This document shows, piece after piece, positions 1 through 50,975 of a stretch of DNA of 50,975 nt; position 1 is the first letter of the stretch, and each line of letters opens with the position of its first letter. The notes beneath the pieces were generated by a model. The model was given only the letters and a program-made list of their open reading frames with translations. It did not search any database and was not told the origin of the DNA. The translations under genes were made by a program, and so were the position numbers. This DNA comes from a virus. Location: positions 1 to 50,975 of IMG/VR virus record IMGVR_UViG_3300021178_000004; one strand, written 5' to 3'.

Positions 1-36
1 AATTCCTCGAGTATCTTTAGCCGTTATTGTGTTCAT
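1..36 (-). CDS. 5' fragment of the junction-spanning 52-aa gene (full copy at 50726..50884)
   Basis: The ATG at 36-34 on the minus strand overlaps the stop of the upstream gene (ATGA) and has GAGG just upstream. The frame runs off the left edge of the window only because the circle was cut inside the gene. The intact copy is at the right end. Confidence 0.8.
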   Translation of the reverse strand, partial: MNTITAKDTRGI

Positions 37-127
37 GTTGTCCTCGGTGGTGGATCGCCCATTAGCTGGGCGGTTAGGCCGCGTTGGGCGAGGGCGGCCT
101 GACGGCGCTGGCGATCAGCTAGGGCGG
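1..127. repeat. Left copy of 127-bp terminal direct repeat
   Basis: Bases 1-127 are identical to 50849-50975. A repeat of exactly 127 bases at both ends is what a de Bruijn assembler leaves when it closes a circle with k=127. The molecule is therefore circular or circularly permuted, and the unique length is about 50,848 bp. A biological terminal repeat of this exact length is less likely. Confidence 0.93.
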
Positions 128-449
128 CAAGGGAGACCCTTGGGTCAGAGGACATTCCCTCCTTTGGTATGTATCGGCGCCAGACAGTTCGGACATACTC
201 AGACTGACAACCGACTTCAGCAGCAATCTGTGATGAGGTCCAGCCAGGATGCTCGACACGAAGGGCTATGATTTGCTTGGTCTTCGAGGACATAGGATTC
301 AAAAGCCAGTCCTCACATTGCGGACAGGGGTGGGCTTGCCGTGAGAGGCGAGGGAGCCGGCTGGTTCGGTTAGGATGGTAGCAGTTGAGGCAGAGAAAGA
401 GGCTTTGTTTGGAACATCGATGATAGAGCCTGTCTGAGCGATCTGCCAC
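33..449 (-). CDS. Zinc-ribbon plus helix-turn-helix protein (possibly frameshifted at its N-terminus)
   Basis: The protein is up to 138 aa. It has a CxxC...CxxC zinc ribbon (Cys20/23 and Cys42/45) followed by a helix-turn-helix-like stretch (residues about 58-92, with TSSQIAAEVGCQSEYVRTVW) and a basic C-terminal tail. This looks like a small DNA-binding protein; no named family is recognised. The stop overlaps the next gene (ATGA). The upstream half overlaps the ORF at 299..502 in another frame, and that ORF has the better ribosome site. The true start could be the internal ATG at 293, or the two ORFs could be one gene interrupted by a one-base shift near 405-415. The zinc ligands lie in the overlap, which favours this frame there. 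Confidence 0.6.
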   Translation of the reverse strand: MADRSDRLYHRCSKQSLFLCLNCYHPNRTSRLPRLSRQAHPCPQCEDWLLNPMSSKTKQIIALRVEHPGWTSSQIAAEVGCQSEYVRTVWRRYIPKEGMSSDPRVSLAALADRQRRQAALAQRGLTAQLMGDPPPRTT

Positions 450-502
450 TGACCGTCGAGTTGCATATAGGTAGGGACGGAGAGTTGGATGCGATCAACC
501 AT
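299..502 (-). CDS. Small ORF with strong ribosome site, overlapping the zinc-ribbon gene
   Basis: This 67-aa frame starts at an ATG preceded by GGAGGAGG at good spacing and overlaps the previous stop by 8 bases, so translation very probably starts here. The second half lies over the zinc-ribbon sequence of the other frame and looks low in complexity (Ser/Thr/Ala/Pro). The first 33 residues may be the real N-terminus of the zinc-ribbon protein. No family is recognised. Confidence 0.45.
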   Translation of the reverse strand: MVDRIQLSVPTYMQLDGQWQIAQTGSIIDVPNKASFSASTATILTEPAGSLASHGKPTPVRNVRTGF

Positions 503-743
503 GAAGGGCCTCCTCCATACCAGGGCCAAGGAGCAAGGGTGGATTAATAAGCTCATCCATGATATCAATCCTTGCATGGCCAAAGAGCATGAGGTCAGTC
601 TGCATCTCAGCTACTCGACGAACCAACTCGTCCTCATGCTTCGCCAGTTCCTTGGTTGCCAGCCGACACCAGCGATGCATTTCCTTCCACTCTTGGCGGG
701 TGGTGGTTCGCTTGACCTTAGCGGGGTCGAAGTAGAGCTTCAT
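495..743 (-). CDS. Small hypothetical protein of the packaging operon
   Basis: An 82-aa charged, helical protein starting at an ATG with AGGAG six bases upstream. It follows the proline-rich gene by one base and overlaps the next start. There is no transmembrane segment and no recognised domain. Its place between TerL and portal, read through the circle, suggests a head-assembly or accessory role (inference). Confidence 0.7.
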   Translation of the reverse strand: MKLYFDPAKVKRTTTRQEWKEMHRWCRLATKELAKHEDELVRRVAEMQTDLMLFGHARIDIMDELINPPLLLGPGMEEALHG

Positions 744-744
744 G

Positions 745-936
745 CTACGCTCCTAACAATGTCTTCTGCCCCAACTGCCCAGCCTCAGGCGTGGACCCTG
801 TGCCGAGGAAGGTAGGGAAGAAGGATTGGCGTTTGGGCTTGGAGCCGGGGGTGGTTTGGGCGCCGAACATCGGTGGGGGCGGAGGGGCGTTGGGAACCTG
901 GGGGAGGGTGCCTTGCGGCGGTGCGGCGAAGCTCAT
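745..936 (-). CDS. Small proline-rich phage protein next to TerL
   Basis: A 63-aa protein whose ATG overlaps the TerL stop (ATGA). It contains a run of five prolines (residues about 18-22), a KPKRQSFFPTFLGT segment and ends in GQKTLLGA. Short proline-rich proteins with a terminal KTLLG-like motif are common beside the terminase and portal genes of podoviruses; their role is unknown. An in-frame upstream ATG exists at 957 but lacks the overlap with TerL. Confidence 0.75.
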   Translation of the reverse strand: MSFAAPPQGTLPQVPNAPPPPPMFGAQTTPGSKPKRQSFFPTFLGTGSTPEAGQLGQKTLLGA

Positions 937-2471
937 GCGGCTACAGGCTCCATCCATTCGCGACTGTATGGGTCGTATTCGCTCTCCACCATCGGCTTCT
1001 GCGGGCCTTCGCCGCCGCTATGGGCGGCCTTCGCTATAGGCAGCGCAAAGGTTTCTGCCAGCGCATCGACATCATCCGGCGAAGGCTTCCCCTCCCGCAT
1101 CATGACTTCCTTCGAGGTCAGGATGATCTCATCGCGGTTGTTGAGGGTATAGGTGATGGAGAGGAGTTGGGCTTTGAGGTCTTGGTCGAATGGGATAGCT
1201 CCGGTCTTGAGCCAGCGGCGAAGGGCACCGTACATACCCGCGCGGAGGTTAGCGAACTTTTCGCCAAGGCCATCGATGTCGGAGATGGTGTTCTTGGAGC
1301 CGAAGAGGACTTCGTAGACGAAGAGACGGAGCCTGCGGCAGTTGTCCACGACGCCACCGCCGACACCACCGCCGTCGATGAAGACAGCGTCGGCATGGAG
1401 GCGATCGGCGAGTTCGAAGGTCTTTGTCGCTAGGGCGACGGTATCGAGGCCTTGGTAGCGCTCACGATGGATGCTCCTGGCATCTCGACCCTTGCGAGGG
1501 AAGAGGACGGAGGAGTTGACCCCGAACCGTGCCACGTCAACGCCGATAGCCAAAGGAGCAGAGGGGTCTGTATGAACCTCCCGCAGCATTGCCTCTTCCA
1601 CCTCCGCTGCATTGAAGAACTCCATTTCGCCAGTTCTGGGGAACTCGCCCTTGACGCGGATGCGAACGAAGTCGGAATCGTCGCCATAGGCTTCTATCCA
1701 GCGGCGGATTTGTTCTTTGTTGGTGAAGGAGACCGTACGCGAATCAACCTTGTTGAAATGCCAGTATGCTCCAAACCTACCTCCAGGGGCACACTCTCTA
1801 AAGCGTCCTGTGTTGCGAGTAGGATTTCCAAACACGCACCAGATGATCTGGGTGTTGGCATCGGTGAGGGCTCCTTCGGTAGTCTCCCAGATCAGGTCCG
1901 GGATGGCTGAGGCCTCGTCGAAGATGACGATAATTCGGCGGCCTTGGTTGTGGAGTCCGGCAAATGCCTCGGTGTTCCGCTCGGACCACGGGACCATATC
2001 GATTCGCCAGGTCTTCTCGTCCTCGATCGTCCCGCCTTTGTAGAAGATCGCTGTGGCGGTGAACTCGAACATGGCCTTGCCGATGAACATCGAGAACCAC
2101 TTCCCGAGTTCGGGCCAGGTCTTTGTCTTCAGCTGGGTCTCTGTGTTGGCGGTAACGACGCCACGGGTATGCGGGAAGGTGGAGATGCCCCAGATGATGA
2201 TCCAGGCGACGAGGGCAGATTTACCTACACCATGGCCTGAGGCGGTGGCTTCTTGGATGGCCATAGAGATGACGGTATCGACACTGTAGCCAGCGCGAAG
2301 GCGTTCACCAATTCTGGTGAGGACCCCAGCTTGCCAGTCCTCAGGGCCTTCATCTTTCTCGATCGGGGTGTCGGGCTCGCCCCAAGGGAAAGCCCCATAG
2401 ACGAAGCCAAGGGGATCGAGGGAGACCTCGCCGAGCCATTCGGTTAGGGTTGGCTGGGAGGGGGCTAGCAC
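933..2471 (-). CDS. terL: Terminase large subunit
   Basis: This is the DNA packaging motor: an ATPase plus headful or cos nuclease that docks on the portal. The 512-aa protein has the usual length. Visible motifs are Walker A SGHGVGKS (residues about 78-85), Walker B IIVIFDEASAIPD (Asp185-Glu186), and RNase H-like nuclease acidic residues in AIGVDVARFG (Asp311), VFIDGGGVGGGVVD (Asp366) and DDVDALAE near the C-terminus. It starts at GTG 2471, overlapping the upstream stop by seven bases. It lies downstream of the TerS candidate and upstream of the small proline-rich gene. The motifs leave little doubt about the function. Confidence 0.97.
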   Translation of the reverse strand: MLAPSQPTLTEWLGEVSLDPLGFVYGAFPWGEPDTPIEKDEGPEDWQAGVLTRIGERLRAGYSVDTVISMAIQEATASGHGVGKSALVAWIIIWGISTFPHTRGVVTANTETQLKTKTWPELGKWFSMFIGKAMFEFTATAIFYKGGTIEDEKTWRIDMVPWSERNTEAFAGLHNQGRRIIVIFDEASAIPDLIWETTEGALTDANTQIIWCVFGNPTRNTGRFRECAPGGRFGAYWHFNKVDSRTVSFTNKEQIRRWIEAYGDDSDFVRIRVKGEFPRTGEMEFFNAAEVEEAMLREVHTDPSAPLAIGVDVARFGVNSSVLFPRKGRDARSIHRERYQGLDTVALATKTFELADRLHADAVFIDGGGVGGGVVDNCRRLRLFVYEVLFGSKNTISDIDGLGEKFANLRAGMYGALRRWLKTGAIPFDQDLKAQLLSITYTLNNRDEIILTSKEVMMREGKPSPDDVDALAETFALPIAKAAHSGGEGPQKPMVESEYDPYSREWMEPVAA

Positions 2472-2737
2472 GTTGGCTCGTAGGTTGCTTGAGTGAGCCT
2501 ACCAACTATGATTGGCCCGTAATCAGAACCGTAGTTATAGCCATGGGTCATACCTAGCTGCTCATAGGTAGCTTGGCCATTGATGCACTCGATTCGGATA
2601 TCGCTATTGGCCATGACGTGTAGGGTACTGGAGTACAGCAAGGCCTCATGAATCTCAATTATAGTTGGCCAAGGCTCGGCTGCTTCGATACCATCCGGGT
2701 ACCAGTTGAAGAGCATAAGATGGTCTCGATTGCTCAT
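2465..2737 (-). CDS. Hypothetical protein between TerS and TerL
   Basis: A 90-aa acidic protein. Its ATG overlaps the stop of the TerS candidate (ATGA) and its stop overlaps the TerL start, so the three are translationally coupled. There is no signal peptide or membrane segment, and I recognise no domain. Confidence 0.72.
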   Translation of the reverse strand: MSNRDHLMLFNWYPDGIEAAEPWPTIIEIHEALLYSSTLHVMANSDIRIECINGQATYEQLGMTHGYNYGSDYGPIIVGRLTQATYEPTC

Positions 2738-3555
2738 GCAGTCCTACGAGTGACCAGCCCCGGCTGGGTCGAAGGGGGTTGGAGGGCCGGGGCTGGTCTC
2801 ACGACAGAGGGAGGCGAACTGTCGTGAATTAGAACTGGCCGGGGCGAGGCTGACACGGCCTCCTTCCCGTTTCCGGAAGCCCCGGCCAGAGCATCACCAA
2901 GGAGAGTCGGCGGACTCACTGGTGCTGCGGGGGGAGAGTGTTCGATGACCTTCAGGCGGCTGCGCTGAACGGCCTTCTGGAGTTGAGAGGCGAAGTCAAC
3001 GTTGACGTTGAGGGCAACGGATCGCTTGGCGAGGCCAACGCGGTCTGCGGCATCGCGGGAGGCCTTGAGCAAGACGGCCCAGGGGATGTCGTCGTCCTCG
3101 GCATCGAGGGCCGCGTCGAGCTTGTCAGCAATCAGCTGCTCGGCCTTCATGCCGTTGGTGAGGATTAGGTTGTTGTATTCGCTGATGGTGTCGGCGGCGT
3201 TGGCCTCGATCAGGCCGAGCTTCGCAGCGATCAGTTCCTTGAAGGCCGGATCGACCTTGAGGGTCTCGATACGGGATTGGCTGTAGCCAGTGAGGACTCC
3301 GATATCGTGGACGGGCAATCCGGTGGCCACCAGCAAGGCAAGCCGGTGATGCGCATGGCGTAGCCGCCGCACCGCCGGCAGCCTCGCCCGCTTCAGGCCT
3401 TTAACGTCTTCGGCTGTGAGTTCTCTGATTCCGAGAACCTCGTAGCCTCGTCCTCTGACTCCTGCCATGGCCTTTCCAAGAATTGTAGCTTCGCCAGCGT
3501 CGGCTTGACTCTGCGGTCTCGGTCCCGCCGGAACTCCCGCTCGGTATCGCGCCAA
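2734..3555 (-). CDS. terS: Terminase small subunit candidate
   Basis: A 273-aa protein located one small gene upstream of TerL, where TerS is expected. Residues about 60-100 carry a helix-turn-helix-like segment (GLPVHDIGVLTGYSQSRIET), followed by a helical oligomerisation-type region and a proline-rich, disordered C-terminus (residues about 205-273). This fits TerS, which recognises the pac or cos site and hands DNA to TerL. The longest frame starts at TTG 3555, nine bases after the stop of the 53-aa gene. An ATG at 3468 (244 aa) is an alternative, with only a weak purine run upstream. The assignment rests on position and the HTH, not on a catalytic motif. Confidence 0.8.
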   Translation of the reverse strand: MARYRAGVPAGPRPQSQADAGEATILGKAMAGVRGRGYEVLGIRELTAEDVKGLKRARLPAVRRLRHAHHRLALLVATGLPVHDIGVLTGYSQSRIETLKVDPAFKELIAAKLGLIEANAADTISEYNNLILTNGMKAEQLIADKLDAALDAEDDDIPWAVLLKASRDAADRVGLAKRSVALNVNVDFASQLQKAVQRSRLKVIEHSPPAAPVSPPTLLGDALAGASGNGKEAVSASPRPVLIHDSSPPSVVRPAPALQPPSTQPGLVTRRTA

Positions 3556-3564
3556 TGCCGCAAG

Positions 3565-3726
3565 CTATCCTCGTAATGCTGCTACGATGCATCGCCAACC
3601 TAGGCTTAGCATCTCACCTCGGCTCATCCGCCAGCGTGTGCTAACCTCAGGGTTGAGATCATGGATATACAGCAACCCGTCATTATACTTCACGTGCGGA
3701 CCAGTCGGATGCCAGAACAAAGTCAT
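3565..3726 (-). CDS. 53-aa hypothetical protein, first gene of the late arm
   Basis: Minus-strand ORF missed by a length cut-off. It starts at ATG 3726 with GGAGG five bases upstream and ends with TAG at 3565. The product begins MTLFWHPTGPHVKYNDG and is rich in Trp and Arg. It lies just ahead of the TerS candidate and downstream of the proposed late promoter, so it would be the first cistron of the late transcript. No family is recognised. Confidence 0.7.
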   Translation of the reverse strand: MTLFWHPTGPHVKYNDGLLYIHDLNPEVSTRWRMSRGEMLSLGWRCIVAALRG

Positions 3727-4074
3727 TCTCGCCTCCACTTACTCCATCATCCCGCATTCTCCTACAACCCTCGCCTGAATTCAACCACTATCTTCACTCC
3801 AACGACCACCTTTATAGCTCTCAAAGGTATGGGCGTGAAGTTTCACATCATTTGCGCGGACAAGGACGCCCCCGCGCGAGAGGCCGGACTTTTGGCCCCA
3901 CCCCCGTCAAGAGTGGCTGGAGGGACATAGTGTGGCGGCGAGGCCACAGTTGCGTGGGGCGCATGGGTGCTATGCGAAATGAGCGTGCGGTTGGCCATAA
4001 TTCGGCCGCAATCGGGGCGGACCATTGGCGGGTCGATTGGCGGGGGATGGCCCCGCGAGACATAGGAGGCTAAG
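3727..4074. other. Divergent intergenic region between late and early arms
   Basis: This 348-base region holds no convincing gene. The minus strand carries a plausible sigma70-type promoter (3811..3839) with a GTGAA-GT-TTCAC dyad at 3835-3846. The plus strand has a good ribosome site (AGGAGG at 4065-4070) for the gene at 4075, but I found no clear plus-strand promoter. A short plus frame ending at 4073 contains a GHNS motif seen at the start of many rhizobial GapR-type proteins; see rejected items. Confidence 0.6.
3811..3839 (-). promoter_or_regulatory. Candidate late promoter, minus strand
   Basis: Read on the minus strand: TTCACG (3839-3834), 17 bases, TATAAA (3816-3811). The -10 matches the consensus at five of six positions and the -35 at four of six. 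A palindrome GTGAA-N2-TTCAC (3835-3846) covers the -35 element and could be an operator. The site lies about 85 bases upstream of the first late gene. Confidence 0.45.
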
Positions 4075-4374
4075 ATGGCGGACAACGAATACGTGAACAT
4101 CAGCGTCGAGGATTTCAGCGAGACGGTCCAGGCCCTCGCCGCGATCGATCGCGAGATGTACAAGGCGCACAAGGCGCACAAGGCGAAGCTCTTGGCGGCA
4201 ATCCAGGCCGAAGTGCCGATGCCGCTCGGGAAAGAGATTAAGTACACGGCCTACACGCGGTGGGGCCAATGGCAGATGGTCGTCGGCGACAAGGCCGTGG
4301 TCAAGCAGGCGAGCAATCGCCCAAGCTTGGCGGACTTCCTGGCCCAGCAACAGGCACATGGGAGGGCAGTCTAA
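4075..4374 (+). CDS. Hypothetical protein, first gene of the early arm
   Basis: A 99-aa protein starting at an ATG with AGGAGG upstream. It has a short tandem repeat YKAHKAHKAKLL (residues about 30-41) and a basic central part. There is no membrane segment or recognised domain. It is followed directly by a 27-aa membrane peptide and then a terminator, so the pair forms its own short transcription unit. As the most promoter-proximal early gene it might act on the host (inference only). Confidence 0.78.
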   Translation: MADNEYVNISVEDFSETVQALAAIDREMYKAHKAHKAKLLAAIQAEVPMPLGKEIKYTAYTRWGQWQMVVGDKAVVKQASNRPSLADFLAQQQAHGRAV

Positions 4375-4458
4375 ATGGCAGCCTATTTCTTCATGGGCGG
4401 GATAAGCGGGGCAGTGTTTACTCTTATCCTAGTCGGGCTAGTATTGCGCCGTTCCTAG
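4375..4458 (+). CDS. 27-aa single-span membrane peptide
   Basis: The ATG directly abuts the TAA of the preceding gene and GGGAGGG lies about 10 bases upstream. The product MAAYFFMGGISGAVFTLILV followed by GLVLRRS is one hydrophobic helix with a basic tail, with the positive end predicted inside. It is too short for length-filtered gene calls. No family is known to me. Confidence 0.55.
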   Translation: MAAYFFMGGISGAVFTLILVGLVLRRS

Positions 4459-4497
4459 TCCGTTCCAAATCGGCCAGCGAAGCCCGCTGGCGCATTC

Positions 4498-4532
4498 AGG
4501 GCCGTTGGGGATAGCACCCTAGCGGCCCTTTC
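4498..4532 (+). terminator. Hairpin terminator after the first early unit
   Basis: AGGGCCG (4498-4504) pairs with CGGCCCT (4523-4529), with an inner GGG/CCC pairing, followed by TTCC. The U-tract is weak. It separates the two-gene unit from the gene-poor stretch. Confidence 0.5.
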
Positions 4533-4881
4533 CATTTATAGGGCCAGTGGCTTCGCCAAGCCCGGCAACATGCCCTGCAACTCCCGTGATCGCCCCGTGC
4601 TCTCGCTCTCCGGCCCCCCTGGCCTTCCCCTCACTCGCTCAATCTGTCCGACCCTGGCTTGGCTTCCAAAGCCTTGGTCCTCGCGTCCTGGCTTAAGCTG
4701 GCTTGCTTCCAAAATTATTTTTGAACCGTTTAGACCAACCAAGGCCCCAGGACCGGCTTCAAGGCTTGGTCCAAGCCAAGGGCCAAGGCCACCCTGGGAC
4801 AGATTGAGCGAGTTAGGGGGCGGTTAGAGGGGAAGCAGGGCGTGCCAATGGGAAGGCTAGGGGAACCGTAGCGGAATGGGA
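4533..4881. other. Gene-free region with a large inverted repeat (possible replication origin)
   Basis: No credible coding frame is visible. The segment 4626-4820 is bounded by long inverted arms. CTCGCTCAATCTGTCC (4634-4649) is the exact reverse complement of 4797-4812, and pairing extends outward through C-rich and G-rich ends with one mismatch. Between the arms lie several GGCTTGG, CCTTGG and CCAAGCC blocks and an AT-rich core at 4709-4731 (aaaattatttttgaa). Dyads and iterated blocks around an AT-rich core are typical of origins. A transcribed giant hairpin is the other option. Confidence 0.5.
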
Positions 4882-4910
4882 TTGATTTAACCTGCGATCT
4901 GTGGTACAAT
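4882..4910 (+). promoter_or_regulatory. Sigma70-type early promoter
   Basis: TTGATT (4882-4887), 17 bases, TACAAT (4905-4910). Ten bases after the -10 the leader reads TACAATGGAG. The same layout recurs at 9196..9224. It drives the genes from 4997 onward. Confidence 0.75.
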
Positions 4911-4996
4911 CTAACCTACAATGGAGAAAGGCGATGGACTGCGCATGCAAGTTCGTGTCGAAAGCTGGCGCAGCCACGAGCTAGAGGACCGAGAGC

Positions 4997-5311
4997 ATGA
5001 TACCGCAATGGAGAATGCTACATCCAAGGATGACCGAGGAGCATCTTGGGCTGTTACCTGCAATGCTGGATACGCTTGACCCTGCATCGGCGCGGGAGCA
5101 GCTTCACAGAGGCTACTCTCATGGTGGCGGCTGGAGGCCATTCAAGGGCTGCAAGCTCAACGACGACAACAGCCTAAGCTATCCTGGTGATCCTGATACC
5201 ATGCCGATGGCTCAAGCCCAACTCGGCGATGAGCTAATAGTCTTCTACCAGCACGCTTGGGTCGCTGTGATCCAGCCGGATAGAAGCTATGAAGTCTGTA
5301 GAATGGACTAG
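4997..5311 (+). CDS. Conserved small phage protein, function unknown
   Basis: A 104-aa soluble protein with a conserved-looking core: GYSHGGGWRPFKG (residues about 38-50), SLSYPGDP, then an amphipathic C-terminus ending YEVCRMD. Proteins of this type occur in rhizobial phages and prophages; no function is known to me. The start at 4997 has a purine-rich stretch upstream, and ATG 5030 is possible. It is the first clear gene behind the 4882 promoter. Confidence 0.75.
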   Translation: MIPQWRMLHPRMTEEHLGLLPAMLDTLDPASAREQLHRGYSHGGGWRPFKGCKLNDDNSLSYPGDPDTMPMAQAQLGDELIVFYQHAWVAVIQPDRSYEVCRMD

Positions 5312-5315
5312 AGCC

Positions 5316-5528
5316 ATGACCTCAACCGACCCTGACGTAACAGCAGCTATCAGAGAGGACAACGGTCTATACGACCTGGGCTGGTATCTAGGCTGGAACC
5401 CTACCTGCAAGCACGCTACCCTTGATGGCAAGTTCACCGCCAAGCAACTGCGAGCAATCGCGGATCATATGGATAAATATCGACTGCTTGGCGGTCACGA
5501 AATCGTGAACCCGATCACGCGATCGTGA
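5316..5528 (+). CDS. Hypothetical 70-aa protein
   Basis: Starts at ATG 5316, four bases after the preceding stop; an upstream in-frame ATG at 5289 would overlap that gene. The sequence is globular, with a YDLGWYLGWNPTC segment and a helical second half (KQLRAIADHMDKY). No domain is recognised. It is the last gene before the 5530 promoter. Confidence 0.65.
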   Translation: MTSTDPDVTAAIREDNGLYDLGWYLGWNPTCKHATLDGKFTAKQLRAIADHMDKYRLLGGHEIVNPITRS

Positions 5529-5529
5529 A

Positions 5530-5558
5530 TAGACACAGGCTCTGGCCTGTGCTACACT
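5530..5558 (+). promoter_or_regulatory. Promoter with an inverted repeat in its spacer
   Basis: TAGACA (5530-5535), 17 bases, TACACT (5553-5558). The spacer contains CACAGGC-TCTG-GCCTGTG (5534-5551), a perfect 7-bp-arm dyad that could be a repressor operator. It is followed by a long structured leader and the 218-aa gene. Confidence 0.5.
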
Positions 5559-5764
5559 ACCCCTAACAAGTCGGCAACCCCTCCCCACCTAATCCGGGCC
5601 TGATCCCGGTAGCTGCGCCAAGAGCAAGGTCTCGCGTAGCTCTTGGCGCAGTGGATTGTACCGCCAAGTTTCACTGAAGGTGTGACTTGCCCGTGCAATC
5701 CCGCTAGCACGGCTGACTAGCCTAGCAACCTAGCAGCCAAATCAGCGGCTAACTGGAGAAGACA
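5559..5764 (+). ncRNA. Structured 5' leader with several strong hairpins
   Basis: About 200 bases without a gene. Hairpins in order: CCGGG/CCCGG (5594-5598 with 5605-5609); a perfect 13-bp stem CTGCGCCAAGAGC (5613-5625) with its complement at 5639-5651 and a 13-base loop; CCGTGC/GCACGG (5691-5696 with 5707-5712); and weaker pairing of GGCT and AGCC blocks at 5711-5745. No U-tract follows the 13-bp stem, so simple termination is unlikely. It ends at the ribosome site GGAG of the gene at 5765. It may be a regulatory leader or a stable small RNA. Confidence 0.45.
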
Positions 5765-6421
5765 ATGGCTGGAATCCTACAATCCGGCGTAGACGGCAAA
5801 CACGGTAAAGGCGATATCTACGCTATCGCCATTACTAAGGCCAAGAAGGAGCTTGAGATCAACACAGGCGACCTTCCTGCTGAAGCTTTCATTGAAATCG
5901 TCGCCCTCGGCCTGAAGACCTTCCTCAACAAGGGCATGGGGGACGTGAAGACAAAGGACTTGGAAGGCGAAGCTCTTGCGAAGTCCCAAGAGCAAGCCCT
6001 GAAGTTCGCCAATGAGAACCTCGCTAAGCTGCTCTCTGGTGATTTCAAGCGCAGCGCAAGCAAGGCTGCCAAGGTCGCTGGCAAGGTCATGACCGAGGCC
6101 AAGCGCCTTGCTCGTAACTTCATCAAAGATACCCTGAAGGCCCAAGGCCATAAGGTCAGCCACTACCCTGCGGCTGAGATCACCAAAGCCGCAGTTGCTA
6201 CCATCGAGGCCGATCCATCCTGGATTAGGATGGCCGAGGAATCCCTCGCCCAAGCGGCTAAGCAGAAGACCACCGTGGATATCTCCGCTATCAAGGTGGA
6301 CCCGAAGCTCGTCGCGAAGGCGGAGAGCAAGAGGAAGGACAAGCCTCTGTCTGCAACGCAGGCTGGGATCGCCGCTCCCCGTGCTCGGCCGCAAGGCGGG
6401 ATCGGCGGGCGGCCTCACTAA
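5765..6421 (+). CDS. Lysine- and alanine-rich hypothetical protein
   Basis: A 218-aa basic protein of mostly predicted helix, with a C-terminal tail rich in Arg, Gly and Pro (residues about 190-218). It starts at ATG 5765 with GGAG eight bases upstream. I recognise no enzyme motif or membrane segment. The charge and Ala/Lys-rich helices would suit a nucleic-acid-associated protein (inference). It sits alone between its own promoter and long leader and a pair of downstream hairpins, so it appears to be a separately regulated, probably abundant early product. Confidence 0.8.
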   Translation: MAGILQSGVDGKHGKGDIYAIAITKAKKELEINTGDLPAEAFIEIVALGLKTFLNKGMGDVKTKDLEGEALAKSQEQALKFANENLAKLLSGDFKRSASKAAKVAGKVMTEAKRLARNFIKDTLKAQGHKVSHYPAAEITKAAVATIEADPSWIRMAEESLAQAAKQKTTVDISAIKVDPKLVAKAESKRKDKPLSATQAGIAAPRARPQGGIGGRPH

Positions 6422-6438
6422 CTAGCGCCAGCAGCGCA

Positions 6439-6544
6439 CCCATGCGTAGCAATGAGCGAGGGCATACCGGACGGACCGGCTCCTATGCTCAGGATACGCA
6501 TGGGATTTCTCTAACAGGGAGGGGGAGCAAGTCTTCCCCTCCCT
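6439..6544 (+). ncRNA. Two consecutive hairpins between genes
   Basis: First element 6439-6504: CCCATGCGTA pairs with TACGCATGGG, enclosing GCATA/TATGC and an inner CCGG-ACGGA-CCGG, which gives a long stacked stem. Second element 6516-6544: AGGGAGGGG pairs with CCCCTCCCT (9 bp) around an 11-base loop. The second ends just before the GAGG of the next gene. Terminator, attenuator or processed RNA are all possible; neither stem has a good U-tract. Confidence 0.5.
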
Positions 6545-6552
6545 TCGAGGCA

Positions 6553-6735
6553 ATGAGAATGAGAAAAATCGTGCTTGAAGTGCCCTCTACAATAGCAGAA
6601 GCTCGCCAAGAACTGCTTAACCGCTTAGCAAGCTTAGGCTGGAAAGAGGATTACTTTACAAAGCAGGAACTAGATCAAGCAGCAAAGGATTTGCTTGATA
6701 GCTACAACCAACATGAACCCCTAACCCAGGGGTAA
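6553..6735 (+). CDS. Hypothetical 60-aa protein
   Basis: Charged helical protein beginning MRMRKIVLEVPSTIAEARQE. ATG 6553 or ATG 6559 can serve as start; GAGG at 6547-6550 is better spaced for 6559. The longer frame from 6442 would run through the hairpins and is rejected. The stop lies three bases before the zinc-finger gene. Confidence 0.65.
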   Translation: MRMRKIVLEVPSTIAEARQELLNRLASLGWKEDYFTKQELDQAAKDLLDSYNQHEPLTQG

Positions 6736-6738
6736 AGA

Positions 6739-7605
6739 ATGGGCATACAACGGTTCAAGTGCCCCTACTGTGGAAGCTGGCGCAGTCTTCTATCCCTACG
6801 ATACCATCTGCGTCGAGTTCACGGTATCCACAACCCCAACATCTCTGGTGAAGGCAACTACACCAGGGTTATCACTTACCCCCAACCAAGGAACGGAACC
6901 ATGAGCACAGACATTGCTCCCGTCACGGAGGCAGAAATGGCCACCTGGACCCAGCGTCTTATGACCACGGTGGTAGGCTACTCGAAGCAATCCGCAGAGC
7001 TTGAAGAGATCAAGCAGCGGGTTAATTCCCTCTACGACCAAGTCTCTCAGCTTCGAGGCGAGAATGCTACGCTGAAAACTGAGCGTGATGATGCTCTTCA
7101 GCTTGCTGTGGAGAACGAAACCCGCCTCAACGATGCTCGGCGGCATCGGGATGACCTCGAACACCGCGTCATCTCCCTCAACGAGACTATCATCTCCCGC
7201 GACAGCAAGGTCCGAGAACTCGAAGGTCTCCTCACCTCCGCTCGGCTGGACTCCGAGGACTGGCAACGGAAGCACAGCTACTCTGAAGGAGTGATCAACG
7301 ATCTCCGAGGCCAGCTTACTGTCGTTCGCGAACGTCGAGACCACTACCGCGACCGTGCTGAGGCGGCCGAGGCGGAGTTAACCGATACCAAGGCCAAGCT
7401 CCAGAAGGTCGTCGAGCAGATGACGACTATGAGCGATATCTTGGGGATTGTGAAGCAGGCGCAGGAGGTAGGGCCTACACTTCAAGAAGTGGTCGATCTC
7501 ACTAAGCCCATTGAGCCGGCTCCTGAGCCCGTTAAGGCCCAAGAGCCCTCCAAGCCCTGGTGGGAAAAGGACAAGCCGGAGGCCATCAACGATCTTCCGT
7601 TCTAA
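6739..7605 (+). CDS. C2H2 zinc-finger plus long coiled-coil protein
   Basis: A 288-aa protein. Residues 8-29 contain FKCPYCGSWRSLLSLRYHLR followed by RVHGIH, a C-x2-C-x12-H-x4-H zinc finger. Residues about 85-240 are a long heptad-rich coiled coil, and the C-terminus is Pro/Glu-rich, ending PWWEKDKPEAINDLPF. It resembles a DNA-bound rod or scaffold; the function is unknown. A second good start, ATG 6901 with AAGGAACGG upstream, would give a 234-aa form without the zinc finger, so two products from one frame are possible. C2H2 fingers are rare in phage proteins outside the alphaproteobacterial sphere, where Ros/MucR-type fingers occur. Confidence 0.75.
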   Translation: MGIQRFKCPYCGSWRSLLSLRYHLRRVHGIHNPNISGEGNYTRVITYPQPRNGTMSTDIAPVTEAEMATWTQRLMTTVVGYSKQSAELEEIKQRVNSLYDQVSQLRGENATLKTERDDALQLAVENETRLNDARRHRDDLEHRVISLNETIISRDSKVRELEGLLTSARLDSEDWQRKHSYSEGVINDLRGQLTVVRERRDHYRDRAEAAEAELTDTKAKLQKVVEQMTTMSDILGIVKQAQEVGPTLQEVVDLTKPIEPAPEPVKAQEPSKPWWEKDKPEAINDLPF

Positions 7606-7612
7606 CCAGAAG

Positions 7613-7642
7613 GAGGGGCATAGGAAACAGCCTATGCCCCTC
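7613..7642 (+). terminator. 12-bp hairpin, terminator-like
   Basis: GAGGGGCATAGG (7613-7624) is perfectly complementary to CCTATGCCCCTC (7631-7642) around AAACAG. Only a pyrimidine-rich tail (TATCCCT) follows, so it could also be a protective or processing hairpin. It sits just before the start at 7650 and would affect the next ribosome site. Confidence 0.55.
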
Positions 7643-7649
7643 TATCCCT

Positions 7650-7961
7650 ATGAGCAACAAGTACATCCTAGAAGGCCGCGAAACTCGACCAGTCAGCTTA
7701 GAGGAATGGGCAAAGTGGTTTGAGACTGGCAATCGAAGGGTTGGCCAAGATACAGTCGGCGACAAGCTAGTGAGCACAGTATTCCTTGGACTAGACCATA
7801 GCTTCGGCGAGCCACGACCAATCCTCTTCGAGACTATGGTATTCCCTCACGGTAGCTGGTCTGAGGAATACTGTGCTAGGTACTCAACCTATAATGAAGC
7901 CGAAGCTGGCCACAAGGCCGTGGTCGAGGCTTTACAGAAAGGAGAACCCCTCCCATGCTAG
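7650..7961 (+). CDS. Hypothetical 103-aa protein
   Basis: ATG 7650 is preferred; the longer frame from 7560 overlaps the hairpin and the preceding gene. The product begins MSNKYILEGRETRPVSLEEW and ends with an amphipathic helix. SLEEWAKWFETGNRRV followed by VSTVFLGLDH is typical of a small conserved phage family of unknown function. The stop overlaps the next gene. Confidence 0.7.
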   Translation: MSNKYILEGRETRPVSLEEWAKWFETGNRRVGQDTVGDKLVSTVFLGLDHSFGEPRPILFETMVFPHGSWSEEYCARYSTYNEAEAGHKAVVEALQKGEPLPC

Positions 7962-8155
7962 CAATCCGCGAACGCATAGTCGGCAACCTCTCTCGCCTCG
8001 CCATCTCCACCGCGAAGCGAGAGATCACCACAGTCTGCAACAAGCTAAAGGAGTATCCCTTAGAACTCGTCGCTAAAGACGCCCCTGAGAAGATCGCCAT
8101 TGCCTATCTCACAGAGGCGATCGAGCAGGTAAAGCAACGGAGGCCGAGGCTATGA
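7955..8155 (+). CDS. Hypothetical 66-aa protein
   Basis: Starts at ATG 7955 with AAAGGAG upstream, overlapping the preceding stop by seven bases. It is basic and helical. It begins a run of seven small genes, each start overlapping the previous stop. No domain is recognised. Confidence 0.7.
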   Translation: MLAIRERIVGNLSRLAISTAKREITTVCNKLKEYPLELVAKDAPEKIAIAYLTEAIEQVKQRRPRL

Positions 8156-8361
8156 CCAAGCCAACGATAGCGAAGCTTCAGTCAGAGGTCAATGGCCTAA
8201 CCTCAACGGTGTCTCACTATAGAGAACAGAATAATAAACTAATCACTGAAAAGAGCGCCTTAACTAGCGAGGTTAACTCCTTAAAGGCACAGCTTCAGTG
8301 GGTCAGGCAGTTATGCCAATCGCTCAGCGAGGCAAATCTGCATCGGGAGAAGAACAGATGA
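8152..8361 (+). CDS. Short coiled-coil protein
   Basis: A 69-aa protein, ATGA-coupled to the previous gene. Nearly the whole sequence is a heptad pattern (IAKLQSEVNGLTSTVSHYRE onward), so a coiled-coil oligomer is expected. Partner and role are unknown. Confidence 0.7.
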   Translation: MTKPTIAKLQSEVNGLTSTVSHYREQNNKLITEKSALTSEVNSLKAQLQWVRQLCQSLSEANLHREKNR

Positions 8362-8561
8362 GCTACCGTGTGATGGTAATGTGTCGAACCAAATGGCACG
8401 GTTCAGACCAAGAGCTAGGCGACATAGGTGAGAGCTTTAAGACCAAAGAGGAAGCTGATGACGCAGCCGAGAATACAGAGATAACTCAAGAGGATTACGA
8501 GGCTGCGGCCGAAGCTCAAGGCTTAGAAGTCTGGCTCAAGGTAGTGGAGGATAAGTCATGA
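8358..8561 (+). CDS. Acidic 67-aa hypothetical protein
   Basis: Start at ATG 8358 chosen because it overlaps the previous stop (ATGA); the longer frame from 8298 is a shadow. Strongly acidic (EEADDAAENTEITQEDYEAA). Acidic small early phage proteins are often DNA mimics or inhibitors, but nothing here proves that. Confidence 0.7.
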   Translation: MSYRVMVMCRTKWHGSDQELGDIGESFKTKEEADDAAENTEITQEDYEAAAEAQGLEVWLKVVEDKS

Positions 8562-8638
8562 GCTACCGCAAAATCGGAGGACTTCACTACATCCACATCG
8601 GCCGCTTGGGGTTCTGTTGGTATTGGAGGCGGCCATGA
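8558..8638 (+). CDS. 26-aa conserved micro-protein (GGLHxxxIGRLGF type)
   Basis: ATG 8558 overlaps the previous stop and its own stop overlaps the next start (ATGA at both ends). The product MSYRKIGGLHYIHIGRLGFC followed by WYWRRP matches a tiny protein I recall in many alphaproteobacterial phages and prophages (GGLHFxRIGRLGxSFxxxRR). Function unknown. The family resemblance makes it a real gene despite its size. Confidence 0.65.
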   Translation: MSYRKIGGLHYIHIGRLGFCWYWRRP

Positions 8639-8829
8639 AAGTCTCCTTCAAGGTCAGCTTCGAGCTCCCAGAGAACGCTACTATAAATGATGCCTACCAC
8701 TATGTCGAGGACAGCGTTGCCTCTTGGCATGGTAGCCTACGGCCTGCTGAAAGCTATGGAGATAATGACCCTGGTGATCCTATGTTCAACTTAAACAGCG
8801 ATACAGTAACAGTGGAGAAGGTCATATGA
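8635..8829 (+). CDS. Hypothetical 64-aa protein
   Basis: ATGA-coupled at both ends. Begins MKVSFKVSFELPENATINDA, an alternating beta-strand pattern, then acidic loops. No domain is recognised. Confidence 0.68.
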   Translation: MKVSFKVSFELPENATINDAYHYVEDSVASWHGSLRPAESYGDNDPGDPMFNLNSDTVTVEKVI

Positions 8830-8960
8830 AACACCGCTACCGCTCCCGCCGCTTCCGCAAGCCCAAGATAACCTCCCGCGTCACTTGGTCAACTGACGAC
8901 GGCCGGCAATGGTGGTGCCATCCGACTAAGGGGTGGAGATCGATGAGGGTTAAGGCATGA
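8826..8960 (+). CDS. Arg-rich 44-aa protein
   Basis: ATGA-coupled at both ends. The N-terminus is very basic (MKHRYRSRRFRKPKITSR), followed by a Trp-rich segment DGRQWWCHPTKGWRSM. It could bind nucleic acid; no family is recognised. Confidence 0.6.
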   Translation: MKHRYRSRRFRKPKITSRVTWSTDDGRQWWCHPTKGWRSMRVKA

Positions 8961-9130
8961 TAGGCCAGCATCTAGTCATAGCCATAGCCGATGGAGATGG
9001 TAGCATCGACTATGGCAAGCGAATTTGGTCTGAGCGATTCTTAGGGTCAGAGACAGCCCATAGGGTAGCTATATGGCTACAAGAAAAGGGCATCACTGTA
9101 CTGGTCGAGCAAGACGTACCATCGCACTAA
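8957..9130 (+). CDS. Hypothetical 57-aa protein
   Basis: Last gene of the overlapping series. ATG 8957 overlaps the previous stop and the TAA at 9128-9130 lies just before a strong terminator. Begins MIGQHLVIAIADGDGSIDYG. Mixed alpha/beta pattern; function unknown. Confidence 0.65.
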   Translation: MIGQHLVIAIADGDGSIDYGKRIWSERFLGSETAHRVAIWLQEKGITVLVEQDVPSH

Positions 9131-9133
9131 TCC

Positions 9134-9164
9134 AAAGGGCCACGGTATCTCGCCGTGGCCCTTT
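9134..9164 (+). terminator. Strong hairpin terminator
   Basis: AAAGGGCCACGG (9134-9145) is perfectly complementary to CCGTGGCCCTTT (9153-9164), with a 7-base loop and a short T-containing tail. It closes the small-gene unit, 31 bases before the next promoter. Confidence 0.8.
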
Positions 9165-9195
9165 CAGTTTCAGGGCGGGCTAGAGGAGTTTAGGG

Positions 9196-9224
9196 TTGAT
9201 TTTGCAACCTAACCGTGTTATACT
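9196..9224 (+). promoter_or_regulatory. Second early promoter of the TTGATT-17-TATACT type
   Basis: TTGATT (9196-9201), 17 bases, TATACT (9219-9224), then a leader with TACAATGGAG at 9231-9240. The -35, spacing and leader match the promoter at 4882, so both are probably used together. Confidence 0.78.
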
Positions 9225-9248
9225 GGCTATTACAATGGAGCAGAGGAC

Positions 9249-9344
9249 ATGAGCGGCAGAAAACTTCACAAGCACATCGATATCCAGCTTGCTTCGCCAA
9301 GTCCTAGCTGGCATCAAACCAGAGCGCAGGCCAACCAAGTCTAA
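9249..9344 (+). CDS. 31-aa ORF directly behind the promoter
   Basis: The first ATG with a good ribosome site (GGAGCAGAGGAC) after the 9196 promoter. The product MSGRKLHKHIDIQLASPSPS and 11 further residues ends at TAA 9344. It overlaps the frame at 9289..9453. It may be a leader peptide that couples translation, or the displaced N-terminus of that protein. Confidence 0.35.
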   Translation: MSGRKLHKHIDIQLASPSPSWHQTRAQANQV

Positions 9345-9453
9345 GCTAACACCACCTCGTCCAGCCGCAACCTATCGAGGGGCTAGGCGAAACTTCCTTC
9401 GTAACCGCCGCAAGTTGGCCCTTGCAGCAAGGCGAGCGGAGCGCTGCGCATGA
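9289..9453 (+). CDS. Very basic small protein (TTG start)
   Basis: An open frame of about 54 aa, rich in Arg and Lys (GARRNFLRNRRKLALAARRA). Its stop overlaps the next ATG (ATGA), as with its neighbours, which supports it as real. The only in-frame start is TTG 9289, without a ribosome site; the well-placed ATG at 9249 is in another frame. A frameshift between 9252 and 9289, or coupling to the 31-aa ORF, would explain this. Confidence 0.45.
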   Translation: MLRQVLAGIKPERRPTKSKLTPPRPAATYRGARRNFLRNRRKLALAARRAERCA

Positions 9454-9764
9454 TTCCCCCTCACTCCATCACCCTCTGGTACTCCGACAACCAAATCCGC
9501 ATGCACGTCCCTCCCTCTCAGGGTACCCTCGGCCATTCCCTAACCTTCACCGACGACCTCGTCGGCTGGGCCAGGATCAAAACCATCCTCCGTGAGCGAG
9601 CCAAGGCCAATGACCTTCGGCTTGCGGTGAGGGGAACCCCGACGCAATCGCAACTGGCGGAGTATGACGAGAAGGCCGTAAAGCGGCCTAAGCCCAAGTT
9701 CAAGGTCGCCCCTGGCGTAGCACAAGCCGCAAAAGAGGTCATGAGAAGAATGGGAATGATATGA
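9450..9764 (+). CDS. Hypothetical 104-aa protein
   Basis: ATGA-coupled at both ends. Begins MIPPHSITLWYSDNQIRMHV; the C-terminal half is basic (KAVKRPKPKFKVAPG). Beta-rich N-terminus and helical C-terminus; no domain is recognised. Confidence 0.7.
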   Translation: MIPPHSITLWYSDNQIRMHVPPSQGTLGHSLTFTDDLVGWARIKTILRERAKANDLRLAVRGTPTQSQLAEYDEKAVKRPKPKFKVAPGVAQAAKEVMRRMGMI

Positions 9765-9886
9765 TAATCTTCAAAGACTGGCTCGCCACTTTGCGCTCAG
9801 TGCGAACTATCGACGCCCTCGCCATGATATGGGCTGGATGGTGCCTCGATCCAAAGTGTCCTCATTACCCTCATGGTGTAAGATGA
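9761..9886 (+). CDS. 41-aa hypothetical protein
   Basis: Start and stop overlap the neighbours (ATGA at each). Product MIIFKDWLATLRSVRTIDAL and 21 more residues, with two Cys near the end (WCLDPKCPHYPHG). Too short to classify. The coupling pattern is the main support. Confidence 0.55.
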   Translation: MIIFKDWLATLRSVRTIDALAMIWAGWCLDPKCPHYPHGVR

Positions 9887-10179
9887 CCCCCGCCGACACC
9901 AACTTCCTCACTGCTGCGACCATCAACCTCTACCTCGAATCCCTCCGCCGCGACGGCCGGCTTCTCCTTGCTCCGCAGGATATCCCCATCCTCTATGACA
10001 TGATTTCAGTCATTACCAATCCCTTCAAGGTCACGCCAATCCCCGATACCGCCCGCTCTCGCGAGCTAACCGAGGAAGAGCGGGAGCAGGTGCTAGCAAC
10101 CTTTGGTCAGGAACAGGCTAATATACTTGATGGTGGTGGTATTGATACGCCTAGTATTTATCAATGGAAGGTGACATGA
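9883..10179 (+). CDS. Hypothetical 98-aa protein
   Basis: ATG 9883 overlaps the previous stop; the longer frame from 9829 is rejected. Helical, acidic C-terminal part (SRELTEEEREQVLATFGQEQ). No domain is recognised. Confidence 0.7.
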   Translation: MTPADTNFLTAATINLYLESLRRDGRLLLAPQDIPILYDMISVITNPFKVTPIPDTARSRELTEEEREQVLATFGQEQANILDGGGIDTPSIYQWKVT

Positions 10180-10484
10180 CCTTCCCCGAAGCCACAACCT
10201 TCGCCAACGAATCCGGCTGGGTCATCTACTCCCTCAACCAAGCAACCTGCGACCAGGACCCTCCTTGGCGCTGTTGCCTCCGTGCAGCCGAAGGCGGGTA
10301 CAGGCGGCAGATTAGCCATGGCAAAGGCGAGAGCCCAGAAGAGGCTATCTTCGATGCGCTCAGCGCTGCGCCGGAGTTAGAGGCTGAAGTTAGCGTCACT
10401 ATCGAGCCGACATTCAGGTCAGTCCCCAACCTTCTAGCTTTGATCGGCACCAAGCCCCTACAACCAACAAGGACAAGGACATGA
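10176..10484 (+). CDS. Hypothetical 102-aa protein
   Basis: ATG 10176 overlaps the previous stop. N-terminal part FANESGWVIYSLNQ, then a PPWRCCLRAAEGGYRR segment and an ESPEEAIFDAL helix. Looks like a small alpha/beta protein (an SPEEAI helix after a short beta sheet is common in phage single-domain proteins). Function unknown. Confidence 0.7.
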   Translation: MTFPEATTFANESGWVIYSLNQATCDQDPPWRCCLRAAEGGYRRQISHGKGESPEEAIFDALSAAPELEAEVSVTIEPTFRSVPNLLALIGTKPLQPTRTRT

Positions 10485-10777
10485 ACCGTCGGGGATTCCT
10501 TGCAGGACTCTTAGCAATAACAGCAACGGCTATCGCCAAGCCGGTTCTAATCATCGCTAAGAAGGTTCCAGCTATCAAAAAGCTAATGGGCCTTGACGAG
10601 CTAATCGCTTGGGCAACCAGAACCGCCAAGGCTGAGATAGTTGAGCTAGGCTTCGATCAAGCTGTTAAGGACGAGCCTACAAGCGAACGCAAGGCTGCCT
10701 CAGATGCTCTCGGCAACTTCCTTATCGCTGATATGAAGGCCAATCCAGAGAAGTATAGATCGACGGAGCCTCTATGA
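10481..10777 (+). CDS. Small protein with Tat-like twin-arginine N-terminus
   Basis: A 98-aa protein, ATGA-coupled upstream. The N-terminus MNRRGFLAGLLAITATAIA has the Tat consensus form RRxFL plus a hydrophobic core, but the segment after it stays hydrophobic (KPVLIIAKKVPAIKK) and has no clear cleavage site, so it may be a membrane anchor. The rest is helical. Export of a folded phage protein to the periplasm is the obvious reading; the role is unknown. Confidence 0.68.
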   Translation: MNRRGFLAGLLAITATAIAKPVLIIAKKVPAIKKLMGLDELIAWATRTAKAEIVELGFDQAVKDEPTSERKAASDALGNFLIADMKANPEKYRSTEPL

Positions 10778-10817
10778 GACACTTCCTACCCCACCTATAA
10801 CTTGCGCAGGCGGCGAA

Positions 10818-11036
10818 ATGCTTGAATCAACTGCTGGTGGCCCACCAACCTCCGGCGAATCCTTCGCCAAGATGCTCCACCACATCCGTGAAGCCCAAGA
10901 GCAAGCCGCTGTCCTCGCCCACCTCGCCAACGCGAATGACGATCGAATGATGGCCTTGGGCTGGCTGGCGGTTACAGAGCAGTTGAAGAAGATGCAACAT
11001 GTACTAACGCAGATGGCGATGAGGAAGATGCAATGA
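10818..11036 (+). CDS. Helical 72-aa hypothetical protein
   Basis: Begins MLESTAGGPPTSGESFAKML, followed by one long Ala/Met/Gln-rich helix ending in RKMQ. The stop overlaps the next start (ATGA). The ribosome site is modest. No domain is recognised. Confidence 0.6.
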   Translation: MLESTAGGPPTSGESFAKMLHHIREAQEQAAVLAHLANANDDRMMALGWLAVTEQLKKMQHVLTQMAMRKMQ

Positions 11037-11209
11037 CTGATGCCGAATGCCTTAGAGCGCTTAATGAGCATCTAGAAGTAGCTAGTGTACTAAAGGTAGA
11101 CCTAGAACAGCGCGGATGGACTGTAGAACTTCATAGGACTTGCGTTGCAGGATGGCCTTTTGTTTCATGGCCTCTTAAGGCTAAAGCAGCTAGGGTGGAG
11201 AAGCTGTAA
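11033..11209 (+). CDS. 58-aa hypothetical protein
   Basis: Lies between two overlaps: ATG 11033 with the previous stop, and TAA 11207-11209 with the helicase ATG (TAATG). Product begins MTDAECLRALNEHLEVASVL. Position and coupling support it; no domain is recognised. Confidence 0.62.
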   Translation: MTDAECLRALNEHLEVASVLKVDLEQRGWTVELHRTCVAGWPFVSWPLKAKAARVEKL

Positions 11210-12648
11210 TGGAAGCCCGCACCATCACCCCTACCGGCGAACAAATCGCCATCACCGACCTTATCCGCTCCGACACCTGCAACGTCATCGTTAATGCCCT
11301 TGCGGGGACAGGGAAGACGACAACCTTGGAGATGATTCAAGATGCAAGTCCTACCCGTCCTGTCTTGCTTATTTGCTTTAACAAGCGTGTTGCTGACGAT
11401 GCTACCAAGAGGTTCCCGTCTACTACGACTGTACGTACCTTTAATTCTCTTGGCCATCGCATTTGGGCTAAGTCTGTTAGTAAACTAACCTTAGACCCAC
11501 AAAAGACTGCCACCATCTTCAAAGCCATCCGCGACGAACTCCCCAAGCCCTACCGCTCAGAAGCCTCCGAACTCTATTGGGATGTAATCTCCGCCGTCGC
11601 CAAGGCCAAAGCCCTCGGCTATGTCCCCGAATCCAAGTTCCCCCAAGCCCGCCGCCTCATAACCGCGGAGGAACTCTATGCCTCGCTCGACGAAAAGCCC
11701 TCGTCCCTCCTCGCCGAACTCATCGACGCTGTCCTCATCACATCAATTAAAGCAGCTTATGCGGGGTCGATTGATTATAACGATCAGATATTTATGCCCG
11801 CATTGTTCGGAGGTACATTTTCACGATTTCCCCTTGTCCTTGTCGATGAAGCGCAGGACCTCAATCCAACGAACCATGCGATGCTCGACAAGCTCTGCAA
11901 GAGCAGCCGGATTTGTGCTGTCGGCGACCCATGGCAAAGCATCTATGGGTTCCGAGGAGCCGTCCAGAATGGTATGTCTCAGCTTGCAGCCACTTGGCAC
12001 ATGCACGAGAAAACTATCAGTATCAGCTTTCGTTGCCCCCAAGCGATCGTCGAGAACGTCCGCTGGCGGGTCCCGCATTTTCGCTGGGTGAAGGAGGGAG
12101 GGCATGTTGAGCAACTCTCTGGGTTGGAGCCTAACAATATTCCTGACGGTGCAACCATTCTTTGTCGAAACAATGCACCACTATTCCGATGCGCCTTTCA
12201 TCTTCTTGCTGAACGGCGTAGCGTTGCTGTATCTGGGTCTGAGATCGGACCCAAGCTCATAGGTATCCTCCGCAAGATCGGCTCCGACGCCGATACCCAA
12301 GCCGACCTCCTCACAAAGATCGAAGGCTGGCGAGATGAAAAGCTCCAGAAGTCCCAAGCGCCTGCTACTATTAACGATATGGCTGATTGCCTACGCATTT
12401 TTGCTAGCTTTGGTGCTACCATGGCCCAAGCTGTGGCCTACGCTGAGCACCTCTTCGCACAGCGCGGAGCGATTAAGATGATGACGGGGCATAAGGCGAA
12501 GGGGGGAGAGTGGGATCAGGTCTATCACCTTGATCCATGGCTGATTGGCGACGATGAGCAAGAGCTAAACCTTCGCTATGTCATTTCCACCCGGGCGAAG
12601 GAGGCGCTGTATGAGATCGACAGCCAAAATATAAGGTGGTTAGCATGA
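11209..12648 (+). CDS. UvrD/Rep-type superfamily 1 DNA helicase
   Basis: A 479-aa ATP-dependent helicase. SF1A motifs in order: Walker A NALAGTGKTTT (residues about 29-38), motif II VLVDEAQDL, motif III GDPWQSIYGFRGA, motif IV SFRCP, motif V MTGHKAKGGEWDQVYHL, motif VI NLRYVISTRAKEALY. It is shorter than bacterial UvrD (about 720 aa), mainly by reduced 1B/2B domains, as usual in phages. It would unwind DNA during replication or recombination, together with the exonuclease and Sak4-like ATPase downstream. It starts at ATG 11209, coupled to the preceding gene. Confidence 0.92.
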   Translation: MEARTITPTGEQIAITDLIRSDTCNVIVNALAGTGKTTTLEMIQDASPTRPVLLICFNKRVADDATKRFPSTTTVRTFNSLGHRIWAKSVSKLTLDPQKTATIFKAIRDELPKPYRSEASELYWDVISAVAKAKALGYVPESKFPQARRLITAEELYASLDEKPSSLLAELIDAVLITSIKAAYAGSIDYNDQIFMPALFGGTFSRFPLVLVDEAQDLNPTNHAMLDKLCKSSRICAVGDPWQSIYGFRGAVQNGMSQLAATWHMHEKTISISFRCPQAIVENVRWRVPHFRWVKEGGHVEQLSGLEPNNIPDGATILCRNNAPLFRCAFHLLAERRSVAVSGSEIGPKLIGILRKIGSDADTQADLLTKIEGWRDEKLQKSQAPATINDMADCLRIFASFGATMAQAVAYAEHLFAQRGAIKMMTGHKAKGGEWDQVYHLDPWLIGDDEQELNLRYVISTRAKEALYEIDSQNIRWLA

Positions 12649-12893
12649 TTGAAGTTGAAATAACAACGAAAACAATGGTGGCTCTTGACCTAGACTTAGT
12701 TGCGGCTTGGTTCTGTGAATTAAATGACGAGCAGCAAGCCGACTTCTTCATTAAAGTATCCCAAAAGGCTGATACCTGGAAGCATCACCAAAATAGCCAA
12801 TGGTACTTGGTTGGTAGACATCTAAGAGATTGTGGCTGCTCAAATAGGATAGCAAGAGAGATGGTTCAATCAATTAGCGAGGGAACTAAATGA
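12645..12893 (+). CDS. Hypothetical 82-aa protein
   Basis: ATGA-coupled to the helicase and to the next gene. Contains LDLVAAWFCELNDEQQADFF and a C-terminal helix with CGCSNRIAREM. This WFxxLNDExQADFF pattern recurs in small phage proteins of unknown function. Confidence 0.68.
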   Translation: MIEVEITTKTMVALDLDLVAAWFCELNDEQQADFFIKVSQKADTWKHHQNSQWYLVGRHLRDCGCSNRIAREMVQSISEGTK

Positions 12894-13279
12894 CCACCTC
12901 CACCTCCAAACTCGCCTTCAACGACTGCGAAGATGTCTTTATCCGCGCCCTAGAGCAAGAAGTCGGCGTTCGAGTCATGTTCACCACCTACGGCAAGGCT
13001 AAGCACTTCATAGGTCGTATGCATCGCTTTCGCGAGCTAGACCGCAAGGACAACGCCGAGAACTTCGAGAAAGGCCATCCCCTCCACGGTAAATCCAACT
13101 ACGACCAAGTCGTCTGCCGCGAGCCTTGGAAGGAGACCTTCGCCGACGGCGAGGGCTGGTGGGTCGATATCGAGAAGATGACGATCGACAACCTTATCAT
13201 CGAGCCGATAGCTCCCCGAGAGCTTCCGGTCTACGTGGAGCAGAAGCGGTTGGAGAAACCAAAGGAGGCGGCGGAATGA
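12890..13279 (+). CDS. Hypothetical 129-aa protein
   Basis: ATGA-coupled at both ends. Contains YGKAKHFIGRMHRFRELDRK, basic then acidic segments, and a C-terminal charged tail (KRLEKPKEAAE). Soluble alpha/beta prediction. No domain is recognised. Confidence 0.7.
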   Translation: MTTSTSKLAFNDCEDVFIRALEQEVGVRVMFTTYGKAKHFIGRMHRFRELDRKDNAENFEKGHPLHGKSNYDQVVCREPWKETFADGEGWWVDIEKMTIDNLIIEPIAPRELPVYVEQKRLEKPKEAAE

Positions 13280-13428
13280 CTAGGGATGAGTTCATAGAAC
13301 TATATTGGCCAGAAATAAATGCTGGTGGAGTAGTTACTCAAGACCAAATTCAGAAGATGAATAAGTTACTTCAAGAGCGCGGCTTTGATCCTTTAAGCTT
13401 ATCTCCTGGGCAAGAGTATGAAGAATGA
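13276..13428 (+). CDS. 50-aa hypothetical protein
   Basis: ATG 13276 overlaps the previous stop and the TGA overlaps the ATG at 13425. Product MTRDEFIELYWPEINAGGVV and 30 more residues; helical with an acidic tail. Confidence 0.6.
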   Translation: MTRDEFIELYWPEINAGGVVTQDQIQKMNKLLQERGFDPLSLSPGQEYEE

Positions 13429-13631
13429 GCGCCACCATCCACCCCCTCACCGCCATCCTCGACCGCCTAAAGGAAGCCCATGCCCTACGCCAAAGCCGAC
13501 GTAGTCCGAGCGATCGAGTTCTGGAAACTGGCGATCGTCAGCGAACACGGAATAGCGATAGCCATCGACCGCGACCGAAGGTGGTTCAGAAACATCCTCG
13601 ACGAGGCAAGAAGGCTTCACCTACAAACTGA
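13425..13631 (+). CDS. Doubtful ORF overlapping the next gene
   Basis: A 68-aa frame with an ATGA-coupled start. The first 20 residues (MSATIHPLTAILDRLKEAHA) look natural, but from about 13480 the frame is a shadow of the gene at 13480..13725. It may serve only to bring ribosomes to that gene. Confidence 0.3.
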   Translation: MSATIHPLTAILDRLKEAHALRQSRRSPSDRVLETGDRQRTRNSDSHRPRPKVVQKHPRRGKKASPTN

Positions 13632-13725
13632 AGAGGCCCATGCTTTGTTGGTGACCTTTCCGGAGGAGCCGGAAGACGAAGTCTGGATAGTGAGGAAGTA
13701 TGATGAGCAGGCCAAGAGCGAATGA
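13480..13725 (+). CDS. Hypothetical 81-aa protein
   Basis: ATG 13480 has AAGGA upstream. AIEFWKLAIVSEHGIAIAID followed by RDRRWFRNILDEARRLH is a pattern I associate with small phage proteins of unknown role. The stop overlaps the start region of the next gene. Confidence 0.65.
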   Translation: MPYAKADVVRAIEFWKLAIVSEHGIAIAIDRDRRWFRNILDEARRLHLQTEEAHALLVTFPEEPEDEVWIVRKYDEQAKSE

Positions 13726-13948
13726 GTGCTATCACAGCCTCAACGTCTACCTCTACGATCGCCACCTTGCCTTCCTTGCTAATCAAGGCTCCCGCAGCGC
13801 AGTCATTCGGAGGCTGATAGATGACGCAATCGACCGAGGAAATCCTGGCCGAACGAGCCAAGACGCATGGGGAATACCTAACACACGCACAGATAACCCA
13901 AGACCTGAAGACAATTTTGCACACACGAGTGGGTTGGACGTGTCTTAA
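13700..13948 (+). CDS. Small ribbon-helix-helix-like protein
   Basis: An 82-aa frame; ATG 13703 is an alternative. Residues about 12-45 (SLNVYLYDRHLAFLANQGSR followed by SAVIRRLIDDAI) fit a beta strand plus two helices, as in ribbon-helix-helix DNA-binding proteins. The C-terminal third overlaps the next gene in another frame and is probably unstructured. Confidence 0.5.
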   Translation: MMSRPRANECYHSLNVYLYDRHLAFLANQGSRSAVIRRLIDDAIDRGNPGRTSQDAWGIPNTRTDNPRPEDNFAHTSGLDVS

Positions 13949-14081
13949 CCAACCTCAGAAGGAATCCTTAGATATGATCGCCCATAAGATCGGCCGTATC
14001 CTCAACGGTAATCCAAACTACCGCGACCATTGGGATGATATCGCCGGCTATGCCAAACTAGTCGCAGACCTCTGCCCATGA
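13821..14081 (+). CDS. DUF6378-like phage protein
   Basis: An 86-aa protein. STEEILAERAKTHGEYLTHA, KESLDMIAHKIGRILNGNPN and YRDHWDDIAGYAKLVADL match the DUF6378-type phage family from memory. The family is all-helical, resembles MazG-like folds in its D/E and H/K layout, and has no proven function. The start overlaps the preceding gene by 128 bases and the stop is ATGA-coupled to the next. Confidence 0.75.
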   Translation: MTQSTEEILAERAKTHGEYLTHAQITQDLKTILHTRVGWTCLNQPQKESLDMIAHKIGRILNGNPNYRDHWDDIAGYAKLVADLCP

Positions 14082-14251
14082 TCGCCCACCTCTCCGAGGA
14101 GCCCCTCACCAAAGTCACCCTCAACCTCTTCACCCGAGATGTCGAGGACATGAAACAAATCCACGGCCATGGATACACCGAAGCGATTCGAAGGTTGCTT
14201 CGGCAGCATCTTAATATCAGAAGGCAACGGGAGGCGCTGGGGCAAATATGA
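14078..14251 (+). CDS. 57-aa ribbon-helix-helix-like protein
   Basis: ATGA-coupled at both ends. EEPLTKVTLNLFTRDVEDMK followed by QIHGHGYTEAIRRLLRQHL has the beta-strand, helix, helix pattern of ribbon-helix-helix or MetJ/Arc proteins and resembles a small family common in rhizobial phages. A DNA-binding regulator is the likely role (inference). Confidence 0.65.
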   Translation: MIAHLSEEPLTKVTLNLFTRDVEDMKQIHGHGYTEAIRRLLRQHLNIRRQREALGQI

Positions 14252-14955
14252 CGGACGTGCAGGTCATTGAGCTTGATGTCACGGGACTATCTCCTGCCGA
14301 AATCGATGACATACAGACACATGTCAAATCAAAACAGCCTGGACCGGAGACGTATTTCTCGCCCGAACATGGCTGGACTTGTTTCCATTGCGGCGGAACA
14401 TTTTACACTGTGGAGGGGGCCAAATTACATTTTGGTAGTCTTCCTGCTGAGCTTCCACTGTGCCGTAAAATGGCTGCGGAACTTGAAACCCTCTGCGCTG
14501 CGCTCGCCGCAGCGCAGGCCGGGGCGCCCAAATATCCGGACGATTGGCAGCTTGTTGGCCGCGAACGCGATAGCCTCCGGGCGCAGGGCTTCGCGGCGGG
14601 GATCAAGGCGGCGGAAGAAATCGCCAGAAATCATGTGGGCGAAATAGCCCGCAAGATCGCCGATGCCATCCGCGCGCTGCGGCCTGTCGCGCCGGCAGAA
14701 AGACCGTGCCCCGTGTGCGGCGGCAGTGGCTTTTCTGGTCACGGCACCGGATATGATGATGTCTGCTCGGAATGCGGCGGCCAACGCTATCTGCCGCCCC
14801 CGTCAGCTTCCGAGCCGGCCGGGGTGCCAAGCGAGGAGGACCGACTAGTAACAATCAAGCTACCACACGGCTACGCTAGTGCCATCGAGTTCGCTAAAGA
14901 CTGCGGCTTTGAGCTTGTAGGCGAAAGGAGCTTCTATGTCAAACGAGATAGATAG
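14248..14955 (+). CDS. Zinc-binding protein with C2H2-like and DnaJ-like cysteine motifs
   Basis: A 235-aa protein. Residues 43-61 hold WTCFHCGGTFYTVEGAKLHF (Cys45, Cys48, His61). After a helical Ala-rich middle comes a zinc-finger pair of DnaJ type, CPVCGGSGFSGHG and CSECGG (about residues 152-177). The last 40 residues (RLVTIKLPHGYASAIEFAKD onward) form a small separate domain. By eye the central part (about 14400-14830) uses many more GCG/GGC codons than the flanks, which suggests a chimeric gene with a recently acquired middle. The function is unknown; zinc-dependent binding of nucleic acid or protein is likely. Confidence 0.75.
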   Translation: MTDVQVIELDVTGLSPAEIDDIQTHVKSKQPGPETYFSPEHGWTCFHCGGTFYTVEGAKLHFGSLPAELPLCRKMAAELETLCAALAAAQAGAPKYPDDWQLVGRERDSLRAQGFAAGIKAAEEIARNHVGEIARKIADAIRALRPVAPAERPCPVCGGSGFSGHGTGYDDVCSECGGQRYLPPPSASEPAGVPSEEDRLVTIKLPHGYASAIEFAKDCGFELVGERSFYVKRDR

Positions 14956-15169
14956 ATTAATGGATGAAGACCCACTAAACCTATCAGCCCAAGACATAGA
15001 CGATATTATAGCTTATCAAAGGAAAATGAAAGCCAACTTCGACGCCGGGGTCAAGTCTGGCAAAGGCAAGACCCTCGTCGATGCTCCGAAGATCGACCTT
15101 CAATCTTTGCTAAAGGCTAGTATAGCCCAGAGCGGGACCCCACAGGTACAGGTGACGAGGCGAAGATGA
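14936..15169 (+). CDS. Conserved 77-aa protein upstream of the exonuclease
   Basis: Begins MSNEIDRLMDEDPLNLSAQD, followed by IDDIIAYQRKMKANFDAGVKSGK. Small proteins with the signature DPLxLSAQDIDxIIAYQRK occur next to recombination genes in rhizobial phages. It is ATGA-coupled to the exonuclease at 15166 and could be a partner of it (inference from context). Confidence 0.72.
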   Translation: MSNEIDRLMDEDPLNLSAQDIDDIIAYQRKMKANFDAGVKSGKGKTLVDAPKIDLQSLLKASIAQSGTPQVQVTRRR

Positions 15170-16197
15170 ACGAGGTGGACCAATGGATCGAAGATCAGCA
15201 CAAGGACATAATGAAAGATGTCCCCACTGCTACCGAAACAGCCGCTGTGCCTTCTCCTTTCTTACCTGGAACAAACATACAGTATGCTTGGGACAGCACT
15301 TCTCTGGCGCTTATAAAGGAATGCCCCCGCAAATACCAATACAAGATGATCGACGGCTGGCAGAAGGAGGAGGAGAATGTACATCTGCGATTTGGAATCG
15401 AGTATCATAGAGCCTTACAAGACTACGACATTGAGAGAGCAGCAGACATACCACACGACGACGCAGTTCATGACGTGGTTAGAGCAGCACTTATACGGAC
15501 CGGAGATTGGCGATCAGACCATAAGTATAAAAATCGTAACTACCTTATCAGGTCGATCCTCTGGTACCTTGACCACTTTCATGATGATCCATCCCAAACG
15601 TTTATCATGAACGACGGCAAGCCAGCGGTGGAGGTGAGTTTTAGGTTTGAGTTGGATTGGGGGCCGGATGAGTTTATTAAAGATGAGCCGTTTACCAACA
15701 ACACTCTTGGTGAACGCGGCCAGCCCTACCTCCTCTGCGGCCATCTCGACCGAGTCGTCCTTTTCCACGATGACCTCTTCGTCATGGACCGAAAGACCAC
15801 CACAACCACCCTCTCCGACTACTACTTTGCTCAGTTTGAGCCCTCGAACCAGATGACCCTCTACACCCTTGGCTCCAGAATCATATTCGACTCTCCTGTC
15901 AAGGGCGTCATCATCGACGCCGCCCAGGTCATGATTGAGGGCACCCGCTTCGTCCGCTCCATGACCTACCGAACCCAAGATCAACTCGACGAATGGCTTG
16001 CTGACCTTCGCTATTGGCTCGCAAAAGCCGAAGAATACGCCCAAGCGAACTACTGGCCCATGAACGATACCGCCTGTCGAATGTGTGAGTTTAGGGGAAT
16101 CTGCTCGAAGAGCCCACAGGTGAGGGAGAAGTTCTTGGCGTCAGACTTCAAGAAGGTCGAGCCCGACCAACGTTGGAACCCATTAAAACAGAGGTGA
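15166..16197 (+). CDS. Cas4/RecB-like PD-(D/E)XK exonuclease with Fe-S cysteines
   Basis: A 343-aa nuclease. Motifs of the RecB-type fold: His81 in FGIEYHRAL, CGHLDRVV (Asp195), FVMDRKTT (Asp208, Lys210) and QMTLYTLG (Gln229, Tyr233). One N-terminal cysteine (Cys53 in KECPRKYQY) and a C-terminal C-x2-C-x5-C (304, 307, 313) match the four ligands of the AddB/Cas4-type 4Fe-4S cluster. Such enzymes resect DNA ends for phage recombination. It lies upstream of the Sak4-like ATPase and SSB, forming a recombination set. Confidence 0.9.
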   Translation: MNEVDQWIEDQHKDIMKDVPTATETAAVPSPFLPGTNIQYAWDSTSLALIKECPRKYQYKMIDGWQKEEENVHLRFGIEYHRALQDYDIERAADIPHDDAVHDVVRAALIRTGDWRSDHKYKNRNYLIRSILWYLDHFHDDPSQTFIMNDGKPAVEVSFRFELDWGPDEFIKDEPFTNNTLGERGQPYLLCGHLDRVVLFHDDLFVMDRKTTTTTLSDYYFAQFEPSNQMTLYTLGSRIIFDSPVKGVIIDAAQVMIEGTRFVRSMTYRTQDQLDEWLADLRYWLAKAEEYAQANYWPMNDTACRMCEFRGICSKSPQVREKFLASDFKKVEPDQRWNPLKQR

Positions 16198-16200
16198 AAC

Positions 16201-16398
16201 ATGGACTACCTAGAGCCAACACCAGAAAGCCGTGAGAAGCTACTATGGCTAGTTCACGATAATTTTATGGCTTGGCTTACCCAACAACGAGAGGAAACTA
16301 TCTCCCTAGATCAAAAGATTGATAGGCTAATGCTGGGGCTCGCTGACCTTGCTAAGGCTCTAGCTGGTGGATATAGAGAAAATGGCGTTAGGCAGTGA
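16201..16398 (+). CDS. Hypothetical 65-aa protein
   Basis: Helical protein beginning MDYLEPTPESREKLLWLVHD, located three bases after the exonuclease. GTGA overlap with the next gene. No domain is recognised. Confidence 0.65.
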   Translation: MDYLEPTPESREKLLWLVHDNFMAWLTQQREETISLDQKIDRLMLGLADLAKALAGGYRENGVRQ

Positions 16399-16589
16399 CC
16401 GAACCCTCCAAGCTCACCCTCCAATTCGGCGACCTCGAAGTCGCTGAAGCCTCGCCAGAGACAATCGTCCTTGCCCTCCCTGTGGGCAAGAACTTTATCC
16501 GCCTCCACGTCGCTACTATCCCACACCTCGTCAAAGCCGGCGATCGCCTTCCTCTATTTGTTCAGGTGCCTTATGCCCCAAGAAACTAA
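16395..16589 (+). CDS. Hypothetical 64-aa beta-rich protein
   Basis: Starts at GTG 16395, overlapping the previous TGA. Sequence TLQFGDLEVAEASPETIVLA suggests a small beta barrel. Overlaps the next start by 17 bases. No family is recognised. Confidence 0.6.
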   Translation: MTEPSKLTLQFGDLEVAEASPETIVLALPVGKNFIRLHVATIPHLVKAGDRLPLFVQVPYAPRN

Positions 16590-16782
16590 ACAGAAGCTAA
16601 AAATCAACTATACCATCCAGACACAGGTGAATAAGGTTGAAAAAATCAACAATCTGTGGTATGTTAACTTCTTGGGATCATGGGAGAGCATGAACTTTGG
16701 TGAGGAGAAACCTTGGGAAGAGGGCGCGAGGATCAAGATCACCTTTGAGGAGATAACAGATGATACACTGTCGGATCGATGA
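16573..16782 (+). CDS. Hypothetical 69-aa beta-rich protein
   Basis: ATG 16573 is preferred over the ORF start at 16471, which lies inside the preceding gene. The sequence alternates (KINYTIQTQVNKVEKINNLW, YVNFLGSW). Overlaps the next gene by 23 bases. Confidence 0.6.
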   Translation: MPQETKQKLKINYTIQTQVNKVEKINNLWYVNFLGSWESMNFGEEKPWEEGARIKITFEEITDDTLSDR

Positions 16783-17017
16783 CGAACCGCTCAACAAAGA
16801 TGCTAAGTTTGCCTGTGGAATCGGCTGGCCCCTACCAAAAGGAGATAAGTACTTTTGGTGTGGGGAGGCTTTAGCTGATTATAAAGTGGACTGCCCTGAT
16901 TGTAACCCAGCCGGGCCAAAGCAATTCGGCACGCCTATCTCAGAGCTATCAGGTAGGATCGGTGAACCTGGATACGCTCGCTTCGTACAGATAGCAAGAT
17001 CGTGGGGCTACGAATGA
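16760..17017 (+). CDS. Small zinc-ribbon-like phage protein
   Basis: An 85-aa protein with four cysteines in two groups (HCRIDD and FACGIGWPLPKGDKYFWCGE, then VDCPDCNP) and a conserved-looking tail GTPISELSGRIGEPGYARFV. This WPLPxGDxYFxxxE...DCPxC pattern recurs in rhizobial phages and suggests zinc binding. The stop overlaps the Sak4-like gene start (ATGA). Confidence 0.72.
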   Translation: MIHCRIDDEPLNKDAKFACGIGWPLPKGDKYFWCGEALADYKVDCPDCNPAGPKQFGTPISELSGRIGEPGYARFVQIARSWGYE

Positions 17018-17865
17018 CCTCCCTAACCAACCACCAGTCTAACAAATATACCAAGCTCTTGCTTATTGGCGACGCCAAGTCTGGCAAGACCGGATCGCTA
17101 GTCTCGCTTGTTAAGGCTGGTTATAAGCTCCGCATCTTGGATATGGATAACCTTCTAGACGTTCTCAAGTACTTCGTCCAGAACGAATGTCCTCAGCTAA
17201 TCAACAATATCGAATACCGAACCCTTCGTGATAAACGCAAGGCTACGGCGCTGGGCACTGTCATAGACGGAACACCAAAGGCTTTTCCTGATGCAATCAA
17301 GATGCTCGATAACTGGAAGTACACCGAAGCCGATGGAACCGTCGTCGATCTTGGTAAACCAAGCGAATGGGGATCGGATTACATTCTGGTTATCGACTCC
17401 CTGTCTCGTCTCTGTGACGCTGCATACGACTGGCGAGAGCCACTTACTCCCAGAGGAAAGAGTGGTGAGTATGACGCCAGAGCAGTTTACGGCGATGCTC
17501 AAGATGCTATTGAGTCCTTACTTGCGGGACTAACCTCACAGAATTATTGCACTAATATAATCGTTATTGCCCACGTCCAATACATGGAACTCCCCGATAA
17601 GACTACTAAGGGCTTCCCGCAAGGGGTAGGTCAAAAGCTATCACCTAAGATACCGCAATACTTCCCGTCAGTTGTCCTTTACACTAACAAAGGAGGCAAA
17701 CGCACCCTGCAAACCAACTCTTCCCCCCTAATCGACCTCGCGAACCCGAAGCCGTTTGCTATGCAGCCGAGCTATCCCATAGAGACCGGCTTAGCAGACT
17801 TCTTCGCCATCCTTCGCGAGCCGCCTAAGGCAATCCCTCAACTGAAAACGGTGACAAGACGATGA
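17014..17865 (+). CDS. Sak4-like RecA-fold ATPase (recombination)
   Basis: A 283-aa P-loop protein from ATG 17014 (ATGA overlap). Walker A LLIGDAKSGKTGS (residues about 18-30) and a Walker B-like strand DYILVIDSLSRLCD; a second acidic strand and a C-terminal basic patch follow. This is the layout of phage Sak4 / AAA_24 single-strand annealing ATPases of the RecA group, which work with a phage SSB. The SSB-like gene lies two genes downstream and the exonuclease upstream, which supports a recombination role. Confidence 0.85.
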   Translation: MTSLTNHQSNKYTKLLLIGDAKSGKTGSLVSLVKAGYKLRILDMDNLLDVLKYFVQNECPQLINNIEYRTLRDKRKATALGTVIDGTPKAFPDAIKMLDNWKYTEADGTVVDLGKPSEWGSDYILVIDSLSRLCDAAYDWREPLTPRGKSGEYDARAVYGDAQDAIESLLAGLTSQNYCTNIIVIAHVQYMELPDKTTKGFPQGVGQKLSPKIPQYFPSVVLYTNKGGKRTLQTNSSPLIDLANPKPFAMQPSYPIETGLADFFAILREPPKAIPQLKTVTRR

Positions 17866-18080
17866 TGCATCCCTCAACCTATGAGTATCTAAAGCCAACC
17901 GATGAACAGGTTAAAGCAATGGCCGAGGTTCGTCATGCAGCTAAGGCTTACAGTGAAATCCTTGAAGCTGTATTGCCTGAAGGCCCGGATAAGACCTTCG
18001 TGATCCGAGCCCATCGCTCAAATGCTATGTGGGCGAACGTGGCTATTACGCGGCTTCCTGATGGGACACCAAGACCGTGA
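17862..18080 (+). CDS. Acb2/Tad1 hairpin-family protein (candidate anti-CBASS/anti-Thoeris sponge)
   Basis: A 72-aa helical hairpin. Key segments: STYEYLKPTDEQ at the N-terminus, a first helix MAEVRHAAKAYSEILEAVLP, the turn PEGPDKTF and a second helix SNAMWANVAITR followed by DGTPRP. This matches, from memory, the DUF7681 family now called the Acb2/Tad1 hairpin domain. Its founding members bind cyclic nucleotides from CBASS or Thoeris defence and hide them from the effector. Whether this branch binds ligands is unproven; many copies are in phages of unknown phenotype. It is coupled by overlaps to the Sak4-like gene and the next gene, so it is expressed early. Confidence 0.65.
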   Translation: MMHPSTYEYLKPTDEQVKAMAEVRHAAKAYSEILEAVLPEGPDKTFVIRAHRSNAMWANVAITRLPDGTPRP

Positions 18081-18241
18081 ACCAAAGCAAGCTAACCGAC
18101 CTAAACAACCTCGCCCAAGTCTATCAAACCATCTCAAAAGGAGAAGAGAACCGAGCAGAATCAACAGACGACATCGACAAAGCCTTAAATAAACTCGAAA
18201 CAATGATCCTCGTAGCCGTAAACCAACTGGAGCAACCCTGA
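18077..18241 (+). CDS. 54-aa helical protein
   Basis: Starts at GTG 18077 (GTGA overlap) and ends at 18241, one base before the SSB start. The sequence VNQSKLTDLNNLAQVYQTIS onward is acidic and helical. No family is recognised. It is translationally linked to both neighbours. Confidence 0.58.
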   Translation: MNQSKLTDLNNLAQVYQTISKGEENRAESTDDIDKALNKLETMILVAVNQLEQP

Positions 18242-18242
18242 C

Positions 18243-18707
18243 ATGGCCGCACCTCAACTCGCATCGATCCTCGATCGCCAAGGCACCGAGATTGAGCGAC
18301 CGAAGCCTTTGCCTGTCGGCACCTACCGAGCTATCGTAGTCGGCGCACCGAAGTTCGACAAGTCCACGAAGAAGGGAACGGACTATGTCGAGTTCACCCT
18401 CAAGTTCACCTCAGCTGAGGAGGACGTGGACGAGGACGATCTCAGACACGCCCTGACGAAGCCTTCGGGCGATACCATTCCCCTCACCGAGAAGACCACC
18501 CGCAACACCTACTACCTCACCGAAGACGCTGCTTGGCGATTGAAGGACTTCCTCAAGCATTGCGGCGTCTACGACGAGGACTCTAGCCTTCGCCAGATGA
18601 TCGCCAACACCCAGAACTGCGAAGTCCTAGTCAGCCTCAAACACACCCCCTCCGACGATGGCGAAGCCCTCTACGCCAACGTCGCCAAGACCGCTGCGGT
18701 CTCGTGA
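18243..18707 (+). CDS. ssb: Single-stranded DNA-binding protein (DUF669-like)
   Basis: A 154-aa protein with the beta-rich beginning LPVGTYRAIVVGAPKFDKST, TDYVEFTLKF, and an acidic loop EEDVDEDD, as in phage OB-fold SSBs of the DUF669 type. These coat single strands and pair with Sak4-type annealing ATPases; the Sak4-like gene is just upstream. The acidic tip usual at the SSB C-terminus is absent. The assignment rests on fold pattern and context. Confidence 0.75.
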   Translation: MAAPQLASILDRQGTEIERPKPLPVGTYRAIVVGAPKFDKSTKKGTDYVEFTLKFTSAEEDVDEDDLRHALTKPSGDTIPLTEKTTRNTYYLTEDAAWRLKDFLKHCGVYDEDSSLRQMIANTQNCEVLVSLKHTPSDDGEALYANVAKTAAVS

Positions 18708-18745
18708 TGGCTTGTCGGCCTTAACGTCCCGACCGTAGCGAAACT

Positions 18746-18775
18746 CAGGCAAGCGCAAATGCTTGCCTGCTTCTT
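18746..18775 (+). terminator. Hairpin terminator after the recombination module
   Basis: CAGGCAAGC (18746-18754) pairs perfectly with GCTTGCCTG (18761-18769) around GCAAAT, followed by CTTCTTCC. The core GCGCAAATGC recurs in the terminator at 23742-23759. The 152-base gap 18708-18859 holds no other feature I can support. Confidence 0.65.
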
Positions 18776-18859
18776 CCTGCTGAGCGAGCCTGAAAACAAG
18801 GTCTAGAGCCTGTATGGCATTAGGGCAGTCTCCCCTCTCAGAGCGGTCAGCACCAGACG

Positions 18860-19915
18860 GTGGCTAAAGGACGGCAGTCGGATGCGTGGATCGCAATGAA
18901 AAACAAATTGATGATTATAGGAGAAAGTTGGGGCGTCGAAGAAGAACGCGAACGCACCGCCTTCGTCGGCTCCACCGGCTGGGAACTAAACAAACTCCTC
19001 GCCGAAGCCGGCATACACCGCGCCGACTGCTACCTGACTAACGTCTTCAATCTCCACCCACCCAGCAACAAGATCGAGGCCTTCTGTGGAACCAAAGCCG
19101 AAGGAATCGCAGGATACCCCGCACTCGTTAAAGGGAAGTATGTTCGAGCCGAGTTTGCCTCCGAACTTGCCAGACTCGGCGGCGAGATACTTGAAGTCAA
19201 TCCCAACCTCATTCTGGCGCTCGGAAATACGGCTATGTGGGGAGTGCTTGGTAAAACTACTATATCTAAACTCAGAGGCACCACTTCCACCTCTAGCCAT
19301 ACAGTTGCTGGCTACAAAGTCCTGCCCACATATCACCCCGCCGCCATCTTCCGGCAATGGGAACTCCGACCCACCCTCGTCATCGACCTAATGAAGGCCG
19401 CAAGGGAGCAAGAGTTCCCGGAGATACGGAGGCCGAAGAGGGAAGTATGGATAGAGCCGACGTTGGAGGATATAGATGAGTTCGACAGACGATATCTCAC
19501 AAGCTGCCAAAGAGTTGCTGTTGACATTGAAACGGCTGGACACGTTATCACGTGTATTGGATTTGCTCCCTCAAAATCGTTGGGAATCGTTATACCTTTC
19601 TCTCACCCGAGACGATTGGGCAATAGCTATTGGCCGACACAGCAGCACGAGTATTCGGCTTGGAAGGCTGTTCGAGCGATTCTCGAACGAAAGACTTTGA
19701 AGAAGGTCTGCCAAAATGGGATGTACGATGTAGCGTTTTTGTGGAGGGCGTATGGAATCAGAACGTATGGCTTTGAAGAAGACACTATGTTGCTACATCA
19801 CAGCTTACAACCTGAGTCACTTAAGGGCTTAGGTTTCCTAGGCTCAATCTACACCGACGAAGGGGCCTGGAAGCAGATAAGGTCGAAGCATGAAACCATT
19901 AAGAGGGACGATTGA
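18860..19915 (+). CDS. Uracil-DNA glycosylase fused to a 3'-5' exonuclease domain (N-terminal part of the replicative polymerase)
   Basis: A 351-aa protein. Residues about 15-180 are a UDG of the family 4/5 type: GESWG (21-25), TAFVGSTG, YLTNVFNLHPPSNK and HPAAIF (159-164). It lacks the cysteines for the usual Fe-S cluster. Residues about 215-351 are a DEDDy exonuclease: Exo I VAVDIETAG (Asp222, Glu224) and Exo II NGMYDVAF (286-290), then HHSLQPESLKGLGFLGSIYT as in phage polymerases. Exo III is missing here and lies in the next ORF. The domains remove uracil and proofread. An alternative start is ATG 18896. The end overlaps the polymerase ORF by four bases. Confidence 0.88.
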   Translation: MAKGRQSDAWIAMKNKLMIIGESWGVEEERERTAFVGSTGWELNKLLAEAGIHRADCYLTNVFNLHPPSNKIEAFCGTKAEGIAGYPALVKGKYVRAEFASELARLGGEILEVNPNLILALGNTAMWGVLGKTTISKLRGTTSTSSHTVAGYKVLPTYHPAAIFRQWELRPTLVIDLMKAAREQEFPEIRRPKREVWIEPTLEDIDEFDRRYLTSCQRVAVDIETAGHVITCIGFAPSKSLGIVIPFSHPRRLGNSYWPTQQHEYSAWKAVRAILERKTLKKVCQNGMYDVAFLWRAYGIRTYGFEEDTMLLHHSLQPESLKGLGFLGSIYTDEGAWKQIRSKHETIKRDD

Positions 19916-21402
19916 GAATCATCCACACCGACACCACCGATCCCAGCGATCTTAAGCCCTGGGAGCGCGACCAAGTCTACAACGGTCTCGACGCTTGTGT
20001 AACCGCGGAGGTCTTAGATGCCTTGCTCCCACAGCTTGATAACCTCACTGAATCAACGTACGCCTTTTCTCGTGCACTTCAAGGCCCGGTGCTCGAGATG
20101 CGACTACGCGGTGTCCTTGTCGATCAGCATCGCAAGGCCGAGGTCATTGAGGAGTACTACCAAAACCTTGACCACCTCGAGCGAAATCTGGAACGAATTG
20201 TGCGAGAAGGAATTGGCTTCTACGGGTTTAACTGGCGTTCTAATGATGATCTCAAAGCTCTTTTCTATGATGAACTTGGAATACCACCAGTTAAATTCCA
20301 AGGTCGAATCACCGTCAACGCCAACGCCTTAGAGAAGATCGCGGACTATCTCCCTGCGAGGCAAATCGTCGCGCATATGCTGGCGATGCGCGATATAGCG
20401 AAGAAGATATCAACGCTTAAAACATCGGTGGATAGAGATGGTCGAATCCGTACCTCGTATAATATTGCCGGAACAAGTACGGGCCGCTTCAGTTCGTCTT
20501 TTAGCGAGTTTGGAACGGGAGGCAATCTACAGAACGTGGAGGAATCTCTCAGGTCAGTCTTCATCGCTGACCCAGGCCAGAAGCTCGCAAAGTTCGACGC
20601 TAAGTCAGGAGAATCTTACTGCGTGGGAGCAATCGAGTGGAACCTTTTCCGTGATGGGAAGTATTTGGATGCCTGCGAGTCAGGCGATCCCCACACGGCC
20701 ACCGCCCGCCTCTGCTGGCCCAAAGAACTCCCTTGGACAGGAGACCTAGATCATGACAAGAAGATCGCTGAAACCCCTTACTATCGCCATTATACTTACC
20801 GGTTTATGTGCAAGAAGCTCGGCCACGGAAGTAATTACCTCGGAAAGGCCTCCACCTTGGCTCAGCAAAGCCGAGTTGATGTGTCCGCGGTTGATAGATT
20901 TCAGATCGCATACTTCAAAGCTTACCCGGGGCATTTGCGCTGGCATGCTTATAAGAGACAAGAGCTTAGGGAGACAGGGCAACTCACCTCCCTTACAGGT
21001 AGGCGTCGTTATTTCTTCGGCCGGAGAGACTCTGATGACACTGTGCGGGAGGCTATGGCCTACGACCCACAATGTTCCCTTGCCGACATCGTCAATAACG
21101 GCATGCTTAGTGTATGGCGCGAACGGGCGGCTACCTTGCTTATGCATGATCACGACGCCCTAACGGTTCAGTATCCAGAAGAGATGGAAGATGAGATCGT
21201 TCCTAATATTCTTGAGCAGTTACGATATCCTCTTGAGCTTGCGGATGGGCGGATTCTAGAAATCCCCTATGATTGTGTGACAGGTTTCAACAAAGGCAAA
21301 TGGGATGAGAAGAAGAACCCAGATGGATTAAAGGAATATGTGCCAGGAGATAAGCGCAAACGCACTCCTCAAGTAGGGCTGCTCGACCGAATAGTAAGGT
21401 AG
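19912..21402 (+). CDS. polA: Family A DNA polymerase (C-terminal part, carries Exo III)
   Basis: A 496-aa polymerase module. YNGLDACVTAEV (Tyr23, Asp27) is the Exo III motif that completes the exonuclease of the upstream ORF. Polymerase motifs: TSTGRFSS (188-195), motif A KFDAKSGE (Asp229, Glu234), O-helix R297-x3-K301-x3-H305-x3-Y309, TGRRRYFFGR, and motif C DHDAL (His414, Asp415, Ala416 where most have HDE). Histidine stands where E. coli Pol I has Phe762. The frame opens at 19903 and the only start is TTG 19912, overlapping the previous TGA. A one-base shift between 19903 and 19915 would join both into one UDG-exo-pol of about 850 aa. Confidence 0.92.
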   Translation: MRIIHTDTTDPSDLKPWERDQVYNGLDACVTAEVLDALLPQLDNLTESTYAFSRALQGPVLEMRLRGVLVDQHRKAEVIEEYYQNLDHLERNLERIVREGIGFYGFNWRSNDDLKALFYDELGIPPVKFQGRITVNANALEKIADYLPARQIVAHMLAMRDIAKKISTLKTSVDRDGRIRTSYNIAGTSTGRFSSSFSEFGTGGNLQNVEESLRSVFIADPGQKLAKFDAKSGESYCVGAIEWNLFRDGKYLDACESGDPHTATARLCWPKELPWTGDLDHDKKIAETPYYRHYTYRFMCKKLGHGSNYLGKASTLAQQSRVDVSAVDRFQIAYFKAYPGHLRWHAYKRQELRETGQLTSLTGRRRYFFGRRDSDDTVREAMAYDPQCSLADIVNNGMLSVWRERAATLLMHDHDALTVQYPEEMEDEIVPNILEQLRYPLELADGRILEIPYDCVTGFNKGKWDEKKNPDGLKEYVPGDKRKRTPQVGLLDRIVR

Positions 21403-21405
21403 ACC

Positions 21406-21648
21406 ATGCATCCATTCGCATTCAAAAATAAGTCCGGCGGAAACTCTGGTGCCTGGAATGAGGTTCATTCAGGCGGCCATGTCATATACCTCATAGATGG
21501 TCGAACAGGAACATTAGATGAATGCCTTCATGATGGAGATGCATTCGTTACTTGGGATGACGGTAGCTTTGGCACCGTGAAGTGGCATCATTTAGCTCCG
21601 TCATCAAAGGTAAAAGTAATAGGTGATAGATGGGAAGCTATCCTATAA
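21406..21648 (+). CDS. Hypothetical 80-aa SH3-like protein
   Basis: Begins MHPFAFKNKSGGNSGAWNEV; the remainder (VIYLIDGRTGTLDECLHDGD, AFVTWDDGSFGTVKWHHLAP) reads like a small five-stranded barrel, as in SH3 or KOW-type domains. Function unknown. Located three bases after the polymerase stop. Confidence 0.68.
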   Translation: MHPFAFKNKSGGNSGAWNEVHSGGHVIYLIDGRTGTLDECLHDGDAFVTWDDGSFGTVKWHHLAPSSKVKVIGDRWEAIL

Positions 21649-21658
21649 GGGGAATTAT

Positions 21659-22879
21659 GTGGCTGATAAGTCCAAGAACGGCTCAGATAAGCGAAAGCTA
21701 TCTAGCTGGATCGACTCCTTCCTGGAGTTCACCGATAACCTTGAAACCTCCCCAACCTATCGGCTATGGGCAGCGATAAGCGCTATAGCAGCAACCATGG
21801 AGAGAAAGACATGGCTGTTCGAGAACGATCCATTGTACCCAAATTTGTATGTACTACTTGTTGGAGGGGCTGGAACAGGAAAGACAAGATCAATACGTGC
21901 GGCACGAAACTTTGTAAGGTGTTTGCCAGAGCCTTTACTGGCGCCTACTTCTATGACGATGGCCTCGATGGCGGACATTCTCAATGATTCTAAAAGGATT
22001 ATCGTCCGCCATCCGGAAGCTCCCCTTGAATACAACACCTTGTACATTGCCATTAACGAGCTATCCGCGTTTATGCATGATTACAAGCACGCGGGGGAAC
22101 TCGTGGCAGGTCTTACGGATATATACGATTGCGACCACTACGGGCAGGCTCGTCGTGGTGGGGACTTGCGAATATCCATCGAGAACCCACAGCTGAATAT
22201 TATTGCGGGATCGACCCCCGCTCGGCTCATCAATCTCATCCCCGAATACGCCTGGGAAGACGGCTTCACCTCTCGAATCATCATGATCTACGCCGACGAC
22301 AAGCCCTCGATCGATATCTTCCACTCCGCTATCAAGCTAATGCCAAATGACATGATCCACGACCTCAAGATCATCAACTCTATAATCGGCGAGTTCACTT
22401 GGACTGAAGAGTGGACCGAAGCGATGAACGCTTGGAAGGAATTGAAGTTCAAGCCAGTGCCGAGTCATCCGAAGCTGGAGCATTATTGCACTCGACGATT
22501 CACCCATTTGATGAAGTTGTCGATGATTTCTTCGATCGATCGCTCGAATGATCTCGTTCTCACTAAAGACGACTTCAACCGAGCCATGCTCTGGCTTCTC
22601 CGAGCCGAGGAGCGGATGCCGCTGATATTCTCCGGAGGACAGGGCGGGACCGATAGCAAGGCCATCGATGAGATCGAGCACTTCATCCGAATGGCCGGGC
22701 CTGATGGGGTGAATGAGCAGTCGGTGCTGAACTACGCCCGCAAGCATATCATGTTCGCGACGAACGTCACGAAGGTCTTGGCGCTAATGGAACAATCCGG
22801 CCTTATCAAGATGACGAAGCTAGATAAACGAACCGGGCTCCGGCATTTTATAGCGAACCAGCAAGCTATTGGTGGATAA
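21659..22879 (+). CDS. DUF3987-like P-loop helicase/primase-associated ATPase
   Basis: A 406-aa protein from GTG 21659, chosen for AAGGGG six bases upstream; GTG 21623 would lie inside the previous gene. N-terminal FTDNLETSPTYRLWAAISAI, Walker A LLVGGAGTGKTRSI (about residues 60-73), a Walker B-type LYIAINELSAF, then sensor-like IIAGSTPARL and arginine-bearing DGFTSRIIM. A winged-helix-like C-terminus follows. This matches the DUF3987 group of phage and plasmid helicase-like ATPases that often replace DnaB-type helicases. It is probably the replicative helicase for the polymerase upstream. Confidence 0.8.
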   Translation: MADKSKNGSDKRKLSSWIDSFLEFTDNLETSPTYRLWAAISAIAATMERKTWLFENDPLYPNLYVLLVGGAGTGKTRSIRAARNFVRCLPEPLLAPTSMTMASMADILNDSKRIIVRHPEAPLEYNTLYIAINELSAFMHDYKHAGELVAGLTDIYDCDHYGQARRGGDLRISIENPQLNIIAGSTPARLINLIPEYAWEDGFTSRIIMIYADDKPSIDIFHSAIKLMPNDMIHDLKIINSIIGEFTWTEEWTEAMNAWKELKFKPVPSHPKLEHYCTRRFTHLMKLSMISSIDRSNDLVLTKDDFNRAMLWLLRAEERMPLIFSGGQGGTDSKAIDEIEHFIRMAGPDGVNEQSVLNYARKHIMFATNVTKVLALMEQSGLIKMTKLDKRTGLRHFIANQQAIGG

Positions 22880-23033
22880 TGAAACCAAAAGCATGCCAGC
22901 CGAGCAAGAACAGCAAGATATATAGCAGCCAATTCCAGCCCCAGGCATAGTTCTGGAAGGCACTCACGCGGGTAAGAAGGCCAAAGATCAACACGATGAC
23001 CATCAACACCCAGAATAGTAGACCGATAGGCAT
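22866..23033 (-). CDS. 55-aa two-span membrane protein, last late gene
   Basis: Starts at ATG 23033 with GGAG upstream and ends with TAG at 22866, overlapping the 3' end of the convergent plus-strand gene by 14 bases. The product is nearly all hydrophobic: helix 1 LLFWVLMVIVLIFGLL, a short polar turn TRVSAFQNYAW, helix 2 WLLYILLFLLGWHAFGFII. The downstream position after the lysis genes would suit an accessory holin, antiholin or pinholin-like role (inference). Confidence 0.68.
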   Translation of the reverse strand: MPIGLLFWVLMVIVLIFGLLTRVSAFQNYAWGWNWLLYILLFLLGWHAFGFIIHQ

Positions 23034-23047
23034 GGTAGGCTCCTTTG

Positions 23048-23719
23048 TTACCTTCCTTTTATATCAGACTGTGATAGACGATCCGAGAGTGCAGCTGAGA
23101 GTTCGGCTATCCGATCGTTAGTGGCCTTAACCAGAGCTAGCGCCTCGGTAGTAGGATCAGTTCCAGCAGCCTTCTTCAAATCAATAATCTCTACTAGCCC
23201 ACTCACTAATCTTCGCGTAGCTTCAAGTTCCGACTGCATCGCTGCTGTCATACTAGAGTTGACCAGCGTGTGGATCACATCGAGCTTCTGATTAGTCGCA
23301 GCCGCAGCCTCGGCTACATTGGCTGTATTTCTTACCAATAAAGTGGCTGCCTCTGCTGCTTTTCCCGCTGCCGCATCTTGACGCTCGACTAATAGCCTTG
23401 CAGCTTCCTTTGCTTGTTCAGCTGCCATCTCAACCCTAGCCGCTACCGCATCTTGCCGATTCCAATCCCGAATCCTGGCCTTCGTAGCAGCAAAGCTATT
23501 ATACATGGCTAGAAAGATCGGTCCTAGAACCCCTGGAGTGGTGATAATTAATGCAAACCAAAGCGGGTCCATCCCTGTAGGCGCAGGGACCTCGGCAGCA
23601 CTGGCTAGGGAAGCGAATATAATGAGGATTAACCCCGCTAAGGTTATACAGACTACCACCTGCTCCGTTAGGCTTAAGTCTACCCACCAGTCCTTCCAGA
23701 ACTTAAACGAATTAGGCAT
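23048..23719 (-). CDS. Membrane-anchored coiled-coil protein
   Basis: A 223-aa protein with two N-terminal membrane segments (VVVCITLAGLILIIFASLAS and LWFALIITTPGVLGPIFLAM), then a long Ala/Glu-rich coiled coil (residues about 78-215). It is placed after the lysis cassette and the outer-membrane-protein gene. It could be a spanin-like or superinfection-related envelope protein; I recognise no family. The start has only a moderate ribosome site. Confidence 0.7.
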   Translation of the reverse strand: MPNSFKFWKDWWVDLSLTEQVVVCITLAGLILIIFASLASAAEVPAPTGMDPLWFALIITTPGVLGPIFLAMYNSFAATKARIRDWNRQDAVAARVEMAAEQAKEAARLLVERQDAAAGKAAEAATLLVRNTANVAEAAAATNQKLDVIHTLVNSSMTAAMQSELEATRRLVSGLVEIIDLKKAAGTDPTTEALALVKATNDRIAELSAALSDRLSQSDIKGR

Positions 23720-23732
23720 CTAGCCCCCTGCA

Positions 23733-23759
23733 AGAGAAAGCCGGGGCATTTGCGCCCCG
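23733..23759 (-). terminator. Intrinsic terminator of the outer-membrane-protein gene
   Basis: On the minus strand CGGGGC-GCAAAT-GCCCCG (23759-23742) is followed by GCTTTCTCTT. It comes nine bases after the stop of the barrel gene and shares the GCGCAAATGC core with the hairpin at 18746. Confidence 0.75.
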
Positions 23760-23767
23760 TTAGGACC

Positions 23768-24472
23768 TTAGTACTTCAGAGCGAACCCAACCTCAACGCC
23801 AGTCCCGAGCGAAGGACAGGCATTATGAAGCTGGCCAAGGCAGACCGAGTTGGTCGCAGCCTTAGCCGTTACCCAAGTATCGGCCACGACACCATTAGAG
23901 AGGCGATAGAGCATTCCAACTCCACCGCCCCAGGAGACCAGCCACTCCTTGCCAGTCGCGAGGCCAAGCGAGGCCGAGTAGTCTTGCTCATCCACCTGAC
24001 CGTGAAGGTACATTGCTCCAGGAGCACTGGTCACCCCTTTAGGCAGGATCGGAATGCTAGGCACTGCCGGTAAGCTGATTGGCAGTAAGCTCGGCAGCAT
24101 ATCCAGCAGCGGCCCAGGCGACACTGCCACACGCTGGGCAAGATGAACCGGACCGGTCAGCGCCAGCCCATTCTGTGAGCCATTGAGATTGGCCCAATCC
24201 ACCAGCCCTTCGACGAAGAAGAAGCCGTTGCCAGCGAATGGGCAGGTATAGCCGAGTGTCCCGCCAACGTCCCCTTGAACCATCTGCTGACCGACAGGAG
24301 CACCCTGAACGGCAGCAGTTGAGCCAAGGGTATTAATACCGAAGTAGACACCGCAGCCGACAGGGTAGCCAACCGCAGCCGGTGCCTTCATCGCCATCGG
24401 ATTCGGTAGATCAGCCGCCAGCGCCGGGACCATCCACAGCGCCGCAGCTGTAGCCAGAAGTACTTTCTTCAT
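23768..24472 (-). CDS. Outer-membrane beta-barrel protein with Sec signal peptide (host-like)
   Basis: A 234-aa protein from ATG 24472, which has AGGAGG at ideal spacing. The signal peptide is MKKVLLATAAALWMVPALAA, followed by DLPNPMAMKAPA, the style of Bradyrhizobium outer-membrane proteins (AADLP...KAP). The rest alternates as a small barrel of about eight strands, ends in an aromatic residue (GFALKY, terminal Tyr rather than Phe), and has an inserted Pro/Leu-rich loop in the middle. It has its own promoter (24498-24503) and terminator, so it behaves as a moron. It may alter the host surface, block superinfection or act as a decoy receptor (inference). Confidence 0.82.
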   Translation of the reverse strand: MKKVLLATAAALWMVPALAADLPNPMAMKAPAAVGYPVGCGVYFGINTLGSTAAVQGAPVGQQMVQGDVGGTLGYTCPFAGNGFFFVEGLVDWANLNGSQNGLALTGPVHLAQRVAVSPGPLLDMLPSLLPISLPAVPSIPILPKGVTSAPGAMYLHGQVDEQDYSASLGLATGKEWLVSWGGGVGMLYRLSNGVVADTWVTAKAATNSVCLGQLHNACPSLGTGVEVGFALKY

Positions 24473-24497
24473 GTCCCCACCTCCTAGTAGTTGGACC

Positions 24498-24503
24498 ATT
24501 ATA
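24498..24503 (-). promoter_or_regulatory. Promoter -10 box for the outer-membrane-protein gene
   Basis: A perfect TATAAT on the minus strand lies 25 bases before the start codon, leaving about 12 bases between the predicted transcription start and the AGGAGG. The -35 is weak: a TTGATA lies 22 bases upstream, which is too far for standard spacing. Confidence 0.5.
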
Positions 24504-24564
24504 GTCTACTGAAGGTTGAAGAGGATATCAAGGCCATGAAGACGATTCTGGCGGGGTGTTGTAT

Positions 24565-24768
24565 TTAAGTCACAGCCAAGGCCGCATCAATCCCGGCCTT
24601 GAGGATTTGCTTCACTACCGCTTCGATTTGAGCCTCATGCGCGGCGATCTGTTGAATCGCTTGGCGTCGAACGAAGACAGGGATTTGAGTCTCTTCGTTG
24701 TTGATCTCGGCGGTGACGATTGGCATGGCTGCTTTGAAGGCAGCGTCGAGTTGAGCTTGGGTAGCCAT
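24565..24768 (-). CDS. 67-aa helical protein after the holin
   Basis: Starts at ATG 24768 behind AAAGGAGATATC, the strongest ribosome site in the late arm. Two or three amphipathic helices (MATQAQLDAAFKAAMPIVTA onward), no membrane segment. It lies directly behind the holin candidate and could be a lysis accessory or an abundant small virion protein. No family is recognised. Confidence 0.7.
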   Translation of the reverse strand: MATQAQLDAAFKAAMPIVTAEINNEETQIPVFVRRQAIQQIAAHEAQIEAVVKQILKAGIDAALAVT

Positions 24769-24778
24769 GATATCTCCT

Positions 24779-25129
24779 TTAGGCTGAGGTGACTTTCGGT
24801 TGTGAGGGATCGGCAGCTACCGCTTTTACCTCAGGCGAGGCAGCAGGGCTGACCTTAACAGAAACACCTGGAACCGCAGCGGCAGCTGTAACCTGAGCAA
24901 CCGCACTGGACTTATGCGCTGCCCACCAGCCCATTGCAATAGTAATCAGCGGCCCAGCACCGATACTGATTTCCTTAATACCGTTAAAGATATGCCCAAG
25001 GGAATCGTTCACGGTAGTAAGATCAACCCCTTGAACCGATGTGATTCCAAAGGCTGTTGCCGCTCCCATTAGGAAGGAGACAGCGTGGCGGCTTGAGGCC
25101 AAGGCCTGGTCAACAGTAGGTAGATTCAT
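24779..25129 (-). CDS. Holin candidate
   Basis: A 116-aa protein with two hydrophobic segments (AVSFLMGAATAFGITSV, and IGAGPLITIAMGWWAAHK) and a long Ala/Val/Pro-rich cytoplasmic or periplasmic tail. Located immediately after the endolysin, where a class II holin would be expected. Would form the membrane hole that releases the endolysin. Position and topology are the evidence. Confidence 0.7.
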   Translation of the reverse strand: MNLPTVDQALASSRHAVSFLMGAATAFGITSVQGVDLTTVNDSLGHIFNGIKEISIGAGPLITIAMGWWAAHKSSAVAQVTAAAAVPGVSVKVSPAASPEVKAVAADPSQPKVTSA

Positions 25130-25130
25130 C

Positions 25131-25604
25131 TCATACTCCCTTTAAGAACAGTTCCCGTTCAGCCCTTCTTCGTCGAAGAAGGCCAGCCAACACCCGGCCA
25201 CCGGCGCGATCCCACATTAGAAGAGCATCGGCTGCTGCCTGCATGTGCCCAGAGTTGATGTCTCGCAAAGTGCTAGATCGTCCCAGGCCTCCGGTGTTGA
25301 AGTCAAAGCTAACTAGCGCATCGAATTGGTTCTGGTTAATCGGCACCTTTACCAAGTGGTTTACTTGCAATTCAACGCTAGCGAGATCGGAAGCTAAGAT
25401 AGCATCGGCTTCTTCTTTGGTGATCTCCATACCAATGTAGACATGTGGCGGACCGGCAGCATTTGTGTGTCCATAACCGATCGTCAGCGTGCCATGAACA
25501 GCTTGCCCAGGCTGAACGACATGATCGTTAGCATCATCGTAAGCCTTGAGGAATAGCCCCTCGAAGCCCTCGATGAACTTCCTGCCATTGTCTGAGGTCT
25601 TCAT
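25131..25604 (-). CDS. Endolysin, GH24 lysozyme family
   Basis: A 157-aa muramidase from ATG 25604, which overlaps the stop of the 1,869-aa gene (ATGA) and has AAGGAG upstream; the longer start at 25649 is rejected. The catalytic pattern of T4-type lysozymes is visible: Glu15 in FIEGFEG, acidic residues in AYDDAND, and the Thr of TIGYGH. QFDALVSFDFNTGGLG and the C-terminal RRRRAERELFLKG are family features. It cleaves peptidoglycan at lysis. No signal peptide, so it depends on the holin. Confidence 0.93.
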   Translation of the reverse strand: MKTSDNGRKFIEGFEGLFLKAYDDANDHVVQPGQAVHGTLTIGYGHTNAAGPPHVYIGMEITKEEADAILASDLASVELQVNHLVKVPINQNQFDALVSFDFNTGGLGRSSTLRDINSGHMQAAADALLMWDRAGGRVLAGLLRRRRAERELFLKGV

Positions 25605-28600
25605 CTCCGATACTCCTTCAACGTTCCTCTCGTTAGCCCCCGAGACCAATCCATAAACCCTCTAGGATGCTCAAGGCCTTGATGATAGCGGTATAGGAAC
25701 TCGGCCGTGCGGCCTTCTTGGGCGTTGGTGAGGCCGGATAAGGTGCCTACGGCGGTGAAGGTATGCTTGATCGCCCTTCCAGCCTCCTCTTTATTCATTA
25801 CCTTCTTGCCTTTGCCGAGGTCGCGAGAGATATCATAGATACTCTTGAAGGCTGTGGGGATTAGTCCGGCCCCGCCTTCGCGGGTATTGATAAATCCATC
25901 GACGAAGTCTCTGGCGCCAATGAATGAGGAGGAGATACCCTTAGCCATAGTCTTGGCTGCCTTCATTCCCCAAGAATCCCGCTCCGAGTTGGTATAAGGC
26001 GTGACCAACTCCTCTACTACGGCCGGGAAGATAACGTAGCTCACCAATCCCATCACCAACGCTGGGGTATGCTGCTTCGCCGCTGACAGGTCTCCAGCCT
26101 TCAGCCCTTGAAATGAGTCCGCCGCCTTCCAAGCTAGCTCGAATTGCTTATTAAGCATATGACTGAAGAAGCCGTAGAGCGAGGAGAAGGTAGCGCCAAG
26201 GGCATTGCTCCGCATGATCTGGGCACGGTTAGTGATAGCAGAGCTACCATGCGCTCGGCGAACGGCTCGATTGCCTTCGGCTACAGCTTGGCCGTGGTCA
26301 ATCCCTTCTTCAATCGCGGTGCGATACCGAGCTAGCCAAGTAGGAACGGCTGAGAGCAGGTCACCAACGGCGATAGGAGTGGAGCCAGCTGAGATCAACA
26401 TCTGACGAGGCGAGGCGCTCATTAAGGACATCTCTGGTTGGCCTTGTATAAGCTCAGACCAATTCCGCATTCGCCGCTGGAGTTCCTCGCTATGCTCCAT
26501 CGCGAACTGCCAGTTGTTCTTCCCAGCTACCTCCGAGTTCATCATCAAGCCGGAGAGTTCTCGCATGAAGTTAACCGGCCCGACTTCAGTCAAGCTATTC
26601 ACCGCTGCCGTCATACCATGCTTCATAACAGTGTGAGGGTTAAAGCCAACCAGGGTCGCGATAAGATTCTGTCTAAAGAACTCGATAGCCCTATTAGCCA
26701 CCCCAGCCGCATCGCTACCGCCCATATTATTAGAGTAGTTCGCCACGTCCTTTAAGAATGGCACCAGCTGCTTCGCGTAGACCTCGCCATAGTTCTTGAT
26801 CACGCTGCGCTGGAACTCACTATCGTAAAACACCTTGCTCGTCTGCAATACCGCTGGCCGAAAAGCAATATCATGGATCATCTGCTTGATTCGCATTGGG
26901 ACCACATCTAAGTTCAACTCAACCGGCGCGATATAACCTGTCCGACCTTTGGTGTATCCTTGCGGAGTAGTTGCTCTAAAATACCCTTCCTCTTCAAGCG
27001 CATTCGGTCCGATAAGTCTCTTGCTACGGCCTGGGCGATTTGGATCGTATTTGATTGGGTTGTACCAGCCCTCAGACATCCCGAATGGAGTTTGGATTGA
27101 TTCGAGCGGTATCTTCTCATACGTCACTCCTGAAACGTTCTCAGCCATGGTGTCAGCCATATCAGAGAGTTTAGCGAAGACCTTTCCAATACGTAATGCC
27201 CTATTCCAATCCCCATCAGTTAGAATGTTCTCCCTTGTCTTCTGGAATAGCCAGTTGATAACTTGCCATGGCTCAAGGCCAAAGCCTTTAGCTAACTTCT
27301 CTAAGTTACTTCTATTTCCAACGTTCTGTAATATACCTAATGCATTACGCTTGCGCATATCAAAGTGATCGCCGGTGAGCGGATCGACGAAGAGGTCGTT
27401 GGTTATTTTCTTGTCGATATCGGAGATGTCGCCTGCCGCCTCACGAAGCGTCACTTGGTACTCTCTAATGAGCTTCGCTTCATGATTGGCTGCTTCGGCA
27501 AGTGGATAGACGATATAGCGGTTGAATATTCCTCTGGGGTCATCTTTGTCCCAACGGTTAAGAAGGCTTTCCGTAGTGAGCGAACTGGCCCAATAAGTTC
27601 TAATCGTTCGTATTGCCGGATTAAGTTCTCTGTCGATTCGAGGAGCCTTGTCCTTGCCAAGGTCATCCAACTTCCCTTTCATCTCGCTGAGCACATCTTC
27701 CAAGTCCCGCTTCGCCCCCTCCACTTCAATCGACATCTCATCTCGGCCGTTATGCACCAAGGTCTTAATCGAGTTCATTACGGCTCGGTATTCTCCAACC
27801 GTCATATCCGCCGTCTGCTTCTTGTAATTAGAATTGTATAGGAACTCCGCTACCGGCATCTCGCGCAGGGCGTTCTCTTTAGCCTGAACAAACTGCTCTA
27901 GCCCACCGTAGCCATCACGAGCAAGGGCAGCTTGTAGGTCTTGAATGCTACGCCGAACTGGTCGGCCGATCTGAGTGAGAATTTGATGGATATAGTTAGT
28001 GTATTCCGGTAGAACTGACTTCACTTCCCTAGCAGAGAATTGCTTAGCTAGCTTCTCGAACCTCCGCTGCTCCTTCTCGAACTTCTTAGCCTCTTCAGCC
28101 ATTCGCATCGAGAGATACTGCTTCTGCTTCGCCTGAAAGGCCTCGTCAGGCTTATTATCCAGCAACGCTAGCTCCGCATCCGTCCCAGCCTTCCCTGCAT
28201 CACGGAGCATCTTCTCGACGGTGATTTGTCCAACAGGTGTGGTGTCGAACTTAGACTTGGCGAAGGACTTCGTATCCTCTTTAGTGAATGGAAGCTCTCG
28301 GTTCAGCCGCATTCCTAATCCAACCAACTCCTCATGCAATATATCCATCTGCGTTGAGCCGATAACATGCTCAATCGCTTCGTTCATAATGTTCTCTTCG
28401 AGATCGCCAAAGCGGCCGAGCATCCGTCTAGAGACTTCCTTACGAAGGATAGTATCAACGTATTGACGGAAGGGCATATCGCCTTTAGCGGCTTGAATCT
28501 GAGCGAGGACTTGAACGACCTCATCGCCAGAGCGAAGCCCAAAGGCTCCAGCGAGGTCATCGGGATCGATCCCACCACGGCCGTAGGTGACCTTTGGGAG

Positions 28601-31210
28601 TAGGGCTTTCTGCTCGGGCGATAGCTTAGTCGTATCGAGCTTTGGCGAGTCAGAGACCTTCACGCCATGGAGCCGGCCCTCATTAAAAAAGGTTCCAATG
28701 GCAATATCAGGCCGGCCTTGGAAATCGTTAGAGACCTCCTGATACATAGCGGAGGAATCCCGCTTCCACTGCTCCGTCTGCCGCTGCCGCTCCTCCCGCT
28801 CCGCTACCTTAAACTGCCGCTCCATGTCTTCAGCGTTGCGCTGTTCGATCAGCTTAAAGTACTTCTCTTGCCATCGTTTGTTCATGCCGATAGCCATTTT
28901 GCCGAAGAAGGGCTTGTCGCCTTCGGCAAAGTCAGGCTTAGGTTCAGCACGGAGCAAGTCCCCCTTACTAACCCCTTGCTCCTTTGCCATCTTCTCCAGA
29001 TTACTATTCACATCCTCGAGAATCTCGGAGAGCTTGAAGACTTGATCTAAGACGCTATCCTTTGGGACGCGGCCGAGCACTTTGTTGTAAAGGTCTTTGA
29101 CGATGACCCGAGTAGCATCCCAAGTGCTGACGACTTTATCCTTTAACTTTAGTGCATCAGCAATCTGCTGAACCACCTTAACTGTCTCAGGCGAAGCCGG
29201 AGCTTGTGCTAACCACTTCTGTAGCGCCGGGCGGGACTTAGTATCGGCTAGGAACTCATGGGAGTTCTTGAAAGCGTAATCAAAAGACTTACGGGCCTTA
29301 GCATCCTTACTACCGATATGTAAATCGGCGTCCTTCATAACCATCTTAACTGCGGCATCGAGCACAGGGTATTTATACAACGCAGCACTTGATAACGCGT
29401 GCTCAGCTTCGTGCATAATCACTCGCGAGGTATACCAAGGCGGATAGTTTCCGTTGACCATATCTTCGTCGAGAACGATATGGTTATGAAGGGCGCTATG
29501 ATAGCCGGGAGGCTGGCGTGGAAGGCCCTCTTCATTGCTTAATAGCTTTGTGATATCAGCCTCGGTTACGATATGAATAGGCGTATCTCCGACGAGTTCT
29601 TTGAAACGAGAGCCAAAGAACTGTTGAATAGCCTTAGTTCCTTCGTCCATCTTATCGAAGCTGACTTTATCTAATAGATCACCTAGCTTCATACCAGCTA
29701 TACGAGGAACGGTAACTGTCTTATCGCCTACTGTGTGTATTACCTCCCCACCACGCTCAGCGGTTTCGGGGAGGAGGGAAGGCCACTTGCCGCTAGGCTC
29801 GGCCTCTTGCCATCCCAACGGATTCGAGAATAGCGTATCCTGTACCCCGGCTACCCTCCTAACCCCCTCCACCTCATCCCTCGGCGGACTCCCACCTTCC
29901 GGCTCAAACTTCTCCTCCCTCTCCTTCGCCTCTGCTTCGCGCTTGGCGTCAAAGGCTTCGATCTCGTTGTTGGTTAGGCCTTGTGGGCGAACGCGGATGT
30001 CATCTCTTAGCGCCTTGGCAGTCTCAGGCTCAACCCTCGCTAGCCAATCCGCAAGCGGAACCTCCACGCTCCCGCCTGTAGCTTCAGCCGTCTCTAGCTG
30101 CTGGCGAAGCTCGGGAATCCAACCAAGCTTGCCATCATCAGGTTCAGGGAAGTCTTCGCCGTAGAGCTTGCGGACCGCTTCGGCATCGATCTCAATCTTG
30201 CCATCGCCGACGATCTGTTTGACCAGATTGCCGAATAGCTCAGGCGACCTCTCGCGGGTCTTAGATTTATTCGCCGTCTGCAAGGCCTGATCCAGTGACT
30301 TCAGGTCAGTCTTTGATTGTTCCTTAATAGCATCGTTCCAATAATCATGAACGCCGCGAGGGATCGGTTGACCATTCTCAATCCAAGGTCTAGCAGCCTC
30401 GACAGCCGTAGCTATCTTTTCTAATTCGGGGAGGAATTCTTCTGGCACTACCCTCTTTGGAAACCAATATTCTGTGTGCGGATATATATGTGACCTGCCA
30501 CCAAACGGAGCTTCTGTTGCGTGAGGAGCCATTCCATGTGAAGCGAAATCGGTCATCTTCCATTCAATAAAGCCGCCAAGGGTATTAGCATAGCGATTAG
30601 CATCGTCCTCAGGCACACCCTCCTGAACCATCGCGTCCTTGAATGCTGCTGGAACCATATGACCAAAGCCGGATAGACCTTTCAAAGCTGTCTCTAGCCC
30701 CCACCCACCATAAGAAGCCAACGCTGATAGCATAGGATACTGTTGGGCATCCTCTGGCTTAATCCATTCAGCTATCTGCCATGGCCAGCGGAATCTACCA
30801 GAGCCCTCAAAGAATGCGTCAAACTTCTCACGCTCTTGTTGAATCCTTTCAGGGGTATCGGGAGCAAGTTGCGCTGCAAACCGAGATGATATACCTTTAA
30901 CGGAATCGGTAACAGCATCAAGGTTATGGAAATCGTCATGGCTGACCTTGGCGGCCATGGGCTCCGAATTGATATAGTCCTGAAGGATAGGATTCTGACT
31001 AATCAGCTGACTATTCAGTTGAGCTTTATGCTGTCGCTCGAAGCCTTCTAGATCACCGTGGATAACCGAAGCCGGAACGCCGGTCTCTAGCGCTAGCTGT
31101 TGGGCCCTCGCAGCATCATCAGGGTTGTCATCTAAAGCGGCGGTAGCCGACGCCTTAGCTTGACGCTGATCATTCAACCAAGCATCGGAGATATCAGTGA
31201 TCTCGCTCAC
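25601..31210 (-). CDS. Giant internal virion/ejection protein with metallopeptidase motif
   Basis: A 1,869-aa protein at the position of T7 gp16 (ejection protein). Residue about 600 onward reads VIMHEAEHALSS, an HExxH zinc-peptidase signature, with NSHEFLADTKS about 50 residues later as a possible third ligand. That arrangement resembles the metallopeptidase modules of phage polyvalent proteins. Long charged helical stretches follow (about 790-1250), and the C-terminal 500 residues have hydrophobic helices (LVMGLVSYVIFPAVVEELVT) able to cross membranes. No lytic transglycosylase motif is evident, unlike T7 gp16. It is presumably packaged and injected with the DNA. Coupled by ATGA to the endolysin. 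Confidence 0.85.
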   Translation of the reverse strand: MSEITDISDAWLNDQRQAKASATAALDDNPDDAARAQQLALETGVPASVIHGDLEGFERQHKAQLNSQLISQNPILQDYINSEPMAAKVSHDDFHNLDAVTDSVKGISSRFAAQLAPDTPERIQQEREKFDAFFEGSGRFRWPWQIAEWIKPEDAQQYPMLSALASYGGWGLETALKGLSGFGHMVPAAFKDAMVQEGVPEDDANRYANTLGGFIEWKMTDFASHGMAPHATEAPFGGRSHIYPHTEYWFPKRVVPEEFLPELEKIATAVEAARPWIENGQPIPRGVHDYWNDAIKEQSKTDLKSLDQALQTANKSKTRERSPELFGNLVKQIVGDGKIEIDAEAVRKLYGEDFPEPDDGKLGWIPELRQQLETAEATGGSVEVPLADWLARVEPETAKALRDDIRVRPQGLTNNEIEAFDAKREAEAKEREEKFEPEGGSPPRDEVEGVRRVAGVQDTLFSNPLGWQEAEPSGKWPSLLPETAERGGEVIHTVGDKTVTVPRIAGMKLGDLLDKVSFDKMDEGTKAIQQFFGSRFKELVGDTPIHIVTEADITKLLSNEEGLPRQPPGYHSALHNHIVLDEDMVNGNYPPWYTSRVIMHEAEHALSSAALYKYPVLDAAVKMVMKDADLHIGSKDAKARKSFDYAFKNSHEFLADTKSRPALQKWLAQAPASPETVKVVQQIADALKLKDKVVSTWDATRVIVKDLYNKVLGRVPKDSVLDQVFKLSEILEDVNSNLEKMAKEQGVSKGDLLRAEPKPDFAEGDKPFFGKMAIGMNKRWQEKYFKLIEQRNAEDMERQFKVAEREERQRQTEQWKRDSSAMYQEVSNDFQGRPDIAIGTFFNEGRLHGVKVSDSPKLDTTKLSPEQKALLPKVTYGRGGIDPDDLAGAFGLRSGDEVVQVLAQIQAAKGDMPFRQYVDTILRKEVSRRMLGRFGDLEENIMNEAIEHVIGSTQMDILHEELVGLGMRLNRELPFTKEDTKSFAKSKFDTTPVGQITVEKMLRDAGKAGTDAELALLDNKPDEAFQAKQKQYLSMRMAEEAKKFEKEQRRFEKLAKQFSAREVKSVLPEYTNYIHQILTQIGRPVRRSIQDLQAALARDGYGGLEQFVQAKENALREMPVAEFLYNSNYKKQTADMTVGEYRAVMNSIKTLVHNGRDEMSIEVEGAKRDLEDVLSEMKGKLDDLGKDKAPRIDRELNPAIRTIRTYWASSLTTESLLNRWDKDDPRGIFNRYIVYPLAEAANHEAKLIREYQVTLREAAGDISDIDKKITNDLFVDPLTGDHFDMRKRNALGILQNVGNRSNLEKLAKGFGLEPWQVINWLFQKTRENILTDGDWNRALRIGKVFAKLSDMADTMAENVSGVTYEKIPLESIQTPFGMSEGWYNPIKYDPNRPGRSKRLIGPNALEEEGYFRATTPQGYTKGRTGYIAPVELNLDVVPMRIKQMIHDIAFRPAVLQTSKVFYDSEFQRSVIKNYGEVYAKQLVPFLKDVANYSNNMGGSDAAGVANRAIEFFRQNLIATLVGFNPHTVMKHGMTAAVNSLTEVGPVNFMRELSGLMMNSEVAGKNNWQFAMEHSEELQRRMRNWSELIQGQPEMSLMSASPRQMLISAGSTPIAVGDLLSAVPTWLARYRTAIEEGIDHGQAVAEGNRAVRRAHGSSAITNRAQIMRSNALGATFSSLYGFFSHMLNKQFELAWKAADSFQGLKAGDLSAAKQHTPALVMGLVSYVIFPAVVEELVTPYTNSERDSWGMKAAKTMAKGISSSFIGARDFVDGFINTREGGAGLIPTAFKSIYDISRDLGKGKKVMNKEEAGRAIKHTFTAVGTLSGLTNAQEGRTAEFLYRYHQGLEHPRGFMDWSRGLTRGTLKEYRR

Positions 31211-32946
31211 TTCTCACCGCCAGCGCTGGGTGCAGCTGTATCATAGAGGCGTTTGTACTTCTCGCGAATATAGGCGCGGATAATCTGCTCATCAGTCGGC
31301 TGGGCGGTTGGGTCCTTAGATTTAATATCATCCTTTATCATATCAATAGTTTCCTGCGGTGGCGACAGTTCAAAAGTTCTAATCTGATTGGTGCCCCAGA
31401 ACCTCCCCGGCTGGGCCTGCTCTTGCAGTAATCTGCGCCCAATCGCCTGAACCTCCTCAGGCTTCGGGGCCTTCTTATTCTCGGTCTGGTAATCCTGAAG
31501 CTGGTCGAACAAAGCGCCAGTATATTTGTAGAAGGTTGTTGGATCGGCTGACTTGGATATCCCAGCAGCTTGGAGATCAGGGCCGAGTATCTGCAAGGCT
31601 CTAGTCAGCCTCGGGTCCTGCACCGCCGACTTCTTGACTTGACCTTGCAAGCCGATTAGATACTTCTTATCAGCAATATTCAACCCCTCATTACCGAGAA
31701 CATCAGCATCTAAAAACGCCGCAGGGTCGGTCTGAGCCATTCCAACATACTTCTGGCGCTCGACCAAACTCTCCGCCGGAGGAATGCGATCGCCGGTGCG
31801 TTGAATCTGGGACATCACGTTTAGGTAGTGCCGCTGAGTGCTTGGCTTTAGTGAGGACCAAGCAGCGTCAGCGTCAGGTATAGCCCGAAGCTCATCGACT
31901 GTTACAGGAACCTTGCCATAGTTCCCAACTAGGGCCCCTTCGATCGTTTGCTTATTCTGGAACTCTGTATCCCGTTGAACCTGCTTCCAACGATTGTATC
32001 CGGCCTCGACCTGAGCCTCAGCATACGCTGGGAGCAGCTGATCGTTCGGCACTTGCTTAGCTGCAAGCTCCCTAACATCCTTGATCCTATCCGTCAGCGG
32101 TCGATGATCTTCCATATCAGGATCGTTTAGATCAGCATTCACTTGAAGAGCAAGCATCCTAGCGCCGGTGGTTCGCTGAGCCTGTTGAACGGAGTTCTCT
32201 ACACGAGTGATATCTTCACCATGGAGGCGGTCGCGATATTGCTCCAATAACTCCCCAGCCTTCCAAGGCTCCTGCTTAGCCCGGCCGGTGATCAAGTGAG
32301 ATAGCTGATGTGAGGTATACTTGTCCTCTAGCTCCTTCGTAGCGATAGGATCGAGACCTTGTGCGGCTGCGACGGTATGAGCGGAGGTACGAGCCTTGTC
32401 TAGATAAACATCTAGGCCCTGTTCATTCGGATTGTTATAAAGATCATCTGCATCTTGCGCCACCTGCGCTTGAGCGGACTTAACCGACGCCTGCTTCATC
32501 TGCTGCGCCGAGTGCCCAGCGCCGTTGAAGATAGAGCGGGCTAGAACTGAGAGAGCTTGAGAGTCATATCGGCGGCGGGCATCATCGTTAGGCAAGGCTG
32601 CCCGGCCCTTCTGGTACACATCCCTTAGATCACTAGTATACTGCTCTAACGCCTTTGGCCCCGCATTCACCCCCTCTAACGCCGAGAACTTAGCATGCAA
32701 ATTTCCCATATCAATCGACGCTTGAACATCAGCATTCCTCGCCGCTGTCTCGTTCTGCATCTCCTGAAGAGCAATAGCTCGATTGAATATCTTATCGCTA
32801 TCAGCTTCTAACCCCTTGCCAAATCCCTCAATAGCCTGACCAACATTAGCTCCAAAGGCCTCGCTAGGCGTATTCAGCCGAAGGGTCGGGGTGCCTTGGG
32901 TTGAAGGCTGGGCGGTGGGATAAGGTACGTACGGTACTTGGGGCAT
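31207..32946 (-). CDS. Internal virion protein, T7 gp15-like
   Basis: A 579-aa, almost entirely helical, charged protein with a Pro-rich start (MPQVPYVPYPTAQPSTQGTP). Sits between gp14-like and gp16-like genes, matching the T7 ejectosome order, and is coupled by overlap to both. It would form part of the internal core and the trans-envelope channel. The assignment is by position, length and helical character; sequence identity to T7 is not visible by eye. Confidence 0.75.
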   Translation of the reverse strand: MPQVPYVPYPTAQPSTQGTPTLRLNTPSEAFGANVGQAIEGFGKGLEADSDKIFNRAIALQEMQNETAARNADVQASIDMGNLHAKFSALEGVNAGPKALEQYTSDLRDVYQKGRAALPNDDARRRYDSQALSVLARSIFNGAGHSAQQMKQASVKSAQAQVAQDADDLYNNPNEQGLDVYLDKARTSAHTVAAAQGLDPIATKELEDKYTSHQLSHLITGRAKQEPWKAGELLEQYRDRLHGEDITRVENSVQQAQRTTGARMLALQVNADLNDPDMEDHRPLTDRIKDVRELAAKQVPNDQLLPAYAEAQVEAGYNRWKQVQRDTEFQNKQTIEGALVGNYGKVPVTVDELRAIPDADAAWSSLKPSTQRHYLNVMSQIQRTGDRIPPAESLVERQKYVGMAQTDPAAFLDADVLGNEGLNIADKKYLIGLQGQVKKSAVQDPRLTRALQILGPDLQAAGISKSADPTTFYKYTGALFDQLQDYQTENKKAPKPEEVQAIGRRLLQEQAQPGRFWGTNQIRTFELSPPQETIDMIKDDIKSKDPTAQPTDEQIIRAYIREKYKRLYDTAAPSAGGEK

Positions 32947-33542
32947 CAGGGCGTCATCCCGCCAGCTACACCTGGATCAAAGCTAAAGCTACCAGAGCCA
33001 CTCCCTCCAAACACACCAGTCTGCTGACCTTTCAACCACTTATCCGCTACGCTAGTGCCGCCACTGAGGATAGAGGATAAGGCCCCAATACCCCCACTAG
33101 TCTTGGCTGAGGTAGCTGCCATTCCATAAAGCCCAGCCTGAGCCACGTCCTGCGTTGCCTCGACCTCGTAGCCGTAGGCCTTCCTTGCAGCGTTGGCTCG
33201 GATTATATTCTCGTCCTGTTGGCCGATCTCGATCTCGCTAGTTCGGACATCGCTCGCAGAGCCTCTGTTAACATCCAATCCACTCGATGCCTGCGCGGCT
33301 ACAGTTGCCCCAACCTGCGCCCGAGTCTTCATTCCGGATTCCTGGGCCTCGACTTCGCCAACGTTGCGCTCGTAATCAGCGTTCTGGAGATTGATCTGTT
33401 GATTTATCTTTGCTACGCCAGCTTGGTAGTCATACATATTGGCCTGAGCTTGACCCTTGTAGGCCGAGCCAAAGGCCGAGAGCAAGCTCCCAGCAACCGT
33501 GCCGCCCATTGAGGCCATGGCTAAGGTACTAGGGTCAGCCAT
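32946..33542 (-). CDS. Internal virion protein, T7 gp14-like
   Basis: A 198-aa protein with a glycine/alanine-rich hydrophobic start (MASMGGTVAGSLLSAFGSAY), then a helical Gln-rich part (INQQINLQNADYERNVGEVE) and GSASDVRTSEIEIGQQD, typical of gp14-type ejection proteins. It would insert in the outer membrane at infection. Overlaps the gp15-like start by one base. Confidence 0.78.
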   Translation of the reverse strand: MADPSTLAMASMGGTVAGSLLSAFGSAYKGQAQANMYDYQAGVAKINQQINLQNADYERNVGEVEAQESGMKTRAQVGATVAAQASSGLDVNRGSASDVRTSEIEIGQQDENIIRANAARKAYGYEVEATQDVAQAGLYGMAATSAKTSGGIGALSSILSGGTSVADKWLKGQQTGVFGGSGSGSFSFDPGVAGGMTP

Positions 33543-33948
33543 TCTTCCGCCTTATCACAAACGGCACCAGCTTCCCTTGCGGCTTCTCGAACTCCGCTCC
33601 AAGCCACTTCATCCAGCGGATAGCTCGGTCATCTCCGGCCTTACAATGGCCAGTTAGGGCCTCGAACTCTTCGAGCATCCGCTGGATCATATGCTGAGAA
33701 TATCGAACAAGAATAAAGGTATGTTCGTCTGCGACCTCGGTTGTGTAAAGCCAGATATAGGCTTGGCTTGACATTATTGTCGGTGGGACAAGGCCCCAGA
33801 TACAAGCGACTTCGCCATCGATCTTCCCGCAGTAGGCCGTACCTGTAGCTCGTAGGCACGTATCCATAATGCTCTGCTCGTGCTCTAACATTGCACGCAT
33901 TGCTTCTCTGATATCAGAACTCGTTGGGTTAGATATCGTTACCGTCAT
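33535..33948 (-). CDS. T7 gp13-like protein (GNAT-like fold, DUF2833-type)
   Basis: A 137-aa protein. DIREAMRAMLEHEQSIMDTC, GTAYCGKIDGEVACIWGLVP, and the C-terminal WMKWLGAEFEKPQ are the features of the DUF2833 / T7 gp13 group, which has an acetyltransferase-like fold and is needed for virion assembly, often without known enzyme activity. It sits between nozzle and gp14-like genes, as in T7-like tail modules. Confidence 0.75.
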   Translation of the reverse strand: MTVTISNPTSSDIREAMRAMLEHEQSIMDTCLRATGTAYCGKIDGEVACIWGLVPPTIMSSQAYIWLYTTEVADEHTFILVRYSQHMIQRMLEEFEALTGHCKAGDDRAIRWMKWLGAEFEKPQGKLVPFVIRRKNG

Positions 33949-36806
33949 CCACCCACCGCCAGCATTGGGATTGTTCCAAGCACCGTTGCGTAAAACGGCT
34001 GATCCTGTTCAATACAATACTGCCCACCAGTAGACCACGAGGAGTCGAGGTAGGTCTTGGCGTCGCCGGTCCAGAGGTCGTTGACCACCTGCTGCGAAGA
34101 AGGAAGTCCTGTTGCCATACTATTTACGTTGCCACGAATTAAATCCTTCATCGGAACCAGCGTAGTGAAGTTCTTTCCAATACTCAACCCAAGAGTACTA
34201 CGAACTCGAAGGATATCGGCGGGGATATTCTTAAGCTTACCCTGGATTGTCGGATCGCCGACTTCGATATTGAGGGTCTGGAGTTGAGGAACAAAGGCAA
34301 GGCCAGCTGTGGCGACGGGAGTTGCGGGAAGAACAAAGGCACCATTAGCATCAGTTAATGCGGTGAACGGAACTCCATTAGATAGACCGACGATATTGGT
34401 ATTGGGAAGGTGCGGTAGCGCGAAGTTAGTTTTAGGCGCTCCAGAATACTGCAAACCAGAGTCCACCGCCCAGCAGGATTTGTATCCATCCTGAGGGAAC
34501 CGATCAGCCATTCGCTCGATATATTGAATAGTCTGGCCGTTGACAGTTCGCTGAACCACAACATAGACTGCATCGATAGTTCCAACAACGGACGAGCCCG
34601 GTCCAGGCTCAGCTGGTTCTGTTATAGAAACCACTGACTGGAATGTTCCCTGTGTATCGTGATGAGCCCAACCGATCATCTCTTGTTCTTTGACGTAAGT
34701 CAACGAGAGTAGGGCTCCATCATTACGAACAGCCCAAACGACTGAGAAGGGAACTTCAGCGTAGGCCCACTCAGTGATTTGGTACCCAAACAGGAGGTGG
34801 CTGGAGAGCACGGAGATATCCGTTCCGGTATATATCTGCGTGTAGAAGTTGAAAGTAAGATCACGGACGATTGATCCCTTAGCTTGAACGTACAGAAAGT
34901 CGAAGTTGATTTGAAGTGGCGGGACATCGGAGGCACCGTTATAGGCGTGGCCTTTAGCGGCGATATCGATAGGAGTTACCGGAGCTCCGCTAGCTCCACC
35001 GTTGATTAGCCAAGCCTGCTGCGAGGTGAACATAATCAGCCCGGTCGGAGCTTGGAGCATCGACCTAATAGCGTTGAGCTTGCCAGAGACTATCGAGCCG
35101 GTAATAGCATCGTCAGGAAGGATAGGATTGGTAACGTTGAAGTTATAAGGCGATCCTGGCTGGGACATGTAGAAGGTCTGCAAGGCCTGAGGCTGCGCTG
35201 CGAGGACGAGGCGTTCGTCAAGGAAGCCAGGAACGGAAGGATTGCCACCAGAGGCAGGACTAAGAGTTGCGGTTGCGGTGGCTGCGCCGGCACTAAAGGT
35301 AACGGCAGGAGTCGCAGTATAACCGAAACCACCTGAGACCAAGACCAAGGCTCCAATATGCCATGTTACACTGGCATTGCCGGAGACGTATGAAGCTCCT
35401 CCAACAATGCCAGTAGGCGTTAGCGGGCTTAATGTAGCATTCCCGACTCCGACCACGCTACCACCAGAGACAATAGTTATACCAGTAACATTCCAATTAT
35501 TACCGCCGGCAGGGGTAGCCGAAGATATCTGACCGACTACACCACCAAAGTTAAAGTTGATTGTTTGGCCTACAGGTGATGGACCACCCCCGCCGCCGCC
35601 GGGAGAATTAACTACGATAGTACTGCCAGTAAAGGCACCAACTGATAAAACAACATAAGCCGTTGCTTGTAGCCCACTGCTTGGGGCTGCAATAGTAACT
35701 CCGGGAACGATCGTGTAGTTAGCGTCACCCGTTAAGGTTAGAAGCAGCACCGATGCCCCAGCGAATGGATTCTGCACTACTGGTGGGCATTGAGAGAAAT
35801 CTGGCGCGATATTACTATCGACGAACGAGGTTCCAGTTGAGTTACCAATGAAGCCAAATTGCTGCCCGGCTGGAACAGCGCCAGCAAGGGAGACCTCGGT
35901 CTTGTAGACGTTATAGCTAACAGCGCCAGGGATAACTGCCCAAGAGATAGTATTGGTTCCAGCATTTGTACGGAGGTCGGCTTTATTAACTAAGACTCCA
36001 GTTACCGCCGGGCCGCTCTCCTGGCCGTTGATATCGACAGCTGTGACAGTGTAGGCGTAGTTAACCGCCCCGGCGCCCATAGTGGAGACGACAGATGAGA
36101 TCGTTGGCGTTGCAATAGTTGGGCCGAAGTTAATGGCGTTGATGGTCCAGTTGGCTGCTGAGACTAGCGTCAAGACCTGTGGGGCATAATTAGGATGGCA
36201 TAGAATCAAGCTATTAACGCTCTGAGCGAACTTAACTAGAGCCAAGTCAGCCGAGGCATACGGGGAGGGCAGAGTATAGACCCGCTGAGCAATGCCATTT
36301 CCAGTGTATACACCGAAGGCAGTTGTGTTAACTACGTTTCCAAATAGATCACTAAGCTGCCCAGCACCAGAGACGACGTAGTAGTTTCCATTTACCTGCG
36401 TCATTCCGGTAGCGCCAGAGATGAATATCCAATCACCGACGGCATAAGGGGCACCGGGGATTGTAAAGCCGCCTGGATTGGCGTTGGTGATAGCTGTAAT
36501 AGCGAAGCCTGACTCGAGAACTGGCGCGCCGTTATTAAAGAATCGAATATAGAAGTTACCGAACTCTAAGGCGTAGTTGACTGTGAAGCTGGCTTGAAAT
36601 GGTATCAGCCGGACCTTGGTGCTGGACTTAAATGCTTGAAGAATATACTTCGTACCTGCTCTAGTGCTCGCTCCACCTCGATAATCAACAAAGAAGTTAC
36701 GGAGCAGCGCAGCGGCAGCGTGGTACTTAGCTAAATCTACTCGTGCGTATAGCTCTGGTGCCCACTCACCCGAGGAGAAAGCCTTCTGCATAACCAAAGC
36801 GGCCAC
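33945..36806 (-). CDS. Tail nozzle protein (T7 gp12 / tail tubular protein B-like)
   Basis: A 953-aa protein. The N-terminus FSSGEWAPELYARVDLAKYH followed by ALLRNFFVDYRGGASTRAGT is the family signature, and PGFLDERLVLAAQPQALQTF marks the second conserved region. It starts at GTG 36806, with GAGG upstream, or at ATG 36791. Residues about 240-340 look fibronectin/Ig-like (NYAYTVTAVDINGQESGPAV), and about 350-525 are a Gly-rich beta-repeat insertion with a run of six glycines, not expected in T7 gp12 (794 aa). The nozzle closes the tail tip and holds fibres. Confidence 0.9.
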   Translation of the reverse strand: MAALVMQKAFSSGEWAPELYARVDLAKYHAAAALLRNFFVDYRGGASTRAGTKYILQAFKSSTKVRLIPFQASFTVNYALEFGNFYIRFFNNGAPVLESGFAITAITNANPGGFTIPGAPYAVGDWIFISGATGMTQVNGNYYVVSGAGQLSDLFGNVVNTTAFGVYTGNGIAQRVYTLPSPYASADLALVKFAQSVNSLILCHPNYAPQVLTLVSAANWTINAINFGPTIATPTISSVVSTMGAGAVNYAYTVTAVDINGQESGPAVTGVLVNKADLRTNAGTNTISWAVIPGAVSYNVYKTEVSLAGAVPAGQQFGFIGNSTGTSFVDSNIAPDFSQCPPVVQNPFAGASVLLLTLTGDANYTIVPGVTIAAPSSGLQATAYVVLSVGAFTGSTIVVNSPGGGGGGPSPVGQTINFNFGGVVGQISSATPAGGNNWNVTGITIVSGGSVVGVGNATLSPLTPTGIVGGASYVSGNASVTWHIGALVLVSGGFGYTATPAVTFSAGAATATATLSPASGGNPSVPGFLDERLVLAAQPQALQTFYMSQPGSPYNFNVTNPILPDDAITGSIVSGKLNAIRSMLQAPTGLIMFTSQQAWLINGGASGAPVTPIDIAAKGHAYNGASDVPPLQINFDFLYVQAKGSIVRDLTFNFYTQIYTGTDISVLSSHLLFGYQITEWAYAEVPFSVVWAVRNDGALLSLTYVKEQEMIGWAHHDTQGTFQSVVSITEPAEPGPGSSVVGTIDAVYVVVQRTVNGQTIQYIERMADRFPQDGYKSCWAVDSGLQYSGAPKTNFALPHLPNTNIVGLSNGVPFTALTDANGAFVLPATPVATAGLAFVPQLQTLNIEVGDPTIQGKLKNIPADILRVRSTLGLSIGKNFTTLVPMKDLIRGNVNSMATGLPSSQQVVNDLWTGDAKTYLDSSWSTGGQYCIEQDQPFYATVLGTIPMLAVGG

Positions 36807-36815
36807 AAGCTATCC

Positions 36816-38105
36816 TCAATATAGCGAGAGGAGGGGACCCCAATCCAACCCACTCGGCGAGCCATCCCAGGCGGGGTCAAAGGCGAAGTCGATGCCGCGA
36901 ATGCGAATCCAGTCAGGGGTAACGTCGTTAACGGTTAAGCCTTCGTTGGCATCAGACTTTCTGGCTTCGATGATGAAGGCATTGGCCTCATTGAGCTTTG
37001 TCTGAGCCTTCTTATCATCGCCGGTTAGCGGATTGGCAAGCCTAGCGGCAAGGCCAGCGATCATCGCTTGTTGGAACTGGCTGTCCCACTGATTCGGATC
37101 GGTAACGCGTTTGCAATATGCGAGAACGGCGTTCTCTTGGTTCGTGAGGATAACACGCTGGTCGAATGTAGTTGAGAAGGTTAGATTAAAGGTGGCGCCC
37201 AAGCCAGAGCCGGTTGTTGATCCCTGTGCAATAGGATTTGCTGGTAGGTTACCGAAGTATACGCCTCCGAGGAGGATAGATACTCCGGTAATGACGCCGG
37301 CGGCAACAGAAGCCACGGTTAGTTGAGCGGCTCGGTTAGTTGAACCTCCAGTTAGGGTTATAGAATCGCCTACAGCGTATCCTACACCACCACCGGCGAT
37401 AGCCGCAGCAGATACGGTGCTTAGATAGGAGAGGGTGAAGGTAGCGCCAGAGCCTGAGCCAGAAGTAGTGTTCTGTGAGACTGGATTGGCTGGAGTTGTG
37501 GAATAGCTACCGCCTATAAAAGAACTAATACCAGTAATGCTGCCCCCGGCTCCTATAGCCGTGACAATGAGTTGAGCAGGGACGCCGATGCCTCCAGCTA
37601 TACTAATGATATCATTAACAGCATAGTTAACCCCGGCATTAACGACAACAATCCCACCCACTGTTGTTGGTTGGTCCACCGCTACTCTAAACCTAACCGG
37701 CGGTCCGTTCCAGAAGTTCGGCGCACCGCCAGTTACAGCGGTGGTGATTGGGATACCAGAGGCGAAGCCGGTTTGAAATTGAGGAATGATGAACAGAGCT
37801 TTGAGACAATCGCTGGGGTAAGCGTATTCATACGCCCAAGGCGGCGCTGGAATAGTCTTATTCCAGACAATAGTACCTACGTTCGATGCATTCTCTGGCG
37901 TCCCTGGCGCTGCAGTGATAAGCTGAAGGACAGCATAGTTCGTTGTACAGTTCCACGGAGCGAGTCGGATTAGCTCGTCACGTAAGGAGCCGTACAATAG
38001 ATTCGCCTGCTTAGCCTCGTTGCTGTTCTCAAGAAACGAGGCAACAGTCGTGCGTGTGCCAATCGCTGCCAGAGAGCGATTGACGATATCAACGTCAGTG
38101 GTCAC
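36816..38105 (-). CDS. Tail gatekeeper (T7 gp11 / tail tubular protein A-like) with inserted beta repeats
   Basis: A 429-aa protein, about twice the length of T7 gp11 (196 aa). VDIVNRSLAAIGTRTTVASF, LRDELIRLAPWNC and YAYPSDCLKAL are the canonical N-terminal half. VILTNQENAVLAYCKRV followed by FQQAMIAGLAARLA is the canonical C-terminal half. Between them residues about 150-312 hold two tandem repeats of about 80 residues, each with xGVxYAVxDxIxxxGG, VxxxAxGxITGxS, GGxY and GSGxGATFxL. The protein links portal and nozzle. GTG start, GTGA-coupled to the preceding gene. Confidence 0.9.
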   Translation of the reverse strand: MTTDVDIVNRSLAAIGTRTTVASFLENSNEAKQANLLYGSLRDELIRLAPWNCTTNYAVLQLITAAPGTPENASNVGTIVWNKTIPAPPWAYEYAYPSDCLKALFIIPQFQTGFASGIPITTAVTGGAPNFWNGPPVRFRVAVDQPTTVGGIVVVNAGVNYAVNDIISIAGGIGVPAQLIVTAIGAGGSITGISSFIGGSYSTTPANPVSQNTTSGSGSGATFTLSYLSTVSAAAIAGGGVGYAVGDSITLTGGSTNRAAQLTVASVAAGVITGVSILLGGVYFGNLPANPIAQGSTTGSGLGATFNLTFSTTFDQRVILTNQENAVLAYCKRVTDPNQWDSQFQQAMIAGLAARLANPLTGDDKKAQTKLNEANAFIIEARKSDANEGLTVNDVTPDWIRIRGIDFAFDPAWDGSPSGLDWGPLLSLY

Positions 38106-38305
38106 CTGCGACCTTGACTACCGCAGTTGCCATGGTTGGTTCCGTGAAGGCCAGGGGACTTGGGATCGGAGATGTTCTTGGGGCCTTGCGGGGGCGAGTA
38201 GGGAAGCTCCTTCGCTTCAGTGACGCCGCCCGAGGAGGCAGAGGCTCGCTGGGGCTTGCTTGCATCAGGCCCAAAGCCTGAGAGGATATCACGACCGGAT
38301 TTCAT
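38102..38305 (-). CDS. 67-aa hypothetical protein
   Basis: Coupled by ATGA upstream and GTGA downstream. Sequence MKSGRDILSGFGPDASKPQR onward is Gly/Pro/Ser-rich and probably disordered. Its position between virion genes suggests a small structural component. Confidence 0.65.
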   Translation of the reverse strand: MKSGRDILSGFGPDASKPQRASASSGGVTEAKELPYSPPQGPKNISDPKSPGLHGTNHGNCGSQGRR

Positions 38306-38601
38306 AGGACACCTCGTCTGGTGACTGCGGGAGTATCGGTATGGACCTTCTCGGTTTCTGCTGCCTGAGCTCGAACCCTCTTAGCCTCTTCAAGGTCGAT
38401 ATCCTGACCCTGATCCGCCTCGACCCTGGCGACATCTTCAGGCTTTGGCTCTTCCACTACTGGCTCCAGAGCCTTTGCATGCTCTTCTAACTGCTTCATC
38501 GCTTCGTCGGCGATGGGCTTCAGCTTGGGATGGCCAAGGGCTGCTGTATGGATGTGGAATAGGGCAGCGAGGTGACCTAGTCTTTCTGTATCAAGTGGCA
38601 T
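38302..38601 (-). CDS. 99-aa hypothetical protein
   Basis: Helical N-terminus (LGHLAALFHIHTAALGHPKL), then an acidic helix (EEPKPEDVARVEADQGQD). Overlaps both neighbours by one to four bases. No domain is recognised. Confidence 0.68.
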   Translation of the reverse strand: MPLDTERLGHLAALFHIHTAALGHPKLKPIADEAMKQLEEHAKALEPVVEEPKPEDVARVEADQGQDIDLEEAKRVRAQAAETEKVHTDTPAVTRRGVL

Positions 38602-38810
38602 CAGCGTTTTCCTTGTGAGCCTGAGGGGTGGATTGTCCTACTGGTCGCTGGGGCCTGAACCGAATACCCTCGGCCAGGGTACATTGGAGCGTATTCATCC
38701 CGGCGATTGAGCTTGCTGCCAAGTTGCTCAACAGCACGCGGGTCTACCGCTCGAGAGTTCGGCTCAGTCTTCTGGCCAGCCGGGCCAGATCGGTTAGCTC
38801 TTCCCTGCAT
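38601..38810 (-). CDS. 69-aa basic hypothetical protein
   Basis: Low-complexity, Arg/Pro/Ser-rich (MQGRANRSGPAGQKTEPNSR onward), probably disordered. The start overlaps the end of the upstream gene by 17 bases. Support comes from the continuous cistron chain. Confidence 0.58.
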   Translation of the reverse strand: MQGRANRSGPAGQKTEPNSRAVDPRAVEQLGSKLNRRDEYAPMYPGRGYSVQAPATSRTIHPSGSQGKR

Positions 38811-39189
38811 CTATCTTCTCCTTTAGGTGGGTGGGTGCAGCAAGTTGACGAGTATGATCCCAACGGTTAGCTGGATCAGCTGCCATGTCCCTTCGGACCT
38901 TCGAGAACGTCCCGCCTTCAGCATTTTCTTCAGCGACCAGCTGGCGAAAGCGATCGTCGCAGCGTTCCATCTCGCGAAGATGGTGAGACGGGACGGAGTG
39001 GCCGAGTTCCTCATACATGTATTTGATATCGTGGAGATCATGCATGTAGTTCATGAAGCGACGGATGCGTTCTGGGATTTCCGACTCAGCGTCGCGGATA
39101 TAGCTGATGACCTCGCCAAGCAGCTTTCGAATAGTCGTCATCTCACGGCGGAGTTCGCGGATGTCGTCGTCTGTAGTGCGATCGGCCAT
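38794..39189 (-). CDS. 131-aa helical hypothetical protein
   Basis: Begins MADRTTDDDIRELRREMTTI and is predicted to be a coiled coil or helical bundle (residues about 8-90). TAATG overlap with the upstream gene. No domain is recognised. Confidence 0.7.
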   Translation of the reverse strand: MADRTTDDDIRELRREMTTIRKLLGEVISYIRDAESEIPERIRRFMNYMHDLHDIKYMYEELGHSVPSHHLREMERCDDRFRQLVAEENAEGGTFSKVRRDMAADPANRWDHTRQLAAPTHLKEKIDAGKS

Positions 39190-39362
39190 TAGTTGTCCTT
39201 AGTATCGGTAGGTTTCTTTTTCTTCCGGAGGATTCCGGTCTTGGCATCGGCTTTGTTGAACTCTTTCGCTACGCCCATTGGAACACCAGCACGTTTGGCG
39301 AAATCCGCGGAGTGAGCGCTAGCTGCCATTAATTGGGCTTGAGCCGGTGTGCTACTTGGCAT
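39189..39362 (-). CDS. 57-aa small phage protein (AGVPxxVAKEF type)
   Basis: Found below the usual length cut-off. ATG 39362 overlaps the upstream gene by 11 bases and the TAA is shared with the next ATG (TAATG). AKRAGVPMGVAKEFNKADAK followed by a Lys-rich tail matches short proteins common in phage virion operons, of unknown role. Confidence 0.68.
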   Translation of the reverse strand: MPSSTPAQAQLMAASAHSADFAKRAGVPMGVAKEFNKADAKTGILRKKKKPTDTKDN

Positions 39363-39648
39363 CAGGCTTCTCCTCTTTGGGAAGCTTAGCTTCTAGTTCC
39401 TTGATCCTTGCCTTCAGTTGGTTGTTGTCTCGCTCTAGTAGTTCTAGCTGCTGGGCCCATTCACCAATAACAGCACTAATTCGTAGAGCGGCGGTTGTAT
39501 AGGAAGTTGGTTGTTGGGCGGCAGCGTAGACTACGCTAGCAAATAAGATAACGATGCCTATAACGAGTACCCACCCGCGTTTCCTCGGCTTAGGTGACCA
39601 TGATGGCAGGCTTTCCTCGCGTCCGAGATCGCACCATGCGTTAGTCAT
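39352..39648 (-). CDS. Membrane-anchored coiled-coil protein (spanin-like topology)
   Basis: A 98-aa protein with a basic N-terminus, one membrane segment (WVLVIGIVILFASVVYAAA, about residues 26-44) and a C-terminal coiled coil (LERDNNQLKARIKELEAKL). This N-in single-span plus periplasmic coiled coil is the topology of inner-membrane spanins (Rz), but it lies far from the lysis genes and no embedded Rz1 lipoprotein frame was identified. A fibre-linked envelope protein is equally possible. Confidence 0.65.
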   Translation of the reverse strand: MTNAWCDLGREESLPSWSPKPRKRGWVLVIGIVILFASVVYAAAQQPTSYTTAALRISAVIGEWAQQLELLERDNNQLKARIKELEAKLPKEEKPDAK

Positions 39649-39663
39649 AGATACCTGTCTCCA

Positions 39664-40275
39664 TTAGAACAGTTGTATCGAACCGACAACGGCCACGGCA
39701 TTTTGACTACCTGCAACCGTTGACCATGCCGCAGTCACGTCGATCTTGTTCGAGGTCGTGGTATTGATTACCACTGTAGTGCTTAACATGCTATTGAACA
39801 AAAGTGCTACCCCACTGAGTGCCGCCGAGTAGTACAAGCCGCCAGAACATATAATCGTACCAGTCGCTCCGATTGTCCTAATTGTACAGACAACATCTAA
39901 GGTAAACGGAAAGTTGCTTGCACTTGCCGGAAGCGCCGCTGTCGTAACAGAGACGATATTGGTCGCTCCCCAATTAATCTTGACTGTAACGGTCGCAGTA
40001 TTGGCAATTGGCGTAGAGTAGAAGCCAGTGCAGTATAGGTGAAAATAATTGCCGATGCTTAGTGTGTTCGCTGATACGGTCTGACCGGGACCAGTACCGG
40101 ACGGAGAGAAACAACTGACATCGCTAGTCGATGCCATCGACTGCGCGGCAGAAGAAGTCCATAGAGTGCTAGCTACGCCCGTTCCATTAAGTGGCGCATT
40201 GACCGCTGGCGCTACTACTTGCCCAAATGCAAGAGAGCATGTGAGCAGCCATACGAAAATGGTGCGCATTAGCAT
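39664..40275 (-). CDS. Secreted-type beta-rich virion-operon protein
   Basis: A 203-aa protein from ATG 40275 (GGGG upstream) or ATG 40269, which overlaps the spike stop. Signal peptide MLMRTIFVWLLTCSLAFGQV with a plausible site after FG or GQ. The mature part is Thr/Ser/Ala-rich beta, with ATVTVKINWGATNIVSVTTA and AAWSTVAGSQNAVAVVGSIQ, like phage decoration or fibre-tip domains. It follows the spike gene and may be its partner. The longer frame from 40371 is rejected because it overlaps the spike gene and hides the signal peptide. Confidence 0.72.
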   Translation of the reverse strand: MLMRTIFVWLLTCSLAFGQVVAPAVNAPLNGTGVASTLWTSSAAQSMASTSDVSCFSPSGTGPGQTVSANTLSIGNYFHLYCTGFYSTPIANTATVTVKINWGATNIVSVTTAALPASASNFPFTLDVVCTIRTIGATGTIICSGGLYYSAALSGVALLFNSMLSTTVVINTTTSNKIDVTAAWSTVAGSQNAVAVVGSIQLF

Positions 40276-42569
40276 CCGGTCCCCACGTTGTCTACGATTG
40301 TCACTGGCGTTGTCGAGGTCCCAGCGTAAGCAATCATCTTGCACGTTCCAGCATTGGTCCCGGCGGTCCATTCTACTTTGGTATTACCCGCCCCCGGCGC
40401 AGTTCCGGAAGCGGTGATCTTAGGAAATCCCAATTCGCCATTAGTCCCCGCGAATGTAGTGCTACCGCCAATCACAACCGCATGACTGCCGTTGACGTAT
40501 AATCCATAGGTACCCGAATTGGTGTCCCAAAAGCCTATGTCGCCTTCAACCAGATTACGAATGCGGACGGTCCACTTGTTGGAAGCCGGCACAGCGTCGT
40601 TGGTAAATGTTAAGATATCATTGGCGCTGCCTCCAGAGTGGAGAGCTATCGCAGTTCCGCCAGCAGCTATTGTAAATGTGTGTGGGCTAGTCCAGCTATA
40701 ACTGGCAGTAAGATCAATCGCTGGAGCACCATCAGAGCGCATCGCAGTTGTAGCTGATCCATTAGTAGCAGTCGGGCCAACCTTGGCAGTCGGATTGGCG
40801 AAGTTCCCGGCAGCAAGTGCACCTACTGTTGTTCCGCAGGAAAAGGCGTCGGTTGATTGCGTGTAGTTAATATGGTTGCCACTACTATCCTGACAGTCAG
40901 GAATAACCTTCCATGTCGCGGTTCCGGCTACATCAATCAGAGTCGCATGAGACGCACCACTACCACCTAGCTGGGCAATAGAATTGGTACCAGCAAGTTG
41001 ATTGAAGTTATAGTCGTTAGCTGCCGCAACAACGGCGCCGGTGCGACCAAAAACTGAGGTTACGTCGGAAGGATCAGTCACGAAGGAGTAAGTCCCAGCC
41101 CCTGTACGCTTAAGAAACCCGGTCGAAGCAAATCCAGTGATGTTATCGAGACAGGTTCCGCTAGCTACAGAACAGTTGGTCCCGCCTTCCGTTATTGCGT
41201 AAACCGGACTATCGATCAGTCCAATATTGCTACGTTGCTTGTAATTAGTGTGGGCAAAGGTCGAGCTAGTACCTGCGGCCATGCCGTTGTAATTGGCGGT
41301 TGAGCCAGTACAGTCGTTACCGATAAAGGTCAGATGGTCTATGGCTGCGCCGAAGACACAGCCATTCTTTGCCTGAAAGGCAGAACCAAAGCCACTAAAC
41401 CCGCCAACTGAATTGACGATCTCGATATAGGAGTAGTTGGCTCCGCCGGCGATGTTGATGAAGTCGGCTGTGCCCGCGGCGTTAGCTGCGTTGACACCCT
41501 CTGAAACTATACTGATATGCACATGCTTAAAGGTTGTCGCCGTAGCGATGATACCACTTGATCCGCAGGATAGGAAATGTCCATCGACCCAGACTGTCTG
41601 AATGATTCCAGCGCCGGTAAAGCTCATGCACGGGCCGTTGCCGGTAGTCGTGCCCCCACCAAACCATTTATCTGCATAGGTGAAGTTGGCTAGCGTTCCT
41701 CCGGCTTGAGCAATAAGGGAGAAGCCGTTATTCATTCCATCAAAGGTGTTGTTGTTGAAGATGAAATCGTTACTGGTGATACCGTTAGCGGCATTGGCGA
41801 CGAATGGATGATCGAAAACCTGTACAAGGTTATTATCTACTCGAAGCGTTCCAACTGAGCCGGTCTCGGCCTGAATAAAGTCTCGGTTAGCTACCACACT
41901 CCCACGGGTTCCGGTAGTCGCAATCTGCGAATTGCGGATAATCATTCCATTGCCGAAGTTAAAAGCGAATAACGGAACGCCTACCGTAGCTCCTACAGCA
42001 CCGAAAGTCCCTTCAAAGGTAACAGAGCCGAATCCTACACCGTTCGCAGCGGCAAAGACACCGATACCAGTGCCGAGCCAGCTGTTGATAAACATTGTAC
42101 TGGCCGAGGCAACTGATAGCGTAGTGTTGGTTGCGGCACCAGCGTTATCGAAGCCCATATTAAAGGTGCCGCCGTAATTGCCAGTCCAAGTAAGGACACC
42201 ATTCTGCGATCCCTTAAGAATGCAGTCGCCAGGGCCACCTTGGCAAACGATCCATACTTGTGAGCCGGTAACTGTAGCGGCGAGGTTAGGTGCGAGAAGG
42301 ACTCCGGGAGGTAGATAAATGGCTGTGTTATTGGCCGCGTTCGCGGCGGTTATGCAAGCTTGAATAGCCGTGCTATTATCAGAGTTGCTTGCAGCCACCC
42401 CAGAGCAGGATAGGATTGTTGTGCTGATAGGAAATGGTGGAGCAGCCGCGCCAGAACTATTACCGCAGACGGTATTATTCGGAAAGGCTCCATTGCATTG
42501 GGCCGAAGCTAGAGAAGGGAAGAAAGTTGCTAGGCCTAAAGCCAGCAAAGCCCTCGCGATCCATTTCAT
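40269..42569 (-). CDS. Tail spike/fibre with beta-helix domain and N-terminal signal peptide
   Basis: A 766-aa protein from ATG 42569 (TGATG overlap); GTG 42581 is an alternative. MKWIARALLALGLATFFPSL followed by ASAQC is a Sec signal. QCNGAFPNNTVCGNSSGAAA is a motif common in rhizobial phage spikes. SNSDNSTAIQACITAANAAN and IYLPPG resemble the entry of pectate-lyase-3 or Phage_spike beta helices, which continue to about residue 430. Then come a GRTGAVVAAANDYNFNQLAG linker repeat and a C-terminal trimer-like domain. It probably binds or degrades host surface polysaccharide. The signal peptide is unexpected for a tail protein. Confidence 0.8.
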   Translation of the reverse strand: MKWIARALLALGLATFFPSLASAQCNGAFPNNTVCGNSSGAAAPPFPISTTILSCSGVAASNSDNSTAIQACITAANAANNTAIYLPPGVLLAPNLAATVTGSQVWIVCQGGPGDCILKGSQNGVLTWTGNYGGTFNMGFDNAGAATNTTLSVASASTMFINSWLGTGIGVFAAANGVGFGSVTFEGTFGAVGATVGVPLFAFNFGNGMIIRNSQIATTGTRGSVVANRDFIQAETGSVGTLRVDNNLVQVFDHPFVANAANGITSNDFIFNNNTFDGMNNGFSLIAQAGGTLANFTYADKWFGGGTTTGNGPCMSFTGAGIIQTVWVDGHFLSCGSSGIIATATTFKHVHISIVSEGVNAANAAGTADFINIAGGANYSYIEIVNSVGGFSGFGSAFQAKNGCVFGAAIDHLTFIGNDCTGSTANYNGMAAGTSSTFAHTNYKQRSNIGLIDSPVYAITEGGTNCSVASGTCLDNITGFASTGFLKRTGAGTYSFVTDPSDVTSVFGRTGAVVAAANDYNFNQLAGTNSIAQLGGSGASHATLIDVAGTATWKVIPDCQDSSGNHINYTQSTDAFSCGTTVGALAAGNFANPTAKVGPTATNGSATTAMRSDGAPAIDLTASYSWTSPHTFTIAAGGTAIALHSGGSANDILTFTNDAVPASNKWTVRIRNLVEGDIGFWDTNSGTYGLYVNGSHAVVIGGSTTFAGTNGELGFPKITASGTAPGAGNTKVEWTAGTNAGTCKMIAYAGTSTTPVTIVDNVGTGC

Positions 42570-42994
42570 CAGTAAGTCCACCCCTTCTGAGTAGAGCTTG
42601 GCTTTAGCACGAAGCCGCCATAGGCGACTTGGATTAGAATCTGAGCAAGGCCTACAATGTTCTCGTTAGCGTTATTGCGTTGAATGGTGATTGGGTTTCC
42701 AATTGAGGCGAAGCCACCAATGTCAACGACGGTAACAGGGTTCTTGGCGAATAGCCCAGGGAGGGCTTGGGGGCCAACGCCAGGATCGACAGCAGATGGC
42801 AGAACAATCGTGACAAGGCCATTGACGTTGACCTCGACCAAGGAGACGGAAGGGTCGAGGTTGTAGGTTCCGGCTGCGCTGACTTGAAGAACATTGCGGA
42901 TAGGAACCCATATCCAGCCGACGGAGGGTCCGCGGTAGGCTCGAATCCACTCGCGGGAGGTGCCGCCCTGGTCGAGATCGAGTTGAGAGGCCAC
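42569..42994 (-). CDS. 141-aa virion-operon beta protein
   Basis: Contains TSREWIRAYRGPSVGWIWVP, a VSAAGTYNLDPSVSLVEVNV segment and VTIVLPSA, a beta pattern as in spike head-binding or baseplate-like small domains. It directly precedes the spike gene and overlaps its start, so a connector between tail and spike is plausible. No family name is given. Confidence 0.72.
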   Translation of the reverse strand: MASQLDLDQGGTSREWIRAYRGPSVGWIWVPIRNVLQVSAAGTYNLDPSVSLVEVNVNGLVTIVLPSAVDPGVGPQALPGLFAKNPVTVVDIGGFASIGNPITIQRNNANENIVGLAQILIQVAYGGFVLKPSSTQKGWTY

Positions 42995-43660
42995 TTAGGC
43001 TCTCCGAGTAACGGCCTGTCGATGCTCTTGGTCCTTAGTCAGAAGCTGATTCTGCAAGGCAGTGTTGGCTTCAGCAAGCTTGCTGATCTGATCCATCGCA
43101 GCGGTGAGCCGCTCTTCGAGAGCAGCGAAGCGGTCATCGGCACCGGCAGGTCGGGCAATCGAAGCAAGCATGTCGGAGTTCTGCTTCATGATCGCGGTCA
43201 TACCGGCAAGGACCTCGGCGAGGCCCCCGGTATCGGAACTCTGTTTGACAGAGGCCTCAGCCATCTGCTTTTGCAGACTTTCGATCAAGGCCTCGGCGAA
43301 CCCATTCGAGGGGAAAGCCTGCTCGCCCATTGGGTTGACCCAAGTGCTTTGCATAGACTTGGTGATGGCCTCGGCCTCTTCATCCATCGGGGCCATATCC
43401 GGGGTCACGGTGCCATCGAAGATGATATCCTTCGGCTGGGGATTGTGACCGTCACTAACGACGACCATTCCCTCAACTACCCGGCCCATGCCGTCGCGTT
43501 CGGTGTAGTTCCAGTCTGTTTCCCAATCAGGGTTCAGGTAGGTCGGAACGTCAAACTGCGTTCGCTTCGGGCGTCCAGAGGTGCGATCCGTTTCCGTGTA
43601 TTCCCACTTGGTCCCCTCGACTTTCAGGTAGTGAGGGGCTGTCAGGCGCCAGCGTGCCAT
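42995..43660 (-). CDS. 221-aa protein with C-terminal coiled coil
   Basis: Starts at ATG 43660 with GGAG six bases upstream; the longer frame from 43834 is rejected. N-terminal half ARWRLTAPHYLKVEGTKWEY, TETDRTSGRPKRTQFDVPTY, then a helical region and a coiled coil (LEERLTAAMDQISKLAEANT). The first 110 bases overlap the end of the glycosyltransferase-like gene. The N-terminal pattern is one I associate with rhizobial phage virion operons; role unknown. Confidence 0.75.
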   Translation of the reverse strand: MARWRLTAPHYLKVEGTKWEYTETDRTSGRPKRTQFDVPTYLNPDWETDWNYTERDGMGRVVEGMVVVSDGHNPQPKDIIFDGTVTPDMAPMDEEAEAITKSMQSTWVNPMGEQAFPSNGFAEALIESLQKQMAEASVKQSSDTGGLAEVLAGMTAIMKQNSDMLASIARPAGADDRFAALEERLTAAMDQISKLAEANTALQNQLLTKDQEHRQAVTRRA

Positions 43661-44765
43661 AAGAGTCTCCAGGTTTGAGGCCGAGGGCCTTCCAGGCCCC
43701 GGTGATGGTAGAGTATTCATCCTTAGCCCAGACGATCCGCTGAAGCGGAGAGCACCAAGGGAACTGTGAGCCGACTTCAATCCCTTGGCCTTCGCGCCAG
43801 AACTTGGGCGTGTTGCATTCATAGCGATGGCCATCGGGGAAGGTTTCGATGAAGGTCAGCCAAGGCCGAGTGCCGAAGAGGGCGAGAGTACAGGGGCCGT
43901 TGGCGACGAAGAGGTTGGCGACGGCGGACTCGTACAATGCGCAGCGTTCGAGGAGGTCGATCGAAGCGTGAGGGTCGGTGTCGAAGTCCTCGAAAGTGTC
44001 GAAGGCCCTAGCGGTATCGCGGACGAAGAGGGGATAGAAGCCTTGCTTCTTTAGGTCCTCTCCAAACATTGACCAAGCGCCAAGGTTGGAATTGCGATGA
44101 GGCCACTCATCGCATTCTCGAAGGGTGATGGTGACAAGGTTCTCGGCGAGGATGGTCTTGTGAGGATGGCGAAAGCGAGGGACAGGTTCGCCCTGCTTCG
44201 CAGCGGCTACGATATCCTTCGGGAGGTAGAACTCTTTGAAGACGCCTTCTAAGGCGGCCTTGTCTTCGACAGCACCAATTATCTTCAGCGCCGGCCGCAT
44301 GACTTTGTCGAAGAACTGCCTTCGGCCTTCGGTGTGAAGGCCAGTCTTGCCGTCCTTACCGAACCAGAAATGGACCTTCAGCGGAGCGGGGGCTCCCTCG
44401 CGGACTCGGCGCATCTCGGCGTCAATCAAGGCAACGATAAAGTCGAAGTTCATGCTCCCGCGAGCGCAGTTGTAAGGGAAGTAGTCGGCGGGGAGGGGGT
44501 TGGCGTAGACTGGAGGAGTGACGTTCTCGCCGTACTCCTCCAGCTTCTTGATAAGCGTCTCCATGCCCTTTCGCAAGGGCTCATAGAGGCGTTCTACACC
44601 AGTGAAGCTACCCTTCACACCGTGATTGTCTTTACCGATCTCGGTGTGACGGGCGGTGGCGATAGCGACAGCGCCGACGCTACCTTCCTCAGCCTCGGCC
44701 AAGTAGGCCTTGAGCTTGGCGATAACGTCGGCGTTGCCGGGGGCGTGGGCGAGAGAGATTTCCAT
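43551..44765 (-). CDS. Glycosyltransferase-like protein in the virion operon
   Basis: A 404-aa protein. The C-terminal half has VTITLRECDEWPHRNSNLGA, YPLFVRDTARAF, ALYESAVANLFVANGPCTLA and a final QFPWCSPLQRIVWA. This order (ITLRE..RNSN..W, RDT, NxGxxNGP, PFxxPxQRxxW) resembles uncharacterised proteins of polysaccharide loci in alphaproteobacteria with a presumed GT-B-like fold. The N-terminal half has no recognised motif. It could glycosylate virion or host surface components. The function is inferred from pattern memory. TGATG-coupled to the upstream gene. Confidence 0.5.
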   Translation of the reverse strand: MEISLAHAPGNADVIAKLKAYLAEAEEGSVGAVAIATARHTEIGKDNHGVKGSFTGVERLYEPLRKGMETLIKKLEEYGENVTPPVYANPLPADYFPYNCARGSMNFDFIVALIDAEMRRVREGAPAPLKVHFWFGKDGKTGLHTEGRRQFFDKVMRPALKIIGAVEDKAALEGVFKEFYLPKDIVAAAKQGEPVPRFRHPHKTILAENLVTITLRECDEWPHRNSNLGAWSMFGEDLKKQGFYPLFVRDTARAFDTFEDFDTDPHASIDLLERCALYESAVANLFVANGPCTLALFGTRPWLTFIETFPDGHRYECNTPKFWREGQGIEVGSQFPWCSPLQRIVWAKDEYSTITGAWKALGLKPGDSYGTLAPDSPSLPESRGDQVGIHGNGSHLWTPEANAV

Positions 44766-45211
44766 CAGCTTGGTGCTATGCAGATGCCTTGGTAGACGGT
44801 TGAGGCGATATCGACCGACAGCGTCACCGACGCTGCGGTAGTGGTGTAGGTCGGCTGGGTAGCCGTACCGTTGGCGGTGATGACGCAGACAGGCGCAGCG
44901 CCAAAGGCGTTGGAGAAGGTGACGATGCAGGAGGTACCAACTGAGCCGGTAGTTAAGGTAAAGGCAAAGTCGGTCCCGGTGATAGTCGGAGCGGTGCCGC
45001 AGGTGGTTAGGGAAGGCGCAGCGCCGCCCTGAGAGCCGAGATGCTGGCCTTTAAGCAGGAACATGTTGTTCTTGCTATCGAAGCCGATCGCACCTCGAGG
45101 GTCTTGGGAGAGTTGAATCGAGGAGACGATATTCTGGGCGTAGGCAGCCCCAGCAAGCACCAAGGCAGCGCCACAGACGCCACCGAGGAGATGGTCTTTG
45201 AAGCGTTTCAT
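44765..45211 (-). CDS. Signal-peptide protein of the virion operon
   Basis: A 148-aa protein with Sec signal MKRFKDHLLGGVCGAALVLA then GAAYAQ. The mature part has four cysteines and beta pattern: SLTTCGTAPTITGTDFAFTL, GTSCIVTFSNAFGAAPVCVI, ending QGICIAPS. Domains of this CGxxPxITGTDxxxxxTxG..xSCxVTF type occur in fibres of rhizobial phages. Possible disulfides also fit export. Role unknown, perhaps host-surface or fibre. Confidence 0.72.
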   Translation of the reverse strand: MKRFKDHLLGGVCGAALVLAGAAYAQNIVSSIQLSQDPRGAIGFDSKNNMFLLKGQHLGSQGGAAPSLTTCGTAPTITGTDFAFTLTTGSVGTSCIVTFSNAFGAAPVCVITANGTATQPTYTTTAASVTLSVDIASTVYQGICIAPS

Positions 45212-45215
45212 GAGG

Positions 45216-45863
45216 TCACTCCTCGGTCCACTCGATGGACACGTCCAGTAGGTTACCAGCGTAGGTAGAGGCGTTGAGGTTCATCGAGAGGCATTGGGCT
45301 GCGGTGCGGAGCATTACAGCCTTAGCCGGCCGGTTGCCGAAGTTGAACTCGGTAACCGCACCACCGACGGTGGTAGCGGCGACGGAGAGGGCAACCTGGG
45401 CTGTATCGATGACACCGACTGAGGTGCCAACGGTTGGATTGGCGGTCCAGGTGGCGGTCAGAGCCGTTCCGGCTACGTCGTTGGCGTCGTAGGCAAAGCC
45501 GGTGACGAATGATCCTGACCAAGGCGCTGAGGCGTTGATAGTTCCGCCGGTATTAGCGGCGGATCGCTTGATAATCTGCACGTCCATCCCAGCAGCGGCC
45601 GTGGCCCTGCCGGAGATTTTCATGCGGGTTACCTTGGTCAAGGTAGTCGCGGAGCCACAGATTTGTGCGATATCTGTGGCCGCAGCGGCAGCAACAAGGC
45701 CAGTGAAGGCGATCCCGTAGGTGCGCTGGATAGAGGCGTACGGGAGGGTCCAGGAGGTCTGGAAGGGAGAGTTGACTCCTGGAGACTGAGCGGCGACAGG
45801 CCCGCTCAGGAAGGTATTGATCGCCAGCGCAGAGGCGGTGAGGAGGTGGATGGATTTCTTCAT
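45216..45863 (-). CDS. Signal-peptide protein downstream of the cement gene
   Basis: A 215-aa protein with signal MKKSIHLLTASALAINTFLS then GPVAAQS. The mature part is Ala/Thr-rich beta: VTRMKISGRATAAAGMDVQI, IKRSAANTGGTINASAP, TATWTANPTVGTSVGVIDTA. Similar domains are found next to capsid genes in rhizobial phages and may be a capsid or tail decoration. Why it carries a signal peptide is unclear. Confidence 0.73.
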   Translation of the reverse strand: MKKSIHLLTASALAINTFLSGPVAAQSPGVNSPFQTSWTLPYASIQRTYGIAFTGLVAAAAATDIAQICGSATTLTKVTRMKISGRATAAAGMDVQIIKRSAANTGGTINASAPWSGSFVTGFAYDANDVAGTALTATWTANPTVGTSVGVIDTAQVALSVAATTVGGAVTEFNFGNRPAKAVMLRTAAQCLSMNLNASTYAGNLLDVSIEWTEE

Positions 45864-45872
45864 CTTGCCACC

Positions 45873-46415
45873 TCAGTTCGCCACGTTGATGCCGGCGGGG
45901 TAACCGCCGAGGGTGGCATTGCTAGTAGACTGATAGGCTTGATCGTGGCGGTCAAGGACGATAGCCGCGAAGACAGAGCCGGCGGTGCCTACGGCGCCAG
46001 CGATGATGTACTGCATTCGCAGGAACCGAGGAATGGCGATGCCAGCTGGCGGGCGAGGCATGTCCATGTCGAGGAGGCGGGCGCCAGTGACCAAGGTGGC
46101 GAGGGCGTAGACTGGCGATGCCCACCAAGTCGAGAAGGCAGCCGGAGCACCAGCGCCGTTGTCGGTTGCGCCCTGAAGGGCGACCGAGAGGGTCAAGGCG
46201 CCACCGGAAGTGAAGGTGGCGGTGACCTGGACCAGAAGCTTCAGGGCAGGATCGTCACCGATTCCCATATCCCGGGCACCCTGAAGGTTCGCGAGAACTG
46301 GGATACCAGCCATATGGAGGTCGATGACGTTCGAGGAGTTGTTCGAGGCGATAGCGGTGGGCAGATCGCCGGGAGGGGTAGAGGAGAAGCAGAGGAAGCC
46401 GTCGAGGATTGCCAT
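45873..46415 (-). CDS. Capsid cement protein, Bbp16-like
   Basis: A 180-aa protein right after the major capsid gene. AILDGFLCFSS, NVIDLHMAG, ARDMGIGDDPALKLLVQVTA, FTSGGALTLSVALQGATDNG and FLRMQYIIAGAVGTAGSVFA fit the jelly-roll cement protein of Bordetella phage BPP-1 (Bbp16), which locks capsid protein contacts. Position and motif order agree with that phage. Confidence 0.82.
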   Translation of the reverse strand: MAILDGFLCFSSTPPGDLPTAIASNNSSNVIDLHMAGIPVLANLQGARDMGIGDDPALKLLVQVTATFTSGGALTLSVALQGATDNGAGAPAAFSTWWASPVYALATLVTGARLLDMDMPRPPAGIAIPRFLRMQYIIAGAVGTAGSVFAAIVLDRHDQAYQSTSNATLGGYPAGINVAN

Positions 46416-46417
46416 GG

Positions 46418-47461
46418 CTACACCACCTGAGCTTCATTGTTCAAAATGGCGTCTACCGTGCGTACGGGGATGCCTCTGAACGTGGTTACGGGTTTGCCGT
46501 CAAACTCCTCGATGCGAAGCAACACATTAGTCTTATTCATTGCCTGGAGATCGAGGTAGGTGCGGATCACGCGGTTGGCGTAGATCACCGTCCGGCCCAT
46601 GTTGGCCCGGATTTGCGGGGTATCGGAGGTCTGGATGGTGGTCGCGGACACGGGAGCGGTCGGCAGGCGGTACAGAGCGCGGACCAAGAGGTTGATCAGG
46701 TTCGCGGCCGAGACGCCGGTGAGTTGGGTCACGTCGATGTTGCAGATGCGAGCGACGTAGCGCCAGTCACGGAGGACCAGCCCGATCTCCCATTTGAAGT
46801 GCTCGCGGTAGGCTTGGAAGGTGTTGCCTACGGAGTCCTGGACCGGCCACTCGCCCATGTCTCGTTGCTGGAGGCCAGTGATCTTGCCCTTCGGGAAGGT
46901 GGCATGGAGGGTATCGTCGCCCCAGACCCCGAGCCAGATTGAGGTGTTGGTTGAAGCTGCGCCGCCGCCATCGAGGACGTTATTGGCGGTGTTGGAGTTG
47001 GCGGTGGTTTTGGTGGAGTAGTGAGGGGCGAGCCCGGTGAAGCGTTCCGGGTTCACGAATTGGTTGCCGTAGATGACGGTAGAGGCAACCTGTTGGGACA
47101 TGCCTTCGAGGAAGGCGCGGCTTTCAGATAGCCTGAACTCAGCGGTGTTGCCGTTGAGGTCGGCGATGTCTTTGTCGATGACGGAGTAGGTCTCGAGGTT
47201 CCCGCAGGTATCGACGAGTTGGGCGGTTGTGGACTTGGCGTTCGGAACGCCGGTGTTCAGCAAGCGCCAAGTGGCCTGTGGAAGGCCGGTGCGGACGGTC
47301 GTTTTGTGACCAGTGGGGAGGTTGCCTTCTACGACCAACATATCGTCGAGGATTTCGTTGGTCTGGGAAAGCATCTCGATAATGACCGCGACTTTGTAGC
47401 CATCGTCGAGCCTCTTGGCCCAATCCGCGTAGGTTAGCGCAGATGCTCCAAGGGTAGCCAT
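46418..47461 (-). CDS. Major capsid protein
   Basis: A 347-aa HK97-fold capsid protein of the BPP-1/Bbp17 type. N-terminus LTYADWAKRLDDGYKVAVII followed by EMLSQTNEILDDMLVVEGNL; middle ESRAFLEGMSQQVASTVIYG; late VIYANRVIRTYLDLQAMNK and GIPVRTVDAIL. These are the helix and loop signatures of this capsid group. It sits between scaffold and cement genes, three bases from the latter. Confidence 0.92.
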   Translation of the reverse strand: MATLGASALTYADWAKRLDDGYKVAVIIEMLSQTNEILDDMLVVEGNLPTGHKTTVRTGLPQATWRLLNTGVPNAKSTTAQLVDTCGNLETYSVIDKDIADLNGNTAEFRLSESRAFLEGMSQQVASTVIYGNQFVNPERFTGLAPHYSTKTTANSNTANNVLDGGGAASTNTSIWLGVWGDDTLHATFPKGKITGLQQRDMGEWPVQDSVGNTFQAYREHFKWEIGLVLRDWRYVARICNIDVTQLTGVSAANLINLLVRALYRLPTAPVSATTIQTSDTPQIRANMGRTVIYANRVIRTYLDLQAMNKTNVLLRIEEFDGKPVTTFRGIPVRTVDAILNNEAQVV

Positions 47462-47537
47462 TTATGTAATCCTTGTTTCGGGGCTCCTGGTGGCTTGACC
47501 CATCTGCGCTTTGCGGTTCATCCCCTCTGGGGCTGGG

Positions 47538-48275
47538 CTAGACTGAATCACGAGAAGGAAGGTGTGGATACAACGCCTGCGCCGCTGAGAGCGGCTGAGC
47601 AGTGCGGGTTTGACCGAAGGGCGAGGCTCGGTTCCCTGCTATATGGGAGCGGGACTCAACGAGCAACTGCGATAGCAGGTCGAAGGCCCGGACAAAGGCC
47701 GGGTGATCGCCGACGCCGGTGAGGTCCATCGCTTCGCGGAATTGGTCCGCAAGGATAGGGCCAAGGTGGGTGTTGAGCATCTGCGTGACGTTGGTTTTGA
47801 TCTCGGGCAGCCGATGGCCCATCTCGCGATCGCTGGAGACAGCGTCACGCCAGCCCTTCCGCATGTCTTGGTAGGCGTTGAAGGGGGCCTCGAAGGCGGC
47901 CTTGGTCTCGGCGGTGTATAGGTCGATTAGCTTCTGGGCGCCGTCTTGGGAGAGGTTGAGTTCTTTGAAGAGCCCGCCGGCTCGCTTGGCGACTTCAGGG
48001 TCGAGGGTGAAGCCGTCGGGGACTTTGAACTCTGCATAGGCTTCGGGAGCCTTAGCAGCTTCCTTAGCAGGTTCCTTGTCCTTCTCCCCAACCTCTTTGT
48101 TGAGAAGGGACTTGCCATCGTCCTCAGCCTTCGGCTCGGCCTTAACCTCAGGCTTCGGCTGCTCCTGGCTCTGAGTAGGGGTCGAATCCGACCTCGTCCT
48201 CACCGGCTCCGCTATCTCGCCCGTCGCCGTCCGCGTCACCCCTGCTGTGTCCACCGTCACTGTTTCGTCGGCCAT
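47538..48275 (-). CDS. Capsid scaffolding protein
   Basis: A 245-aa acidic, Glu/Lys/Pro/Ala-rich protein (EEQ/KPEVKAEPKAEDDG region 40-75), then helical segments (EVAKRAGGLFKELNLSQDGA) and a C-terminal helix-rich domain with HPAFVRAFDLLSQLLVESRS, upstream of the capsid gene. This is the standard form of podovirus scaffolds. The first 128 bases overlap the Bbp19-like gene in another frame. A 76-base gap separates it from the capsid gene. Confidence 0.85.
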   Translation of the reverse strand: MADETVTVDTAGVTRTATGEIAEPVRTRSDSTPTQSQEQPKPEVKAEPKAEDDGKSLLNKEVGEKDKEPAKEAAKAPEAYAEFKVPDGFTLDPEVAKRAGGLFKELNLSQDGAQKLIDLYTAETKAAFEAPFNAYQDMRKGWRDAVSSDREMGHRLPEIKTNVTQMLNTHLGPILADQFREAMDLTGVGDHPAFVRAFDLLSQLLVESRSHIAGNRASPFGQTRTAQPLSAAQALYPHLPSRDSV

Positions 48276-48567
48276 CTTCGGCGTTCCTTTCTTGGAGCAT
48301 CAGGGTGAATTGGTGGGGGCAGAAGGCGAGGAGGTCGGCGAGGAGTTGGAGGCCGATATTGCGCTCGCCTTCAGAGAAAGCCATTCGCAAAGGCTCAGTG
48401 CTAAACGAGGAATGGAATATGTGGGAAGTAGAGAGTCGGTCATAGACATAAGCTCGGCCCATAGGCTGGGACATAATGCCTTTGACGATGTCGGCCCGAA
48501 CAAGTTCGGATTGTCGAGCCTCTTTCTCGGCCGCTCTGACTTGTTTGCGATCGGAGGCATCGTACAA
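48148..48567 (-). CDS. Bbp19-like protein
   Basis: A 139-aa protein. DIVKGIMSQPMGRAYVYDRL, SHIFHSSFS, FSEGERNIGLQLLADLLAFC and PHQFTLMLQERNAED match the small Bbp19-type protein located between portal and scaffold in BPP-1-like phages; function unknown, possibly head assembly. The acidic Gly/Asp-rich tail (48148-48275) is overprinted by the scaffold start. Confidence 0.8.
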   Translation of the reverse strand: MYDASDRKQVRAAEKEARQSELVRADIVKGIMSQPMGRAYVYDRLSTSHIFHSSFSTEPLRMAFSEGERNIGLQLLADLLAFCPHQFTLMLQERNAEDGRRNSDGGHSRGDADGDGRDSGAGEDEVGFDPYSEPGAAEA

Positions 48568-48568
48568 G

Positions 48569-50320
48569 CTACGCTCCCTGCGTCATCGCCTGAAGGGCAT
48601 TGCGGCCACCGCCCACGTCGGTTTGACTAAGGGTCTGTGCGCCCTGCGCCAGCTTCTCCGCACGCTCGGCGTCGGCCTCGGCTTGCTGCTGCTGTTGGCG
48701 TTGCTGGCGAATGAGGGCAAGCTGCTGCGGAGACCGGATCATTCGAGGATCATTGTTCATCAACGAGGAATACTTATCAAGTGTGAAGTCGATGTCGATG
48801 TTGTCCATAACCGCCGGGTCAACGCCAGCGAGGCCACCAGCGATCTGGAGAAGGCGTTCGATGCCAGAGGTAGCCGCAGCAGCCTGAGCGGTCGAGAGCA
48901 TCGAGATGAACTCGATTTGGATATCGTGGCCGGCGATCTCCGGAGGTGGAGGAGGAAGGATGCCGGCTCGGGCCATGATGGGGAAGACTCGCTCAATAAC
49001 CATCTTCAGGCCCTCGTTCTCGACCCGCTCGAGGACCGGACCGAGGAGGACCATGGATTCGGCCTTGCGCATGTCCCATTCGACAGCGGTGACGTTGGAG
49101 CGGGTCTCGAATTGGGAGGCGGTCATGAAGAGGTCGTTGAAGAAGACCTGTTTGATCCGGGCTCTGATTTCCATTAGGTCTTGGGAGATGGCGTTGATGT
49201 CAGGTCGCCAGTTGCCATAGGCAGGGGCGAAGCCGGAGTTGCCAGCGGCCATCATGCCGGAGACATAGGTCACGCCGCCAGGGAGGAGCGAGGCGGGTTG
49301 GTTCTTCAGCTGGATATCCGCGACCATTGGAGGGTTGACTGTTTTGTCAATGGCCTGGGCCTTTCGTCGGACCTCCAGCTGGAGTTGCTTAACGTCAGGT
49401 AGAGCATCCATACCAGGGCTACGACCGTAAGCGTCGTTAGACACCAAATCCCAACGTACCGCAATGGCGCATTGCTCGGCATAGCCTCGTTTACGGAGGA
49501 ATCCGGTTGGAGCGGTGGAGCCGCCTTGAGGGGAAGCGGTGCCACCCCACTCCCAATAGACCTCGCGGAACTTGAAGTGCTTGGGGACGCCGAAGTAGTC
49601 GGGGCCGTTGTTTGGTTCAATGCCATGAGCGATGACGATCTCTCGGGACCAGCCTGAGCCTTCGGCGGACTGTGACTTACCCTTTTCATACAATGCTCGG
49701 ACGGTCTGCGAGACGTTGTCGAGACCGAACTCGTCCACGATGGCCTTGACGGTCATGGTGAACTCGCGATAGAAGATTGTTGGGCGGTAGGCTGCATCGA
49801 TGTCGAGGTAGTATTCACCGTAGCAGGGGTTGACGCAGCGGATAACGTTGTCGAAGTCCTCATAGATGATCAATATCGCAGTGCCAAAGATGACGAGGTC
49901 GAAGTAGAGGACGGCCATGGAGTCGTAGAAGTTGGACTCCTGGAAGACGAGCATCATCAGACGTTCGCATTCGGCGAGCCAGAGGCTAATTGGATTGGTC
50001 TGAGTGGAATCGATGCGCCCAATCTTTAACCGAAACCACGGCCGTGTAGGGGAAGAGATACCACTCATCATCCCAGAAGCCAGATTGCGTGCTGCGAGTG
50101 TACCCGTAGAGTCCAAGATATGCTGATTTATCGGCGAGCCTCGCGACATTTGATTGGGGGTAATCAGCCATTTGTATCTCCGAGGTAGGAGGTAGTCAGC
50201 GAGCTCTCGGCCGTGGACCCACCACGAATACCTATTCAGTCGCAGGCCCATCAGCCGCGATTGCGAGAACCGCAGCAGGTCCTTAGTTTGTTCGGAGGCG
50301 TAGGCGACTAGGGCGGTCAC
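48569..50320 (-). CDS. Portal protein (head-to-tail connector)
   Basis: A 583-aa protein of the podovirus head-tail connector family (PF12236 type). SWWVHGRELADYLLPRRYKW, LDSTGTLAARNLASGMMSGI followed by SSPTRPWFRL are the family hallmarks. The C-terminus is a Gln/Ala coiled coil (ALIRQQRQQQQQAEADAERA) forming the barrel. It makes the dodecameric ring at the packaging vertex where TerL docks. Followed one base later by the Bbp19-like gene. Confidence 0.95.
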   Translation of the reverse strand: MTALVAYASEQTKDLLRFSQSRLMGLRLNRYSWWVHGRELADYLLPRRYKWLITPNQMSRGSPINQHILDSTGTLAARNLASGMMSGISSPTRPWFRLKIGRIDSTQTNPISLWLAECERLMMLVFQESNFYDSMAVLYFDLVIFGTAILIIYEDFDNVIRCVNPCYGEYYLDIDAAYRPTIFYREFTMTVKAIVDEFGLDNVSQTVRALYEKGKSQSAEGSGWSREIVIAHGIEPNNGPDYFGVPKHFKFREVYWEWGGTASPQGGSTAPTGFLRKRGYAEQCAIAVRWDLVSNDAYGRSPGMDALPDVKQLQLEVRRKAQAIDKTVNPPMVADIQLKNQPASLLPGGVTYVSGMMAAGNSGFAPAYGNWRPDINAISQDLMEIRARIKQVFFNDLFMTASQFETRSNVTAVEWDMRKAESMVLLGPVLERVENEGLKMVIERVFPIMARAGILPPPPPEIAGHDIQIEFISMLSTAQAAAATSGIERLLQIAGGLAGVDPAVMDNIDIDFTLDKYSSLMNNDPRMIRSPQQLALIRQQRQQQQQAEADAERAEKLAQGAQTLSQTDVGGGRNALQAMTQGA

Positions 50321-50329
50321 TACTTCCTC

Positions 50330-50518
50330 TTAGTCCACTGCCTCTAGAATTGCTACAACCAAAGCTCTGATGTCTAGATGACCATCAATTACCATATCAG
50401 ATTCTCTAAAGAATAACCCTGTATCGGATTCGTGCTCAGCTTCTAGCCACTTGATTGCAGCTTCCACGCCAGCTTCCACCTTCTTATCAAGAAGCCTCGT
50501 TAGCATTGCATCTGTCAT
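50330..50518 (-). CDS. 62-aa hypothetical protein
   Basis: Helical acidic protein MTDAMLTRLLDKKVEAGVEA onward, nine bases before the portal start and one base after the preceding stop. No domain is recognised. Confidence 0.65.
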   Translation of the reverse strand: MTDAMLTRLLDKKVEAGVEAAIKWLEAEHESDTGLFFRESDMVIDGHLDIRALVVAILEAVD

Positions 50519-50519
50519 G

Positions 50520-50726
50520 CTACTTACCCTTCAGTGGGTTCAGTTCCTTGCGCTTCAAGGCCCTAGCCGGAAGCCTCGGGCGACTCGGCCCTTCGGGCAT
50601 CGAGCGAGCGGGGTCTTGGGATTGGATCGCAGCGGCCATCAGGAGATTGCCGGTGCCAGGACCTTGGGAGATCGGCGACTGGCCATAGGCCCCGAAGTTG
50701 GCTCCGGTCATAGGGACTTGGGGCAT
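50520..50726 (-). CDS. 68-aa small virion-operon protein
   Basis: Begins MPQVPMTGANFGAYGQSPIS; Gly/Pro/Ser-rich then basic (RPRLPARALKRKELNPLKGK). Its ATG shares a base with the TAA of the upstream gene (TAATG). The start MPQVP is shared with the gp15-like protein at 32946. Role unknown. Confidence 0.65.
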   Translation of the reverse strand: MPQVPMTGANFGAYGQSPISQGPGTGNLLMAAAIQSQDPARSMPEGPSRPRLPARALKRKELNPLKGK

Positions 50727-50884
50727 TAAGAAATATCCTTCTTAAATAATGCAATCTCTTCTTCAAGAAATCCAGGATGGGCATCGGCCAGGACTTTATC
50801 TACTAGTAGACGATGCCCATCAACATATACTTCGTAAGCTTGGTGCTCAATTCCTCGAGTATCTTTAGCCGTTATTGTGTTCAT
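50726..50884 (-). CDS. 52-aa gene spanning the circle junction
   Basis: Starts at ATG 50884 inside the right terminal repeat and ends with TAA at 50726. Product MNTITAKDTRGIEHQAYEVY, VDGHRLLVDKVLADAHPGFL and an acidic tail. In the circle it directly follows the zinc-ribbon gene (ATGA overlap) and is coupled to the 68-aa gene, so the late operon is continuous across the junction. Confidence 0.75.
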   Translation of the reverse strand: MNTITAKDTRGIEHQAYEVYVDGHRLLVDKVLADAHPGFLEEEIALFKKDIS

Positions 50885-50975
50885 GTTGTCCTCGGTGGTG
50901 GATCGCCCATTAGCTGGGCGGTTAGGCCGCGTTGGGCGAGGGCGGCCTGACGGCGCTGGCGATCAGCTAGGGCGG
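50849..50975. repeat. Right copy of 127-bp terminal direct repeat
   Basis: Identical to bases 1-127. Joining the two copies gives an uninterrupted gene chain, which confirms that the overlap is the true continuation of the molecule. Confidence 0.93.

Follow-up and report, generated by a model that had tools for sequence, protein, structure and literature searches.

A phage family-A DNA polymerase encoded as two parts, with the division inside its exonuclease site

Phage replication enzymes encoded in two pieces are already known. In Aeromonas phage 25 the T4-like polymerase is divided into gp43A and gp43B, which co-purify with polymerase activity; a free-standing endonuclease gene (seg) lies at the split in this phage, and an untranslated spacer is found there in 44RR (PMC2988022). 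The nrdA gene of Aeromonas phage Aeh1 is split by a mobE insertion, and its product is still active as two chains (PMC2988022). In the OM43 phages MEP401 and MEP402, two ORFs separated by a small one encode a family-A DNA polymerase; the arrangement is shared by the phage group, and an intron was suggested by the authors as the explanation (PMC10580990). Here we consider a viral locus at which the division falls between the second and third exonuclease motifs, and compare it with related loci.

Two overlapping reading frames in the window

The stretch of DNA analyzed (the window) is a virus record of 50,975 bases with no tRNA genes. A sequence-only reading of it had placed Exo I and Exo II in one ORF and Exo III in the next, with a four-base TTGA overlap and a second ORF able to start only at TTG, and all of this is borne out by the sequence and the ORF positions (Table 1). 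ORF1 ends with the TGA at 19913-19915, and the frame of ORF2, open from 19903 to 21402, has the TTG at 19912 as its only start-type codon near the 5' end. The ORF layout given for the whole extent from 18860 to 21402 also holds, except probably for the beginning of ORF1 at 18860: relatives use the equivalent of the ATG at 18896 (MKNKLMIIGES; the nearest relative, L003, starts MKNRILILGE), so that ORF1 probably encodes 339 amino acids from this ATG rather than starting at the GTG at 18860. About 150 bases just upstream (18708-18859), between an ORF ending at 18707 and ORF1, have no evident gene, in a replication region that is otherwise densely coded.

Table 1. Features of the divided polymerase locus, in window positions
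Feature	Position	Strand	Remarks
ORF1	18896..19915 (18860 if GTG start)	+	N-terminal polymerase half: UDG-like domain and first exonuclease part
UDG superfamily domain (family-4/UdgX/SPO1-polymerase type)	18899..19372	+	Pfam PF03167, 4.7e-20; P0001 residues 14-171
Exo I, VAVDIETAG	19514..19540	+	in ORF1
Exo II, QNGMYD	19712..19729	+	in ORF1
ORF1 C-terminal tail, HETIKRDD	19889..19912	+	TIKRDD/TIGRDK in close relatives; absent from unsplit relatives
Shine-Dalgarno-like GAGGG	19903..19907	+	4 nt upstream of TTG start
ORF2	19912..21402	+	C-terminal polymerase half: conserved xRIIxT N-terminus, Exo III helix, family-A polymerase domain; start TTG
TTGA start/stop overlap	19912..19915	+	translational-coupling type junction
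Exo III, YNGLDACVTAE	19978..20010	+	in ORF2
DNA_pol_A (PF00476)	20146..21222 (two stretches, 20146-20607 and 20800-21222)	+	7.3e-30; in ORF2
Primase/helicase-like neighbor (phrog_14296)	21623..22879	+	downstream; context only

The UDG domain also matched type-4 UDGs in the PDB and a "Phage SPO1 DNA polymerase-related protein", and Bacillus phage SPO1 gp31 aligns with P0001 residues 14-337. Beyond the UDG domain, ORF1 matches the Pfam family DNA_pol_A_exo1 (1.4e-6); profile positions 17-123 of 173 are covered, which amounts to the beginning of a DnaQ-like exonuclease. The assignment of the polymerase to family A is supported by the PF00476 match, the catalytic residues of motifs A, B and C, and a match to the Klenow fold. 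The proofreading motifs make up a full set (Exo I DxE, Exo II Asp, Exo III YxxxD), divided between ORF1 (I and II) and ORF2 (III). As in SPO1-type UDG-exonuclease-polymerase enzymes there is an N-terminal UDG domain, but instead of a single polypeptide there are two ORFs, here and in all 123 of the loci described below.

The division in related loci

In IMG/VR, 49 relatives were identified by protein search, to which a profile search added 78 virus contigs and seven contigs of metagenome-assembled genomes. Both halves are held by 123 loci, a set that takes in the window and the cultured Caulobacter phage Kuura and includes some near duplicates; a near-identity DNA search of phage records gave no match. 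The cut is at the identical place in 123 of 123 loci, drawn from many metagenomes, and thus the split cannot be a matter of chance. The last residues of ORF1 follow the pattern T-I-K/G-R-D-x (IKRDD- or IGRDK-like tails), and its stop comes directly after them. In every locus the start codon of ORF2 falls at roughly one alignment column; it is ATG (98 loci), GTG (13) or TTG (12), typically followed by (R/K)IIxT to give M/V/L-RIIxT; since 12 loci start with TTG, the start codon in the window is unremarkable. Among the close relatives in the IMG/VR and profile-search loci, no single-ORF form was found. The junctions themselves are varied, comprising 14 NTGA overlaps, 15 of the form TRATG, 10 gaps of 0-29 nt, one gap of 76 nt and 83 gaps of 115-1629 nt; the first three kinds are referred to below as tight junctions (n = 39). 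We regard a conserved two-gene split as practically certain.

Genes 029 and 026 of Kuura (OQ067476) have the same split, with halves 43% and 35% identical to those of the window and two small genes between them, and because Kuura is a cultured phage with a complete genome, its split genes are evidently functional. In the parts of the Kuura description consulted, gene 029 is annotated as hypothetical and the split goes unmentioned (PMC9959647).

One explanation would be an intact single gene interrupted by an error in sequencing or assembly, or by a recent frameshift; it had been proposed in the form of a base lost from the GGG before the overlap, and has nothing in its favor except that two ORFs are seen to overlap. 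The comparative data refute it: there are 39 tight junctions, 83 loci with inserted genes at that codon and no single-ORF close relatives, and the same cut is present in a complete cultured phage. Moreover, the catalytic residues are maintained, and in near-identical pairs of loci the substitutions in each half concentrate at the third position of codons. We give this explanation essentially no weight.

Programmed -1 frameshifting within 19903-19915, also raised in the sequence-only reading, would produce one UDG-exonuclease-polymerase protein, perhaps with a truncated UDG-exonuclease as a second product. The ORFs of the window do stand in a -1 relation, with a Shine-Dalgarno (SD)-like element upstream of the overlap as at some bacterial -1 sites, but none of the 39 tight junctions has a slippery heptamer of the form X_XXY_YYZ within the final 60 nt of ORF1. 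The tight junctions are spread over the three frame relations (31, 7 and 1), and in three loci (L005, L043 and L049) the halves are in one frame, parted by a single in-frame stop. In the 83 loci where 115-1629 nt of other genes separate the halves, frameshifting could not join them, and the ORF2 start codon is retained close to its column throughout. Frameshifting is therefore extremely unlikely.

A different single-product explanation is that a self-splicing intron or a split intein rejoins the halves in the gapped loci, with the tight loci as remnants. Polymerase genes are common hosts of such elements, some of the gaps encode HNH or weakly LAGLIDADG-like proteins, and a LAGLIDADG-bearing insert is found in the polymerase of one distant locus (L143). 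The gaps, however, are covered by ORFs to a mean of 96%, and many of these ORFs have start/stop overlaps of their own, of the ATGA type, with the flanking genes. ORF1 has its own stop right after the tail and ORF2 its own start, and tight and gapped junctions alternate between polymerases whose flanks are ~88-93% identical. A search of 17 gapped loci with Rfam families, including those of group I introns, gave no match at the gathering threshold, pointing to no known intron in these gaps. We consider rejoining by an intron or intein very unlikely.

With no frameshift signal, mixed frame relations, and gaps filled by ORFs without a known intron, two separate products are to be expected. Comparison with homologues had been set beforehand as a test of the sequence-only reading, and the conserved two-gene arrangement that it brought out refutes the single-product readings only. 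Thus, of the three explanations originally offered, a split enzyme, probably one that reassembles, is favored, while the frameshift and the lost base have been set aside.

The GAGGG that had been suspected as an indel site sits where a ribosome-binding site for ORF2 would be expected. Among the tight junctions, 32 of 39 show, 3-12 nt before the ORF2 start, an SD-like match that is 4 nt or longer, compared to 18% of internal start-like codons. Within its last six residues, ORF1 uses AGR in place of CGN for arginine much more frequently than in the rest of the protein (odds ratio 4.8 for tight and 11 for gapped loci), a bias that an embedded ribosome-binding site would produce; in the gapped loci such a site would serve the inserted gene. 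The SD element in the overlap is supportive of separate initiation, although taken alone it is not decisive, as SD elements can also stimulate frameshifts. From the stop/start overlap and the SD-like site in the last codons of ORF1, it is reasonable to expect that ORF2 in the window is most likely started by ribosomes finishing ORF1.

Unsplit UDG-exonuclease-polymerase genes (L053-L056, L059, L143, L144 and SPO1 gp31) are distant and lie outside the split clade. With the very long branch of L059 excluded, the split clade has a support of 100 and is separated from the fused outgroups by one change (FastTree); a FastTree tree that includes L059 nests this fused gene among the split ones, where its branch length of 4.66 was flagged as unreliable. 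The pattern suggests that the ancestor of the clade underwent an ancient fission of its polymerase gene, apparently a single event, within a loop that is both exposed and variable.

At the junction, at least 25 changes between tight and gapped states are required on the tree. In L003 the halves lie 155 nt apart, with a small gene in the gap, and among loci with flanks of ~88-93% identical DNA, L130 and L137 are tight while L134 and L135 carry different inserts of 194 and 225 nt. Inserts thus enter and leave while the halves persist. The insert gene in L135 (2213-2437) has an ending, ..VKRDE*, that resembles the ORF1 tail and would suit a partial duplication of the junction. Among 87 gap ORFs scanned there are nine HNH_3, two Endonuclease_7 and one weakly LAGLIDADG-like match, none of them in the window. 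In a pooled scan of the same ORFs, 14 match DUF7768 and 16 the nucleoside 2-deoxyribosyltransferase family, these being overlapping sets. A 60-residue gap ORF in L048 (3828-4007) matches only the C-terminal part of endonuclease VII and is probably a decaying junction nuclease. Since the split, unrelated small genes, among them nucleases of homing-endonuclease-like families, have settled in the junction and left it time and again. By analogy with T4-like phages, insertion of a homing endonuclease could have been the original cause of the split, but we propose this only tentatively, because at E <= 0.001 nuclease matches are lacking for at least 75 of the 87 junction ORFs.

Conserved residues and predicted assembly

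We scored residue conservation over 107 split loci. The Asp and Glu of Exo I and the Tyr and catalytic Asp of Exo III are invariant (107/107), the Exo II Asp is present in 106 with Glu in the remaining locus, and the polymerase motif A Asp, motif B Lys and motif C Asp are each present in all 107. The UDG motifs are kept in 97 of the 107. The pairwise distance matrices of the two halves are correlated at r = 0.85, against a maximum of 0.14 in 500 shuffles, although a correlation of this kind is also expected from simple linkage.

These counts bear on whether the halves act separately, with ORF1 as a free UDG/exonuclease-like repair protein and ORF2 as a polymerase without proofreading. Separate translation would allow the two to be made in different doses, and the retention of UDG motifs in most loci fits such a role; but ORF1 has no Exo III, and ORF2 keeps an Exo III Tyr and Asp that would otherwise be useless in every one of the 107 loci. 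Partial proteins that never meet would not be expected each to retain its share of a single active site. Separate action is accordingly improbable, and the divided active site, intact on both sides, is the strongest argument that the two chains come together.

A model of the assembled protein was obtained with AlphaFold2 from the halves of L005, reading the in-frame TAG as Gln to give a chain of 865 residues. The alignment (A5) had 40 rows of window and locus sequences, nine of them in-frame read-through rows that served as anchors. The joint model has a pLDDT of 89.9 and a pTM of 0.85, and falls below a pLDDT of 50 only at residues 360-368, the end of ORF1 and the stop, which is the split site; the strand at 371-374 and the Exo III helix at 386-409 are well placed. 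Foldseek aligned this model to Klenow fragment (1kfs) with a TM of 0.75 by target over 659 columns, spanning the exonuclease and the polymerase. It should be kept in mind that the joint model is one covalent chain of a relative (66% identical to the window in ORF2, ~55-60% in ORF1), and the link partly enforces the assembly. The ORF2 of the window modeled alone reaches 88.8 overall, with its first ten residues lacking a strand and residues 1-30 at ~70-80; this local difference in pLDDT from the joint model is only suggestive, as a different protein and a different alignment are being compared.

Compared with unsplit relatives, the cut site is a variable loop between the helix following Exo II and the Exo III helix, and the split form carries extra residues on both sides of it. 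We propose that the N-terminal strand (RIIxT) and the Exo III helix of ORF2 dock onto the exonuclease core of ORF1, which would restore the proofreading site and give a Klenow-like holoenzyme. The conservation of RIIxT and of the IKRD tail could in part reflect translation signals and not docking. Based on the conserved residues and the predicted structure, we believe that ORF1 and ORF2 are probably separately translated subunits of one replicative family-A polymerase that reassemble into a proofreading enzyme, and we put the probability of this at roughly 0.87. As for the split now being selected for, one could imagine that free UDG-exonuclease is dosed separately, giving tunable proofreading or uracil sensing, and that the junction is a dock for co-expressed genes, including nucleases and deoxyribosyltransferase-like genes, that leaves the replicase unharmed; we consider this rather doubtful.

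Other divided polymerases

These loci show that a replicative polymerase can be cut through its proofreading catalytic center, its parts being made separately, and remain so across a broad phage clade. Such a clade offers split points already tested by evolution for the construction of split or inducible proofreading polymerases, a natural system for asking how much a phage gains from proofreading, and repeated examples of gene entry and exit at one junction. There is also a practical consequence, as such genes are misannotated: the exonuclease half in Kuura is labeled hypothetical, and the polymerase half gives the impression of lacking proofreading.

Other arrangements were seen in the wider family. 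The UDG-exonuclease-polymerase of Vibrio phage VS-ABTNL-3 (L057, 3962-7096) is cut inside the polymerase domain, with PVS_28 between the halves, and in ctLwi270 (L058, 1727-4364) the cut falls at a third place, after the exonuclease domain and before the polymerase domain, where ~150 nt separate the ORFs. The unsplit gene of L143 (3987-7250 of a Nealsonbacteria MAG contig) has its LAGLIDADG-bearing insert, of ~340 residues and probably an intein, in the polymerase domain.

A search of an open-access library found no report of a PolA split within the exonuclease site. A clade-wide, apparently single-origin split of a family-A polymerase between Exo II and Exo III thus appears undescribed in the open-access literature searched; split phage polymerases as such are known, and what looks new here is how widely the split is shared and that it falls within the exonuclease site. 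The closest unsplit proteins, SPO1 gp31 and those of Microcystis phage Mel-JY34 and ctMlz233, have the same three-domain order and homologous sequence, but are single ORFs in which the loop at the cut has neither the IKRD tail nor RIIxT. MEP401 and MEP402 are cut inside the polymerase domain, leaving the exonuclease and N-terminal polymerase in one part and the C-terminal polymerase in the other, unlike the present cut. The split nrdA of Aeh1 is likewise an essential replication enzyme divided in a functionally critical region, although it is a ribonucleotide reductase, is found in one phage, and still has the endonuclease gene at the split. The likeness to gp43A and gp43B is that a replicative phage polymerase is encoded as two non-redundant parts and conserved as such in relatives; that split, however, is of a family B enzyme in a few T4-like phages, while the present one is of a family A enzyme in a whole clade, with the cut between Exo II and Exo III and with widely variable junction contents.
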